This document shows positions 1 to 64,000 of a DNA stretch of 64,000 nt, piece after piece. Below the pieces are notes generated by a model, which saw only the letters and a program-made list of their open reading frames with translations, was not told the origin of the DNA and did no database searches. Source of the DNA: Kalymmatonema hyalinum WJT4-NPBG1 (GTDB taxonomy: Bacteria > Cyanobacteriota > Cyanobacteriia > Cyanobacteriales > Nostocaceae); NCBI GenBank assembly GCA_019359075.1, contig JAHHIB010000022.1:16546-80545 (forward strand). The letters run 5' to 3'. A program made the translations under genes and the position numbers. Position 1 is the first letter of the stretch. Every line of letters begins with the position of its first letter.

Positions 1-115
1 TGGACTTGCGGGTCAAGCCACGACTTCTGTTCACAGGGGCATGGTGCTATCTCATCCCTCCACTCACTCCGAAGCGCTGTTTTTGTTTGCGCTTCAAGTG
101 TTGGCGATATATGTT

Positions 116-395
116 TTATATCAGTCGTCTCAAACGAGGGCAGCGTTAGTGCCTGGATAGAATTTATTGGATTGATTAGATTTGTACTCAAAATTGAAAA
201 CCCTCACCCTTTAGGCATTTGAGGACTTAAAAAGATTTTTTCTGGGTAGGGGTACTAGAATTTTTGGGTTGGGGTTCGAGTATTTATGGAAATGGGGACA
301 AGTATTCATGTACTCAGAGCAAACTCAATCCCAGTAAGGATTTGAGCAAAATTTTAGCTTTTTTTTAGCTTTTCTAACTTGTACTCAAAGGCTGA
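116..395 (+). repeat. Left arm of a diverged inverted repeat with iterons (partner about 2575-2863)
   Basis: TTATATCAG (116), TTATTGGATTGATTA (164), TGTACTCA (183, 309, 380) and GGGTAGGGGTACTAG (244) recur in the same order in the reverse complement of 2575-2863, with identical spacing over the first three blocks. Confidence 0.8.
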
Positions 396-826
396 TTCTA
401 CAACACTCAGAGCACTGCCTCAAGGGAGATTTTGGCTTTGGAAACCTGGAGTAGCTTACGGAGACTGACTCCAGAAATTTGCGAAATTCAATTCTGTATA
501 CAGAATATCATTTTTTCAAAGGAAAAAATGCAATTCAAACTTTTTTAATTTTTGCTGTGTTCACTAGTATCACTTCATAGATTTTTCTCATCCATTTGCG
601 CTAGAACATAGGCACAGACAAGGAATCAGATTGTTTTTTACGGATGATTAATAGAATTTTATCTCAATTAACTGAGTTTTAGCATATAGAAAAAGATGTT
701 TTTTAACGTAGATTTGGTCTCAAGTGAAGAAAATCATGATTATTGGTTCTGGAGGCGCAGGAAAGTCTATCCTCGCGCGCAGCGCCGTAACGCAGTGGCT
801 TAACCATCAATTATTAGTTAACAGTT

Positions 827-914
827 AACAGTTATCCATTCATCCAAGGAGCGATTGCCCAAGGCTTCGCCGTGAGCGCTCAGCCGAACGGGGCAGTGGC
901 AAAGCCAATCGCAC
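827..914 (+). repeat. Dispersed repeat copy 1 (AACAGtTATCCATTCATCCAAGGAGCGATTGCCCAAGG...GGCAGTGGCAAAGCCAATCGCAC) with a nested 27-bp insert at 865-891
   Basis: Matches 999-1059 except for the extra CTTCGCCGTGAGCGCTCAGCCGAACGG. Confidence 0.85.
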
Positions 915-920
915 CAAACA

Positions 921-953
921 AGATCCCCGACAACTTTTACGAAGTCGGGGATC
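921..953. terminator. Strong hairpin AGATCCCCGAC-N11-GTCGGGGATCT
   Basis: 11-bp perfect arms; GC-rich. Confidence 0.5.
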
Positions 954-998
954 TGTGGCTTTCAATTCTCACAAAGAAAGCGGAGGATTGCTATAGTA

Positions 999-1059
999 AA
1001 CAGCTATCCATTCATCCAAGGAGCGATTGCCCAAGGGGCAGTGGCAAAGCCAATCGCAC
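999..1059 (+). repeat. Dispersed repeat copy 2
   Basis: Same unit as 827-914 without the nested insert; its 35-bp core also occurs inverted at 25217-25251. Confidence 0.85.
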
Positions 1060-1161
1060 GACCGTAAAATACAACAGCAGGTGAAAAACTACAGCAGCGT
1101 ACTATACACTGGAAAAATCTTTTCCTAATTCAGCAGGAATCAGGGTACCAGGAAGAATCCT

Positions 1162-2106
1162 ATGAAAGCAGTCGTTATCCGTGAGTATGGCTCCCCTGAA
1201 GTGTTGCAGTACCAAGAGGTGGAGCCGCCAAAAATTAAGCCCGACCAGTTACTCGTTAAAGTTCGGGCAACTTGCGTTAATCCGGTTGATTGGAAAATTC
1301 GCAAGGGAATGTTGAAATTGATCACGGGTAACAAATTCCCGATGATTTTGGGGTTTGATTTGTCGGGAGATGTGGTGGAGGTGGGCTCACAAGTTACGCG
1401 CTTCAAGCCAGGAGATGCAATTTACGGAAACGTTGGTTTATTGGGAGGAGCTTACGCAGAACTTGCAGCCGTCCCAGAAAAATCTGTCGCCCTGAAACCA
1501 ACGAACATGACTTATGAAGAAGCAGCCTCTGTACCCGTAGCAGCCCTCACAGCCCTACAAGCCTTGCAAGACCTAGCCCATATCGAAGTAGGACAAACCG
1601 TGCTTATCAATGGCGCTTCTGGCGGTGTGGGGACTTTTGCTGTGCAAATCGCTAAGGCTTTAGGAGCAGAAATCACGGCAGTTTGCAGTACAAAAAACAG
1701 TGACTTGGTGAAATCTTTAGGAGCAGACCGCGTCATTGACTACACCCAACAAGATTTTACCCAAGATACCGCACAGTACGACATCATTTTGGATGCGGTT
1801 GCTAAACAGTCGTTCTCTAGTTGTAAACAAGTTTTAAAACCCAACGGAATTTATGTAAATACACTCCCCACCCCTGAAACGATTGTGCAAAGTGTATTGA
1901 CAGCGTTCATTCCCGGTAAAAAAGCCAAATTTATCTTAGAAACAGCTAGGAGTCAGGACTTGCTTTACCTGAAAGAGTTGATTGAGGCTGGTAAAATCCG
2001 TTCTGTGATTGACCGCACTTTTCCCCTACAAGAACTAGCTGCTGCTCATGCATATAGCGAGAGCGAGCGAGCAGTGGGCAAAATAGCAATTACGGTTGCG
2101 GGTTAA
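1162..2106 (+). CDS. NADP-dependent quinone oxidoreductase / zinc-type alcohol dehydrogenase-like (MDR superfamily)
   Basis: MKAVVIREYGSPEVLQYQEVEPP start and NGASGGVGTFAVQIAKALGAEITAVCS cofactor motif. Confidence 0.9.
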   Translation: MKAVVIREYGSPEVLQYQEVEPPKIKPDQLLVKVRATCVNPVDWKIRKGMLKLITGNKFPMILGFDLSGDVVEVGSQVTRFKPGDAIYGNVGLLGGAYAELAAVPEKSVALKPTNMTYEEAASVPVAALTALQALQDLAHIEVGQTVLINGASGGVGTFAVQIAKALGAEITAVCSTKNSDLVKSLGADRVIDYTQQDFTQDTAQYDIILDAVAKQSFSSCKQVLKPNGIYVNTLPTPETIVQSVLTAFIPGKKAKFILETARSQDLLYLKELIEAGKIRSVIDRTFPLQELAAAHAYSESERAVGKIAITVAG

Positions 2107-2157
2107 TGTGTCAAAGTTTTGTAAAAACTATCAGAATAGAAGTCTGAAAGTATACCA

Positions 2158-2182
2158 AAAAAGTCTGCAAAGGCAGGCTTTT
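2158..2182 (+). terminator. Putative Rho-independent terminator of the oxidoreductase
   Basis: AAAGTCTGC-AAAG-GCAGGCTTTTT about 50 bp after the stop. Confidence 0.5.
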
Positions 2183-2574
2183 TCATTGCTTGATTAAATA
2201 AGCGCGCAAAAGTCAATTGCTATGAAAATTAAACCACAGATGGACACAGATGGACACAGATAATTAACTAGTGTTTATTTGTGTTTATCTGTGGTTATAA
2301 ATATCAAATACAGACTTTTGCAAAAAATATCTTACTATGCATTTAATGCATAGTATTCTTGCAATTTATTCATATGAAACGGTCAATATGCCTGTCGCAA
2401 AGGATAAAATAGGTATAACAGTTAAGCAAACTACAACTATAAATATACAAAATAGTATCTATACTTACAGACAAAAACTGTTAGGCAAAATAGCTCGGCT
2501 TGTCTTTTCTTAATTGTAGGAATACAATAATAAATAGTAACTCGATATACAGAATTTTTGGTTTTCATCTCGTT

Positions 2575-2863
2575 CGCCTGTTGTTTGAGTACAAGTGAAA
2601 AGTTGTTAATTTATGCAAAAATATCTTGCCTAAATCGCATCAAAGTCTTACAGGCAAGTGAATTGATATTGAGTACACAAATACTTACCCCCCTCCCCCA
2701 TAAATTCCAGTACCCCGGTCCTGAAAATACTAGTACCCCTACCCCAATAGAAATTTTAAATTTGCGTTATATCAAGGTTTAGGGCTGGTGAGTACAGCCT
2801 TAATCAATCCAATAAATCCAATCGGCGTCGGATGTAAGCCGTCTTTGCAAACACCTGATATAA
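2575..2863 (-). repeat. Right arm of the inverted repeat; upstream region of nifP
   Basis: TGAGTACA boxes at 2586, 2670, 2789; AAATACT/AAATTCC cores at 2679, 2702, 2725 (23-bp period). Confidence 0.8.
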
Positions 2864-2888
2864 GCAGAGAACGTAGCACACGGCTATT

Positions 2889-3665
2889 TTGAAAAAACCA
2901 GTACCGATGCAACAGCCATTCGACCACATGAGGAATTCAAAGATTGCAAAAATGTTGGGTGATTATTCCAACCTGTTTTTTGCAATGCTTTCTGGCATTT
3001 CTTTTGAGCCAGTATTGACTGATTTTCGCATCATATTTGAACGAGATCCAGCAGCATGCCATTGGCTGGAGGTGCTGCTTTGTTACCCTGGATTGCACGC
3101 ACTATGTTTGCATCGCATTGCTCATTGGTTGCACCGACGTGGAGTGGCTTTTATCCCCCGCTTTATTTCTCACTTGGGACGGTTTTTTACAGGAATTGAA
3201 ATTCATCCAGGTGCAGAGATTGGCAAAGGCGTATTTATTGACCACGGTATGGGCGTTGTGATTGGCGAAACCGCTATTGTGGGAGACTACACACTTATTT
3301 ACCAGGATGTCACCCTTGGTGGAACTGGAAAAGAAAGTGGTAAGCGCCATCCTACCTTGGGCAAAAATGTCGTTGTGGGAGCAGGTGCGAAAGTCTTAGG
3401 CAATATTGAGATTGGCGATCGCGTCCGCATCGGTGCAGGTTCGATTGTTTTGCGAAATGTCCCCGACTATTGCACTGTTGTGGGAATCCCGGGGCGGATT
3501 ATTTCCTGCAAACAGGGCGAACAAGTTTCTCCCTTAGAACACGGAAAACTACCTGATTTAGAAGCTGAAGTGTTTCGCTGTTTGCAAGAACGTATTGAGC
3601 AACTCGAACAAAAGCTGCAAACCCTTACAAGTCAAACAAAAGAACTGGTGACAAAGGAACGTTAA
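2889..3665 (+). CDS. nifP: Serine O-acetyltransferase (NifP/CysE type)
   Basis: Left-handed beta-helix hexapeptides ([26 protein letters not shown]...[15 protein letters not shown]); located upstream of nifV. Confidence 0.88.
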
Positions 3666-3667
3666 CT

Positions 3668-3913
3668 ATGTTGCAATCCCGTAGTTTTCAAACCACAGCC
3701 GAGTATATTGTGCAAATTCCTATCAGCGATCGCTTTTCAATTTATCACCGCTTGCAAGAGTTAATGATTCCTTGTTGGTGTCTCTCTGATGGTTCTTTGC
3801 GGGTGCAAGTGAATAGTTGTTTAACAGCGATTCTCGTCCGTAGTACCGTACTGCAATTTATGACAAGTCGCCGAGAATTAATCGATTGGCTAGAAAGATG
3901 TTGGCAGCTTTAA
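3668..3913 (+). CDS. Conserved small protein of the nifP-nifV region, function unknown
   Basis: Starts 3 bp after the nifP stop, same strand, 81 aa. Confidence 0.65.
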   Translation: MLQSRSFQTTAEYIVQIPISDRFSIYHRLQELMIPCWCLSDGSLRVQVNSCLTAILVRSTVLQFMTSRRELIDWLERCWQL

Positions 3914-4100
3914 ATTTTTGACTACCTCAATTCTGGTGAATCTGAAATAAGAACTATGAAAACAGGTGTGAAGTGTGAAAAGAAGTATGAAGGTGAAATA
4001 TAAAGATTTTTCTTATACCTTATAGGAAGCCTTGCGGAGGGCGTCTAAATTCTTTATCTTTAAACCTTGCTCCTTCATTCTTTTTGTGAAAACTTGTATT

Positions 4101-4298
4101 ATGGCGAACCGTCACAGTGATATAAAACTCATTGATTTTTTACAAACTGAACTCGCACTTTCAACTGTGGATATTTCTGTAGCACTACGCAAGCACGAGT
4201 TAGATAATAGTCCCTTAGCAATGCTTCTTTGGCAGTATGGTTTAGTTGACATACAACAGTTAGAACGCATCTTTGATTGGCTGGAAGAGCAAGTTTAA
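4101..4298 (+). CDS. DUF2949-like small protein
   Basis: MANRHSDIKLIDFLQTELALSTVDISVALRKHE...LLWQYGLVDIQQLERIFDWLEEQ; internal ATG at 4101 preferred over 4032. Confidence 0.7.
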   Translation: MANRHSDIKLIDFLQTELALSTVDISVALRKHELDNSPLAMLLWQYGLVDIQQLERIFDWLEEQV

Positions 4299-4451
4299 GC
4301 GATCCAAAATACGAAACAGCAATCATGTCAAGTATCTTAATATTGCTATTGTGTCAATTCAATGAAGGATACTTAGGGAATATCTCCGTCATGCTAGTGA
4401 TATTAACTACAGTGTAACGAAGAAAATGATTTGAAAAATTTCAGGGAGGAT

Positions 4452-4580
4452 ATGACGATGATTTCTACTTTAATTGCCGGATTAAGCATCTTGTTTTTTT
4501 CAGGAATGGCTAATACCTATTTCAGTGAAATGCTATTTTCTGACACAGAACTTCCATCTGACAAGAATAATAAATTTTAG
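4452..4580 (+). CDS. Unannotated 42-aa putative single-pass membrane protein (MTMISTLIAGLSILFFSGMANTYFSEMLFSDTELPSDKNNKF)
   Basis: Shine-Dalgarno-like AGGGAGGA just upstream; continuous ORF ending TAG; hydrophobic N-terminal segment; below the ORF-track size cutoff. Confidence 0.55.
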   Translation: MTMISTLIAGLSILFFSGMANTYFSEMLFSDTELPSDKNNKF

Positions 4581-4870
4581 TTGATACAAAATTCTTGTTT
4601 GATGCCATACAGATGGAACAAGAATTATCAATTATAAATAATGAAGGATGAATTATGAATAGTGATATTTTTGATGAGAACTCAGAACATAGAATTCATA
4701 ATTAGTGAATATGCCTACGAATTCATCCCAGGGATTTGACAACGAAAGTGTGATTCATCAACCTGTAAATTTCTTACGGTTTTCAATTGGGTGCAATACA
4801 TCAAAGAATTAACGAACCGCAAATGGACAAAGCATTGGACGCAGATGTAGACGCCTGAAAGGTGGTGAGA

Positions 4871-4907
4871 CAGCGCTGCAGGAGGGTTTCCCTCCGTAGG
4901 CGACTGC
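4871..4907 (+). repeat. Dispersed palindromic repeat (CAGCGCTGCAGGAGGGTTTCCCTCCGTAGGCGACTG)
   Basis: Near-identical units at 59321-59362 and (variant) 43770-43811. Confidence 0.8.
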
Positions 4908-5131
4908 GTAAGCGCAAGCGCACGCCAAGGGCGAACGCGCAGCGTGTCCGAAGGACATACCCGAAGGGCTTCCCGCAGGGTACTTGTACTTGATCCGGAT
5001 GATAACAGCTATAGTTGCTGTGCATTCTGGCTCAACACCCAATCGCCAAAAAACCATTTTGAGTTCTTACCGTAGGAGTTCTGAGTTCTTTCTTCGTCAT
5101 CATTCATCATTATCCAAGAGGTTTTTACAAG

Positions 5132-6268
5132 ATGAATCAAGTCTTAATAAATGACACAACACTGCGCGACGGCGAACAAGCAGCAGGAGTTGCCTTCAAC
5201 TTAGAAGAGAAAGTTGCGATCGCCAAATTTCTCGATGCGATCGGCGTTCATGAAATAGAAGTCGGTATTCCGGCGATGGGTAAGGAAGAAACACGAGCGA
5301 TATCAGCAATTGCTGAGGCGGGTTTGCAAGCCAAACTGCTTGGCTGGAACCGCGCGGTGATTTCTGATATCCAGGCTTCTATGGCTTGTGGTTTGAAGCG
5401 AGTGCATATTGCCATTCCCGTTTCTGGAATCCAAATTGCTGCCAAATTTCACGGTCAATGGCGGATAACTTTGCAACAACTCAAAGACAGTATTAGCTTC
5501 GCCGTTGATAAAGGTCTTTGGGTTGCTGTAGGAGGAGAAGATGCTTCTAGAGCTGATGAAAGCTTCCTCCTAGACGTAGCACAATATGCCCAAGAATGGG
5601 GTGCATCGCGGTTTCGCTTCTGTGACACAGTAGGCGTTCTTGACCCATTCAGCACATATGCGAAAGTAAGACGACTGGTGACGGCTTTGTTAATTCCCGT
5701 AGAGGTTCACACTCACAATGATTTTGGTCTAGCAACTGCCAATGCCCTTGCTGGTATCAAAGGTGGAGCTTTATCGGTGAATACAACGGTGAATGGGCTG
5801 GGTGAAAGAGCGGGAAATGCAGCTTTAGAAGAAGTTGTCATGGCTCTCAAACGTATCTACGGCGTTAATGTGGGTCTTGACACTCCTCGTTTATTAGAAT
5901 TGTCTCGACTTGTCGCAGCAGCATCAGGGAGCAATGTTCCGCCTTGGAAGGCAATTGTGGGTGAAAATACCTTTGCTCACGAAGCAGGTATTCATGCTCA
6001 CGGCGTACTGCAAAACCCCATGACTTACGAACCGTTTGCTCCTGAAGAGGTAGGGTGGGAACGACGTTTGGTTGTGGGTAAGCATTCTGGTAGGCATTTG
6101 TTGTCTAGTGTGCTACAGCAGCACGGCATTTTTTTGAATTCGCAAGAAACTCAATCTGTTTTGGAGGTGGTACGACAAGAGTCGGTAGAGAAAAAACGTA
6201 GCTTAAGCGTACAGGAACTATTGAATTTGGTACGAGAACAACAGAGGTATTCTCATGCGATCAGATGA
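5132..6268 (+). CDS. nifV: Homocitrate synthase NifV
   Basis: [33 protein letters not shown]; followed by nifZ and nifT. Confidence 0.95.
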
Positions 6269-6539
6269 ATTAGAGCTAGATCAGCAACCCGCCTTTAACA
6301 TCGGTGATAAAGTCCGACTCCGCAAAATGATCAAGAACGATGGTACTTTTCCCGGTCAAGAGATTGGGGTCATCTTGGCGAAAAAGGGAGATATCGGCTA
6401 CGTAGCTAGTATAGGCACATATTTACAAAGATCCTATATTTATGCTGTGCATTTTTTGCATACTGGATTTGTCGTAGGTTGTGTCAAAAAAGAATTAGAA
6501 CTTGTTGAGAAGGAACAAGAGGTTGTTGAGGAAGCCTAG
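6255..6539 (+). CDS. nifZ: Nitrogen fixation protein NifZ
   Basis: [24 protein letters not shown]...[23 protein letters not shown]; overlaps the nifV end. Confidence 0.92.
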
Positions 6540-6618
6540 CAAACTTCTTTTCCTGAACAGAAATTAAGACATTTCACCAATACATTAATATCACTACTAG
6601 GAAGCGGGAAAACTAGAG

Positions 6619-6822
6619 ATGAAAGTTATGCTGCGTCATAATGCTGCTGGAACTTTGATTGCTTACGTTGCGAAGAAAGACCTTGAAGAAGAAGTTGTTA
6701 AACAAACGGAAGGAGCAGAAGGCAAGATTTTTACTTTAGCAAATGGTTGGGAATTAGAATTTTCTAATTTGCCAGATCCGCTACAGTTACCGCAGACTTA
6801 TGAGGCTAAACGTCTCTCGTAA
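6619..6822 (+). CDS. nifT: Putative nitrogen fixation protein NifT/FixU
   Basis: MKVMLRHNAAGTLIAYVAKKDLEEEVV...LANGWELEFSNLPDPLQLPQTYEAKRL. Confidence 0.92.
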   Translation: MKVMLRHNAAGTLIAYVAKKDLEEEVVKQTEGAEGKIFTLANGWELEFSNLPDPLQLPQTYEAKRLS

Positions 6823-7062
6823 CTCAACGCTTGTCTCAATTACACTTTTTTTATCAAGACTGTTCTTAGTCATTCGTGAGCCAGCGCAACCAAGTTGGTT
6901 TCCAACTGGGCGGCGACTGGCGTTCACCGTTCGGCAAAGCCGTGGCGTCAGCCATAGGTGTGCCGAAGGCATACCCGAAGGGTCTTTTGGAAATGCAAAT
7001 GACTCATGACAAAGGACGATCCATATGAAAAATTTACGAAAAACTTTACGAATTTAAATAAC

Positions 7063-7617
7063 ATGAGTCATCATTACCTAAAATTATCTGAATTTAACCT
7101 TGAGGGACAGTTTGTTGGCTTTGTAGGTGATACCCCAGGGAAATTTAAATACCTGCGATTGGCATTAGAATCCGAGGATCTGGAAATTAAAATCCCTAAG
7201 GAGTTGCGTCAATTTCTGAGCATATCCTTAGTTCCTGGTGAGCAAATTCGTGTCTTTGGTATTAGTAAGTTAGACACACACACAGGCGAAATCAAACTAA
7301 AAGCTTTTGGGGTGACACCAATTGGTGTTTGTCCAAATCAAGAAATCCCTCTTCAACAACGAAAGTCTCTTCCCAAAGCTAAGATTTTAGTCTGTCAAAA
7401 ATCTGGTTGCATAAAGCGGGGTGGAAAAGCGCTATTGTCAGAATTAGAAAAGATGTTGTATGAGCATGGTTTGTCTGACCAAGTTATCATTGAGCAAACT
7501 GGCTGTTTCAAATGTTGTAAAAGCGCACCCAATTATATTTTGCAAATTGGGACAAAAGAATATAAAAAGATTCATCCAGAGGCGATCGTATCTTTGTTAG
7601 AAAGTTACTTGAGTTAA
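7063..7617 (+). CDS. (2Fe-2S) ferredoxin / thioredoxin-like [2Fe-2S] domain protein
   Basis: VCQKSGCIKRGG...EQTGCFKCCKSAPN (CX4C...CX2C-type cysteines); internal ATG at 7063 preferred over 7006. Confidence 0.8.
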   Translation: MSHHYLKLSEFNLEGQFVGFVGDTPGKFKYLRLALESEDLEIKIPKELRQFLSISLVPGEQIRVFGISKLDTHTGEIKLKAFGVTPIGVCPNQEIPLQQRKSLPKAKILVCQKSGCIKRGGKALLSELEKMLYEHGLSDQVIIEQTGCFKCCKSAPNYILQIGTKEYKKIHPEAIVSLLESYLS

Positions 7618-7640
7618 GCTGTCTACGGTGTAGAAGCCAC

Positions 7641-7673
7641 AGATACCCGACTTCTCTAAGAAGTCGGGTATCT
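7641..7673. terminator. Bidirectional-looking terminator hairpin AGATACCCGACTTCT-CTA-AGAAGTCGGGTATCT
   Basis: 15-bp perfect arms between convergent genes, followed by a T-rich stretch. Confidence 0.8.
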
Positions 7674-7682
7674 TGTTTATTA

Positions 7683-8714
7683 CTATAGTAAAAACGCCTG
7701 CCACTCGGCGCGATACACGGCTTTTTCCGCTTCGCTTAAAAAACTGGCTTCGAGTGTATTGAGATTCAACTGCCAAAGTTCTTCCCAGGAAAAACCTTGA
7801 GCAGCCAGCGTCAGATATTCGTTATTCAAGCTGGTGGAAAACATAGGTGGATCGTCGGAATTGAGCGTGCAGTATAGTCCTGCATCAATCATTTGACGGA
7901 TTGGATGCGGTTGATCAGGCGGTACGATACCCAAGCAGTAGTTACTTTGTGGTGAGACTTCAAGTGGTATCTGACTGCGACGTAGTTCCTCAACGAGTTC
8001 TGCATCTTCTAAACATCTGATTCCGTGTCCGATGCGTTCTGCTTGCAAACTTTTGATCGCACCACGAATACTTTGCGCTCCATCCGCTTCGCCAGCATGA
8101 GCTACCACTCGAAGTCCTTGTCTTTTGGCTTCCTGATAAGTTTCAGCAAAACCCTCCGGTGGGTTTCCTGCTTCTATTCCACCCAAACCAAGACCAATAA
8201 AAATTCCTTTTTCCTGACCTTTAAGGGCAAACTCTAAAACTTTGGTTTGTGTGTCTGGGTATTCCCGCGAGATATCAGCAATAAACTTCACACGGCAGTT
8301 GTATTTAGCTCCGCCTGTAGCAATTCCGGCAGCTAGGGCAGCAAGTAATTCATCATCTGTTAATTTTTCAGAATGTAGCGAAACACTCAGAAAAACTTCG
8401 CTGTAGCGAATATTTTGCTCTGATTGATGCTTGATGAATCGCTCTATCATCAAGATATAATCGTCAGGTGTTTGTATACACTCGCTTGCAGTAGTATAAA
8501 CCTGAATGAAATGATTAAAATCACGAAACTGGTAGAATTTTTTCCATTCATCAAGTGATGTTACAGGTAATTCCACCTGATTCCGCTTAGCCATATCATA
8601 AATGGTTTCTGCATCAGTTGCTCCTTCAAGATGCACGTGAATTTCTACTTTAGGCATGGCTTGAAGGCGATGAGCTAGTGTTGAAGAAATCGGTATAGAA
8701 GTGTAAGATTCCAT
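7683..8714 (-). CDS. add: Adenosine deaminase
   Basis: MPKVEIHVHLEGATDAETIYDMA, VVAHAGEADG, RIGHGIRC, LNSDDPPMF. Confidence 0.92.
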   Translation of the reverse strand: MESYTSIPISSTLAHRLQAMPKVEIHVHLEGATDAETIYDMAKRNQVELPVTSLDEWKKFYQFRDFNHFIQVYTTASECIQTPDDYILMIERFIKHQSEQNIRYSEVFLSVSLHSEKLTDDELLAALAAGIATGGAKYNCRVKFIADISREYPDTQTKVLEFALKGQEKGIFIGLGLGGIEAGNPPEGFAETYQEAKRQGLRVVAHAGEADGAQSIRGAIKSLQAERIGHGIRCLEDAELVEELRRSQIPLEVSPQSNYCLGIVPPDQPHPIRQMIDAGLYCTLNSDDPPMFSTSLNNEYLTLAAQGFSWEELWQLNLNTLEASFLSEAEKAVYRAEWQAFLL

Positions 8715-8830
8715 AAAATGTTAAACTGCAAGCGAATCTTATGATATTTTGCCTTCTGCCTTGTGATAACGACAATTTTTAACGCCAGCCTACTTATAGG
8801 ACTCCTCCGCAGATTTTTGAACGACACGTA

Positions 8831-8894
8831 AGGTGGGCAGTGCTTAGCAAAACCTAGATGTAGTCGGCAAAATACGGTAAGCACTGCCCACCCT
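8831..8894. repeat. Inverted repeat AGGTGGGCAGTGCTTA...TAAGCACTGCCCACCCT
   Basis: About 15-bp perfect arms with a ~31-nt loop; related to other GTGGGCA palindromes in the window. Confidence 0.8.
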
Positions 8895-8911
8895 ACAATA
8901 CTTAAAATTTT

Positions 8912-11900
8912 TCATAAATCATTTAGGATTGCTATAGAATGAGTTGACACAGTTTGGGCGATCGCCTCAATCAAGACTTCTGGATCAATTGGTTTGGGAA
9001 TATGTAACTGAAATCCAGCGGCAAGTGCCTGCTGCTGATCGATTTCTCCTGCATAAGCAGTCAGAGCAATAGCTCTTATCTGACTATTTCTCTCGCTTTG
9101 CATTGCCCGAATTTGTCGCATGAGCATATAGCCGTCCATGTCGGGCATCCCAATGTCGCTTACTAGGACATCAAACTTGGTCTGTGATATGACTTGGAGT
9201 GCTTCCATCGCAGAAACCGCGGTTATGACGCTCCCTCCAGCCTGCTCCAAAATGAAGGCAATTAACTCTCTTGTGTCCACCTCATCATCGACAACAAGAA
9301 TTCTCATTCCATTGAGGGGTAATTTGTCAAGCGTGGTATATGAAGATTTATATTCGTTTTTTATACTTTTTTCCGGCTTTAAAAGCGGTAAGCTGACAGT
9401 GAAAGTTGCTCCTTGCCCAACACCAGCACTTTCCGCGCGAACAGTACCACCATGCAGCTCGACTAAGTGACGGACGATCGCCAGCCCTAACCCGAGTCCA
9501 CCAAACTTGCGTGTTGTCGCGCCATCTTCCTGGCGGAAATACTCAAACACGTGTGGTAAAAAATCAGGATCAATCCCTTTGCCTGTATCGCTAACAGTAA
9601 TTTGAGCGAGTGAGCCAACGCGCTGCAGCAGAATTTCGACCCGTCCGCCTGAAAGTGTGAATTTGACGGCGTTGGTGAGCAGATTCCAAATCACTTGCTG
9701 TAACCGAGCAGAATCACCTAAAACCTGCCCGATATTTGGATCAAGCACTGTCTGAATTTGAATTGACTTGGCTTGCGCTGCCAACTGCACTGTTTCAATA
9801 GCTGCCGAAATCGTTGATGCCAAATTAACAGGATCCATATTGAAGCTGAGTTTGCCACGCAGAATGCGAGAGACATCTAACAAATCTTCAATCAGTTGCG
9901 CTTGAAGTTTGGCATTGCGTTCAATTGTTTGTAGCGCCTGAGTCGTTTTTGTAGCATCTAACTTGCCGGTGAGGAGCAACTTAGACCAACCGAGGATAGG
10001 ATTGAGGGGCGATCGCAACTCGTGAGACAGCACCGCTAAAAATTCATCTTTTATACGGTTAGCGGTTTCAGCTTCGGCACGGGCGACTTGCTCTTGCTCT
10101 AGTAGCCGCTGGCGCTGTTGGTCGAGTTGTTTTTGATTTTCTATATCTGTTGCTGTACCAAACCACTTAATCACCTGACCCTGCTCATTTTTCAGCGGTA
10201 CGGCTTGATGCAAATGCCAGCGATATTCTCCATCTGCTCCTCGCATCCGACCTTCTGCTCGATAGCTGGTACCCGCTTGTTGAGCTGCTGCCCAATTCTG
10301 CCTGAGAGTGGGTATATCATCAGGATGGACGATGGCTTGCCAGCCCGCGGCTTGAGCTTGGGTAAGGGTTAATCCAGTAAAATCTGACCAACGTTGATTG
10401 ACATCAATAAGCATTCCATCTGTGTTGGCAGTCCACACCAGTTGCGGAATCGATTCTGCTAAATACCGATAGCGTTCTTCACTTTGCCGCAGGGTTGCTT
10501 CGGTTTGTTTGCGATCACTGATGTCGAGTGCGGTTCCAGTGAACCCAATCGGTCGTCGGGCTATCCCCTCTCCCTCGAATTGCGCCTGCCCGTTGGCTGA
10601 CACCCACCGCTCGGTTCCATCGGAGCACCTGATACGATAATCAATCTCGTAAGTGCCCGACAATTTGGGGTCAAGCGCACTGCTAACAGCACTCGCTACG
10701 CGTGTCCGGTCGTCAGGGTGTATCCGCTCCATCACTTTAGGAAGGGGAATCTTGAATGCATCATCCGGCTCACCCCAAATCTCGCGCATCCGCTTGTCGA
10801 TCTCAACGAGATTTGTGTCGGGGTCGTAACGCCAAGTCCCAAGCCGACCTACCTTAATGGCGAGCTGCGCGCGCTCCTCGCTCTCCCGCAACGCTGACTC
10901 TGCCTGCTGTTGTTCAGTAATGTCCTGAAAAATCAGCACGATCGCATTGACGCTGCCAGATTCATCGTAAAGGGGAGCCGCCGAAATGCTGAGGATTACC
11001 GTTGAACCATCACGCTTACAGCGATAGGTTTCCACGCCAGCAAAAATTTCTCCCTTTGCCACCGCAGCTCTAACCTGACGGCATTCTTCCCGTTTCTCTT
11101 CTGGAACAATCGGAATGGGTTGACCCAAGACCTCGGTTTCACTCCAACCAAATAGCCGCTCTGTCGCCGGATTCCAAAGCTGTACGGTCATGTCGGGTTT
11201 AATGACAACTATAGGCAGTGGGGAGGCTTTAATGAGGGTGCTTAGGGTTTGTAAGCTTTTTTGGAGTTCTTGTTGCGCTTGTTTGCGCTCGCTAATGTCG
11301 GCAATGACACCAATAGCACGGATTGGCTGTCCGGCTTCGTCACGGATGATATCACCTCTGGAGATGACCCAGTGCAGTGAGCCATCCGACCAAACGATAC
11401 GGTACTCTACATCGTATTCACCCTCACTAGCCACCGCTTTTTGAAAGACCTGTTCCACTTGATCGCGATCCTCTGGATATAAGCACTCGCGCCACTCCTC
11501 TCGGTTCTCAGGAGTGCTCGACAGTCCAAAAATTTGATTGAGCGCTTCATCGAACTGCACTGCTCCTGTGCAGAGGTCTACCTGCCAAGTGCCCATTTTT
11601 GCGGCTCGAAGGGCTAGCCTCAGTCGTGCTTCCCGTTCGCGCAATGCAATTTCTGCCTGTTTGCGATCAGTGATATCCCGGAAGAAAATGTCCAGACCAT
11701 CCTCGTGAGGATAGGCGTGAATCTCAAGCCACATATCGTATGTGGGTGGTTGGTAATAGTGATGCTCAAAGTGGACGGGAATCTGTTGTGCCATCGCCCG
11801 CCGATACTGGCGCTCTACGTTCGTCCCTACCGACACAGACCACTCCTCCCAGTGGGTCTTTCCAATGACTTCTGTCCGAGGTTTGCCGTTAAGTCGCTCG

Positions 11901-12394
11901 GCTTCTGCATTCTGGTAAATGATCCGCCAGTCACGGTCGAGAGCAACAAACGCATCACTTGTGCTTTCTAAAGTACGTGTTACCTGCCGATTGGCTTGCC
12001 GCACTGCCCGCAAGCTTGCCTTGGTTTTCCGGTTGGCAACCTGCAACTGTGTGCAGAGTAATGCGATTAAAAATGATACCAGTGAAAACGCAATCAATTG
12101 CACCAAGCGATTCGCACTAGTGATGGCAAATGAGTGGATCGGCTCAATAAGGAAGTAGAGGCTGTAGCCAACTCCCAGAGCGATCGCCAGCAATCCCGGT
12201 CCCATTCCGCCATACCAAGCACTGACTGCAACAGCCGCGAAAAACAGCGGAAATGTCACCGGATTTAGCAGCGGCAGAAGCAGTTGCGTTAACAGGAGGG
12301 CGACTGTCGCTGCCAGAATCGCAACCCCATAGGATAGCAACCGAGAGCGGATAAAGATTTCCTTGTCTACAGTCCCCGTCCTCTCATGAATCAT
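8912..12394 (-). CDS. Hybrid sensor histidine kinase/response regulator (DUF4118-like membrane domain, multiple PAS, HisKA, HATPase, REC)
   Basis: Four TM-like segments near the N-terminus, repeated PAS/PAC, LAVLSHELRSPLNPILG H-box, C-terminal ILVVDDEVDTREL...VSDIGMPDMDG REC; ATG at 12394 gives a 4-bp ATGA overlap with the upstream kinase. Confidence 0.93.
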   Translation of the reverse strand: MIHERTGTVDKEIFIRSRLLSYGVAILAATVALLLTQLLLPLLNPVTFPLFFAAVAVSAWYGGMGPGLLAIALGVGYSLYFLIEPIHSFAITSANRLVQLIAFSLVSFLIALLCTQLQVANRKTKASLRAVRQANRQVTRTLESTSDAFVALDRDWRIIYQNAEAERLNGKPRTEVIGKTHWEEWSVSVGTNVERQYRRAMAQQIPVHFEHHYYQPPTYDMWLEIHAYPHEDGLDIFFRDITDRKQAEIALREREARLRLALRAAKMGTWQVDLCTGAVQFDEALNQIFGLSSTPENREEWRECLYPEDRDQVEQVFQKAVASEGEYDVEYRIVWSDGSLHWVISRGDIIRDEAGQPIRAIGVIADISERKQAQQELQKSLQTLSTLIKASPLPIVVIKPDMTVQLWNPATERLFGWSETEVLGQPIPIVPEEKREECRQVRAAVAKGEIFAGVETYRCKRDGSTVILSISAAPLYDESGSVNAIVLIFQDITEQQQAESALRESEERAQLAIKVGRLGTWRYDPDTNLVEIDKRMREIWGEPDDAFKIPLPKVMERIHPDDRTRVASAVSSALDPKLSGTYEIDYRIRCSDGTERWVSANGQAQFEGEGIARRPIGFTGTALDISDRKQTEATLRQSEERYRYLAESIPQLVWTANTDGMLIDVNQRWSDFTGLTLTQAQAAGWQAIVHPDDIPTLRQNWAAAQQAGTSYRAEGRMRGADGEYRWHLHQAVPLKNEQGQVIKWFGTATDIENQKQLDQQRQRLLEQEQVARAEAETANRIKDEFLAVLSHELRSPLNPILGWSKLLLTGKLDATKTTQALQTIERNAKLQAQLIEDLLDVSRILRGKLSFNMDPVNLASTISAAIETVQLAAQAKSIQIQTVLDPNIGQVLGDSARLQQVIWNLLTNAVKFTLSGGRVEILLQRVGSLAQITVSDTGKGIDPDFLPHVFEYFRQEDGATTRKFGGLGLGLAIVRHLVELHGGTVRAESAGVGQGATFTVSLPLLKPEKSIKNEYKSSYTTLDKLPLNGMRILVVDDEVDTRELIAFILEQAGGSVITAVSAMEALQVISQTKFDVLVSDIGMPDMDGYMLMRQIRAMQSERNSQIRAIALTAYAGEIDQQQALAAGFQLHIPKPIDPEVLIEAIAQTVSTHSIAILNDL

Positions 12395-15300
12395 TTGCAC
12401 TCATCCGACAGTATAGTAGAATGAGTTGACACAATTTGGGCGATCGCCTCAATTAAGACTTCTGGATCAATTGGTTTGGGAATATGTAACTGAAATCCAG
12501 CGGTGATCGCCTGCTGCTGATTGATTTCTCCTGCATAAGCAGTCAGAGCGATCGCTGGAATTGCCCCCCCTTGTTCTGGTGGCATACCTCTTAAGAAGCG
12601 CAACAATGTATAGCCGTCCATTTCAGGCATTGCAATATCTGCTAACAAAATATCGAACTGGGTTTGCTTGAGTCTTTGCAGCGCTTCGGTTGCAGAAGAC
12701 ACAGAGATAACACTAGCACCAGCTTGCTCTAAAACGAAAGTGATTAATTCCAAATTGTCTGCATCATCATCAACAGCTAAGATTTGAATTCCTTGCAAAG
12801 TGAGTGCGTCTTGCATAAATGCCTCTTCCCCAATTGCTAAAGTTGGTGTCGGTATAAGGGGAAGCCTAACTGTAAAGGTAGCACCCTGTCCTTCCCCTGG
12901 ACTTTCAGCTTGGATGGTTCCCCCATGTAGCTCAACAATGTGGCGTGCGATCGCCAGCCCCAACCCCAAACCGCCAAAAGTGCGAGTGATACTGCTATCT
13001 GCTTGACGGAAGTAATCGAAGACATAGGGCAAAAAATCAGGATTGATGCCTTTGCCTGTATCACTAACAACAATCTGTGCTTGCTTCTCAACCTGCTTGA
13101 GATGGATTTCCACACGCCCACCATTAGGAGTAAATTTAATAGCGTTAGAAAGCAAATTCCAAATGACTTGCTGTAAACGAGTTGCATCGCCTAAAACATT
13201 ACCCACATCCGATTCAAAATGAGTTTGAATTTGAATCGCTTTAGCTTGGGCTGCCAAATCTACTGTTTTGAGCGCTGCTTCAATTGTTGATTCTAAATTA
13301 ACAGGACAAGTATTTAAACTAAGCTTGCCTTGCAAAATCCGAGAAATATTGAGTAAATCTTCAATCAGTTGGACTTGTAGCTTGGCATTACGCTCAATGG
13401 TTTCTAGAGCAGCTGCTGTCTTGCTAGCATTGAGTTTGCCTTCTCGCAACAATTTCGTCCAACCTAAAATTGGGTTCATAGGTGTTCTCAGTTCATGTGA
13501 GAGAACAGCAAGAAATTCATCTTTTGTGCGGTTAGCTGCTGCACTACGCGCCGCTTCGCGAACGGCTGCGGCTAGTGCCTGTTGCTCGGCTTCATATAAT
13601 TGAGCACGGACTATAGCTTGAGCGCACTGTTGAGCTAAGGCAAGGATAAACGCCCGGTCATCGTCGCTTAAAGGTGAGAATTGAGTAAAGTTGAGAGATA
13701 TTCCTCCAACTGCTCGACCCTCTACCATCAGAGGTAACGAAATCCAACTAGCGTAATTACACTGGGCGTAGTATTCTGCCAAGTGAGGATAACGAGCCAC
13801 TCGTGCTTCGGTCGATTCTTCCCAAATCGGTTCTCCAGTTCTTACTGCTTCAGCCAGTGGTACTTGTGTTGTGATTGGAAAGCAACGCCATTCTCCTATA
13901 TCTTGTGGATACCCAACAGAATAGACGATTTCAAGCTCCGTACCATTTTTATTCAGAATTGCCATCATAGCGGAGCAAGCATTCAAAACGGCAGTGCTTT
14001 GCTCAACAATCACTTTAGCAACTTGAGGGGGAGTCAGCGATTCAGAGAGTGCTGCTGTGACCGACAAAAGACGTGCATTACGGTCAGCAGTTTGCTCTGC
14101 TTGCTGGCGTGAGAGTTGAGCTTGTTGATAGAGTTGAGCATTGGCGATCGCCATAGCCGCCCGGTCTGCCAAATTTTGAAATAAAGTTTGGTCATTGGTA
14201 TTGTGAGGTTCTCCAGGATGATTGCGAGTCAGGCTCAACACTCCAATCGCTTGTCCTCGTACCTTAAGTGGCACAAGCAAGGTGCTGTAAACTTTAAAGC
14301 GCTCCAAGTAGCGCTGATACTCTGGTTTGATAACGGCACGTAACTCCTCCTGTGATGTCACTGGCATCAACAGGGCTTCTCCTGTTTGCATCACTTGCCC
14401 CCCAATTCCCTCATCAACACGGCGAGGGTAACTGCTTAACAGTTCATTCACAAACTGTCTTACCTGTGGATCAACATGGTAAACAGAGACAGGCTCAAGC
14501 CACTGCCCATCAAGAGACAGCAGACTCAATACACAAACATCACCTGTATATTCACTAACAAGTCGGGTGATAGTGTTCAAAACCGTTTGCAAATCTAAAC
14601 TCGCCGCTGCAAACGTTTGCGATGCTTGAGCGAGAAAACGCTCTTGTTGCTCAACTCGCTTCAACTCAGTAACATCACGGGCATAACCGATGATAGATTC
14701 GACCGTCCCATCGGCTGCAAACTCGGGTACAAAACGCGATTGATACCAACGGGTACCATTAAGCGCTTCAAAGTTAAACTCTATCGAACGGCTTTGCCCA
14801 GTTGTAAATATCTGTTGCCAGTTTTCATGCCAGAGTCTGCAACTCTCTGGTGGCATACCTAAGTCAATATTGGTTTTGCCAATGAATTCTTCTGCTGGAA
14901 TACCAGTCACCTGTTCGATAGCAGGACTGACATAAATATGGCGAAATTCTGAATCGATTCGACTGATGATATCTGGGGAATTTTCAGCTAAAGTCTTGAA
15001 CCTTTGTTCTCGACGACGGAGTTCCGCTTCCATCTGTTTGCGATCGCTCACATCCTGCACAACTCCCAGCATACTCAGGACATCTCCTGAAACACTATAC
15101 TGAGCACGTCCTTTTGCTGCAACCCATCGTTCGGCTCCATTGGCATGAATCACCCGGTATTCAATGTCATAATCACGCTCGTGGCGGATTGCTTGCTCAA
15201 CCGCTAGACGAGCCTGCTCTCGATCTTCGTGATGAAGTAGATCGCGCATATGCGTCCAAGTCATATAAGGACCAGACGGAATGCCAAAAATTTCGGCTGC

Positions 15301-17787
15301 TCGTTGAGAAAATGTGACAATATCTGTTGCTGCATCCCAACTCCAATCTCCCATTTTCGCAGCTGCCAAAGCCAGACTTAATCGTTGAGCATTTGCTGCC
15401 AGCGCTTGTTCTGTTTGTTTGCGGGCGCTTATATCAATCGATACCCCTACCATCCGTACAGGACCATCAGCATCTTTGTATACTCGTCCCTGGCTGCGGA
15501 GCCATGTTGTTGTTCCATCCGGACCAATAACGCGGTATTCCTGAGCGTAGTCTTCTTCTCCAGCCAGTGCCCGCTCATAGGCTTCGATGACACTTTGCCG
15601 CTCTTCAGAGTGGACGACAGCAAAAAAGTCTTCTCCCGTTCCTTCTTGAATTCCCCAAACCTCAAGGGCATTCGGAGAACACAGAACATGATTTGCCCTC
15701 AAATCCATATCCCAAGCGATCGTGCCTGTTCCGGATAAGGCAAGCTGTAGCCGTTCCTCGGTTTGTCGCAGGTTCTCCTCAATTTGCTTCAACTTAGTGA
15801 CATCTTGAAACATTCCAATGCAAACGGCTGAATGTCCGTACATAGGTGGTAACGTTTCTCCCCAGCACAGAGTTGAGCGAATACCACCAGGTGTATGCCA
15901 GTTCATCTCATAGTTTTCTAATCTTTCTCCTCTTGCTAGGAGAACCGCAGGCATTCGCTCAGTCGGAATGCGCTGACCTGCTGCATCTGTGCAGTAGTAT
16001 GCGTCCGGGTATTCTTCAAGGGATTTGTTTTTGGGTAAGTCACCACCTGCCAGTTCATTGGCAATTCGATTGGCAAAAGTTACCTTTGCTGTTCCCGGTT
16101 CGATGAACACCATAGGCGTCGGCATTAAATCAAGCACCGCTTCCAACCATTTCTGCTGGTTCTCTAATGCCTCGGCTTGTTGCCGCAGAGCTTCTTCTGC
16201 TTGTTTACGGGCGCTAATATCATGTGAGATGCCAATCACTTGCTGGGGTAACCCATCATGTGTACGGGTGAAAATAAGATCCCGACTCCAAAGCCAACGC
16301 CATTCTCCATTGGCATGCTGCATCCGATACTCTCGTTCAATAATTTCACCGTCATGAGCTTGATGAAAGCGTTGTATATGAGTTCCAAGCGTGGCAAGAT
16401 CCTCAGGATGCATGAGTTGGGAAAACAGTTGGCTTCCCATTGCCTGAATTTGTTCTAAGGTATAACCCAGGACTTCGCCAATCTGACGATTCGCATAGAC
16501 ATTGCGCTGCTCGATTAAATCATAGATGTACAACACACCGGGCGTAGCATCGGCAACCTGTTCGATGAATCGCTGGCTTTGGTGAAGTTGCAACTCTACC
16601 TGTTTGCGGGAGCCAATATCTTGAAACACCATCACGCAAGTTGGTGGTAGCTCGTGCATTGCGGGTAAAGTATCTGCATAAACCAGCAGCGAGTAAACAC
16701 CTGTTGGAGTATGCCAATTCAACTCTGCCCCATGAATTTTTTCGCCTCGTGCCACCCGGACTGCGGGAAGTTGGTCGGGCGGAATAAGTTGCCCTGTAGC
16801 ATCGGTGCAGGAAAATTCTGCATCATAGACTCCAGCAGGGCGATTATCAGGAATTTTACCTCCTGCCATCTCATTTGCCGCCTGATTGGAGAAGGTGAAG
16901 CGAGCCGTTTGGGGTTCAATAAATACCAGTGGAATGGGCAGCAGATTGAGTACCGCCTCCAGCCATTGGCGTTGACTAGCTTGAGCTTGTGCGTTTTGCT
17001 GGAGTAGTTGTTCCAATTTCTTGCGCTCAGTAATGTCCCGAACAAACAGAGAAAGTCCTTCAGCAGACGGGTAGGCATGAACTTCCCCCCAGGTGTCCAA
17101 AGGAGCGTAATAATCCTCGAAGACAAGAGCAGTTTGTTCATCTACCGCTTTGTGCAGCATGCGTTCAATGTTGGTGCCGCATAAAAGAGGAAACACATCC
17201 CAGACGCGCTGACCAATGAGTTCGTTTCTGCTCTTCTTTAGTAACCGTACGGCTGCCTCATTAACGTAGGTGTAGCGCCAGTCGCGATCGTAGGCAATGA
17301 AACCATCGGTGATACTTTCGAGAATGTGAATAACTTCGCGATCGCCCCCTGGGCAGTTCGCTGTGGGAGCATCGCCTTGTTGCGCTGCTTGGGCTGGCTG
17401 AAGTGGAGTGAAATCAAGCTGGCGCGACTGCAAAGCTTCAATGGTTCGTTGCAGTTCAACAATTTGCACTTGCAGTTGTGCATTGGCTTGAGACAGTTCG
17501 GACGTTCGTTCTGCCACAAGTCCTTCTAAGTCGTGATCAGCTCTTTGTTGCGTTTCCTCTGCTTGATGACAAGCGTCCAGCTTGCCGTTGCTACTAAGAT
17601 TGTTGAAAGACAAATCAGATTGCAAGGTACGAGCATAGCGTTCCACCAACTCAGAACGGGAAATACCACGTTCACGCGCCTCCTGCTTTAGAATCTGCCA
17701 AGCTGTCTTAGTTAGCGATAAGTTGACTGCCTGCTTCGATTCTTTTTCCCAACTATAGATAAATTTTCCCGTTCTGTCACGCTTCAT
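12391..17787 (-). CDS. Large hybrid sensor histidine kinase (RHH-like N-terminus, multiple PAS, GAF domains, HisKA, HATPase, REC)
   Basis: Repeated PAS/PAC motifs, GAF-like blocks, LAVLSHELRTPMNPILG H-box, REC ILAVDDDADNLELI...LADIAMPEMDGY. Confidence 0.93.
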   Translation of the reverse strand: MKRDRTGKFIYSWEKESKQAVNLSLTKTAWQILKQEARERGISRSELVERYARTLQSDLSFNNLSSNGKLDACHQAEETQQRADHDLEGLVAERTSELSQANAQLQVQIVELQRTIEALQSRQLDFTPLQPAQAAQQGDAPTANCPGGDREVIHILESITDGFIAYDRDWRYTYVNEAAVRLLKKSRNELIGQRVWDVFPLLCGTNIERMLHKAVDEQTALVFEDYYAPLDTWGEVHAYPSAEGLSLFVRDITERKKLEQLLQQNAQAQASQRQWLEAVLNLLPIPLVFIEPQTARFTFSNQAANEMAGGKIPDNRPAGVYDAEFSCTDATGQLIPPDQLPAVRVARGEKIHGAELNWHTPTGVYSLLVYADTLPAMHELPPTCVMVFQDIGSRKQVELQLHQSQRFIEQVADATPGVLYIYDLIEQRNVYANRQIGEVLGYTLEQIQAMGSQLFSQLMHPEDLATLGTHIQRFHQAHDGEIIEREYRMQHANGEWRWLWSRDLIFTRTHDGLPQQVIGISHDISARKQAEEALRQQAEALENQQKWLEAVLDLMPTPMVFIEPGTAKVTFANRIANELAGGDLPKNKSLEEYPDAYYCTDAAGQRIPTERMPAVLLARGERLENYEMNWHTPGGIRSTLCWGETLPPMYGHSAVCIGMFQDVTKLKQIEENLRQTEERLQLALSGTGTIAWDMDLRANHVLCSPNALEVWGIQEGTGEDFFAVVHSEERQSVIEAYERALAGEEDYAQEYRVIGPDGTTTWLRSQGRVYKDADGPVRMVGVSIDISARKQTEQALAANAQRLSLALAAAKMGDWSWDAATDIVTFSQRAAEIFGIPSGPYMTWTHMRDLLHHEDREQARLAVEQAIRHERDYDIEYRVIHANGAERWVAAKGRAQYSVSGDVLSMLGVVQDVSDRKQMEAELRRREQRFKTLAENSPDIISRIDSEFRHIYVSPAIEQVTGIPAEEFIGKTNIDLGMPPESCRLWHENWQQIFTTGQSRSIEFNFEALNGTRWYQSRFVPEFAADGTVESIIGYARDVTELKRVEQQERFLAQASQTFAAASLDLQTVLNTITRLVSEYTGDVCVLSLLSLDGQWLEPVSVYHVDPQVRQFVNELLSSYPRRVDEGIGGQVMQTGEALLMPVTSQEELRAVIKPEYQRYLERFKVYSTLLVPLKVRGQAIGVLSLTRNHPGEPHNTNDQTLFQNLADRAAMAIANAQLYQQAQLSRQQAEQTADRNARLLSVTAALSESLTPPQVAKVIVEQSTAVLNACSAMMAILNKNGTELEIVYSVGYPQDIGEWRCFPITTQVPLAEAVRTGEPIWEESTEARVARYPHLAEYYAQCNYASWISLPLMVEGRAVGGISLNFTQFSPLSDDDRAFILALAQQCAQAIVRAQLYEAEQQALAAAVREAARSAAANRTKDEFLAVLSHELRTPMNPILGWTKLLREGKLNASKTAAALETIERNAKLQVQLIEDLLNISRILQGKLSLNTCPVNLESTIEAALKTVDLAAQAKAIQIQTHFESDVGNVLGDATRLQQVIWNLLSNAIKFTPNGGRVEIHLKQVEKQAQIVVSDTGKGINPDFLPYVFDYFRQADSSITRTFGGLGLGLAIARHIVELHGGTIQAESPGEGQGATFTVRLPLIPTPTLAIGEEAFMQDALTLQGIQILAVDDDADNLELITFVLEQAGASVISVSSATEALQRLKQTQFDILLADIAMPEMDGYTLLRFLRGMPPEQGGAIPAIALTAYAGEINQQQAITAGFQLHIPKPIDPEVLIEAIAQIVSTHSTILSDECK

Positions 17788-17990
17788 TGAGGTATTATCC
17801 GTATACCTATACGGCTATTGCCAATTTTATCAAATCTAACTACATTTACTTATGATTTACTTATGGGAATCTCTCATAAAAATGATAAAAGCAGCCGACG
17901 AGCGTCCGCCGGCAAACTTTTGCTGAAAATATTGATGAAAGCCTTAAAGCCCTATATTATGCAGAATTACTATGACAAGAGTATCTCTAC

Positions 17991-18335
17991 TTAATTTCGT
18001 GCCAATCTATCTAGGAAATCAATCTTTACTCCCAGGTTGATGATTACGCGTCCATCACGAGTTTTGATTTCCGCATTATTAAGGGCGACGATGTAAGGCT
18101 GATTACCTATCACGCCAATAATTGCTCCCCCGGAAGAACCACCAGTGGTATCACAGTCGTGTAATAACACATTGCTTTCTTCACTCACGATACTACAACC
18201 CTGTTGCACGCTTGCTGTCCATCCGCTTCCTGCGGTAAAAAATCGATAGTTTTCTTTGTTTGTGTTAGGGAAATCACCGGAATAACCAACGAAAAGATTT
18301 AGATCAACCTGGTTTCGTTTTCTGTAACCAACTTA
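17991..18335 (-). pseudogene. Trypsin-like serine peptidase C-terminal remnant
   Basis: Frame reads ...NLFVGYSGDFPNTNKENYRFFTAGSGWTASVQQGCSIVSEESNVLLHDCDTTGGSSGGAII...; in-frame stop just upstream, no catalytic N-terminal half. Confidence 0.65.
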
Positions 18336-18574
18336 AGAGAAATTGTCTTTTTGGACTGGAAGATGATTTTAAAGTTGCTCATGGGTGTTTGTCGGAGCTT
18401 TTATTACATCTATTTCCAAGGTTTGAGGACTTATGCAGTTTTTGTGAAGATATACTGTTACAGCAATTTTCAGTTCATTGAACCACAGATTGTCGTAGAA
18501 GCAAAGGCTAGCCCATTGGTGTCAACTGAACGTTTAACCATTGATTCCACGTTGGTTTTACCCCGCCCCTTAAT

Positions 18575-18599
18575 CCCCTCCCCTTGCTAAGGGGAGGGG
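18575..18599. repeat. REP-like hairpin CCCCTCCCCTT-GCT-AAGGGGAGGGG
   Basis: 11-bp perfect arms. Confidence 0.75.
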
Positions 18600-19045
18600 A
18601 GGTTTTGGCGTCAGACAAAACCGGGGTGGGGTGAAGCGAGATTGTGGGCATTCAGGAGAGTATGCTCTAGCCTATTTACAAGGGTTTTAACTTAAGTTGA
18701 CACGTATGGACAATGCCGTGCTTATACCATATACGTGTATTCTATGCAAGTGAGAATTACTATATTACCTGGGCAAGCTACGCAAACGTCCTAATGCGAT
18801 CGCCAAGCGGGCACTCTATGCGATCGCACTGCGTATCTGCCTAAGCGCACGCTACGCGCTGGCTTGGTCTGCCCGCAAGACTTATAGCGTTTTGAAATGG
18901 CGCAAAGCGATGCCAAGCGATGGGCAAAGCCCCGCCTTCGGCGATCGCAAAACTTCCTAAAGCCGCTACAGTAGGATCTAAATTCCAAGAAGTTGCAATG
19001 GCTTAATTGGATACCGAACTCAGGTTAACCAATTCAATCATGCTT

Positions 19046-19215
19046 CTACACGAAAGTCTTATCGATATAGCACCACTTCCAGTCCTCACCAGGCTCGAAG
19101 GACTTGATAACCGGATGCCCAGTAGCGTGAAAATGCTTAGTAGCGTGTTTATTTTTTGACGAGTCACAGCAGCCAACGTGACCGCAAATGAGGCACTGCG
19201 GAAGTTTCAAGCAAG
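19046..19215 (-). pseudogene. UBP-type zinc finger (zf-UBP) protein remnant
   Basis: Minus strand reads TCLKLPQCLICGHVGCCDSSKNKHATKHFHATGHPVIKSFEPGEDWKWCYIDKTFV*; N-terminal half missing and a stop in frame upstream. Confidence 0.75.
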
Positions 19216-19276
19216 TTGCTCAAACGAAGCGTCAGAAACGCACATCTCAGCCGTAGGCGGATGTGCCTAGTTCATA

Positions 19277-20314
19277 TTAGGGTTGCACCATCACCTTAAT
19301 CGCTTCCCTGCTGTCCATTGCTGCGTATCCAGAGGGAACGCCATTGAGGTCAACAGTGAGATCCAAGACGGGGGAAGAGTCCAGTTTACCTGCTACCACG
19401 TCGGTAAGTAGTTCGGGAATGTAGGCACGGGCTGGGGCAACTCCGCCGCGTAAGGCGATGTTTGAAAAGAACATCCGCCCCAAATTGATTGTCTCGCTAC
19501 CGTGGGGTACTCCCACAAAGCCGATCGCCCCGCCAGGACGCGCAATTCCTATTGCTGTATCCATAGATGATTCGGTTCCGACGCATTCCAGCACCGACTC
19601 CACGCCGCCCTTGGTCATCTCTTGAACTTCGCTAATCGCCTGCTTATCTCTACTTGTCACCACATCGGTAGCCCCGAAGCGCCGCGCAATTTCTAAACGT
19701 TTTTCATGACGACCAAGGATGATGATGCGTTCTGCTCCCAACCGCTTCGCTGCCAGTACGCTGCACAGCCCAACAGCACCATCGCCAATGACCGCCGCTG
19801 TACCCCCTGGCTGCACTCCAGCAGAAACCGCCGCGTGATGGCCAGTTGACATGACATCGGTGAGAGGCAGAATTGCCTTGAGCATGGCATCATCACCCTC
19901 GACTGCGGGGGGTACTACAACCAGGGTGCCGTCAGCAAAGGGCGCACGTACGGCTTCTGCTTGCCCGCCGTCGTTGGATTCTCCGCCCCAAAAGTCACCT
20001 TGAACACAGGAAGTCTGTAACCCCTGACCGCAGAATTCGCAGGTGCCATCGGAAAAGGCGAAGGGGGCAAGGACGTAATCCCCTTTTTTAATATTACGGA
20101 CATCGGAACCAACTTCCTCGACTATGCCCATCCACTCGTGACCTGTGCGCCACCCCGGTTTCCAATTCTCCAACCCTCGGTAAAACCACAAATCTGATCC
20201 GCAGATGCAAGCGTGGGTGATTCGGACAATTGCATCGGTGGGTTGCTGAATTTTTGGGTCAGGAACGTTCTCAACTCGCACGTCGCCAGGTCCGTGGTAA
20301 ACGGTTGCTCGCAT
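19277..20314 (-). CDS. Zinc-dependent alcohol dehydrogenase family protein
   Basis: CICGSDLWFYRG, GHEWMGIVEEVG, GDGAVGLCSVLAAKRLGAERIIILG. Confidence 0.92.
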   Translation of the reverse strand: MRATVYHGPGDVRVENVPDPKIQQPTDAIVRITHACICGSDLWFYRGLENWKPGWRTGHEWMGIVEEVGSDVRNIKKGDYVLAPFAFSDGTCEFCGQGLQTSCVQGDFWGGESNDGGQAEAVRAPFADGTLVVVPPAVEGDDAMLKAILPLTDVMSTGHHAAVSAGVQPGGTAAVIGDGAVGLCSVLAAKRLGAERIIILGRHEKRLEIARRFGATDVVTSRDKQAISEVQEMTKGGVESVLECVGTESSMDTAIGIARPGGAIGFVGVPHGSETINLGRMFFSNIALRGGVAPARAYIPELLTDVVAGKLDSSPVLDLTVDLNGVPSGYAAMDSREAIKVMVQP

Positions 20315-20431
20315 TGTCTGAATCCTTAGGAATTATTTTTTGCACCAAATAATAACGCTTCCTCGCTGAGCTGATATACACCTTCAGACCTAAGCCTGGC
20401 GCTTGATAAACTCTGACATAAAATCAGCAAA

Positions 20432-21832
20432 TTACGACAAATTCATCGGCAACCGCACCTGAAATCTGGTGTCCCCTGGCTGAGATAACAGCCGAATATC
20501 ACCCTCATGCTGTCCCACAACAATCCGGTAGACAATATGCAAACCTAATCCAGTCCCCTCACCGACTCCTTTAGTTGTAAAAAATGGCTCGAAAATGTGA
20601 GACTGAACCTCTGGGGGAATTCCCGGACCATTGTCAGCAATTTCCACGAGTAAAAAGTCAGTTTCGCAATTGGTGCGAATCCAGATTTGACCACCTTGCC
20701 CGTTGACAGCATCGATCGCATTATCAATCAAATTCGTCCAGACTTGATTGAGTTCTCTGCCATAGGCACTGATAATCGGCACGTCACAGTCATACTCCCG
20801 CGTGACCACCACATTACTGTGCTTGAGCTTATGATTCAGAATTGTGAGAGTACTTTCTATACCATCGTGTACGTCTATTTCTTGAAGGGATGCCCGATCC
20901 ATGTAGGAATAATCTTTGACGGCATCAACTAAGGTAGAAATTCGGGTTGTACAATGCTCAAGTTCGTCTAACAAACCCCATTCTTGTAACGTTATTTCTG
21001 TCCAAGTCAGGACGTTACCAAGCAAGAATTCACCTACATTTTTCTTAACATTCTCCAGCCATTCGATATCAAGCCCTGCTGTAACTAACGTGGGAGCAAG
21101 TTTCCAACCATTGCCAACGTTGTGTGCTTCTAGCCATTGCGTCACTTCATCCTCGCGATCGCTTTGCGTTAATGGATCGAGTCTGGTTGCTGTTCTAGCA
21201 GTGGCGATCGCATCTTGCTGCAACTTGGCAACAAACGCTTTTTGGTCGCAGGTCATTTCTTTTTGATTCAGCTTTACCGTCAATGGCTGCAACACCTGCC
21301 TAGTTTGGCGTAATTGTCCCACGGCTCTGCGACATGCGGAAGCCGGGTTATTCAACTCGTGTGCCAGACCTGCTGCTAAAGTGCCTAATGCTACCAGTTT
21401 TTCTCTGTGCTGTGATATCGTCTGTACCGCTTGCAACCGTTCTGCCATTGTGCGGAGAATTTCGGTCATGACGCAAGTACAACTCGAAAGCATTTCCCAA
21501 AACACCTGGTTTGGCAATTCCAGAATATGGCTACGAGTCACAGCACGACCAGTAGCCCAGAAATGTGTCTGACCCATTAACACAGGCAATTCACCAAACA
21601 GCGTTTTTGGTTCGTACATCGCCAACAAAATCTCTTGATTGCCAACTTTCTGCGTAATCCGAACTTGACCTTCTAGGAGTACAAAAACATGCTCGGCAGG
21701 CTCACCTTCATGGCGATGAATTTCTCCAGGTTCTCGCCATACCTCGACACCTTGATCAAGTAGCCATTGCAACTGTTTGTCTGATAACTTAGAGAAGAGA
21801 GGAACTTGCCGTAAAGTTTCGATATTAAGCAT
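20432..21832 (-). CDS. Cyclic nucleotide-binding domain sensor histidine kinase (paralog 1)
   Basis: N-terminal cNMP-binding fold (EPAEHVFVLLEGQVRITQKVGNQEILLAMYEPKTLFGELPVL), HELNNPASACRRA, NLIDNAIDA, GVGEGTGLGL. Confidence 0.88.
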   Translation of the reverse strand: MLNIETLRQVPLFSKLSDKQLQWLLDQGVEVWREPGEIHRHEGEPAEHVFVLLEGQVRITQKVGNQEILLAMYEPKTLFGELPVLMGQTHFWATGRAVTRSHILELPNQVFWEMLSSCTCVMTEILRTMAERLQAVQTISQHREKLVALGTLAAGLAHELNNPASACRRAVGQLRQTRQVLQPLTVKLNQKEMTCDQKAFVAKLQQDAIATARTATRLDPLTQSDREDEVTQWLEAHNVGNGWKLAPTLVTAGLDIEWLENVKKNVGEFLLGNVLTWTEITLQEWGLLDELEHCTTRISTLVDAVKDYSYMDRASLQEIDVHDGIESTLTILNHKLKHSNVVVTREYDCDVPIISAYGRELNQVWTNLIDNAIDAVNGQGGQIWIRTNCETDFLLVEIADNGPGIPPEVQSHIFEPFFTTKGVGEGTGLGLHIVYRIVVGQHEGDIRLLSQPGDTRFQVRLPMNLS

Positions 21833-21846
21833 GATGACACCTTGAG

Positions 21847-22220
21847 TTTATCGAAAATTTTGGGTCTAAAACCCCGTCCTTTTAGGACGGCTTTACTGAT
21901 ACAATCAAAGACGTCACTGACCCACCCGCGACGATGGAGACATAAACCCTAACACCAAAGTTTGCAAGTATTGCAACGGGGAAGAAAAATCGGTAGACCG
22001 GGAAAAGAGAATGGGGCAATGGGAAACATCCCTTGAATCAACAAAACGCATAAGAATTCCTTTTTTTTGGATTTCGATACATATGGCGGTGGGACACACC
22101 GTTATAGTCTGTGGAGCGAACATCTCTACCAAATCCCTCAAGGGTAGAGGCAGTTGCTATGAAGCAGAAACCCAAGTCGTAAGTCTTGAGAATCACCGTC
22201 CCATAAGCCGACGCTGAGGA
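21847..22220 (+). mobile_element. Probable IS200/IS605-type relic (end hairpin plus TnpB C-terminal-tail-like sequence)
   Basis: TTTATCGAAAA...GGTCTAAAACCCCGTCCTTTTAGGACGGCTTT shared with 27562-27608; frame with VGHTVIVCGANIS...ETQVVSLENHRP resembles cyanobacterial TnpB tails. Confidence 0.45.
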
Positions 22221-22222
22221 TG

Positions 22223-22684
22223 TCAAAGCCTACACTCTTCAATTCTCGACACAAGAAAAGGACCAAACCACCACCCCCACCCCACTGGGAAACGCGCAAA
22301 CCGTCCCGGTAGGTGACCAATTGGGGCATTGATATTGAAAGTGAGGTCTGAAAAGTTCAACCAAATGCCTTCTTGACGCCATCCAACGAGATCCCCCCAC
22401 TTCTCGGAGTCTTTTCCAACTTCATCATAAATACGCTTTTGCACACTAAAGCCGAAACGCCCTTTTGAGTATTCCATCCAAAGCTGATCAATTGTGCGAA
22501 GGTCTGTGCAGGGGAATTTGCTAAGGGATTCGCTATCTAGCCAGCCTTGAATTTCCCGACTGGCAACTTTAAGCATGAGCGCTCCCGTTTCCTCATCAGC
22601 TTCTTTCCACTTGCTAGCTTCCAATAGGTCACGCAGTCGGGTATAGTCCGCACCAACATCAGATAATAGTTCCACTTCGGACAC
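22223..22684 (-). CDS. GUN4 domain-containing protein
   Basis: DYTRLRDLLEASKWKEADEETGALML...FPCTDLRTIDQLWMEYSKGRFGFSVQKRIY. Confidence 0.92.
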   Translation of the reverse strand: MSEVELLSDVGADYTRLRDLLEASKWKEADEETGALMLKVASREIQGWLDSESLSKFPCTDLRTIDQLWMEYSKGRFGFSVQKRIYDEVGKDSEKWGDLVGWRQEGIWLNFSDLTFNINAPIGHLPGRFARFPVGWGWWFGPFLVSRIEECRL

Positions 22685-22817
22685 CCGCTCCTCCTAAATC
22701 CCAAAATTTTCAGCACTATGAGTAAATATTAAACCTTGGCTGTACTAGCAATAGAAATCCTAAAATTAGAATTGGAAAATCTCAGCCATAGCTTCCATCC
22801 AATCAGGCGTGAAAATT

Positions 22818-24221
22818 CTACTCACAAACCTTTTGACACGAATTTACACCTTGAATAGGCAAATTCACTCGAAAGCGCGTATCACCAGGTTTAGATTCAA
22901 ACCGAATATCACCGTGATGTTTGTTAACAATAATGCGATAGGCAATTTCCAAACCCAAGCCAGTGCCTTTCCCTACTCCTTTAGTTGTAAAAAATGGTTC
23001 AAAAATCCGAGATTGAATTGCTGGTGGAATACCTACCCCAGTATCCCCAATTTCGATAATCAGACAATTATTTTCTCTATAAGTACGAATCGTCAAATCA
23101 CCTTTGCCATTCATTGCATCTATGCCATTGTCAATTAAATTTGTCCACACTTGGTTAAGTTCACTGGCGTAAGCACAAATTTTTGGTAGAGTGCGGTCAT
23201 ACTCACGCTTAACGATGACTCCCTTTTTAAGGCGATGCTGCAGAATGAGCAAAGTATTTTCAATTCCCTCATGCACATCTATTTCTTGCAGAGGGGCTTG
23301 ATCCATATAGGAATAGCCTTTAATTGCTTTCACCAACTCAGAAATACGGACGGTACTTTGCTCAATTTCGTGGATAAGCCCGAAGGATGAAAGTGTTGCT
23401 TCTAGCCACGTAAGGACATGACTCACACAGTCAACGGGGATGTTGTCAGCAAGAGTATCAAGCTTTTCAGTATTTAGTCCAGCGTTCACCAATGTGGGGG
23501 CAAGTTTCCAACTATTACTAATATCATGGTCTTCTAACCAGTCTGTCACTTCGTCTTCTTGATCGCTACAGGTAATAGGGTCGAGTTTGGACGAGTGACA
23601 AGCGTGTTGTGTTGCTTGATGTTGAATCTCTGTAATGAATTTTAGTTGCTCTTTGGAAAGCAAATTGAGCTGTAAAGCCTGAGTTTGTAAGTTTTGAAAA
23701 TTCTCGCGCAACTGGGAAGCCGCCCGTCGCGCCGCCGCCCCTGGATTATTCAATTCGTGTGCCAAACCTGCTGACATTTTACCTAGCGCTGCCATCTTCT
23801 CTTGCTGCCGCATTTGCGCTTCCACGTCTTTGGTTCGTCCTGCCATTGCGCTGAGAATGACTTCAGCAATAGGCGAACATTCAGTGAGGATATGTCTAAA
23901 TGTTTCAACGTCGATTTGCAAAACGCGGCTGGGTGCGATCGCATGCCCTGAGGCGATCGCACCCGTACCTGTCAGCATTGAAAGTTCGCCCATGAATTCA
24001 CCACACCGATGAACAGCCAGCACTTTTGTTTCAGCGCCAACTTGCTTAGTGATTTCAATTTCGCCTTCTAAGACAACAAAAAAGTGATATTTTGAGTCGC
24101 CTTCACTAAACAGCACATCGCCCGCATTCAGTTGTATTTCTTTACCAAACTGCTTCATCTCCTCCAAAGCATCATCTGGTAATTTAGGAAACAGCGTCAC
24201 TTGATTTGAGTCGTGTAGCAT
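22818..24221 (-). CDS. Cyclic nucleotide-binding domain sensor histidine kinase (paralog 2)
   Basis: Collinear with 20432-21832: cNMP domain, HELNNPGAAARRAASQLR, NLIDNGIDAMNG, GVGKGTGLGLEIAYRI. Confidence 0.9.
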   Translation of the reverse strand: MLHDSNQVTLFPKLPDDALEEMKQFGKEIQLNAGDVLFSEGDSKYHFFVVLEGEIEITKQVGAETKVLAVHRCGEFMGELSMLTGTGAIASGHAIAPSRVLQIDVETFRHILTECSPIAEVILSAMAGRTKDVEAQMRQQEKMAALGKMSAGLAHELNNPGAAARRAASQLRENFQNLQTQALQLNLLSKEQLKFITEIQHQATQHACHSSKLDPITCSDQEDEVTDWLEDHDISNSWKLAPTLVNAGLNTEKLDTLADNIPVDCVSHVLTWLEATLSSFGLIHEIEQSTVRISELVKAIKGYSYMDQAPLQEIDVHEGIENTLLILQHRLKKGVIVKREYDRTLPKICAYASELNQVWTNLIDNGIDAMNGKGDLTIRTYRENNCLIIEIGDTGVGIPPAIQSRIFEPFFTTKGVGKGTGLGLEIAYRIIVNKHHGDIRFESKPGDTRFRVNLPIQGVNSCQKVCE

Positions 24222-24260
24222 GGCAACTCCTTATATGAAATAATATTAAATAATTGTTAC

Positions 24261-24647
24261 CTACCATAACCGTTCAATAGGATAGGCATCAAAAGCTGAA
24301 TCAACACTTAAAATAGGTATTTTTTCTACGAGAGACTGTGCAATTAAAAGTCTGTCAAATGGGTCACGATGGTGAAAAGGTAGAGTAGCAACAACAGCAA
24401 GGTGGTTTATTTTGATGTCTAGTAAATTGAAGTCATTAAGACTGAGTTGCTGCTTGATAAACACCTCAAATGGCAGATAAAAACTCAGCTTGCCTATGCT
24501 TTGTTTAATTGCCATCTCCCACACACTAGCAGTACTAAGCAGAATTTTGTTATCTTGATCGTCAATTAACGCTCGTACTGTAGCACTAAGTTTCTGAATG
24601 TCCAGAATGTACCAAATAAAGATATGAGTGTCTATCAACAGCCTCAT
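24261..24647 (-). CDS. VapC-like PIN domain toxin
   Basis: MRLLIDTHIFIWYILD...SVWEMAIKQSIGKL...HHRDPFDRLLIAQSL. Confidence 0.9.
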   Translation of the reverse strand: MRLLIDTHIFIWYILDIQKLSATVRALIDDQDNKILLSTASVWEMAIKQSIGKLSFYLPFEVFIKQQLSLNDFNLLDIKINHLAVVATLPFHHRDPFDRLLIAQSLVEKIPILSVDSAFDAYPIERLW

Positions 24648-24868
24648 TACATATAGTCCTTGAAATCTTCTAACGGTTCGTCGAAATCATCGGATATTGT
24701 AATCAAGCCTTTAGCACTCCCAGCACGGCGACGCTTCACTGACGATATAGGAGTTAATTTGACAACAGGTTGATTGTCTTTTGTAATCACGATTTCTTCG
24801 CCACTCATGGCGGCTTCAATTAATTCAGGCAAACTTTTACATGCTTCAGCGAGAGTTATTTCTTGCAT
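24647..24868 (-). CDS. Phd/YefM-family antitoxin
   Basis: MQEITLAEACKSLPELIEAAMSGEEIVITKDNQPVVKLTPI; 1-bp overlap with the toxin. Confidence 0.9.
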   Translation of the reverse strand: MQEITLAEACKSLPELIEAAMSGEEIVITKDNQPVVKLTPISSVKRRRAGSAKGLITISDDFDEPLEDFKDYM

Positions 24869-24942
24869 GGCTGTTACCTCTTTGTTCCTAATTCATACTT
24901 ACATCAAAAATTGGTTGTTTGATGCAAAAACCTCAGTTTAGT

Positions 24943-25569
24943 TTATCCAACTGGGAGATGATTTCCTGAAGTAAAAGACGACATACACTCATATCGATAC
25001 TCGTGGCTGACACATCCCTTAAAAAAGTCCGCGTTTTCCTTTGTGGACACGCGCTTAAATCCAAGTGATTTAATGAGTTCAATGGACGCGACGTTACGAG
25101 TGTCTATCTCGGCTGCCACAAGGTTGACTTGATAGTCGTTGAAAAGATGATTTAGCAGTTGTAAACATCCTTCTTTTGCATAACCTTGTCGCCAGAATGA
25201 TGGGAAAATCATGTAGGCGATTGGCTTTGCCACTGCCCCTTGGGCAATCGCCGCTGTCCGGTTGGCATATACTGTTGCTTCCAATGTTCCAATATATCTT
25301 CCAGCGCGAAGACTCACAGCCCAATTCAGCCATGCTTGTTGCCCGTTAGGAGAAAGTCTTGAAGATAGCGCACGGTATCGAGCCTCCAAAACCTGCAATG
25401 ATATAGGAGGCTCCTGTGGGATAAACTGATAAAGCCTTTCATCCTGCAATTCCCTGTAGATATGTACTGCATGAGATGCCACCAGTGGCTCAAGCAACAG
25501 CCGTGAAGTCTCAAGTGTTGTTTCAGGTGCAATCAGTTGCATCATTATAATACTGTTGTTATGAGGCAT
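24943..25569 (-). CDS. GNAT family N-acetyltransferase with in-frame repeat insertion
   Basis: LETSRLLLEPLVASHAVHIYRELQ...MIFPSFWRQGYAKEGC...NVASIELIKSLGFKRV. Confidence 0.85.
   Translation of the reverse strand: MPHNNSIIMMQLIAPETTLETSRLLLEPLVASHAVHIYRELQDERLYQFIPQEPPISLQVLEARYRALSSRLSPNGQQAWLNWAVSLRAGRYIGTLEATVYANRTAAIAQGAVAKPIAYMIFPSFWRQGYAKEGCLQLLNHLFNDYQVNLVAAEIDTRNVASIELIKSLGFKRVSTKENADFFKGCVSHEYRYECMSSFTSGNHLPVG
25217..25251 (-). repeat. Dispersed repeat copy 3 inside the GNAT CDS
   Basis: GCGATTGCCCAAGGGGCAGTGGCAAAGCCAATCGC on the minus strand, identical to 1023-1057. Confidence 0.9.
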
Positions 25570-25589
25570 TAATGTTATGAGGCATTAAT
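25558..25589. repeat. Perfect 16-bp tandem duplication GTTATGAGGCATTAAT x2
   Basis: Read directly; at the GNAT start / truncated antitoxin junction. Confidence 0.9.
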
Positions 25590-25670
25590 GATAATTTCTT
25601 CGCCATTGATTAGTGCCTCGATTAATTCAGGCAATTGTTTAGATGCTTCAGCGAGAGTTATTTGCTGCAT
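25575..25670 (-). pseudogene. Truncated Phd-family antitoxin
   Basis: MQQITLAEASKQLPELIEALINGEEIIINAS*; N-terminal half homologous to 24647-24868, then stop. Confidence 0.8.
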
Positions 25671-25859
25671 GGCTGTCACCTTTGAGTGCTAAATCAATGT
25701 TGACATCAAATCCAAGAGATTCCCCGCATTAAGGTTTTCAGTTCATTGCAATACACCGCGCTTGTAGAGGCACTAAGCTTTGCTGTGCCCCTACGATGTG
25801 GTAAATGCAACGCCAGAGTTGCTGCATCTGGCAGACAACTTGTGAACTCATTTTAAGTA

Positions 25860-27524
25860 TCACAACACGTTGCTGAGGTATCGATGGACAAACTGAACGC
25901 AAATTGAACCCTCACCAACGCCAGAAGCAACTCGCTTCACGGAACCATGACGCACATCACCCACAGCGAAAACGCCGGGGATGTTTGTTTCTAGTAAAAA
26001 AGGGTCGCGTTCTAGCGTCCATCCCTTGATGCGTTGTCCATCTTTTGGCAAATCGGGACCTGTTATGATGTAGCCGCGTTCGTCTCGTTCCACAACACCA
26101 TCTAGCCATTCAGTACGGGGAACTGCGCCAATAAAAATAAACAGAGATGTTGCAGGAACGGTTTGCGTTTCACCTGTTAAAGAATTGTGAATAGTAAGTG
26201 CTTCTAAACTTGTTTCTCCTTTTGCCTCTATCACACTGCTATGTGTCTTGACAGTGATATTTGGTGTTTCTGCAATTTGCTCAATCAGATACTGGGACAT
26301 ACTCTTAGTTAGGGAGTCGCCACGCACCAACATCGTGACTGTGTGGGCGTATCTCGAAAAGTACATTGCAGCTTGTCCGGCTGAGTTTGCCCCACCAATG
26401 ATATAAACTTCTTCACCTTGGCAACTCATCGCTTCTGCCTGTGCGGCACCATAGTAGACCCCAGCACCTGTCAGCCGATCAAGTCCAGCCACATCCAGCC
26501 GCCGCCACGACACACCCAGCGCCAATATCATCGCGTGGCAACTGATTTCGCTACTGTCTCCCAGTTGCACAATTCGATACTGGTCTTCTAAGCGGATACC
26601 CGTAACTTCTTGTGGGGTGAGAATTTCAACGCCAAACCGTCTTGCTTGAGTCACAGCACGCCGTGCCAAATCGCCACCACTCAAACCTGTGGGAAAACCA
26701 AGGTAATTTTCAATACGTGAGCTTGTCCCAGCTTGCCCTCCTGGGGCTTCACGTTCAATCATCACCGTGCGTAGCCCTTCTGATGCGCCATACACCGCAG
26801 CGGCTAAACCACCAGGACCGCCACCAACGATAATCAAATCATAAAACGGTTTTTCTGCTTGAGTTTGCAGCCCAATTTTCTCAGCAATTTGCAGGTTGGT
26901 TGGCTGGATGAGATGGGAACCGTCAGCAAAGAGGACGACGGGCAGGTTTACTTTATCACCGCTAGCATATTCTGTGAGTTTTTGTCCTTCTTCTGATAAT
27001 TCAATATCCATCCACTGGTAAGGCACTTGATTTCGCGCTAGGAAATCTTTAGCCTGATGGGAATGGGGCGACCAGCGGTTACCGATGACGCGAATCCCTT
27101 CAAATGGTGGGTGGAAGTTTGCTTGCCAGTCTTCGAGTAAATCGTCCAGTACTGGATACAAGCGTTCTTCTGGTGGATCCCACGGCTTCATCAAATAGTA
27201 ATCAATTTTTGTGGAGTTGATGGCGCGGATGGCGGCATCGGTATCTGCGTAAGCGGTGAGTAAAGCACGTTTCGCATCCGGGAACATTGATATGGCTTGT
27301 TCCAAAAACTCCACACCGGACATTTGCGGCATCCGTTGATCGACAAGGAACAGCGACACTGCCTGATTACGAAGTTTGAGTTGTTCCAAGGCTTCCAATG
27401 CACTCGCACCAGAATCAGCGCGGATAATTCGGAAGCGATCGCCATATTCTTGCCGTAGATCCCGCGCCACGGCTTGCAAAACTTCTGGGTCATCGTCAAC
27501 CGTTATGATTACAGGTTTAGCCAT
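25860..27524 (-). CDS. Fused response regulator / thioredoxin-reductase-like FAD oxidoreductase
   Basis: N-terminal REC (ITVDDDPEVLQAVARDL...FLVDQRMPQMSG...KPWDPPEERL), middle glutaredoxin-like segment, FAD GGGPGGLAAAVYGASEG, NADPH GGANSAGQAAMY, GVFAVGDVRHGSVKRVASGVGEGS. Confidence 0.92.
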   Translation of the reverse strand: MAKPVIITVDDDPEVLQAVARDLRQEYGDRFRIIRADSGASALEALEQLKLRNQAVSLFLVDQRMPQMSGVEFLEQAISMFPDAKRALLTAYADTDAAIRAINSTKIDYYLMKPWDPPEERLYPVLDDLLEDWQANFHPPFEGIRVIGNRWSPHSHQAKDFLARNQVPYQWMDIELSEEGQKLTEYASGDKVNLPVVLFADGSHLIQPTNLQIAEKIGLQTQAEKPFYDLIIVGGGPGGLAAAVYGASEGLRTVMIEREAPGGQAGTSSRIENYLGFPTGLSGGDLARRAVTQARRFGVEILTPQEVTGIRLEDQYRIVQLGDSSEISCHAMILALGVSWRRLDVAGLDRLTGAGVYYGAAQAEAMSCQGEEVYIIGGANSAGQAAMYFSRYAHTVTMLVRGDSLTKSMSQYLIEQIAETPNITVKTHSSVIEAKGETSLEALTIHNSLTGETQTVPATSLFIFIGAVPRTEWLDGVVERDERGYIITGPDLPKDGQRIKGWTLERDPFLLETNIPGVFAVGDVRHGSVKRVASGVGEGSICVQFVHRYLSNVL

Positions 27525-27561
27525 AGCGCTTCGGTGACCTCCCTTGTTTAATTGCTGGTTT

Positions 27562-28090
27562 TTTATCGAAAAAACTGGGTTTAAAACCCCGTCCTAAAAG
27601 GACGGCTTTGCGCGGTAAAATATGTACACCGAACAACCAACGGATACCTTGAGAGTGAAAATCAGACACGAGTCGGGACCTCCAAACGGTATAAACTGGT
27701 CTGAACCTTGACAACTGAAGTTAGGGGGTTCCAACTAGAAATTGTTGCTTGAAGAGCAGCTTCTGTAGTTGGGTAAAAACTTTACAGTACTTAGGGAGAA
27801 AGCTTCCAGCAATTGGTAGCTCTTTACCGATGGGCAGTCGGGAATCGAAAGCGCCTGGGCAATCAGAGCGTCGGGGATGTGTGGGTAACTGCATGTCTAG
27901 ATAGTGGGTGAAAAACCGGAAACGGTGAGTCCAGTCCTGTTGGCGCAGCCTGCCCGCAGGGCTTAGGCGGGTCTCCCGCCGTAGGGAACTGGCGAACCCG
28001 AAGGGAAACAACCAGGAAATCTAAATCGTGTTAGCGAAGCGGGGCGTTAGCCCGGTTTAGAAGCTTCGCCCTTCTAGGGCGGAGTCATGT
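27562..28090 (+). mobile_element. IS200/IS605-like non-coding relic or MITE bounded by hairpins
   Basis: Left CCGTCCTAAAAGGACGG (27589-27605), right CGCCCTTCTAGGGCG (28067-28081); no transposase ORF; left end matches 21847-21893. Confidence 0.45.
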
Positions 28091-28096
28091 CACATA

Positions 28097-28495
28097 TCAC
28101 ACAAGAAACTCGTATAAACCAATCAGAGTTCCGTCTGGATCTCGAAGATAAGCTGTTTTGATTCCAAAGTAGGGATTATTCATCGGTGCTGCGGTAAAGT
28201 GCACACCCTTATGTCTTAATCGCTGATATTCCTCCTCTAAATCATGCACAGTAAAAATCAATGCCACAGTATCTTGACATTCAGCATGAGCAGGCTTTTC
28301 TGAGTTGTGAATCAATTGTGCCATTTCTTGCCGCCGGAATAGACTTAGTCTCATATCTCCGGCTTTAAACTCAGCATATCCGTCTTCTTCATTTTCTACA
28401 GCAACGTCAAATTCTATGACATCTTTGTAAAACAAAAAACAAGCCTTCCAATCCTTGACAAGTAGTCTTGTGTATGATTTTTTTCCAATTTTCAT
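28097..28495 (-). CDS. VOC family / glyoxalase-like protein
   Basis: MKIGKKSYTRLLVKDWKACFLFYKDVIEFDVAVENEEDGYAEFKAGDMRLSLFRR...YFGIKTAYLRDPDGTLIGLYEF; start at 28495 preferred over 28582. Confidence 0.88.
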   Translation of the reverse strand: MKIGKKSYTRLLVKDWKACFLFYKDVIEFDVAVENEEDGYAEFKAGDMRLSLFRRQEMAQLIHNSEKPAHAECQDTVALIFTVHDLEEEYQRLRHKGVHFTAAPMNNPYFGIKTAYLRDPDGTLIGLYEFLV

Positions 28496-28692
28496 TAACT
28501 TTTTCCCTCTTTTCTTCGCGTCCTTCTCTTCAAGACGGCTTGCGCCGAATGCCTGTTTGCGGTTTGCTAGTCCCTTAAACACAACAGATGCTCGAATTTC
28601 TCCTTAGGACAAGCGTCTTAACATATAAGTGTGATGACTGTAACCAACAATATCAAGAGACAGGCACATTTTTGCACCTTTAATCGCTGATT

Positions 28693-31350
28693 TCATAATT
28701 CTTTGCCATGTTCTGTGCATCGCTGAATCATTTCTGCGACGAGACCTGTCCAACCAGTTTGGTGACTAGCACCCAAACCCGCGCCGTTGTCTCCATGAAA
28801 GTATTCGTGGAAAAGAATTAAGTCACGCCAATGCGGATTAGTTTGAAACACCTCCGTACCGCCATAAACAGGTCTGCGTCCAGAGGAATTTCTTATAAAA
28901 ATCTGATTTAGCCTCTTAGATAATTCAATTGCCACTTCGTTTAAGGTCATCTGATTGCCAGAACCTGTTGGGCATTCCACCTTGAACGAGTCGCCCATGT
29001 AGTGATGGAACCTTTGGAGTGATTCAATAATCAAATAATTCATCGGAAACCAAATCGGACCGCGCCAATTAGAGTTGCCACCAAACAAATCAGTGCTGGA
29101 TTCGGCTGGTTCGTAATCCACCCGGTACTCATGACCATTTACCGTTAGGATATAAGGATGCTCCTGGTGATATTTGGAAACAGAGCGAATGCCATAAGGA
29201 CTCAAAAATTCTGCTTCATCTAACATTTTTTCCAGAATGCGGTGCAACTTGTCTTGATTAGTAATTGCCAGCAATTTGCGATGATCCGCCCCCAGAGTTT
29301 CCATACAAGCGATACCTGAAGTCAAGTCTGGTCGGTTTTCGATAAACCATTCGGTTCTTCGTTTGAAGGAAGGCAGTTTTTCTAAAATTTCTGGTTCTAG
29401 CGTTCCCACGGCAAACAAGGGAACCAACCCCACTACTGATCGCACCTTCATCGGGCAATGATGACCATCAGGGAAATGCAGCGCATCGTAGTAAAAGCCA
29501 TCAGCTTCATTCCATAGTGCTATATCATCGTTGCCAATCCCATCCATCGCACTCGCAATCCGAAGAAAATGCTCAAAAAATTTGCTGGCAATGTCTTCAT
29601 AAACTGGCTCATCTTTTGCCAGTTCTAGGGCAATTGTCAGCATATCCATGCAGAACATACCCATCCAACTGGTACCATCTGCTTGTTCTAAGTAGCCACC
29701 TGTGGGAAGTTCAGAACTGCGATCAAACACGCCAATGTTGTCTAACCCCAAAAAACCGCCCTGAAAGATATTCTTGCCCTCAATATCTTTGCGATTTACC
29801 CACCAAGTAAAGTTGACGAGTAACTTTTGAAACACGCGCTCTAAAAATTGTTTATCAGCACGTCCGTACATCTTTTGCTCGATCTCGTAGATGCGCCAAG
29901 CTGCCCAAGCTTGAACTGGAGGGTTGACATCACTCAATGCCCATTCATAAGCGGGAAGTTGACCATTGGGGTGCATATACCATTCTCGCGTCAAGCGGCT
30001 GAGTTGCTGCTTGGCAAAGTCTGGGTCAATCATGGCTAAGGGTATCAAATGAAACGCCAAATCCCAAGCAGCGAACCAAGGGTACTCCCATTTATCGGGC
30101 ATTGAGATCACATCATCATTAAAAACGTGTAGCCATTCGGAGTTTCTGCCCTTTTGACGCGACTCTGGTGGCGGTGGACCTGAGGGATCGCCTTTTAACC
30201 AATCTTCGACTACATAATAGTAAAATTGTTTACTCCACAACAGCCCTGCAAATGCTTGTCGCTGGACATTGCGTTCATCTTCAGTTGCGGGAAAGGGAGA
30301 AATGCGGCTGTAAAATTCATCGGCTTCTCTGGTGCGATCGCCCAAAATCGTATCAAAATTAGCCCCGAATGGTTCTGCCAGTTCTGGATCATTGCAAAGT
30401 CGCAACCGCACAGTTTTGGTTTCGCCGGGTGCGATCGTCAAGATATAATGTGCTGACATCTTCGTGCCAATTTGATTAGGATTTACTGCATCTTTACGAC
30501 CCTGAATCAGATAATCGTTAATCCCGTCTTTGGCGTAGGCACAAGCATTATTAACACCAAATAATCTTTCACAATTTGTCTCGTTTTCTGTAAACAGCAA
30601 TTGTGTCGCTTCGTTGCAGTATAGCCATCTGTTTCCTAAAGTTGATTCAAAAGCTTCGATCACACTGAGGTGATTATCAGATTTTAAGACTTTAACAAAA
30701 GGCTTTTCTTGATTGGGAAACCAAGACCAAGTATTGCGAAACCATAGCGTTGGTAACAGATATAGTGTTTTTTCCTCTGGTCCTCGGTTGACTACACTGA
30801 TTTGAATGAGAATATCTTCCGGTGTATTTTTGGCGTATTCAACGAATACATCAAAGTAGCGGTTTTCAGCAAAAACACCAGTGTCGAGCAATTCAAACTC
30901 GAATTCTTTGCGGCTTCTGGAGCGATTTTCTTCTACAAGTTGAGTATATGGAAAAGCAGCTTGTGGGTATTTATAGAGACATTTCATGTAAGAGTGTGTC
31001 GGGGTGTTGTCGAGATAGAAATAGTATTCTTTGACATCTTCCCCGTGATTGCCTTCATTTCCTGTTAAGCCAAAAATTCGTTCTTTGAGAATTGGGTCTT
31101 GACCATTCCACAAAGCAATGGCAAAACATAATCTTTGATGGTTATCAGAAATACCAGCGATTCCATCTTCACCCCAACGGTAGGCGCGGGAACGGGCGTG
31201 GTCGTGCGGGAAGTAGTCCCAAGCACTACCGTCAGGGCTGTAATCTTCGCGGACTGTTCCCCATTGCCGTTCGCTGAGGTATGGACCCCAGCGTTTCCAA
31301 TAGGCGGTGCGTTCGCGATCGGCTTGTAATCTTGCTTCTTCTTGGGTCAT
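28693..31350 (-). CDS. GH63-like glucosidase (MGH1-like glycosyl hydrolase)
   Basis: [43 protein letters not shown]...[30 protein letters not shown]...[16 protein letters not shown]. Confidence 0.9.
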
Positions 31351-31491
31351 GATTTTCCTCTCATAGCGGTTTGTAACCCGGAGTAAGGTACACCAAAGAA
31401 ATAATTAACCACAGATGGACACAGATAAATGATTACTTCATTCAATTGAGTTGCGCTATATGTATATTTGACAAATAGCCCTGTAATTACT

Positions 31492-31691
31492 TTAGTTAAT
31501 GCTTTGCGTCCAGCCACCATCCACGCGCAAATTCGCACCATTAATGTAACCACTTAGAGGACTTGAAACAAACTGCGACCATGCACAACAACGCTTACTC
31601 CCTCGCGCGCTAGTATCTTAGCGATCGCTTCACCGATGCCGCTACTGCTGCCAGTTACCAAAGCTCTTTTTCCATTAAGTTGTAAATCCAT
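31492..31691 (-). pseudogene. Short-chain dehydrogenase with large internal deletion
   Basis: N-terminal MDLQLNGKRALVTGSSSGIGEAIAKILAREGVSVVVHGRSLF joined out of frame to C-terminal FVSSPLSGYINGANLRVDGGWTQSIN*. Confidence 0.85.
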
Positions 31692-31795
31692 GTTGATTTT
31701 TCCTTTTTTCTCCTAAGTTTTAAGTTTCATGCGACTTTCGCACAACTAGTAGGGTGGGCAGTAAGCACCCACCTCACTTTGAAATTTAAAAAGAA

Positions 31796-32473
31796 TTACC
31801 GATAGCCTGCGTTTCGACCGCCAAGACGCTGTTTTTTAGCTTCTGAAACCTTATTGACAGAAATAGTTGCATATGAGCCAAGTTTCATTCCACCTATCAT
31901 AAAACGGATAAAGTCCCCTAAACTTTCAACCATGCGAGCGCTACGTAACGATCCGCAGTCAATAGGAGAAAAACCTATTTCTTCAGCAAGCGTCATGACT
32001 GTTTTCTTAGCCTGCTCGTTATCAGCACAAATGAAACACGAAACGTTATATTCCTTGAGTGGTTCGGGGCTTAATTCAAAAACTTCTTGCGCCATTGTGT
32101 TAAATGCTTTAACCACATGAGCATTCGGCACATTTGCTGCCAGTTTTTCGGCGAGTGATTCATCGAAAATAGGTTCAAAAGCGAAACCTTCAGGAATCTC
32201 GCGGTTGTTACAGTCAATCAAAACCTTGCCCGATAGAACCTCGGTTGAGGACAGCACGCTAGAAGGCATTTCACGGACTGAATAGAAGATGACATCGGCA
32301 AATGCAACTGCTTCATCATTGGTTCCGCCTTTGGCTCCGTGTCCGGCAAATTCGGCTACAGATTTACCCTTCTCGGAGTCGCGGGAACCGAAAAAAACTT
32401 CGTGACCCTGTTCTGCCCACAAGATCCCCAAAGACCTTGCCATATTTCCTGTACCAATCGTGCCAATTCTCAT
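31796..32473 (-). CDS. NADPH-dependent F420 reductase-like / NAD(P)-binding oxidoreductase
   Basis: MRIGTIGTGNMARSLGILWAEQGHEVFFGSRD...AHVVKAFNTMA...SARMVESLGDF. Confidence 0.87.
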   Translation of the reverse strand: MRIGTIGTGNMARSLGILWAEQGHEVFFGSRDSEKGKSVAEFAGHGAKGGTNDEAVAFADVIFYSVREMPSSVLSSTEVLSGKVLIDCNNREIPEGFAFEPIFDESLAEKLAANVPNAHVVKAFNTMAQEVFELSPEPLKEYNVSCFICADNEQAKKTVMTLAEEIGFSPIDCGSLRSARMVESLGDFIRFMIGGMKLGSYATISVNKVSEAKKQRLGGRNAGYR

Positions 32474-32508
32474 GTCTTAGAGTCTCCTAATGGAAATTGG
32501 ACAAAAAG

Positions 32509-33258
32509 CTACAATTCCTGCTCGGTTGGGCGGATTAAAATTTCATTGATATTGACACGAGGCGGCTGAGTTACGGCATAAGTGATCGCTGCAGCAATAT
32601 CCTCGCTTTCGAGTACCGTTAATGACTCATAAAACTGTTCTGTTAGCTGCTTAAACTCTGGGTTGGTAATCTGGTCAGCTAATTCCGTTGCCACCCCACC
32701 TGGCTCAATCACAGTGACGCGGATTTTGTCTTTATAAACCTCCTTTCGTAAAGCTTCACTAAACGCGCCAACTCCAAATTTAGTGGCATTGTATACTGCG
32801 TAATTAGGTACAGCTACGCGACCAGCTACAGAGGAAATATTCACAATATGTCCTCCGCCCTGAGCTTTCATTAAAGGTAGGGCAGCATGGGTGGCATACA
32901 TCAAACCCATTAGGTTGATATTAATCATACGTTGCCAATCTGAAGTATCTGCACCTTCAACTGGACCAACAAGCATCACACCAGCGTTATTGACCAAGAT
33001 ATCCACACTGCCGAAATTGCTGTTAGTCTTGTGAACCATTTCAGTCGCTTGGGCTTCATCGGCAATATCTGTGACGAGGGAAAGCGCCTTTCCACCACCA
33101 TCTGTAATCTGTTTTTCCAACTTCTGTAGGCGATCAGCGCGTCTTGCTGCCAATGCCACCTTTGCTCCAAGGGCTGCTAGCGCTAGGGCGGTTGCTTCAC
33201 CAATGCCCGATGAAGCGCCAGTAATTAGCGCAACTTTTCCATCTAATTTCTGTGCCAT
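32509..33258 (-). CDS. SDR family oxidoreductase
   Basis: GKVALITGASSGIGEATA, NNAGVM, NISSVAGRVAVPNYAVYNATKFG. Confidence 0.93.
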   Translation of the reverse strand: MAQKLDGKVALITGASSGIGEATALALAALGAKVALAARRADRLQKLEKQITDGGGKALSLVTDIADEAQATEMVHKTNSNFGSVDILVNNAGVMLVGPVEGADTSDWQRMININLMGLMYATHAALPLMKAQGGGHIVNISSVAGRVAVPNYAVYNATKFGVGAFSEALRKEVYKDKIRVTVIEPGGVATELADQITNPEFKQLTEQFYESLTVLESEDIAAAITYAVTQPPRVNINEILIRPTEQEL

Positions 33259-33297
33259 TTTTGACTCCTATGTAGAAATGAAATTCAAATTAACGCT

Positions 33298-34008
33298 TCA
33301 GTAAGAAATTTCCCTACGATCCCGGAACAACTTCCCGCTTAAGTTTGGTGAAGCTTCGGTTGCGAGCCAAATAGCAGTGTCAGCGCCCTGTTCGGGGGAA
33401 CGAGGAGCGGAAGTACCGCCCATATCTGTTTTTACCCAGCCAGGATCTATGGCGTTAACTGCAATGCCTTTTGCTTGTAAAGCTTCCGCTAGCATAATGG
33501 TTGCGCCATTGAGGCTAAGTTTAGACAAGCAATAACTGGGGACATCAAAAGAAAGCCCATCCAACTGACCGTAGCCACTAGAAACATTGATGATACGGGC
33601 TTGGGGTGCTTTTTCCAGTAGGGGTAGGAATGCTTGGCTTGTGCGAATCGGTCCAAATGTGTTGGTGTTCATTGTCCGATTCAGCAATTCGCGAGAGATA
33701 GTCAGAATGTTCACGCCTTCGTCAGGATAAATGCCTGCGTTATTTACCAGGACATCCAGTTGAGGAATTTCTTGACTTAAATGCTTTATGGCTTGGTCAA
33801 TGCTTTGGTCATCTGCGACATCAAGTTCGACGACACGCACTTTCGAGTTGGTATGCAATTTTTCTGCTGCTGCTTTGGCTTTATCAAGCGATCGCGCTGC
33901 AAGAATCACATCAAACCCAGCTGCTAGCAGTCCTTGACAAATGGCAAAACCAATGCCTTTATTCCCGCCAGTGACAAGGGCGTATTTTTCACTAAATTGC
34001 GAACTCAT
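33298..34008 (-). CDS. SDR family oxidoreductase
   Basis: MSSQFSEKYALVTGGNKGIGFAICQGLL...NNAGIYPDEG...YCLSKLSLNG; ATGA overlap with the upstream SDR. Confidence 0.9.
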   Translation of the reverse strand: MSSQFSEKYALVTGGNKGIGFAICQGLLAAGFDVILAARSLDKAKAAAEKLHTNSKVRVVELDVADDQSIDQAIKHLSQEIPQLDVLVNNAGIYPDEGVNILTISRELLNRTMNTNTFGPIRTSQAFLPLLEKAPQARIINVSSGYGQLDGLSFDVPSYCLSKLSLNGATIMLAEALQAKGIAVNAIDPGWVKTDMGGTSAPRSPEQGADTAIWLATEASPNLSGKLFRDRREISY

Positions 34009-34739
34009 ACGTATCCACCTCCTGCTTGGAAGGTATGCCCGGTAATCCATCGGCATTGGTCGCTGACAACGAAGGCGACGACATCTGCAATATCTTCTGG
34101 TTTCCCAAGACGGTTAAAGGGTGACCGTGCAGCAGCGGCTGTTGGATCATCACCAGAGTGGGCAAACATCTCTGTTTCTGTTGGTCCTGGCGAAACTGTA
34201 TTGACTGTGATGCCGCGATCGCCAAGTTCCATCGAGAGAACTTTGCCCATCAGTTCCACAGCCGCTTTACTGCCAACATAAAGACTGAAGCCTGCGAGCG
34301 GGCGCACAACTAACCCACTAGATATATTGACAATACGCCCATTTTGATTGATACGACGGGCGGCTTCCCTCATGGAGAAGAATGTTCCTTTCGTGTTCAA
34401 CCCAAAGACCTTATCAAAGGCTTCTTCTTCCGTCTCGGCAATCGGCCCGCCAACACCTGTTCCAGCATTGTTGACAACTATATCGGGCGTTCCGAAATGT
34501 TGCTGCGTCTGGTCAAACAGGCTGACAACGTCTTCGACTTTGCTAAGGTTTGCTTGGATAGCAACGGCTTCGCCGCCCTTATCTTTAATTCTGGTAACGA
34601 CATCGTCTGCCGCATCCTGATGACCGCCGTAGTGGACAACCACCTTAGCGCCATCTTGGGCAAGTCGTTCACAAATGGCTGAACCAATGCCACCAGATCC
34701 ACCAGTGATAATTGCAATTTTTCCTTCTAGTGGTTTCAT
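34005..34739 (-). CDS. SDR family oxidoreductase (FabG-like)
   Basis: GKIAIITGGSGGIGSAICERLAQDGA, NNAGTG, YVGSKAAVELMGK. Confidence 0.93.
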   Translation of the reverse strand: MKPLEGKIAIITGGSGGIGSAICERLAQDGAKVVVHYGGHQDAADDVVTRIKDKGGEAVAIQANLSKVEDVVSLFDQTQQHFGTPDIVVNNAGTGVGGPIAETEEEAFDKVFGLNTKGTFFSMREAARRINQNGRIVNISSGLVVRPLAGFSLYVGSKAAVELMGKVLSMELGDRGITVNTVSPGPTETEMFAHSGDDPTAAAARSPFNRLGKPEDIADVVAFVVSDQCRWITGHTFQAGGGYV

Positions 34740-34957
34740 GGTTTTCCTCGTTATTTTTGTTCCGAATGTTGATTTCGTTTGCCTTGCGACTTCGGAATCG
34801 TTTGGATCTGCGCCAATGCCCTTTGGGCGGCTCCCTCTGGGAGTATCACCTCAGTGCAATTTCAAGTAATCTCTTTTGCAGACCTACAGCACCACTTGTT
34901 TGGGAGTTGGTGTGTTACGTTCTTCATCGAGCGCACACTAGATTGGACGGCTGATGC

Positions 34958-35539
34958 TCAATTCAAGAACTCAATCCCGTACTTTTTAGCGGCTGATGCT
35001 ATCTTTTCTATGTCTGGCACAGTAGAAGCAGAGGGGATGGATGACTTATCTACCACGGGGGTTCCGATTTCTTTCAGTAAATTTGGAAATTCTATATTAG
35101 GGGTAATTAACAAGAGCCTTCCTTCTCCTGCTCCTATATGCTTGACTCCATAAGGAATACTGGGGGGGATATGGGCAATATCGCCAGTATCTAATTTGAT
35201 TTTGTCGTTTGATGGCGAGCTAGTAATCTCGAATTCTCCTTCCAAAACATAGAAATCTTCTGGAGCGTCTATAAGATGTTTTTCTAAGAGAAACCCTCCT
35301 TTATATTTTGGGGGTTGCGTAATCTCTACAAGAGACAAAGCCTTTGAAGTGCCTTTATTCACAAACTTTTTGAAAGTAAACAAGTCTTTTCCCACCGCAA
35401 CTGTTTGAGCTTGATCAGGTTGGAAAACTTCGATATTTCGAGCAGTTTCGAGAGGTGCTGCAACAGCAACCCTAGGCATGAAAGCGCTTCCAAAGGTAAC
35501 AACAATCAGCAGTGTCAAAGCAATGACAATCTTTTTCAT
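34958..35539 (-). CDS. Secreted cupin domain protein
   Basis: Signal-peptide-like MKKIVIALTLLIVVTFGSAFMPRVAVAA; EKHLIDAPEDFYVLEGEFEITSSPSNDKIKLDTGDIAHIPPSIPYGVKHIGAGEGRLLL. Confidence 0.85.
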   Translation of the reverse strand: MKKIVIALTLLIVVTFGSAFMPRVAVAAPLETARNIEVFQPDQAQTVAVGKDLFTFKKFVNKGTSKALSLVEITQPPKYKGGFLLEKHLIDAPEDFYVLEGEFEITSSPSNDKIKLDTGDIAHIPPSIPYGVKHIGAGEGRLLLITPNIEFPNLLKEIGTPVVDKSSIPSASTVPDIEKIASAAKKYGIEFLN

Positions 35540-35579
35540 CGATTTATCCTTCTCAAGTTAAGTACAAGATTGGTGCGAG

Positions 35580-36347
35580 CTATTGCTCCTGATAATTCCA
35601 AAGCAACCCGCCATCGACAAAAAAGGTGGAGCCTGTGATATAATCTGCGTCTGATGAAGCTAAAAAAGCAACTAGAGAAGCTACATCCTGGGGTTGTCCC
35701 AGTCGCCCGAGGGGGATATTCTTTAGTACAGCGCCTAGCTTTTCTTTGTTTTCCAACAAACTTTTATTAATTGGTGTCTCAATTGCTCCCGGTGCAACGT
35801 TGTTGATCGTAATGCCTAAAGGTCCAAGTTCCACAGCTAAGTTTCGCATCAACATCTTCACACCTCCCTTGCTGGCACAGTAAGAGGTAAAGTGCGGGAA
35901 CGGCAATTCTTCATGCACTGAACTGATATTGATAATTTTTCCAGGGCGCTGAGTTTCCCGGAAGTGCTGGACAACAGCCTGTGTTGCAAAAAATACACCT
36001 TTGAGGTTAACGTTAAGTACATTGTCGTAGTCTTGTTCTGTCACATCCCAGAACGAGGCATTCTTTTCTAACCCAGCGTTGTTTACCAAGATATCTATTT
36101 TGCCGAAATGTTGGATACCTTCGTCAACCATCTGACGGATATCGCTGACGACACCTAAATCTGCTTTGATAACTAAGCCTTTGCGTCCGCTGGCTTCGAC
36201 TTTCGCTTTGGTTTCTTCAGCACCTTCTGCATGAGAGCGATAGTCAATGACGATATTCGCACCTTCTTCGGCAAGACGAATGGCGATCGCCTGTCCGATT
36301 CCCTGACTACTACCTGTCACCAACGCAACTTTTCCTTCAAGTTTCAT
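35580..36347 (-). CDS. SDR family (glucose 1-dehydrogenase-like)
   Basis: MKLEGKVALVTGSSQGIGQAIAIRLAEEGANIVIDYRS...NNAGLEKNASFWDVTEQDYD...YCASKGGVKM; start refined to 36347. Confidence 0.93.
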   Translation of the reverse strand: MKLEGKVALVTGSSQGIGQAIAIRLAEEGANIVIDYRSHAEGAEETKAKVEASGRKGLVIKADLGVVSDIRQMVDEGIQHFGKIDILVNNAGLEKNASFWDVTEQDYDNVLNVNLKGVFFATQAVVQHFRETQRPGKIINISSVHEELPFPHFTSYCASKGGVKMLMRNLAVELGPLGITINNVAPGAIETPINKSLLENKEKLGAVLKNIPLGRLGQPQDVASLVAFLASSDADYITGSTFFVDGGLLWNYQEQ

Positions 36348-36372
36348 TTCTATTCTCCTTGTTGTCAAAGGG

Positions 36373-37113
36373 TTAAATTGTTGCTCCGCCATTTGCCAGA
36401 ATGTGCTGTCCGGTGATCCAGCGTGCTTGCTCGCTCACTAGGAAAGCAACGACATCAGCAATATCCTCAGGTTGTCCCAAGCGACCAAACGGAGAACTCA
36501 TTGCCGCCGCTTGCTTATTTTCCGGCGATACTGAGTCAAACATTCCCGGACTCGTTGGTCCTGGAAGAACGCTGTTAACTGTAATCCCACGCCCTCCCAA
36601 TTCTTTCGCTAGGACTTCTGTAAATAACTTCTCGGCGGCTTTGCTAGCAGCGTACACAGCAAGACCTGGACTGGGGAACACACTTGCTGAGGAGGAGACA
36701 TTCACTATGCGTCCGTTATCCGACATTTGTCGAGCAGCTTCTTGGAGACAGAAGAGGACACCCCGGACATTGATGCCAAAAACTGCCTCGTAATCTTCTT
36801 CTGTCACTTCTGCTACCAATGCTGCCCGTGCAATTCCGGCATTGTTGACCAAAATATCCAACTGCCCCAATTGGTCTATGACTGTTTGAAACAAGCGACG
36901 AATATCTGAAACTTGGCTGACATCTGCTTGAATGGCGATCGCTTGTCCACCTTGAGATTTGATGCTAGAAATCACCTCTTTAGCTTCATCAGCTCCACTT
37001 CTGTAGTTGATAGCGACTGTTGCGCCATCTTGAGCTAATCGTTCGGCTATCGCCCGTCCAATGCTGCGGGATGCTCCAGTCACAATGGCAACTTTATTTG
37101 TCAGTGGTTTCAT
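36373..37113 (-). CDS. SDR family oxidoreductase
   Basis: NKVAIVTGASRSIGRAIAERLAQDGA...NNAGIARAALVAEVTEEDYE...VYAASKAAEKL. Confidence 0.93.
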   Translation of the reverse strand: MKPLTNKVAIVTGASRSIGRAIAERLAQDGATVAINYRSGADEAKEVISSIKSQGGQAIAIQADVSQVSDIRRLFQTVIDQLGQLDILVNNAGIARAALVAEVTEEDYEAVFGINVRGVLFCLQEAARQMSDNGRIVNVSSSASVFPSPGLAVYAASKAAEKLFTEVLAKELGGRGITVNSVLPGPTSPGMFDSVSPENKQAAAMSSPFGRLGQPEDIADVVAFLVSEQARWITGQHILANGGATI

Positions 37114-37981
37114 TATTTTCAATACTTAAAACGAAGCGCTCAACTGCTTGAGCAAAGCCCTCGTCTTCGTTAGAAGTTGTGACGTAGTTGGCGGAGTGCT
37201 GCACATCAGCACTGGCGTTGCCCATCGCAATACTCAAACCGCTGCGCTGAAACATCGGCACATCGTTGGGCATATCGCCAATTGTGGCAATCTCCGAACT
37301 CTTAATCCCAAGCAGTTCTGAAAGGCGGTCAACCACTGCCCCTTTATTGGCACGGGGATGGGTGACATCCAAGTAGTAGGGTTGGCTACGAGCAGCAGAG
37401 ACGTACTCAGCCCCAGAGGAACTGGCACCAGCTTTGCACAAGACTTGTTCACTAAACTGTTGTTGCACGTCTTTTTCGCACTTGGCGACAGCTTCTAAGT
37501 CATCGCTGACTCCGACAATTTTTGCGACGTTGTCCAACAGATCATCAAAGCTGGGAACGACGGTAGGCGGAAACTTAACTGTCTTCTCTTCGCGGTCAAC
37601 GTGGGAACCATGCCGCTCATGCACAAACCAGTCATTGCCTTGATAAATCCAGACATCGAGTTTATGTGCCGTGATAATTTCAATCACTTGCTTGGCGATC
37701 GCCTTTTTTAGCACATTTTGGTCGATAATGGAGAAGTCCGGATTGAGGAAGACTCCACCATTAAAGGCAGCAATTGGTGTGGTTAGGTGGAGGGCTTCGA
37801 CGACCATCTTCATCCCTAAAGGTGGACGACCGCTGGTGATGGCAAAGCCAATGCCTGCTTCGTTAAGCTTGCGAACAGCATCACGGGCGCGATCTGTCAA
37901 CAGTTTCTCGCGAGTGACTAGAGTGCCATCCACATCAGCAAGCAGCAAGGAGACTTTTGGTTGTTGAGATTGTATAGTCAT
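37094..37981 (-). CDS. Cof-type HAD-IIB hydrolase
   Basis: VSLLLADVDGTLVTREKLLTDRARDAVRKLNEAGIGFAITSGRPP...IATIGDMPNDVPMFQRSGLSIAMGNA. Confidence 0.93.
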   Translation of the reverse strand: MTIQSQQPKVSLLLADVDGTLVTREKLLTDRARDAVRKLNEAGIGFAITSGRPPLGMKMVVEALHLTTPIAAFNGGVFLNPDFSIIDQNVLKKAIAKQVIEIITAHKLDVWIYQGNDWFVHERHGSHVDREEKTVKFPPTVVPSFDDLLDNVAKIVGVSDDLEAVAKCEKDVQQQFSEQVLCKAGASSSGAEYVSAARSQPYYLDVTHPRANKGAVVDRLSELLGIKSSEIATIGDMPNDVPMFQRSGLSIAMGNASADVQHSANYVTTSNEDEGFAQAVERFVLSIENNETTDK

Positions 37982-38004
37982 GTTTATTCTTAGCCTTGAC
38001 GGGT

Positions 38005-38214
38005 CTACTGTTGAACCAATTTTTTCAAATACAGGTATGCCTCTTCTGGTGTCAGAGGTTCAGACTGCTTTTCGTTAGGAATGTAGAATATCCAGTTATC
38101 AGGGAAATAATGGACAACAAAACTAGGTATCAAACCAAGTGCCATTGCCTGTTTCCCTAGTTGTTCGGCTTTTGCTTCCAAGCTGAGTTGGTCGTGGAAC
38201 TCATAATTGCTCAT
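38005..38214 (-). CDS. Small conserved hypothetical protein
   Basis: 69-aa ORF 15 bp upstream-side neighbour of the aquaporin, same strand. Confidence 0.6.
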   Translation of the reverse strand: MSNYEFHDQLSLEAKAEQLGKQAMALGLIPSFVVHYFPDNWIFYIPNEKQSEPLTPEEAYLYLKKLVQQ

Positions 38215-38228
38215 GTCTACTGATCTCC

Positions 38229-39053
38229 TTAGCTTGCGGTACGATGGGGAACTTTAACGTTTTTAAAGATACAACGGTAGTGAGGCACGTGAAAAAGTTT
38301 TGCGGTCAAAATTTCGCTATCGCCCAAACTCACCAAGCGAAAAACTCCCACCGCGAGGATTGCACCAAACGGTGGTGCAATGCAATAGAGCCATTGGTCT
38401 TCCCAGAACCACGAAACTAAAGCAGGACCAATGCTACGTGCTGGATTTAAACTCGTGCCAGAAATTGGCGATTCCAGCCAAACCATTATTGCTACCAACA
38501 GCCACGTCATCAGTGGTGTCCAACGCATCAAGCGACGACTGCTGACAAAAATAAAAATAGCCAGCACAAGTATTGCTGTCATGCTTACTTCCGCCAAAAA
38601 TACATACCAAAGTGAATAATCTGTTCCAGCTAAAGTCATCCCATTATTTACACTCTTGGCGTATTTTCCCCAAACAAATACCAACAACACTGCACCACTA
38701 ATTGCACCAAGGAATTGGGCAATAATGTAACCGCCCATATCGTGATGGTGCATTTTGCCTTGTAGCCAAAATCCCAAAGAAACAGCAGGATTAACGTGAG
38801 CGCCACTCAGTTTTCCCAGCGGCGAAATTGCAACGAGCGAACCAGTTCCAGAAAACATCAATCCCGTAAGCAGCAAGCGTATGCTCTTATCAGGTATGAG
38901 TTGTTCCATTGGCAAGCCTTGAGCAAAATTGAATACAACAGCGCTCAGCCCCACAAAAACAAGAATTGCAGTTCCGAGCAGTTCTGCTCCGTATTCAGAC
39001 CAGTGCAGTTGTTTCCACCATTTGAGGTTAGCCATGATTTTGTATAGAAGCAC
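38229..39053 (-). CDS. MIP-family aquaporin/channel
   Basis: GAHVNPAVSLGF (NPA), GTSLNPARSIGPAL (NPA), six TM-like segments. Confidence 0.92.
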   Translation of the reverse strand: MLLYKIMANLKWWKQLHWSEYGAELLGTAILVFVGLSAVVFNFAQGLPMEQLIPDKSIRLLLTGLMFSGTGSLVAISPLGKLSGAHVNPAVSLGFWLQGKMHHHDMGGYIIAQFLGAISGAVLLVFVWGKYAKSVNNGMTLAGTDYSLWYVFLAEVSMTAILVLAIFIFVSSRRLMRWTPLMTWLLVAIMVWLESPISGTSLNPARSIGPALVSWFWEDQWLYCIAPPFGAILAVGVFRLVSLGDSEILTAKLFHVPHYRCIFKNVKVPHRTAS

Positions 39054-39119
39054 AAACGAGCTTTTTCTGATGACTCAGGCTTTTGCTAACGATATTGACT
39101 TGCTCTAAAGCTTTATTTC

Positions 39120-40061
39120 TCAGTTAACCACTTGCAAGACGATTTTGCCGCGCGTACGACCGCTTTGGCTGAGCTCATGTGCTTGTCGCGCCTCTTTAAG
39201 TGGCAAGACTGTTTCCACATACGGCTTGAGTTTTCCAGAGTCCACTAGGGCAGCAATCTCTTTAAGTTGTCCTCCGTTAGGTTGAACGCCAACCATACTG
39301 CTTCGCACACCGTGCTGGACAGCTGTTTCTTGTGATGGGGAAGAAACGATAGAGACAAGCCATCCATCTTTTCGCAACACGCTAAAGGAGCGCTCTTGAG
39401 TGTCGCCGCCGACAGTATCAAAAACGACATCTAGATCCTGCACAACTGTCTCAAACTTCGTTGCCTGGTAGTCAATGATTTCGTCGGTTCCCAACTCGCG
39501 CAGAAAGTCAGCATTGCGTGCTGATGCTGTGCCGATAACGTAAGCACCTTTTACCTTTGCCAACTGCACCGCCAATGAACCGACTCCGCCTGACGCCGCA
39601 TGAATCAGTACTCGTTGATTTGCCCCAAGACCTGCTGTATCAAACAGTGCTTGCCATGCCGTCAGTGCTGCAACTGGGATGGCAGCTGCTTCAATGAAAT
39701 CAACAGAGTTAGGCTTTAAAGCAATCTCTGTTGCCTTAGCAACTATAAATTCGGCATAAGCACCATCACGGTACAAACTTGTATAAGCATACACAGCATC
39801 ACCACGTTGGAACTGATCTACTTGAGAACCAGTTGCTTCAATTGTTCCAGCGACATCCCAACCAAGAATCAAAGGCAAGTGATGCTTAAAGCTGTCTTTG
39901 CCAAAGCCGCCACGAATTTTCCAGTCAAGGGGATTTGCACTTGCGGCATGAATGCGAATCAGAACTTCGTCTGCTGCTGGTTCTGGTTGTGGGGCATCTT
40001 CGTAAACTAAAGTTTCTGATCCACCATGAGTATGAATGCGTACTGCTTTCATTGTTGCCAT
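39120..40061 (-). CDS. NADP-dependent oxidoreductase (quinone reductase-like MDR)
   Basis: MKAVRIHTHGGSETLVYEDAPQPEPAADEVLIRIHAASANPLDWKIR, HAASGGVGSLAVQLAK. Confidence 0.93.
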   Translation of the reverse strand: MATMKAVRIHTHGGSETLVYEDAPQPEPAADEVLIRIHAASANPLDWKIRGGFGKDSFKHHLPLILGWDVAGTIEATGSQVDQFQRGDAVYAYTSLYRDGAYAEFIVAKATEIALKPNSVDFIEAAAIPVAALTAWQALFDTAGLGANQRVLIHAASGGVGSLAVQLAKVKGAYVIGTASARNADFLRELGTDEIIDYQATKFETVVQDLDVVFDTVGGDTQERSFSVLRKDGWLVSIVSSPSQETAVQHGVRSSMVGVQPNGGQLKEIAALVDSGKLKPYVETVLPLKEARQAHELSQSGRTRGKIVLQVVN

Positions 40062-40104
40062 TTTGTTTTTTGCCTTTGTTTTACTTGTTTGGAAAAGCTG
40101 TAAA

Positions 40105-40845
40105 TCAAGCTAAACCACCATCAACAGGGATATTTCGCCCAGTGATCCAACGGGCTTGGTCACTCACCAAAAAAGCAACTACGTCTGCAATGTCCTCTGG
40201 TTTACCCAGGCGACCTAGGGGTGTTTGGGCAATCATGGCTGCCCTTGCTTCTTCGGGAAGTGTCTCTAGGTTCATGTCTGTCTCAGTTACACCTGGTAGG
40301 ACGGTGTTAACCGTGATGCCGCGCTGTCCCAGTTCTTTTGCTAGGCACTTACTGAAGCCCTCGATCGCTGCCTTACTGCCAACATACGCGGAGAAGTTAG
40401 CACCACCGTTAACAGTACCACCTGTGGATATATTGACAATTCTTCCACCATCTGCTAATTTAATTGCTGCTTCTTGAAGTGCAAAGAAAGTCCCTTTGGC
40501 GTTAAGAGCAAACTGTTGATCAAACTCTTGCTCAGTTGTCTCAGCTAGCGGCTTAAATAAAGAGATACCGGCGTTGTTAACCAGGATGTCGAGCTTGCCA
40601 AACTTATCTACTGTTTCCTGAAATAGGCGGCTGATGTCAGCAACTCGGCTGATGTCGGCTTGCATGGCTATTGCCTTTCCGCCTTGTGCTGTAATAGCCG
40701 ATACGACTTCCTGCGCTTTATCAGCACTATGAGAATAGTTAATAACAACTGTCGCACCTTCTTGAGCTAATTTTTCAGCAATAGCCCGTCCGATACCACG
40801 CGATGCACCTGCGACAATTGCCACTTTTTCAGCGAGAGATGCCAT
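40105..40845 (-). CDS. SDR family oxidoreductase
   Basis: EKVAIVAGASRGIGRAIAEKLAQEGA, NNAGISLFKPLAETTEQEFD, YVGSKAAIEGFSK. Confidence 0.93.
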   Translation of the reverse strand: MASLAEKVAIVAGASRGIGRAIAEKLAQEGATVVINYSHSADKAQEVVSAITAQGGKAIAMQADISRVADISRLFQETVDKFGKLDILVNNAGISLFKPLAETTEQEFDQQFALNAKGTFFALQEAAIKLADGGRIVNISTGGTVNGGANFSAYVGSKAAIEGFSKCLAKELGQRGITVNTVLPGVTETDMNLETLPEEARAAMIAQTPLGRLGKPEDIADVVAFLVSDQARWITGRNIPVDGGLA

Positions 40846-40961
40846 AGTCTAAAAACCTCCTTGACTAAGGAATTGTCTAAAAGATTGGCAAATGTCCGGA
40901 GGTGTTGTCTTTTACGTTCTTGCGGAAAATGTTCTCATCTTGCTAAAACTTGACAAACAGA

Positions 40962-41678
40962 TCAGAATTTCTCAACCGCAGGTCGTAAATCAAGTTCTAA
41001 AGTCCATGCAGTTGCATCCTGCTGATAAAGTTGCCAATATGTTTGGGCTATTGCTTCAGGTGACACTAGCGTATGTTCTTCACGCTCCGATGCCATTGCT
41101 CGCACTCTTGGAGTGTTAATCATGCCATCAATAATGATATGAGCTACATGAATTCCCTGAGAACCAAACTCCCGCGCCAACGACTGCGCTAATGCGCGTA
41201 ACCCAAATTTGCCCACCGCCAATGCTGCAAACTTGGCTGAACCTCTCACCGCAGCAGTGGCTCCCGTCAACAGGATAGTACCGCGACCTCGTTCAACCAT
41301 CGCGGGAAGGACTTGCTGTACCGCTAGAAAAGCTCCAAAACAATTGACTTTCCAGGAAGACTCAAACTGGTCTGGTGTCAGTTCGAGTATGCCAGCCATT
41401 TTAAATGCTCCGGCATTGTAGACAAAGACTTCAGGAGAACCAAATTGCGATCGCACCTGTTCAAATGCAGCTTTTACCGATGCGGCGTCAGTCGCATCAA
41501 CAGTAACAGACAATGCCTTACCGCCAGACTGTTCAATTTCTGACTGAATTTGAGTCAGCTGCTGTGAGCTTCTTGCCATTAATCCTACAACAAAGCCTTC
41601 TCGTGCAAACCGATGAGCAACTGCGGCACCCAGCCCCCGACCCACCCCCAGAACGACTGCAACCTTCGACTGACTCAT
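40962..41678 (-). CDS. Atypical SDR family protein
   Basis: VAVVLGVGRGLGAAVAHRFAREGF; KFAALAVGKFGLRAL with Leu at the usual catalytic Tyr position. Confidence 0.88.
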   Translation of the reverse strand: MSQSKVAVVLGVGRGLGAAVAHRFAREGFVVGLMARSSQQLTQIQSEIEQSGGKALSVTVDATDAASVKAAFEQVRSQFGSPEVFVYNAGAFKMAGILELTPDQFESSWKVNCFGAFLAVQQVLPAMVERGRGTILLTGATAAVRGSAKFAALAVGKFGLRALAQSLAREFGSQGIHVAHIIIDGMINTPRVRAMASEREEHTLVSPEAIAQTYWQLYQQDATAWTLELDLRPAVEKF

Positions 41679-41696
41679 GTCATCTTATCTCCTTAA

Positions 41697-42902
41697 TTAC
41701 AAGCAAGTGCAATACCTAAAGACAGCAAGGGTAAGAATTGCGAATCCCATACCTGCATAAAATACACTATTGATACCTCCCAAACTAAAGGCAATTAGCA
41801 TTAGTAACGGACCAAGGGTTTGTCCTAACCCATAAAAGGTCCCATTGACAGAGAGAATCGTAGCCAGATATTGTTTGGGCGCAATTTCTGTCAAACGAGT
41901 CTGGATACTAGGAGCACCAATCCCTATACCAATGCCAAAAATTGTGGTTGGAATTAATAGTAACCAGACATTTGGTATTAGAGGAGGTATTAGCGGAATT
42001 GTGAATAGAGCTAGAGCATACAAAATAAAAGATGTTCTAATTAAAGTTGTGGTATTAAATTTTTTAGTCAATCTTCCTAATTGTGAAGATGTAATAACAA
42101 TTGCTATAGAAACACTAGAGAGTATGAATCCAATTGTGGAAGCAGGCGCTTTAAAAGTATCATTTATTAATTGGGGTAAATAAGTGATGTAAGCTCCGTA
42201 AAGAAGAACCATGTTAGCAGCACTCCCAATAAAAAGTCCAGCTAACTTCCTGTTTTTCAAGGCTTTTAAAGCATTTTTCAAATACTCTTGAAGATTTCTT
42301 TCTCCTTTTGGTTCTGGATTTTTTAATGCAAATAACACCAGCAAACCAATTGGAATCGATACAATAGGTAACAAAAAGGGGTAGTACCAGCCGAGGGTTG
42401 CTAGTATGCCGCCAATAATAGGGTAAAAAGCTGTGCCAGTACTTGTGATGCTGGCATTGTAACCCATTGCTGTAGTGCGTCTATCTCCTGCATACAAATC
42501 GCCGATTAAGGTAATGCTCATAGATAGCAAAGAAGCAGCACCAATTCCTTGTAGGAAACGCAACAAGAGTAAAAGGTTAAAATCACGGGCAAAAGCGCAA
42601 GCTGTCCCCGCAATGCCAAATAAAAACAGTGAAGGAACGAGAACTTTTTTCCTACCTAATCTATCAGCAAGGACACCAATAATCGGACCTAAAATGACAG
42701 CAGGAAATGTAAAGACTGTAACCAACAATCCTAGATTTTGGGGATTGACGTTTAATGCTAGGGATATTTTGGGAAAAGCCGGAGATACGCTGGATACCGC
42801 GAGAACTGCCATCAAAGAAACTGCACAAATAATGTAAAAATTTGTATCTATGTACAGATTCTTTGGGGATTTTTGCTGGTCATCCAGGCTTGCTGGTTGC
42901 AT
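41697..42902 (-). CDS. MFS transporter
   Basis: 12-TM-like; GVLADRLGRKKVLVPSLFLFGIAGTACAFA. Confidence 0.92.
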   Translation of the reverse strand: MQPASLDDQQKSPKNLYIDTNFYIICAVSLMAVLAVSSVSPAFPKISLALNVNPQNLGLLVTVFTFPAVILGPIIGVLADRLGRKKVLVPSLFLFGIAGTACAFARDFNLLLLLRFLQGIGAASLLSMSITLIGDLYAGDRRTTAMGYNASITSTGTAFYPIIGGILATLGWYYPFLLPIVSIPIGLLVLFALKNPEPKGERNLQEYLKNALKALKNRKLAGLFIGSAANMVLLYGAYITYLPQLINDTFKAPASTIGFILSSVSIAIVITSSQLGRLTKKFNTTTLIRTSFILYALALFTIPLIPPLIPNVWLLLIPTTIFGIGIGIGAPSIQTRLTEIAPKQYLATILSVNGTFYGLGQTLGPLLMLIAFSLGGINSVFYAGMGFAILTLAVFRYCTCL

Positions 42903-42982
42903 AAAATTTATCTTTTTGTATTAAATTAATCAGGGATTGAATTGTGGGCATAGGTGAGCAAACTACTATGCCCAACTAGACG

Positions 42983-43657
42983 TTATGATTTACCAGCAGA
43001 ACGAAGGCGGCGTTGACGCAGCAGGAAACCTGCCCCAGTTACACCTATGCCAATTAGCGTTGTAGTGGCTGTTGGTTCTGGAACCGTTCGGGGAGTCCGC
43101 AAGGAGAAATTTAGTGTAGCTTGACCGACAGCGGTTGCAGTTGGGTCTAGCTGATTAATACTGTTTTCCTGAGTAAAAGTTACTGTGCCTGTAGCATTCT
43201 CGAATAAACCTGTTCCACCTAAGACGACTAAATTACCAGCGCCCCTGATTCTACCTTCAACCAAATCAGTTTCAAAACTGCCGCTCGATCTTGTAAATAA
43301 CTCATTGGAACTGCCGAAGAATCTGTCGCCAAGTATTTCACCCTCTAAGCCAAATACGGCAGGATCAGCATCGAATCTGCTAGATATAGTGGTTCCACGA
43401 AACTCAGCCTGTGCGTAAGCATTGCTAAGAAAGTTAGTTAATCCGTAAAGAGCATCAGGACTCTCTCCTCTATCGGTCACCTTTAAGATGTTCAAGTCTG
43501 GTCTAAAGGTGGTATCAATGTCGGTAAATACCGTGTAGGGAATGCTAAATTCATAAATGTTATCGCTGGTTTGCGCCGTTGCGCTTTCGACACTAGACCC
43601 GAAACCGACTAAAGTGAAGGCTAGTGGAATGAGCCATGTGATGCGTGAGTGAAGCAT
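42983..43657 (-). CDS. PEP-CTERM sorting domain-containing protein
   Basis: Signal peptide and C-terminal TVPEPTATTTLIGIGVTGAGFLLRQRRLR. Confidence 0.9.
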   Translation of the reverse strand: MLHSRITWLIPLAFTLVGFGSSVESATAQTSDNIYEFSIPYTVFTDIDTTFRPDLNILKVTDRGESPDALYGLTNFLSNAYAQAEFRGTTISSRFDADPAVFGLEGEILGDRFFGSSNELFTRSSGSFETDLVEGRIRGAGNLVVLGGTGLFENATGTVTFTQENSINQLDPTATAVGQATLNFSLRTPRTVPEPTATTTLIGIGVTGAGFLLRQRRLRSAGKS

Positions 43658-43769
43658 AATTGACCTTCCTCTTATACAAAGGACACTGTGTGTGAAGAAT
43701 CCAGTGTGGTTTTCACTTAAACACTATGTCAAAATCAACCTAGTTTTAATTAATTTTTTGTAAGGAGGA

Positions 43770-43811
43770 GCCAGCACTGCAGGAGGGTTTCCCGACCTAG
43801 GGCTCTGGCGT
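43770..43811 (+). repeat. Variant copy of the GCCAGCnCTGCAGGAGGGTTTCCC...CTGGCG dispersed repeat
   Basis: Compared by eye with 4871-4907 and 59321-59362. Confidence 0.7.
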
Positions 43812-43893
43812 TCAGAAGTCAGGACAAGCTTAGGGGCAGTCCGTTGCCAGCCACGTAAAACTCCCAAGCCGGCTTCTGGCTCCTAGCTCCTAA

Positions 43894-44988
43894 TTACTTA
43901 TGTTGAAGTTCCAAGAATGGATAATCTGTGTATCCCTTCTCGTCTGGCCCGTAAAAGGTTTTCGGATCTGGCGCGTTCAAAAATGCATCCAGTTCAAAGC
44001 GTTTTGGTAAGTCAGGATTAGCGAGAAACAACTTGCCAAAGGAAACCAAATCTGCATCACCATTAGCAAGTATGCTATCTCCCTTGGGATGGTCATAGTC
44101 GCCATTGGTAATTAAAGTCCCTGTGTAAATTTTACGGAAGTAGGGTGTTACCGGGTTCATCACATCACGGTTTGCCAAATCAACCTCATTTGGTTCCATC
44201 AGGTGGAGATATGCCAAATCAAAGCGGTTGAGAGCATCTATTGCATAACCAAAAGTCTCTTGCGGATTCGAGTCGCCCATTCCGTAGTATGTGTTACTGG
44301 GCGAAAGTTTGATACCAACACGATTTGCACCCCACACATTAACGACGGCTTCTACAACTTCCAGCAGAAATCGCGCCCGATTTTCTATAGAACCACCGTA
44401 TTCATCAGTACGTTGGTTCGTGCAATCTTGCAGAAACTGGTCGATTAAGTAACCAAATGCCCCATGAAATTCCACGCCATCAAATCCCGCAGCTAGGGCG
44501 TTTTCAGCACCTTTGCGAAACTGCTGGACAATTTCAGGAATTTCCTGGGTTTCTAAGGCGCGGGGAGTTTCCATTGCTACTTTGCCTATAGGAGTATGCA
44601 GTGTGCCAGAAGCGGCAATAGCAGAAGGTGCAACTGGTAACTCTCCACCCAGTAAAGAAGAATGGGAAATCCTTCCAGAGTGCCACAGCTGCAAGAAAAT
44701 TCTTCCTCCTTTCTCATGTACGGCATCGGTTACTTGCCGCCATCCGGCAATGTGTTCTTCTGAGTAGATACCCGGACAGTTCATGTAGCCTAAACTTAAG
44801 GGCGAAACCATGGTGCATTCAGTGACGATTAGCCCTGCTGTTGCCCGTTGGGCGTAGTAAGTCGCCATCAATGAGTTGGGGACATTGTCAATTGCTCGCA
44901 AACGGGTCATTGGTGCCATCACCATCCGGTTCGGCAGGGTGTAGGGACCAAGTTGAACAGGCGTGAAAAGATTGATATTGGAAGTCAT
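43894..44988 (-). CDS. Alkene reductase (Old Yellow Enzyme family)
   Basis: PNRMVMAPMTRLRA, FLQLWHSGRISH, GFDGVEFHGAFGYLIDQFLQD, DEYGGSIENRARF. Confidence 0.95.
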   Translation of the reverse strand: MTSNINLFTPVQLGPYTLPNRMVMAPMTRLRAIDNVPNSLMATYYAQRATAGLIVTECTMVSPLSLGYMNCPGIYSEEHIAGWRQVTDAVHEKGGRIFLQLWHSGRISHSSLLGGELPVAPSAIAASGTLHTPIGKVAMETPRALETQEIPEIVQQFRKGAENALAAGFDGVEFHGAFGYLIDQFLQDCTNQRTDEYGGSIENRARFLLEVVEAVVNVWGANRVGIKLSPSNTYYGMGDSNPQETFGYAIDALNRFDLAYLHLMEPNEVDLANRDVMNPVTPYFRKIYTGTLITNGDYDHPKGDSILANGDADLVSFGKLFLANPDLPKRFELDAFLNAPDPKTFYGPDEKGYTDYPFLELQHK

Positions 44989-45143
44989 AGGTTAAATCTC
45001 CGTCACAAAAAGCAAACACCAATTCATCAAAGTGTCACATTGGTACGCAACAGATGATTTAACGGATGTAACCCATAGATTAAATGTGGAACTTACAGAT
45101 AACTCATGCGCGACATCTGCCACATCATCCGTTGCTAAGCTCA

Positions 45144-45812
45144 TTAATCAGCAGGCTCGGTGTAGACTACCTCGTAAAGATGAAACTGGTTTTCAGCCAG
45201 ACCTTGCCAATACTCAGATAAAGGCTTGTACTTTGGGTCTTTGAGAAGTTCCTCAAAATCTTCAAAGCTGCGCCATTGCCCATAGTTTACATTGTGGACA
45301 CCATCAAGCGAACGGTGGAAATTACCAGATAAAAGCCCAGGATTTTGCAACCCGAGAGGTAAATATTCCCTCTCCAATTCCACCAAGCGCATTTGGTTTT
45401 CTGGCTTGACTCGGAATTCCGCAAGGTGAATTTTACCGCCTTTAGTAATTTTGAGTTCGGCGTCATCTGGTAGGGAAACAACGACTTCATAGACGTGTGC
45501 TTCATGGATCTGGAACTGGGAAAGTTTTGCTCCCTGCGCTTGCACCTCGGAATTGTTGATAAACGCTTGGTAGTCTTCCTGACTTCTCCACTGAGCATAG
45601 TTCATCACCCGCACCCCATCTATACTTTTATGGATGCTAGATGAGACAAAACCAGGCTGGTGCTTCACCGTGGTTTCAAGAAATTCGATGATAGTGTCTA
45701 TGAGTTCCTGCTGACGTTGCGGTTCTACGGCAAAGATAATGATCACCGTAATCACATCGTTGTTTTTGGCGATCGTAGGCATCCCGTTATCTCCTGATGA
45801 CTTGCTAGGCAA
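45144..45812 (-). CDS. Tandem antibiotic biosynthesis monooxygenase (ABM) domain protein
   Basis: Two ABM-like repeats (HQPGFVSSSIHKSIDGVRVMNYAQWRSQEDYQAF and NPGLLSGNFHRSLDGVHNVNYGQWRSFEDFEEL). Confidence 0.88.
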   Translation of the reverse strand: MPSKSSGDNGMPTIAKNNDVITVIIIFAVEPQRQQELIDTIIEFLETTVKHQPGFVSSSIHKSIDGVRVMNYAQWRSQEDYQAFINNSEVQAQGAKLSQFQIHEAHVYEVVVSLPDDAELKITKGGKIHLAEFRVKPENQMRLVELEREYLPLGLQNPGLLSGNFHRSLDGVHNVNYGQWRSFEDFEELLKDPKYKPLSEYWQGLAENQFHLYEVVYTEPAD

Positions 45813-46021
45813 TTATTTTGAATTACAGAAAATCGGAATCTGGAAGCATCCTACCTTGTGTTATGTACTACCGCTACTAGCCATTTTTCTAGGTTATAAG
45901 TTACAAAAATTACGCTAAGTGGCACAGCAGCTTGAATTGTAAGCACAACCATTGTTGTCAGCAATAAGCGATTGTAATGATTCTATTTATTAAGATAAAC
46001 AGAAATTTTTGTGTCTTCCTC

Positions 46022-47506
46022 TCAGTTCGCCTCTTTAACCTCAGCAGAAACCTTGGCTGATTCTCGAACTTTTGCTTCAGCAGCAACCTGATTGGATCCA
46101 AACACAACCGATAATAAAGGCGGTGCTAAAAAGGTAGTGACAATCACCATCACAATAATGGCAGCATCCAAGGCACTTGAGAGAATACCACTTGCTGAAC
46201 CAATACCAGCAAATACAAGTCCCACCTCACCTCGTGGAATCATACCGACACCAATTGCTAGCCGATTCGTATCTGGTTGACCGAACACTGCAAAGCCGCT
46301 GACCAGTTTACCCAAAATTGCGACTACAATCAGAAAGCTTGCCATAATCAGCCCTTCCCGATTGCCAGGGATCAATGGATTTAAAACACCGATATTCGTT
46401 TTAGCGCTAACAACGACAAAGAAAACGGGTACCAGTATATCTGCAATTGGTATCACCTGATCTTTTAGCTCTCGGCATTTTTGAGTTTCGGCTAAAATTA
46501 AGCCAGCGGTAAAAGCTCCCAGAATCGCTTCTAACTTGATAACAGTCGCGATATATGCCAGAACAAAAGCAAAAATCAGGGCTGGAATCAGAAGTTGACC
46601 GCGTGTTTTAAGTTCACTAACTATTTTGACAAAGTAAGGATTGAACAAGCGGCCGAGAAAAACTGCTCCTACCAAGAAAACTACTGCACTGACAATGAGA
46701 TATAGCACATTGGTCAGTTCCACCTCTCCGGTCTTTGCCAAACTAGCCACCACTGCGAGAACGATAATACCTAAAATATCGTCTAGCACTGCTGCGCCAA
46801 TAATAATCTGACCTTCTTTACTATTGAGATATTGGAGTTCTGCCAGCACTTTCGCCGTAATGCCGATACTTGTTGCAGTTAAGGCTGCACCTGCGAAAAT
46901 AGCAGCAATAGTAGGAACATGGAACAAGAATATTAACCCTAAAGTACCCGCAACAAATGGTGTGACGACTCCTACCACTGCTACTATTGCTGCTTGGGGA
47001 CCTACTTTGAGTAGTTCTTGTAAGTCTGATTCCAAACCAATTTCAAACAGCAGAATGACTACACCAATTTCTGCCAAGGTCGAAATCACTTCGCTGTCTA
47101 CTTGAAAAATTGCTGCTGCGTCGTTTGGACTCAACCCAGTGGTGACTTCTAAAAAATTCATCATCAATGAGTCACTAATATCACCACCACCTTCAGGAAA
47201 AACCAGCAAATGAAAGGCAGAGATACCTACCACTAAACCGCCTAGCAGTTGTCCCAATACAGGAGGTAAATTGATGCGGGCACAAATTTCTGCACCGATG
47301 GTGCTAGCAAGGTAAATGACAACCAAACTCGCCAGTACTCCTGACAGTACCATCGGTGCATTTTCTGCTTCTGTGGCTGTTGCAAGCAGAGGGATGATTT
47401 CGCAGAAATTGAGAGAAGTGATGGTAATACTATCTACTAGTGTCATGATGTTTTCTCTAATATTTGAGGAGGCAGATTGTTGGGACAAGCCTCTTCGCCT
47501 GTCCAT
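46022..47506 (-). CDS. Cation:proton antiporter (CPA2 family)
   Basis: LPPVLGQLLGGLVVGISAFHL...ATSIGITAKVLAELQYLNSKEGQIIIGAAVLDDILGIIVLA; signal/leader region may start internally. Confidence 0.9.
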   Translation of the reverse strand: MDRRRGLSQQSASSNIRENIMTLVDSITITSLNFCEIIPLLATATEAENAPMVLSGVLASLVVIYLASTIGAEICARINLPPVLGQLLGGLVVGISAFHLLVFPEGGGDISDSLMMNFLEVTTGLSPNDAAAIFQVDSEVISTLAEIGVVILLFEIGLESDLQELLKVGPQAAIVAVVGVVTPFVAGTLGLIFLFHVPTIAAIFAGAALTATSIGITAKVLAELQYLNSKEGQIIIGAAVLDDILGIIVLAVVASLAKTGEVELTNVLYLIVSAVVFLVGAVFLGRLFNPYFVKIVSELKTRGQLLIPALIFAFVLAYIATVIKLEAILGAFTAGLILAETQKCRELKDQVIPIADILVPVFFVVVSAKTNIGVLNPLIPGNREGLIMASFLIVVAILGKLVSGFAVFGQPDTNRLAIGVGMIPRGEVGLVFAGIGSASGILSSALDAAIIVMVIVTTFLAPPLLSVVFGSNQVAAEAKVRESAKVSAEVKEAN

Positions 47507-47560
47507 TCTTCAATAGTGAACAAAGAATAGGGTGGACAATGCCCACCCTAGTCAGTCAAT

Positions 47561-50500
47561 TTACTTATGGATCTCAGTAGGAACTCTACCATCCTCAACT
47601 GGCTGTAGCTGTGGAGACTTGGGGCGTGGTTTCAGGCGATCGCGAATGTTGCCAATCACAATATATAGAATTGGTACTACAAACAGGCTTAAGAAAGTAG
47701 AGACTAACGTCCCACCAACAATAGCTGTACCCAAAGATTTTCTGCTAGCTGCTCCGGCTCCTTCAGGAAATAGCAATGGCCAAACACCCAAAATAAAAGC
47801 AAATGTTGTCATCAGAATTGGTCGCAAGCGTTGTTCTGATGCTTCTACCGCTGCTTTGGTAATTGAGCGCCCCTGCTCACGTAGTTGGTTGGCAAACTCC
47901 ACAATCAAAATGGCGTTCTTACTTGCCAAACCAATCAGCATCACTAGACCAACTTGGCAGTATACATCATTGGCTAAACCTCGCAGCAACTGCCCCGATA
48001 GCGCCCCGAGGATAGCTAAGGGAACTGACAGCATAATAATGAAGGGGTCAATGTAATTCTCGTACTGGGCAGCTAGCACGAGGAACACGAAGACAAGTCC
48101 CAAGGCAAAAATCAGTGGTGCTTGACCGCCAGATTGTTGCTCTTCAGCTGAGATTCCCGACCATTCGTAACCATAACCTGCTGGTAAAACCTGCTTTGCT
48201 ACTTGCTCCATCGCTTGAATGGCTTGTCCTGAGCTAGTACCAGGAGGCGCTGAACCGTTAATTTCAATTGACCGGAACAAGTTGTAGTGGTTAATTGTTT
48301 GCGCCCCGGTCGTTGGGATAATTTTCACCAAATTACTCAGGGGAACCATTTGATTATTGGCTTGATTATTGGCTTGATTATTGGTTTGATTGTTTTGAGA
48401 ACGGACATACAAACGACCAATATCCTGAGGATTGGAGCGAAACTGAGTGTCTGCTTGGACATAAACTCGGTAAGTCCGCTGGAGGTAGTTAAAGTCGTTG
48501 ACGTACCGCGAACCCAAGTAAGTTTGTAGGGTATTAAAGATATCGTCTACATCGACTTGCAGCGCCTTGGCTTTATTACGGTCTACTTCAATCAAAAGCT
48601 GAGGCGTATTTGCTGAAAAAGTGCTAAATACAGCTTGCAACCCTGGTGTCTGATTTCCCCGCTGGAGTAATTGACCCATGACTTGCAGCATGGTATTCAA
48701 GCCACTGTTGCCTCGTCTGTCTTGTAGCTGAAATTGGAAGCCGCCAAAATTGCCTAAACCCCTAATTGCGGGCGGGTTAACTGGCAAAACTCTCGCTTCT
48801 GTAATTGTTGATAGCTTTCCTCCCAAATTCTTGATAATTCCTTGTACTGACTGATCTGGCTCATGGCGCTCTTCCCAATTCTTGAGTGTTGTAAAAATGA
48901 CACCGTTGTTGGCAGTAGATCCACTAAAACCAAAGCCACCTATGGCGAAAGTACCCACAACTTCAGGCAATTTGAGGATTTCTGCTTCTACCTGACGCAT
49001 GACCTTGCTGGTGTAATTGAGCGAAACACCTTCTGGACCCTGGATAATGGTGATGAAATAGCCTTGGTCTTCTTCAGGGATAAATGCTGTGGGGACTTGG
49101 GTGTAAAGCCAGCCAGTCAGCCCTAATGACAGGATAAACAGCAGCACAACAACTGCTCGGAAACGATTTAAGAAGATAAGCGATCGCTCGTACTGCCTAC
49201 GAGTCCAATCAATCAAATTATTAAACCGTGCAAACGCCCAACCCAGCCAACCGCTTGGTTTTTGCCCACGACGCAGTAGTAGAGCTGAGAGCGAAGGAGT
49301 CAAGGTAATGGCAAGAAAGGTCGAAATTGCCATCGAGAAGGCAATTGTCAGCGCAAATTGGCGATAAATCTGTCCTGTAGACCCTGGGAAGAAGGCAACA
49401 GGGACAAATACTGCCATCATCACCAAAGAAGTGGCAATCACCGCTCCAAACAATTCATTCATTGCGTGTGAGGCTGCTTGACGCGGCGACATTTCTTCTT
49501 CCTCGATCAGGCGAGAAATGTCCTCAACTACGACGATTGCATCATCGACCACTAACCCAGTGGCTAAAGTCAGACCAAACAAGGTTAGCGTGTTGATTGA
49601 AAAGCCGAAAACTTTAATAAAGGCAAAAGTACCAATTAATGTCAGAGGAATGACAATTACCGGAATCAGAGTGGTACGCCAGTCCTGCAAAAAGATAAAA
49701 ATGACTACGATTACGAGGATAAGTGCCTCAAACAGCGTCTTAACCACTTCTCTTAGGGATGCTTCCACAAATGATGTGGTATCAAACGCTACCTGAGATT
49801 TCAACCCTGGCGGAAAATCTTGTTTGAGGCGCTCCATTTCGGCTTTAACTGCCCTGGCAACATCCAAAGCATTACTTCCTGGGGTGGCAAATATCCCTAT
49901 ACCCACACCCTCCTTACCTCTAAACCGTAGGAATGAGTTATAGTTTTCTGCTCCCAGTTCCGCCCGACCCACATCTTTCAGCTTGACGAGCGTACCATTT
50001 TGACCTGTTTGAATAACTATTTCGTTAAATTCAGATGGTTCCGAGAGTCTGCTGAGGGCTCGCAGGTCTATTTGATACATTTGGTCATTTGGCGCAGGCT
50101 GCTGACCAATTTGCCCAGCACCCACCTGAATGTTTTGCTCGTTGAGAGCATCAACCACATCTTGGGCGGTGAGGTTGCGACTGGCAAGGCGGTTGGGGTC
50201 GAGCCACAGACGCATAGCATACCGACGTTCACCAAAAATCCGCGCTTCACTCACACCGCCGACTCTTTGTAGGGCATCTACTAAGTAGAGGTCGGCGTAG
50301 TTGCTTAAAAAGACGTTGTCGTACTCGTTGTTATCGCTGTAAAGTCCTATCGCTAATAGGATGTCGTTACTTTGTTTGCTAACAGTAACCCCAGTTCGCT
50401 GTACTGGTTCTGGCAATTGCGGCTCAGCCTGCGACACTCGATTTTGCACATCGACCGCTGCAATATCTTTGTTGCGGGATGCATCAAATGTGACTGTAAT

Positions 50501-50770
50501 TGTACTGCTGCCATTGTTACTACTGCTTGAGGTCATGTACTTCATGCCCTCCACCCCGTTAATCTCTCTTTCTAGAAGAGTCGTAACGGTATTTTCTACA
50601 ACTTCAGAACTAGCACCGACATAGTTTGCAGCGACGGTAACTTGAACTGGGCTAATTTCAGGATACTGCGCCGTGGGTAGTGTGGGGATACTAATTCCCC
50701 CAACGAGCAAAATAACGATGGCGCAAACACTGGTGAAGACAGGTCGCTTGATGAAAAAGTCAACGAACAT
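47561..50770 (-). CDS. RND efflux transporter permease (HAE1/AcrB-like)
   Basis: MFVDFFIKRPVFTSVCAIVILLVGGISIPTLPTAQYPEISPVQVTV...TLFGLTLATGLVVDDAIVVVEDISR; start refined to 50770. Confidence 0.95.
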   Translation of the reverse strand: MFVDFFIKRPVFTSVCAIVILLVGGISIPTLPTAQYPEISPVQVTVAANYVGASSEVVENTVTTLLEREINGVEGMKYMTSSSSNNGSSTITVTFDASRNKDIAAVDVQNRVSQAEPQLPEPVQRTGVTVSKQSNDILLAIGLYSDNNEYDNVFLSNYADLYLVDALQRVGGVSEARIFGERRYAMRLWLDPNRLASRNLTAQDVVDALNEQNIQVGAGQIGQQPAPNDQMYQIDLRALSRLSEPSEFNEIVIQTGQNGTLVKLKDVGRAELGAENYNSFLRFRGKEGVGIGIFATPGSNALDVARAVKAEMERLKQDFPPGLKSQVAFDTTSFVEASLREVVKTLFEALILVIVVIFIFLQDWRTTLIPVIVIPLTLIGTFAFIKVFGFSINTLTLFGLTLATGLVVDDAIVVVEDISRLIEEEEMSPRQAASHAMNELFGAVIATSLVMMAVFVPVAFFPGSTGQIYRQFALTIAFSMAISTFLAITLTPSLSALLLRRGQKPSGWLGWAFARFNNLIDWTRRQYERSLIFLNRFRAVVVLLFILSLGLTGWLYTQVPTAFIPEEDQGYFITIIQGPEGVSLNYTSKVMRQVEAEILKLPEVVGTFAIGGFGFSGSTANNGVIFTTLKNWEERHEPDQSVQGIIKNLGGKLSTITEARVLPVNPPAIRGLGNFGGFQFQLQDRRGNSGLNTMLQVMGQLLQRGNQTPGLQAVFSTFSANTPQLLIEVDRNKAKALQVDVDDIFNTLQTYLGSRYVNDFNYLQRTYRVYVQADTQFRSNPQDIGRLYVRSQNNQTNNQANNQANNQMVPLSNLVKIIPTTGAQTINHYNLFRSIEINGSAPPGTSSGQAIQAMEQVAKQVLPAGYGYEWSGISAEEQQSGGQAPLIFALGLVFVFLVLAAQYENYIDPFIIMLSVPLAILGALSGQLLRGLANDVYCQVGLVMLIGLASKNAILIVEFANQLREQGRSITKAAVEASEQRLRPILMTTFAFILGVWPLLFPEGAGAASRKSLGTAIVGGTLVSTFLSLFVVPILYIVIGNIRDRLKPRPKSPQLQPVEDGRVPTEIHK
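48351..48397 (-). repeat. 12-bp tandem repeat encoding (NNQA/T)n in the RND permease
   Basis: TTGATTATTGGC repeats; protein NNQTNNQANNQANNQMV. Confidence 0.9.
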
Positions 50771-50840
50771 AGGGGAATAGATTAATGGGGGGATTGGGGA
50801 ACTGGCGATCCCCACTCGCTTCAGGAGCGGGGATTAGGCA

Positions 50841-50886
50841 GGGCAGCAAGCACCTTAGGCGGCTTCCCGTAAGGTGCTTGCTGCCC
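50841..50886. repeat. 17-bp perfect-arm hairpin GGGCAGCAAGCACCTTA...TAAGGTGCTTGCTGCCC
   Basis: 12-nt loop, between adaptor and permease genes. Confidence 0.9.
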
Positions 50887-50969
50887 GTCGGCAAGGGGGA
50901 TGAGTAGAGATTGGCGATTAGGAATTGGGGATTAGGGATGACCCAGTTTCCAGTCCTCAGTCGCCATTA

Positions 50970-52328
50970 CTAGGACTCAGGAATAATAGGAACGCCATCC
51001 CTAAGATTGAGTAACCCCGAGACAATAATTTTGTCTCCTGGCTGTAATCCTTCCAGAACTTGGTAGTTATTACCTTTGATATTGCCTAGCTTCACGCGTT
51101 TTTGCCGAGCTACCAGTTGGGATGCTCCTTGTTGAGGTGCTTGAGGTTTTTCTCGTTTTTCTCCTTGAGGAGGTTGTGAGGGTGCTTGAGCTGTTACATA
51201 GACAAAAGTCTCTCCAGCCACACGAGTTACTGCTGTTGCTGGGATGAGGACTCCAGGGCGCTGGCTCCAGATCACTCTTGCGCGAGCAAACTGATCTGCT
51301 CGTAGTTGATTGTTCGAGTTATCAAATAGCGATTTAATAAGTATGGATTGAGTATTATTGTTGGCATTAGGAGCTATAAAAAACACACGGCTCATACCTA
51401 TAACCTTGCCTTGTGCGTCCATGACCTCCACTGGCGTTCCCTTACGCAGTTGAGGTCCCCGCTCAATGGGCACGAATATATTAACTTCTAAAGGTTGGTT
51501 TTGAGTAATGCTAACTAATTGTGTAGACGTATTGACGAAATCACCAACTTTTACTGGTACGTTCCCAACTGTCCCACCAAAGGGAGCGGTGATTTTGTAA
51601 TACTGAAGCTGGACTTGTCGTTCACTGGTATTAGCTTGTGCTTGCTTTAAGGATTTTTCAGCTTGGTTAATGCTAGCTTGCTGTGCTTTAATCCGGGCTT
51701 CTACTTCACGGACAGCAGCTTGTGATGTTGCCAATCTGTTAGCATACTGCTCACTCGTCTGTCGAGAGACAGCTCCTTGAGATGCCAAATTGGTATACCT
51801 TTCGTAGTCCTGCTGATTCAATCTCAAATCAGCTAGGCTAGATTGCCGTTCAGCTTCCAGGGATCTCAGGGTAGCGCGGGCATTTTCCACTTGTGACTGA
51901 GCCACCTCAGTAGCAGCGTTCACACTACTGACAGCTGCTTGTTGCTCTCTAGGATCGAGTTGCATGATGGGATTTCCCGCAGCCACTGTATCTCCCGACC
52001 TGACAAATATTTGGGCTACTTGACCCTGAACTCTCGGCTGAAGATTTACCGAGCGGCGCGATTCCAAGTTAGCAACAAACTCTGAACTATCCTCAATAAT
52101 ACCAGCTTGTACTGTAGATATCTTGACTGTTGATGCTGGCGGTTGAGCATTAGTAGCTGTGGGTGCGCTTTTTTGAGGAGCAAGCCAACGCCAAAGTCCA
52201 TAGCCTCCACCTGCTACTACTAGGGCTAACAATAACCAAAGCCACCTTCGCGATCTGCGGGGTGGCTCTTGTAATCGGCTTTCTGGACGATTGTCTTCAA
52301 AATGAGTTTGAGGCTCAGGAGATTTCAT
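50970..52328 (-). CDS. RND efflux periplasmic adaptor subunit
   Basis: N-terminal TM, VNLQPRVQGQVAQIFVRSGDTVAAGNPIMQLDPREQQAAV, YYKITAPFGGTVGNVPVKVGDFVN. Confidence 0.93.
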   Translation of the reverse strand: MKSPEPQTHFEDNRPESRLQEPPRRSRRWLWLLLALVVAGGGYGLWRWLAPQKSAPTATNAQPPASTVKISTVQAGIIEDSSEFVANLESRRSVNLQPRVQGQVAQIFVRSGDTVAAGNPIMQLDPREQQAAVSSVNAATEVAQSQVENARATLRSLEAERQSSLADLRLNQQDYERYTNLASQGAVSRQTSEQYANRLATSQAAVREVEARIKAQQASINQAEKSLKQAQANTSERQVQLQYYKITAPFGGTVGNVPVKVGDFVNTSTQLVSITQNQPLEVNIFVPIERGPQLRKGTPVEVMDAQGKVIGMSRVFFIAPNANNNTQSILIKSLFDNSNNQLRADQFARARVIWSQRPGVLIPATAVTRVAGETFVYVTAQAPSQPPQGEKREKPQAPQQGASQLVARQKRVKLGNIKGNNYQVLEGLQPGDKIIVSGLLNLRDGVPIIPES

Positions 52329-53131
52329 GACTTACAGGCACCTGTGAAGAAATTAACAAAGAACCGAATCAAAACTGGAGCCGTTGATAGAGAAATTGCT
52401 TAAGTAGCATAAGGCTCACCTGTGAACCACTTAGTAATCCATTTCAATATACTTTTTCCGTCCTGTTGTCAAATCTATCGAAAGGGGAATGCTAAAAATA
52501 AGCTTACAAGTAATTTTCCCCTGTTGTCTTTTCAGTTCTTGCGAAAAATGTTTTAATCTTGCTATTACTGACCAAAATAGTTCTGAGTGCTGAGTTTGCC
52601 ATTGCTTTACTTTCTCCAGAATACTCGGCGCTCAGGAAAAGGTTTAGGACTTATGCAGCGTGCAACGTATCCAGTAATACATTTTTGTAAAGTACGTAAG
52701 CTTTGACTTTCTGAAGTTTTTCAAATCAGTTTAGACCCGACTACTTTCTTCGGTGCTACAAGATTACCTATCTTTTTCTTGGCTTTTCTGGCTAAATCAA
52801 GGGTTTTAGGTTTGATATTGAGTGATTAAATTACATCAATATTTCTTGGTACAAGATCTGAGGTACTCTACCCTACGCGAACGCAAGAGCGGCGAACGGG
52901 CGGGATAGGAGTATTCCCAGCATAGGTAATCCTCAAGTGAGTGGCTTTGAACCAGAGCGCTTCTTAATAGCAAAAGTAATTTAACCTCTTTTCAGGAATA
53001 TTAGATGAATGTGATGTAGGAAGAAACAAGTAATACATTCTTAATCACTTAGTCAAAGACGAATGATGAAGTTTGAATCACGAATTTAAATTAGGTAGTC
53101 TTAACTCAAGACAACAAAGAAATACAAAACA

Positions 53132-53506
53132 ATGCAACGTAAAAAAATGTCCTTCAAATCTATCAGCTTGTCTGTGTCTATCTTTGCCGCCTCTACTATT
53201 GGCTTGCTGGCTAGCACCACTGCTGTACAAGCACAGAATAAGGCAGTTCAAAGACCTACAGTTGCCACAGTCAAAAGCATAGTAAATGGTGACATCATGT
53301 GCTACGTCAACTTAGTAGATAACAAAGGAAAACAGTATAACAGTGTCGGTGCATCGTTTGACTTGTGTGCAAATGAAAAAACTTTTTTAAACAAGAAAGT
53401 ATGGCTATCTTATAGCCGAGTTTCGGTAAACGATTGCCAAAGCGCTGAGCCTTGCGGTAAATCTCGATTAGAGACTTTAATTACGAAAATGCAGATTATC
53501 CGATAA
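53132..53506 (+). CDS. Small secreted hypothetical protein
   Basis: Signal peptide KSISLSVSIFAASTIGLLASTTAVQAQ; 4 Cys in the mature part. Confidence 0.7.
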   Translation: MQRKKMSFKSISLSVSIFAASTIGLLASTTAVQAQNKAVQRPTVATVKSIVNGDIMCYVNLVDNKGKQYNSVGASFDLCANEKTFLNKKVWLSYSRVSVNDCQSAEPCGKSRLETLITKMQIIR

Positions 53507-53669
53507 GTGTAAGCACACTGAAGATTATTAAAAATCAGCATACATATTTGATAAAGCTGAATTTTATATTTATTTAGAAAAAGAGTAAAATTCATTTTTC
53601 TTAAAATCAGTACTCAAGCTAGGAAATAGCATATTTTTCTTAAAATTTAACTACATCAAGGATAAAATT

Positions 53670-54182
53670 ATGTATAAATTCTTCAACAAGCGATTGACGG
53701 CTTTAGGACTTTTGATGGCTACTTCAGTTGGTGGATATACTCTTTTCCAAACACCAGTGAGTGCTAGCAACCTAGAAAAAAATATTCAAGAGCTAGCTTT
53801 AAGATATATCCCTACCGCTGAGGATCCCAGGACTATACCTTTAACAATTAACGACACACAAGCCAGTACACTTCTGTTAGCAAAATCTTCCCAAAATTAC
53901 GTCGGTCAATGGTCTAATGGTCGAGGAGAAACTCTATCAATTAATCCAAATACCATAAAGTTCGGTAACGATAAAAAGGTTAATTACAAAAATGTAACTA
54001 GAGCTACTGATGGAACTTACTTTGAAATTCAAATCACTAGTTCTGGAAAAATAAACTTTTTTCAAAGATTTCTTTCTTTGAAAATTGAGGGAAAACAGAT
54101 GACAATGACAGGCTACAACTCATACAGAGATATGAACTTGGCGCAAAACCAAGGCTTACAAGTAACCTGGTATCGTGATTAA
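53670..54182 (+). CDS. Secreted hypothetical protein
   Basis: Signal-peptide-like N-terminus, 170 aa. Confidence 0.7.
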   Translation: MYKFFNKRLTALGLLMATSVGGYTLFQTPVSASNLEKNIQELALRYIPTAEDPRTIPLTINDTQASTLLLAKSSQNYVGQWSNGRGETLSINPNTIKFGNDKKVNYKNVTRATDGTYFEIQITSSGKINFFQRFLSLKIEGKQMTMTGYNSYRDMNLAQNQGLQVTWYRD

Positions 54183-55080
54183 TCACTTCCTTTGCTGACA
54201 GTGTCAGACAAATTCCCCTTTATCTGCTTCGCGCTAACAATCGCGAAGTAGTACGCCCGTTGAAGAATTTCTGTTTAGCACGCGTATATACATACCTCTA
54301 TCAAATCTCTATAAAATTGGCTTTTGTAAGAAACTCCATGAGCAAAAGCTCACAAAGAAAAATAAAAATAGGCTTTCAATGAAACTTTATTATTTATTGG
54401 TAAATAAATTATCAATATATATGTTATGGTTTGTATAGGAATCAAAAAAAGCAAAAGCACAAAAAGACTTCAAGAAAAAATTGAAGCAAGTTCAATATAG
54501 TTTATTTGGTTTGGTCAATCCACTTCAATTCGCTACAGCTTTTAATAAAGGGATAAAGCCAGATGAAGCAGGATAGTGACCTTTGTAACAACTTCAAGTT
54601 AATCAGAACTCGTCTGGTTATGAGATCGCAAGAGTTGGCTAACTTAGCTAGCTTATAATCAAGCACGTTATTTGCTCACTACCTTGGGACATTCGCAGGT
54701 TCACTCACAGTTAGAGGTTCTCAGCGGTTATGATACCAGCAAAACTGGGAACGTGGTAGCAACGATTTAGAGTGGATTGCTATTTTGGTTGGTTGTGTGG
54801 CAAAAACTCTACGTAAATTAAGAACTCCTGCCGCAACCATTCTAAAGATTTGAGCTACGATTAGGGTTTTGTTGTAAAAACTGGCGATGCTCAGATAAAA
54901 GTTTTCAAAGTTTCGTTATCGATAGATATAGAGTTTCCCTACATGAACTTTATACTCTACCCTGTGAGAAGCAAGCTAGAGAAAATTTAAATCGAATAAA
55001 TAGGACTTACGCATTCTCATCTTTTTATCTGCGTTAGGAACGGCTTTGCGGTTCCATAAATTGAGCTTTTTGGCAATTTT

Positions 55081-55161
55081 GGCGTCAGTCGTATCGAAGT
55101 CAAACGAGAGTGGAAATATCTCTACCAGGCTTTGGATTCTTTTGGCAACCCTCAAGATTGA
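55081..55161 (+). pseudogene. IS6-family transposase fragment
   Basis: GVSRIEVKREWKYLYQALDSFGNPQD*, resembling the DETYIKVKGEWKYLYRAVDSxGNTLDF core. Confidence 0.65.
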
Positions 55162-55182
55162 CCTCAAGATTGACATCAAAAT

Positions 55183-55216
55183 CAGACAGTGCGTTAAGCG
55201 CTTAACGCACTGTCTG
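55183..55216. repeat. Perfect 34-bp palindrome CAGACAGTGCGTTAAGCGCTTAACGCACTGTCTG
   Basis: Read directly; identical to its reverse complement. Confidence 0.95.
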
Positions 55217-55492
55217 AAGAGCGATCGCACGCAGTACCCGCATAATTTTGAAAAGCGTAGCGTGCCCAAAGGGCATTGGCACGCAGTACCGGCGTTCGGG
55301 CGATCGCTGTTGACTGTAGAACCTAATAGTCGAAGCAATTGAGCCATTGGTTATTAGTCATTGTTCAGGAAAAACGACTAATGACTAATAATCAACACAA
55401 ACTTACCAACACTTGCATATGTTCTGGATTTTAACTGTTTTTGGGGGGGTTCGTTCGCCTCCGGTAGGCGCGATACGCCAACGCAAGCGTGA

Positions 55493-56458
<966 letters not shown>

Positions 56459-56611
56459 GCAATGGTTTAGGGTGGGTACAGCAGATCACCCTTTGATTCA
56501 TAGCTAAGAAACGGGTTGGTGGGTGGGGATTGGTGGTTGGTTATTGGTCATTGGGGATTGGGGATTAAGAAGATTCTTCCCCAGTCCCCTATTCCTAATG
56601 TCTATTCGGCG

Positions 56612-56733
56612 TCATTCGACTTCATTTTTACTCCGCCATGTCTGTACAGTTTGTTGCAACCCCTCGCGATCGCTGTTATAACGAGGACTCCAGCCAAGCT
56701 GATGCCGGATTGAGCCATTCTTAACTACGTTAG
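56612..56733 (-). pseudogene. C-terminal tail of an NAD-dependent sugar epimerase (relic)
   Basis: VVKNGSIRHQLGWSPRYNSDREGLQQTVQTWRSKNEVE*; no remaining Rossmann domain. Confidence 0.5.
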
Positions 56734-57032
56734 AAAATTTAAGTAATTTCTAGCATTTATATGTAAAATATGCTAAAATTGTACATCGGTGAGGCACATG
56801 GGAATATGTCCTGGTCGTTTTCTACCCAGCGTGAAGGCAAAGTTATCAATTGATAGTTGATATTGTTGGGAGACGGACTTTTTTTATCCGCCTTATATCC
56901 CCGGACTACGGCGTTGAGGATGGGGTATTACGGCGCTTTTGATAATTTTAAAAAATTAACTATCAAAACTTCATATCTCGTTTGCTACACTTATATAAGC
57001 AAACATTAAGTTTGCTCCTCACACCACACCGT

Positions 57033-57068
57033 AGCTCTCTTGTTAGTCAATGGCAAGAGAGCTTTTTC
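57033..57068 (+). terminator. Rho-independent terminator AGCTCTCTTG...CAAGAGAGCTTTTTC
   Basis: 10-bp perfect arms plus T-run on the + strand. Confidence 0.75.
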
Positions 57069-57089
57069 TTGGTTACTCATCAAGTTTGC

Positions 57090-57572
57090 TCATGCATTAA
57101 CTGACAAAAAAGGAATATTCTCAGCCAATGCATCATTAACGGTAATACCCTGTTTTTTTGCCCAAAACTGACTTAAAAAGTGAATTTGCCTCAAACCGAC
57201 GATTAAATTCAATCCTGGTATAAACAGCCACCAAAGCACCAACGGTTCTTTCATTCCTGCTTGGCGGTAGAGTTCGTTGACTGTTTTGTACAACTTGAAC
57301 TGAACTATGTAAATCCAAACGATACCCAGCAAGGAAAACCAGCCAAACCATCCTGGAACATCTGGATCGAATATCCGCAAGGCTTGGGGAACTGTTACGC
57401 CCAAGACAAACGGCGCTAGCGATCGCGTACCCGACCAACCATAGCCGTTATAGCGCCGTAATTCCTCTTGGATAATCCATTTATACCACCCGTAATACAG
57501 CATCAAAGTGATTACAGATAAAAGAATCACTCGCCACAGAGGACGAGGTTGACCGAATGGTTGACTGGACAT
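57090..57572 (-). CDS. DUF4234-like membrane protein
   Basis: Hydrophobic, MLYYGWYKWIIQEELRRYNGYG. Confidence 0.7.
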   Translation of the reverse strand: MSSQPFGQPRPLWRVILLSVITLMLYYGWYKWIIQEELRRYNGYGWSGTRSLAPFVLGVTVPQALRIFDPDVPGWFGWFSLLGIVWIYIVQFKLYKTVNELYRQAGMKEPLVLWWLFIPGLNLIVGLRQIHFLSQFWAKKQGITVNDALAENIPFLSVNA

Positions 57573-57650
57573 ACTTACGCCTGAGATGTCAAAGTATTGT
57601 TCTTAACATTTCTTAATGTATAACAACTTTGACAACCCAGGTAAGATGAT

Positions 57651-58238
57651 CTAACTACCTTGTTGCTGTGGAATCTGTGCCACTTGTTCGCTAACCTTTT
57701 CCTGATCTTTACGGCGTTTTCTGGCGTAAAGCTGAATAGTTGCCGCCATCGCTATAACCAATCCAACAATGCCCCAAGCCGTGATATCTGTGGGTAAATT
57801 ATTCTTGAACACAGCCAGCAACACAATGACTATCAACATCACAGTTGGTGCTTCATTTAACGCCCGTAACTGCTGACTATTCCATTTGCACTTGTCTTCT
57901 GCCAACTGCTTCATCAGACGCTTGCAGTAATGATGATAGCCAATTAAAAGGACAACAAATCCTAGTTTGACGTGCAGCCATCCTTCTTTAAGAACGTCTG
58001 GTTCCGTAGTCAATAAACCAATTGCCATTGCTACCGTCACCAGCATCCCTGGAGTTGTGATAATACTGTACAGACGCTTTTCCATTATTTGATACTGATT
58101 TTTCAGTATTGTGCGTGCTGGTTCTGGTTCTTGGTTAGCTTCAGCATGATAGATAAAAAGACGCACCAGATAGAACAAACCCGCAAACCAAACGACTATG
58201 CCAACAATGTGAAAAGCTTTAAACCAGGAATAAGCCAT
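57651..58238 (-). CDS. hemJ: Protoporphyrinogen oxidase HemJ
   Basis: AFHIVGIVVWFAGLFYLVRLFIYHAEA...MEKRLYSIITTPGM...GWLHVKLGFVVLLIGYHHYCKRL...RALNEAPTVMLI. Confidence 0.93.
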   Translation of the reverse strand: MAYSWFKAFHIVGIVVWFAGLFYLVRLFIYHAEANQEPEPARTILKNQYQIMEKRLYSIITTPGMLVTVAMAIGLLTTEPDVLKEGWLHVKLGFVVLLIGYHHYCKRLMKQLAEDKCKWNSQQLRALNEAPTVMLIVIVLLAVFKNNLPTDITAWGIVGLVIAMAATIQLYARKRRKDQEKVSEQVAQIPQQQGS

Positions 58239-58437
58239 GAATATTTTTCTCCATTAATGCATTTTCGCTGCAAGTTAAGTAACACAACAGCCCTATAGAA
58301 ATCCTATCTGATCCATGAAACTGAACTTGACTTATTTAATGAAGCGCAAAACAGATAGTGGACAAAATGCCCACCCTACAGATACAGGAATCTTAAGAAT
58401 CTATAAAGTAAATTTGAATTTTGAATTGGAATTGCTA

Positions 58438-59292
58438 TTATTTGCTGACATCTTTAACACGAACAAAAGGCAACAGGTCTTCAAGAATTGTTTCGTGGTA
58501 GTGTTCTTGGGGATAATGCCCAACGCTGTTAAGTTTAATTAAATCTCCTTGTGCTAAGGGATTTACAAAATCTTGCGCTATTTTTAGCGGTAGCCAAGGG
58601 TCGATCATTCCCCACAAAATTAAAATTTGTTGTTGCCATGTTTTAAAACCAGATTCGATTTCTGTCATTGCTGACGGCAACTGTAAATTACGGATAGTTG
58701 CTAGAAGGCTTCTTCCAGCAGCAGAACTTTTCAAGAAGGGTTTACGATAAATATCTAAATCCTTATCTGCAATGACGTAACGAGAGCCACCTTCTAGAGT
58801 CCGGTCAACGAGTAGGGGGTCTTGGGTAATCATTTCACCTGCCAAAGGTAATCCCATTTGTTGAATTTTCCAGGGTAACTTTGCTTGGCTGGAAATTGGT
58901 GTATTGAGTACGGCGATATTGGCAATTTGTTCTGGATGACGCAAGGCATATTGTAAACCCACTGAACCTAAAAAGCCTTGTACAACTAAGGAAAAACGTT
59001 CAAGTTCTATGGATTTTAGAAACTCTTCTAAAGCCGTAATAAAGGCATCAGGTGTGTAAGCGAAATCTCTTTTTTCTGGCTTAGAAGAAAAGCCAAACCC
59101 AATCCAATCAGGCGCTATTGCTCTTGTCCCTTGTGTTGCCAAAGCTGGCAAAATGTTGCGCCAACTGTAACTTTGTGATGGTAAGCCATGCAGCAGTAAT
59201 ACAGGGAGCAAATCAGTTCTACCAATGGGTAAAGATTCACGGTAAAACCATTCTAATGAGCCGACTTGAATTTTATTTTCTGTTATTGACAT
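58438..59292 (-). CDS. Alpha/beta fold hydrolase
   Basis: LLLHGLPSQSYSWRNILPALATQGTRAIAPDWIGFGFSSKP; VVQGFLGSVGLQYALRHPEQ. Confidence 0.9.
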   Translation of the reverse strand: MSITENKIQVGSLEWFYRESLPIGRTDLLPVLLLHGLPSQSYSWRNILPALATQGTRAIAPDWIGFGFSSKPEKRDFAYTPDAFITALEEFLKSIELERFSLVVQGFLGSVGLQYALRHPEQIANIAVLNTPISSQAKLPWKIQQMGLPLAGEMITQDPLLVDRTLEGGSRYVIADKDLDIYRKPFLKSSAAGRSLLATIRNLQLPSAMTEIESGFKTWQQQILILWGMIDPWLPLKIAQDFVNPLAQGDLIKLNSVGHYPQEHYHETILEDLLPFVRVKDVSK

Positions 59293-59320
59293 TTGAATGA
59301 AAAGGTTCGCGTAAAGACGA

Positions 59321-59362
59321 GCCAGCGCTGCAGGAGGGTTTCCCTCCGCAGGCGACTGGCGT
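59321..59362 (+). repeat. Dispersed repeat GCCAGCGCTGCAGGAGGGTTTCCCTCCGCAGGCGACTGGCG
   Basis: Same unit as 4871-4907. Confidence 0.85.
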
Positions 59363-59396
59363 TGCGAAGGCGCAAAGATAAAAAGGGAGTTTGTTA

Positions 59397-60530
59397 TTAA
59401 AAATCGTTATGAACAATCATCTCACGAATCGCGTCAGCTGTTGCAGGCGCTAGTAAAACGCCGTTGCGATAATGTCCGGTAGCAAGGAGGACGTTACTAT
59501 ATCCAGGCAATTTACCAATCACTGGTGCTGGGCGTCCTTCAGGGCGGGGACGTAACCCTGACCAAGTACGGATAGTCGTTGCTTTGGCTAAGTCTGGGCA
59601 AAAGGCGATCGCTTGTTGTCTAACAGACTCCAGCAGTTCTTTGTTGGGTGGTATTTCATCTTTATTGCTAGGAAATTCAACAGTTGCACCTATCCAGTAA
59701 TCCTTACCACCCACAGGGACAATATGGACATCATCACCAGTGATCACAGGTTGGAAGCCGGGTTTTCCTAAAGAATGCCCTAAGCACAGGTGCAAAGCTT
59801 GCCCAAGCACAGGGCGGATATCAATCATTTGCTGTAATTGTGCTGTAAGCAAAGATGAACCCAGCCCAGCCGCTACTACAAACCAATCGGCGGCAATTTT
59901 TCCCTGTGTTGTCTCAAGTTGGTAGCAAAAGTTTTCATCATCCCCTAGCTGTGAAGGGAGTTCCGTCCCTAGAACACTCACGCCAAATTTGAAAGTAACG
60001 CCATGATGCTGTGCAGCGTCAACTAAAGCTAATGTGAGTGCTGTGGGGTCAACTTGGCGATCGCACCTTGAGTAGACAGCGCCCACAATCTTATCGTTAT
60101 CGACCTGAGGACAAATTTGCTTAAGTTTCGCCTTATCCCAAATTTCTAGGGAAAAACCTTGAGATTGACGGATTTCTTGCAGCTTTTCCCATTGTAAGAT
60201 TCCGACATCTCCTTCTAAAGGAGACGTTGAGGGTTCAGGGAGTAACATGAGAATTCCCTGGCGGTTGAAGAGAATTTTACGACCTGTGATGGTTTCGAGT
60301 TCCGGGATAAGAGTTTCATAACGCTGGATGCTTGTTTGTCGCATCTGCCAAGCCTTACCCTTGGTTTTTTGGCTGATGATCCCCATCAAAACACCCAATG
60401 CTGCTCCTGTCGAGGCAAGGGCCGGTGGTTGTCGGTCAACAACTGTGATTTCTAGCCCTTTTACGTTGCTGAGTTCGTAAGCAATTGTTGCCCCAACCAC
60501 ACCGCAACCGATGATAACTACATGACTCAT
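59397..60530 (-). CDS. FAD-dependent oxidoreductase (glycine oxidase/DadA-like)
   Basis: MSHVVIIGCGVVGATIAYELS; IRTWSGLRPRPEGRPAPVIGKLPGYSNVLLATGHYRNGVLLAPATAD; start refined from 60599. Confidence 0.88.
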   Translation of the reverse strand: MSHVVIIGCGVVGATIAYELSNVKGLEITVVDRQPPALASTGAALGVLMGIISQKTKGKAWQMRQTSIQRYETLIPELETITGRKILFNRQGILMLLPEPSTSPLEGDVGILQWEKLQEIRQSQGFSLEIWDKAKLKQICPQVDNDKIVGAVYSRCDRQVDPTALTLALVDAAQHHGVTFKFGVSVLGTELPSQLGDDENFCYQLETTQGKIAADWFVVAAGLGSSLLTAQLQQMIDIRPVLGQALHLCLGHSLGKPGFQPVITGDDVHIVPVGGKDYWIGATVEFPSNKDEIPPNKELLESVRQQAIAFCPDLAKATTIRTWSGLRPRPEGRPAPVIGKLPGYSNVLLATGHYRNGVLLAPATADAIREMIVHNDF

Positions 60531-60646
60531 TCTTTCTTTTTGCCAAGAGAGAGAAGATTGGGAGGTGGACTGATGGGAAGCGCTTAAAGACAAATTCATC
60601 TTTTGATCTCCCTCATCTGGCTCATCTCCCTCATCTCCTCACCCTA

Positions 60647-61120
60647 TCACGCTTGACTTTCTTCTGACTGGCTGCTTGTTTTAGGAAGCAGTTGTAGGAA
60701 TCTGTCAATGTCTGCGAAAGCAGCTACAGAGTTATTCAAGGCACTATTCGTGTTACCCACATCAGCAGCTTGGTCGATTTTAATCAGGTGATCCAATAAA
60801 TCACGCACTAACTCACGCCCTGCTGCTTGGTCTTTAGGGAACAGATTGGATGTGATGTAGTTCATCGACAGCCTGGCTTCTGCCATAGGACCGTGTGTGA
60901 AATTTCTGACCTTGATCCACTGTCTGGTTTGGATCAGGTTTTCCAGTTCTTGTGAGCGATCGCGTACAGCCTGAATTTCAGGAGTATATTCCTGAATTTT
61001 CACCACTTGAGCTTGTGTGTACGTTGGAGGTGGTGTTGCGACGCTAGGACCGCCACAACTAATGAGAAATGTTGCCAACAATACCAGAATGAATGACAAA
61101 ATTGAGCGTTGACGCGGCAT
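60647..61120 (-). CDS. psbQ: Photosystem II protein PsbQ (lipoprotein)
   Basis: Lipobox LISCGG; QTRQWIKVRNFTHGPMAEARLSMNYITSNLFPKDQAAGRELVRDLLDHLIKIDQAA. Confidence 0.93.
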   Translation of the reverse strand: MPRQRSILSFILVLLATFLISCGGPSVATPPPTYTQAQVVKIQEYTPEIQAVRDRSQELENLIQTRQWIKVRNFTHGPMAEARLSMNYITSNLFPKDQAAGRELVRDLLDHLIKIDQAADVGNTNSALNNSVAAFADIDRFLQLLPKTSSQSEESQA

Positions 61121-61549
61121 AAGCTGAACTTATTTACTTGCCAATTATCAGTGTCATTTTAGATCGCTAGGGTATTTTCTCGTGCTTGCTAGCGAGGGAT
61201 TTTGCTGAAAATCCTCTATCTTCACTTGATATTTTGCCTCGAACGGATATTTTCAGTATCTTTTCTAAAAATATTAAGTACAATTACTTAATATAGCCAT
61301 ACCAGTTTCAAAACCGCTGAATTAAGATTTTTGGACGAGTGGTTAACCGCATGAGTTTTGATAGGAAGGCAGGTGAGCGCAAAGAGCGCTCAATACTACG
61401 AAATCAGACAACCATCATAATTCATGCGATAGACCACTAGTTGCTAACTTAAAGAAGTCTTGATAAGCTGAAAGCCAAACACGTCAAGCCTTATAGCGGT
61501 TTTTCTGTCGTCACACAAAGTCAGCCGAAACAACATAGGAGCATTTTTC

Positions 61550-62005
61550 GTGAACGCATCTGAGATGGCAACAAACCTTGAATTCGCCAGCAAGATTGCT
61601 ACGGTAGTAAATTTATTCAAATTTGAGTTTCCAGATGCCAGATCGGATCTCAAACCTTGGAAAAATGACCCGCAAACCAGGGAGTTAGTCGATCCAGATT
61701 CTATAGACATAGGTTTTCACTTTCCTGGTATCAGTAAATCCTGGCAAAGCCGCAGTATACTAATTCAAATCCGTTTTTATCAAGACCCCTTAAACGGTTC
61801 ACGTCGTGCAATAGGTGTGGAAGCCGCTGGGTTCAACCATCTTGGTGAACAGTGGCGGCTTTCTACAGTGGAAAACTGGAATTTTGTTGGTGCATCTGAA
61901 CCTTCCCCACAGATAGGGGAAAAGCTTAAACAGTTTTGTCAGCAGACACTAGAAATTTTTAACTCTGATTCGGTAACTGTCACGGATGATAATTCTGAAT
62001 CATGA
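61550..62005 (+). CDS. Conserved hypothetical protein
   Basis: 151-aa ORF, coherent composition, no recognised domain. Confidence 0.65.
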   Translation: MNASEMATNLEFASKIATVVNLFKFEFPDARSDLKPWKNDPQTRELVDPDSIDIGFHFPGISKSWQSRSILIQIRFYQDPLNGSRRAIGVEAAGFNHLGEQWRLSTVENWNFVGASEPSPQIGEKLKQFCQQTLEIFNSDSVTVTDDNSES

Positions 62006-62032
62006 AATATACAGGAATTTCCGAATTTTGAT

Positions 62033-62458
62033 TTATAGTGCATCGTTTTTAGCTGTGTTGCAGCTACCGTCAACACAATACACAGATTTATAGGTACTGG
62101 AACGCTTGCCAAAAATGGTGTAACGGTTATCGCGGATTTGTTCGTAAACCTGGTCGCCCATCCACTTTACCCCAGGTAAAGCGCGATATGCATCCACAAA
62201 TACACTCCCTAAAGGTAACAGCCGTCCAATTTCCTCAGCCGCCGCACTGCCTTGCCAGCGTCTTTCTGGTGCATCCGCATCAATGAGAATCATACCAAGC
62301 TCACAATCTTGCGGTGTAATTCCCCACCGTTTGATAGTTGCCTCATCTTGCATGGGGGCGTAGCGAAACAGTTGTCCTTGGTCAAGGTTCTCCAGCAATT
62401 GCACACTGGTGACACAGAGATTACAATTCCCGTCGTAGATAACAAAGTAACTCATCAA
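62033..62458 (-). CDS. DCC-family (DUF393) thiol-disulfide oxidoreductase
   Basis: FVIYDGNCNLCVTSVQLLENLDQGQLFRYAPMQ. Confidence 0.92.
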   Translation of the reverse strand: MMSYFVIYDGNCNLCVTSVQLLENLDQGQLFRYAPMQDEATIKRWGITPQDCELGMILIDADAPERRWQGSAAAEEIGRLLPLGSVFVDAYRALPGVKWMGDQVYEQIRDNRYTIFGKRSSTYKSVYCVDGSCNTAKNDAL

Positions 62459-62587
62459 AGTCGCAAATTATTTTGAACGCTTAGTGTGTTAATATTTTAA
62501 ACATTAAACATTTTGCTTTTAAAGACAACCATCTAGGGTATAAAAAAAGTCAGCAAAGGTTAAAGCTTAAAAGCAATCGTTTCTGGA

Positions 62588-63508
62588 GTGAGAGCGATGC
62601 CAATAGAGGAAATCATAAATATTGATTTTACTCAGGAAGATGCCTGTTCACAAATTCTTCCGCGATCGCCCCTTGCGTCCAGTTACCATGCCAACTGGGA
62701 TGGTATCCGCTTGGATCATCATCAACAGCCAGCTTTTGAGACACCAGAACATACTCCTCAACAGCACGTCATCGGTGTAAGCCTGACAAAACAGTCTGTT
62801 AAAGCAGAACGGGTCTTGAATGGACACGTTCAGCATGAGTGTATCAAATACGGCGATGTTGCAGTCGTTCCAGCAAACAGCTACCACAAAAGCAGTTGGG
62901 AGTTAGAATCTGAATTTTTAGTCCTGAGTTTAGAAAAAACTTTATTTGCCCGTGCTGCCTACGATTCAGTCTATTTGCAACAGATGGAGATTATACCACA
63001 TTTTGCTGCCGCAGACCCGCTGATTCAGCAAATTGGACTGGCGCTACACTCAGAACTGGAATCAGATGGCAAAGGTAGCCGTGTCTACATCGAATCTCTC
63101 GCAACCACCCTCTGCATTCATTTACTAAAGCACTATTCTGCAGCTTCCGCTAAGATTGCCACACATTCCGATTCCGAAGGGCTTTCGCGTTTGAAGTTGC
63201 AGCAAACAATTGAGTATATCAATCAAAACTTAGAAAAAGATTTAGGCTTGGCTGAAATTGCCACTGCTGTGGGAATGAGTATGTATTATTTCTCACGCTT
63301 ATTTAAACAATCAACTGGTTTTTCGCCGCATCAATACGTGATGAATTGCAGAATAGAGAAAGCAAAAAGGTTGTTGGCTAAAACAGAAGAAGCAATAGAC
63401 CAAATCTGCGAGCAAGTAGGTTTTCAGAGTCAAAGCCACTTCACAAATGTCTTTCGTAAGCTCATAGGTACAACACCTAACGCTTATAGAAAACAGGTGA
63501 AAATTTAG
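62588..63508 (+). CDS. AraC family transcriptional regulator
   Basis: C-terminal AraC HTH: LAEIATAVGMSMYYFSRLFKQSTGFSPHQYVMNCRIEKAKRLL...QVGFQSQSHFTNVFRKLIGTTPNAYRK. Confidence 0.95.
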   Translation: MRAMPIEEIINIDFTQEDACSQILPRSPLASSYHANWDGIRLDHHQQPAFETPEHTPQQHVIGVSLTKQSVKAERVLNGHVQHECIKYGDVAVVPANSYHKSSWELESEFLVLSLEKTLFARAAYDSVYLQQMEIIPHFAAADPLIQQIGLALHSELESDGKGSRVYIESLATTLCIHLLKHYSAASAKIATHSDSEGLSRLKLQQTIEYINQNLEKDLGLAEIATAVGMSMYYFSRLFKQSTGFSPHQYVMNCRIEKAKRLLAKTEEAIDQICEQVGFQSQSHFTNVFRKLIGTTPNAYRKQVKI

Positions 63509-64000
63509 CTTTAGTCAGTTTTGGGTGATGTGTTAGTGCTAGTTAAACCAGGATGAGCGTTGCATGATTCAATTGTACAGAGACTAATTCTCGGTCATTC
63601 GTGGCACATTAGTGTTGTCATAACTAATTGATGTGGCTTGAGGCATTGAGCCTTTGAATTCTGCATACTACGGAAATAGAGGCTCTTAAATCAGTTATCA
63701 GTCCTGAGTCCTGAGTCCTGAGTCAGTCAGGCGGGCGCTTTGGGGGATGCGCTCACCGCCACCAACGCCTATGCCTACGGCACGTCTGACGACGAACGGT
63801 GCTCTTGGTGTGGTGTTTCCCCCAAGGATTTAACTCGACACTGCGGCTGGTACTGTTCACTGTTAAAGCTAATCACCCAAGTTGCGGGTTATCTGAGTTC
63901 GAGCGCTTCGCAGTCTGAGATTAATGCGATCGCCAATGCCAATTTAGCGGTTGCGCAGAGCGCAACCGTCACTCAGAGTTAGTTCCAATGAAGAGTCTTA

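Follow-up and report, generated by a model that had tools for sequence, protein, structure and literature searches.

A three-iteron module at the nifP and nifB promoters of Kalymmatonema hyalinum: a probable CnfR-type activator site related to plasmid replication-control loci

CnfR is required for the switch-on of nif genes and has been used for nitrogenase expression in cyanobacteria that do not fix nitrogen, which is a step toward nitrogen-fixing crops. CnfR (PatB) is known as the activator of these genes; in L. boryana, it activates the nifB and nifP promoters, and a truncated nifB promoter is reported to carry motifs I to IX "for recognition by CnfR" (PMC5943405). The A. variabilis nifB promoter has an extended -10 element and no -35 element, and nifB1 expression falls by half when either the first or the second of the conserved upstream sites (iterons or TGAGTACA sites) is lost (PMC8510180). 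A TGAGTATA motif that is present three times overlaps the TGAGTACA sites (PMC4284476). The dependence of nif genes on CnfR and the need for conserved upstream sites have thus already been published by others. The locus examined here resembled these cis-elements (motifs I to IX in L. boryana and CS1 to CS3 in A. variabilis) in lying upstream of nifB and nifP, in having three TGAGTA[C/T]A-type motifs and an extended -10 element without a -35 element, and in the presence of CnfR in the genome. The cis-element texts that we searched described no array of three 22-bp iterons, no spacing quanta of one helical turn, no third operon, and no kinship to plasmids; Tsujimoto 2016 and Vernon 2017 may hold some of these.

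The DNA that we analyzed, which is referred to as the window, was a stretch of 64,000 nucleotides. A first-pass annotation had placed three conserved cores upstream of nifP, and their positions were accurate: AAATACT at 2679-2685, AAATTCC at 2702-2708, and AAATACT at 2725-2731, in steps of 23 bp. On the minus strand, each core was preceded by a G-tract, and two of these read GGGGTACTnG. The second array that it had reported, at 257, 279, and 301 with a 22-bp period, was also found as described. The iteron array was only one part of a larger module, at nifP and nifB alike. The features of the nifP module were as follows.

2586-2593, plus strand: TGAGTACA site 1, distal
2670-2677, plus strand: TGAGTACA site 2, a flank site immediately ahead of iteron 1
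2679-2693, plus strand: iteron 1, AAATACTTACCCCCC in gene orientation, ranked 3 of about 128,000 positions by an independent matrix, conserved in nifP orthologues
2702-2716, plus strand: iteron 2, AAATTCCAGTACCCC, conserved in nifP orthologues
2725-2739, plus strand: iteron 3, AAATACTAGTACCCC, ranked 1 by the independent matrix, conserved in nifP orthologues
2789-2796, plus strand: TGAGTACA site 3, proximal
2802-2823, plus strand: AATCAATCCAATAAATCCAATC, short direct repeats 3' of site 3, conserved in the nifB, nifP, and third-operon modules and with plasmid counterparts
2856-2863, plus strand: TGATATAA, the extended -10 element of nifP; iteron 3 begins 131 bp upstream of it
2889-3665, plus strand: nifP, a serine acetyltransferase of the CysE family (NCBIfam TIGR01172) with a second possible ATG start at 2907; the array serves this gene

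In the window, nifP was followed by nifV and nifT. The nifB gene runs leftward on the minus strand, and its ATG was 154 bp outside the left edge of the window. This made the left arm (235-316) the nifB upstream region. Therefore, nifP and nifB carried mirror copies of one module, and positions 2670-2753 at nifP were the mirror image of 235-316 at nifB. The first-pass annotation was right about the iterons, and it overlooked the identity of the left arm as the nifB promoter, the TGAGTACA flanks and extended -10 elements, the likely protein CnfR, and the NtcA-form sites. The nifB module contained the following features.

380-387, minus strand: TGAGTACA site 1
309-316, minus strand: TGAGTACA site 2
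249-307, minus strand: array of three iterons (307-293, 285-271, and 263-249) with a 22-bp period
183-190, minus strand: TGAGTACA site 3
156-177, minus strand: AATCAATCCAATAAATTCTATC repeats
116-123, minus strand: extended -10 element TGATATAA of nifB, 140 bp from iteron 3

In gene orientation, the iterons read AAATACTnGTACCCC, and the order common to nifP and nifB was TGAGTACA, AATACT..G..CCC, AAATACTnGnACCCC, and AAATACTAGTACCCC, at 22 or 23 bp. The complete module consisted of a TGAGTACA site, a second TGAGTACA site with the three iterons, a third TGAGTACA site with AATnAATCCAATAAATTCTATC, and the extended -10 element CTGATATAA. The TGAGTA[C/T]A-type motifs began at 2586, 2670, and 2789 in the nifP module and at 380, 309, and 183 in the nifB module, and three TGAGTACA copies per region was the commonest state. 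The nifB leader 3' of the -10 element was strongly conserved (AGTGAGTGGAGGGATGAGATAGCACCATGCCC; window positions 1-60 and the adjoining locus L009, 16400-16600), and an Rfam search over the nifB-nifP region found no RNA family match. NifB of strain NIES-4073 was 96% identical to NifB of our genome, which belongs to a Scytonema-type heterocystous cyanobacterium. The gap between the nifB and nifP promoters contained a quinone-oxidoreductase gene (1162-2106) and was about 1.2 kb in several other lineages. Dispersed repeats with many genomic copies were present at 844-1060, 2195-2326, and 4860-4970. To the left of the window (L009:8476-9918), the NifD frame ended in DYSG and then diverged, as would be expected if nifD were interrupted at the usual site of the nifD excision element. 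Elsewhere in the window, ORFs of 1162 and 1798 aa at 8912-12400 and 12391-17787, which overlapped by a few bases, appeared by eye to encode putative multi-sensor hybrid histidine kinases.

The arrays were evaluated with a weight matrix built from 50 training iterons, all of them from non-heterocystous lineages. The six iterons of the window took the top six ranks out of about 128,000 positions. As triplets, the two arrays scored 57 and 53 bits. No triplet in 200 Markov-shuffled windows exceeded 9.6 bits, and the remainder of the real window reached at most 1.6 bits. The exact string TGAGTACANNAATACT occurred twice in the 8.4-Mb genome, and both occurrences were in the nifB and nifP arrays. A chance origin of the window arrays was excluded.

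The cores and their phase were kept upstream of both nifP and nifB orthologues across diazotrophic cyanobacteria, non-heterocystous diazotrophs included. The first-pass annotation had named a lack of such conservation as the finding that would overturn its reading, and the reading withstood this check. The linkers were variable, and the iteron cores and their spacing were constant. We measured the spacing of the best iteron pair in 129 regions upstream of nifB or nifP: it was 22 bp in 110 of them and 23 bp in 16. Most lineages had a 22-bp period, and the 23-bp period at nifP was a lineage variant. Downstream of the array, the CTGATATAA-type extended -10 element was at a fixed distance in 143 promoters, and the GAGTAC of site 3 was always 65-68 bp ahead of it. 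Of the 143 promoters, 142 had iteron 3 either 128-134 bp (about 131 bp) or 139-143 bp (about 141 bp) from the -10 element, none fell at 135-138 bp, and one outlier was at 105 bp. When these two spacing classes were mapped onto IQ-TREE phylogenies, they required at least six changes on the NifB tree and at least four on the NifP tree, or at least ten switches, so the spacing had changed repeatedly by about one helical turn. This is what a face-of-helix constraint predicts, and it supported the earlier suggestion that the iterons are read from one face of the DNA. Cooperative protein binding to the iterons, which had been proposed on the same grounds, would agree with this pattern.

The R1 model, a sequence model of the array, was then used to compare the distribution of the array with that of cnfR in 293 genomes of the order, with a presence threshold of E<=1e-4. 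The array was present in 94 of the 103 genomes that contained cnfR (it was not found at this threshold in the other 9) versus 8 of the 190 genomes that did not. Set against nifB in the same genomes and at the same threshold, the figure was 92 of 94. In our own genome, R1 produced three strong matches (E values of 2e-19, 9e-18, and 2e-14), and the next match had an E value of 0.014. The cnfR gene of this genome was intact and was located on a different contig than the window (G000:C173:86680-88263); it was reached through the neighborhood of the third R1 site. The N-terminal cysteines of its 2[4Fe-4S] domain were conserved, and its C terminus contained an XRE helix-turn-helix (HTH). The window modules lay upstream of nifB and nifP, had an extended -10 element, and shared a genome with an intact CnfR that had both domains.

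The central part of CnfR was examined with an AlphaFold model built from 49 homologues (pLDDT of 87; an earlier model from 11 sequences was poor, with a pLDDT of 53). RctB is the replication initiator of Vibrio chromosome 2, and the best match to a solved structure in a Foldseek search of the PDB was RctB domains 2-3 (5tbf; E value of 6.4e-5, probability of 1.00). This match of the CnfR center was one of fold only, spanning two domains with an rmsd of 8.6 and a TM-score to the target of 0.45. Through it, the model showed a tandem winged-helix initiator fold of the RctB/Rep type. Profile searches with CnfR against PDB sequences and PHROGs returned ferredoxin and HTH matches only; the PDB search returned no RctB, and no sequence homology to known initiators was found. 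The nif loci resembled RctB/ori2 and iteron plasmids in their head-to-tail iterons and in the initiator-like tandem fold at the center of the protein. In contrast to RctB/ori2, the nif array is predicted to drive nif transcription at a fixed -10 distance, and CnfR has no sequence similarity to RctB.

Beyond nifB and nifP, our genome contained only one further copy of the module, which corresponded to the third R1 match.

G000:C135:164675-164756 (L173:4676-4757): third full CnfR-type module, R1 E value of 2e-14

This module preceded an uncharacterized operon of small proteins, which had no Pfam or NCBIfam match, and a divergent cysK-like gene adjoined it. It was kept in most of the Nostocaceae genomes examined. 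In a non-heterocystous family (f18; loci L189 and L190), a homologous module had cnfR on one side and, on the other, the gene for a small membrane protein followed by coxBAC2; in the same family, coxB2 was preceded by a homologue of the first protein of the third operon. Other copies were found outside this setting. One complete genome without cnfR or nifB contained a nif-like module consisting of an array, TGAGTACA, and TCTGATATAA (L284, G103:C1:4757052-4757128), which may be a relic or may belong to another regulator. In a genome in which cnfR and nifB were undetected, an array was found upstream of a modA/nifV region (L204, G162:C17:50941-51020). An array-like match in genome G032 was rejected as an array because it was coding sequence.

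A plasmid search identified homologues of the CnfR center on 46 cyanobacterial plasmids. The plasmid homologues that we examined had no Fe-S domain, save one true CnfR on a Pseudanabaena plasmid. The latter protein, which included the Fe-S domain, was encoded at 5758-7392 on plasmid ABRG53d of Pseudanabaena ABRG5-3 (L269), and bchE and psbA were on the same plasmid. The genes for the plasmid CnfR relatives adjoined replication genes (CyRepA1, DUF3854, DUF3987, or PriCT_2) or were near dnaB. Significant triple repeats were detected in 15 of 22 gaps between these genes and the replication genes; the periods were 22 bp in nine, 21 bp in three, 23 bp in one, and longer in two. Triple iterons of 21-23 bp were thus present in 13 of the 22 plasmid gaps versus none of 38 independent control gaps. 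(We took 39 control gaps from the same stretches, and the sole match was an array already counted, picked up again in an overlapping gap, leaving 38.) The plasmid arrays had a matched flank site on both sides, the site differing by plasmid, and none of 20,000 permutations gave as high a degree of matching. They were then followed by short repeats, in the same order as at nif. Three tandem 21-23-bp iterons with a matched site on each side was also the arrangement of the nif module. The nif modules did not have a CnfR-family gene on one side and a replication gene on the other; they preceded nifB and nifP, with cnfR on another contig.

In a phylogenetic tree, the CnfR clade (support of 100) was sister (support of 98) to plasmid proteins associated with CTAGAACCCC iterons, those of pGLO7428.02 and pSYN7502.01. 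On pGLO7428.02, the iterons were TCTAGAACCCC, 23 bp apart, and an extended -10 element followed at 136 bp. On pSYN7502.01, the iterons were ACACTAGAACCCC with irregular spacing, an extended -10 element was located at 134 bp, and TGATTACA was located about 67 bp before the -10 element. When the tree was rooted at its midpoint, CnfR and its sister group fell inside a larger plasmid family; the samples of plasmids and of proteins in the tree were modest, and the direction of descent is not proven because the root is a midpoint. We also performed a blind check with the nif-trained R1 model, which produced matches between an Fe-S-free paralogue and a replication gene in five genomes (G102, G150, G175, G233, and G250). 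A true cnfR was absent from four of the five; G102 had one as well. The G150 locus contained TTGAGTACA, three 22-bp iterons, and then TTTGAGTACACTCCTAATTAG, in front of a CyRepA-like gene.

The presence of Fe-S-free CnfR relatives beside plasmid replication genes, usually with the same module in the gap, is new here. Our literature search returned no paper tying CnfR to plasmid replication, which does not prove that none exists, and two CyRepA/CyRepX papers had no mention of an XRE regulator or iterons. The plasmid arrays adjoined CnfR relatives and plasmid replication genes, a further likeness to iteron replication loci. The CyRepA1-family loci were like the nif loci in having a flank-iteron-flank module, placed upstream of CyRepA1/DUF3854 genes with a CnfR-family gene adjoining, and were unlike them in that the plasmid regulators lacked the N-terminal 2[4Fe-4S] domain of CnfR.

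The NtcA box (GTA-N8-TAC) was absent from inside the nifP array, as the first-pass annotation had stated. Two conserved forms of it were located further upstream at nifP, by about 130 and 210 bp.

2537-2550, plus strand: NtcA-form GTA-N8-TAC, conserved about 350 bp before nifP
2455-2468, plus strand: another NtcA-form GTA-N8-TAC, 82 bp upstream of the first and kept in many Nostocales

At least one NtcA core was found in 38 of 49 nifP regions (7.1 expected), while nifB regions were at the chance rate (10 of 84; 10.1 expected). This enrichment suggests that NtcA may provide input at nifP besides CnfR.

One rival idea is that a different nitrogen or heterocyst regulator (NtcA, HetR, or a sigma-factor partner) recognizes the iterons and that CnfR acts on other sequences, such as the TGAGTACA sites alone, via its C-terminal XRE HTH. 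The presence of that HTH in CnfR, the overlap of the published TGAGTATA motif with the TGAGTACA sites, and the conserved NtcA-form sites near nifP are in line with this idea. We nonetheless regard it as rather unlikely: the NtcA core is absent from the array and occurs at nifB at the chance rate noted above, the array is found in non-heterocystous diazotrophs and its presence follows that of cnfR, and the plasmid arrays adjoin CnfR-family genes in genomes without nif. Another idea is that the plasmid and nif arrays are alike by convergence only, given that 22 bp is two helical turns. The iteron cores of distant plasmids are indeed unlike the nif core. The associated proteins, however, are homologous, the sister-clade plasmids share the CTAGAACCCC core as well as the distance to the -10 element (134 and 136 bp), the CyRepA-like gene at G150 is preceded by TGAGTACA, three 22-bp iterons, TGAGTACA, and TAATTAG, and flank pairs match within each locus to a degree that no permutation reached. 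We judge convergence improbable.

The iteron layout, which is that of plasmid replication loci, and the initiator fold match of CnfR could also mean that the array is a present or recent replication origin rather than an enhancer. This is very improbable, since the module is followed at a fixed distance by a conserved extended -10 element and nif genes, and since there are several chromosomal copies, none of them beside a replication gene in our genome. Two further readings have next to no probability. The arrays form inverted repeats around the oxidoreductase gene at 1162-2106, with dispersed repeats between them, and could be the terminal repeats of a mobile element with a 2.4-kb oxidoreductase segment; this was rejected because arrays persist at both genes in genomes in which nifB and nifP are far apart. 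Several minus-strand G-runs in the nifP array raised the question of a G-quadruplex, which was rejected because only one of 129 arrays contained the canonical four-run motif, and the two window arrays did not.

Our analysis established how the module is built, that it is conserved and helically phased, that it co-occurs with CnfR, and that both the protein and the module have plasmid kin. It is likely, in our judgment, that the array forms the central part of an activator site of the CnfR (PatB) type and that the module and protein are kin to plasmid replication control. In the mechanism that we infer, CnfR would contact the iterons directly and cooperatively. Several CnfR molecules would line up on the three tandem 22- or 23-bp iterons, filling them via the initiator-like center and/or the XRE domain, and the flanking TGAGTACA sites would anchor the multimers as end caps. 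With the helix face fixed, the activating surface of CnfR could contact RNA polymerase at the extended -10 element, where there is no evident -35 element. The 2[4Fe-4S] ferredoxin domain would signal low oxygen and thereby gate the switch-on of nifP and nifB.

The nif array is probably part of an ancient switch with exact spacing for cyanobacterial nitrogen-fixation genes, and the occurrence of the same module beside CnfR relatives at plasmid replication genes suggests that the nif activator was borrowed from plasmid replication control. CnfR probably arose by the addition of a ferredoxin-like sensor to such a plasmid regulator, which was then recruited to nif promoters, a direction of evolution that we infer. 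We lean, with some reserve, toward the more specific reading that CnfR/PatB is a domesticated plasmid replication-control protein with an added Fe-S oxygen or redox sensor, and that the nif promoters are captured plasmid replication promoters. Under this reading, the captured layout would comprise a flank, three 22-bp iterons, a flank, repeats, and an extended -10 element, with the helix-face spacing kept across the diazotrophic lineages examined.

The anatomy described here yields a compact rule for these promoters: three 22-bp iterons, matched flanks, and 131 or 141 bp to the -10 element. It also names a third candidate target operon of CnfR, which most of the heterocystous genomes that we examined have kept. 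The plasmid kinship points to an unexpected origin of the regulator, brings forward new candidates for replication regulators of cyanobacterial plasmids, and leads to a model in which oxygen sensing came about through the addition of a ferredoxin domain.
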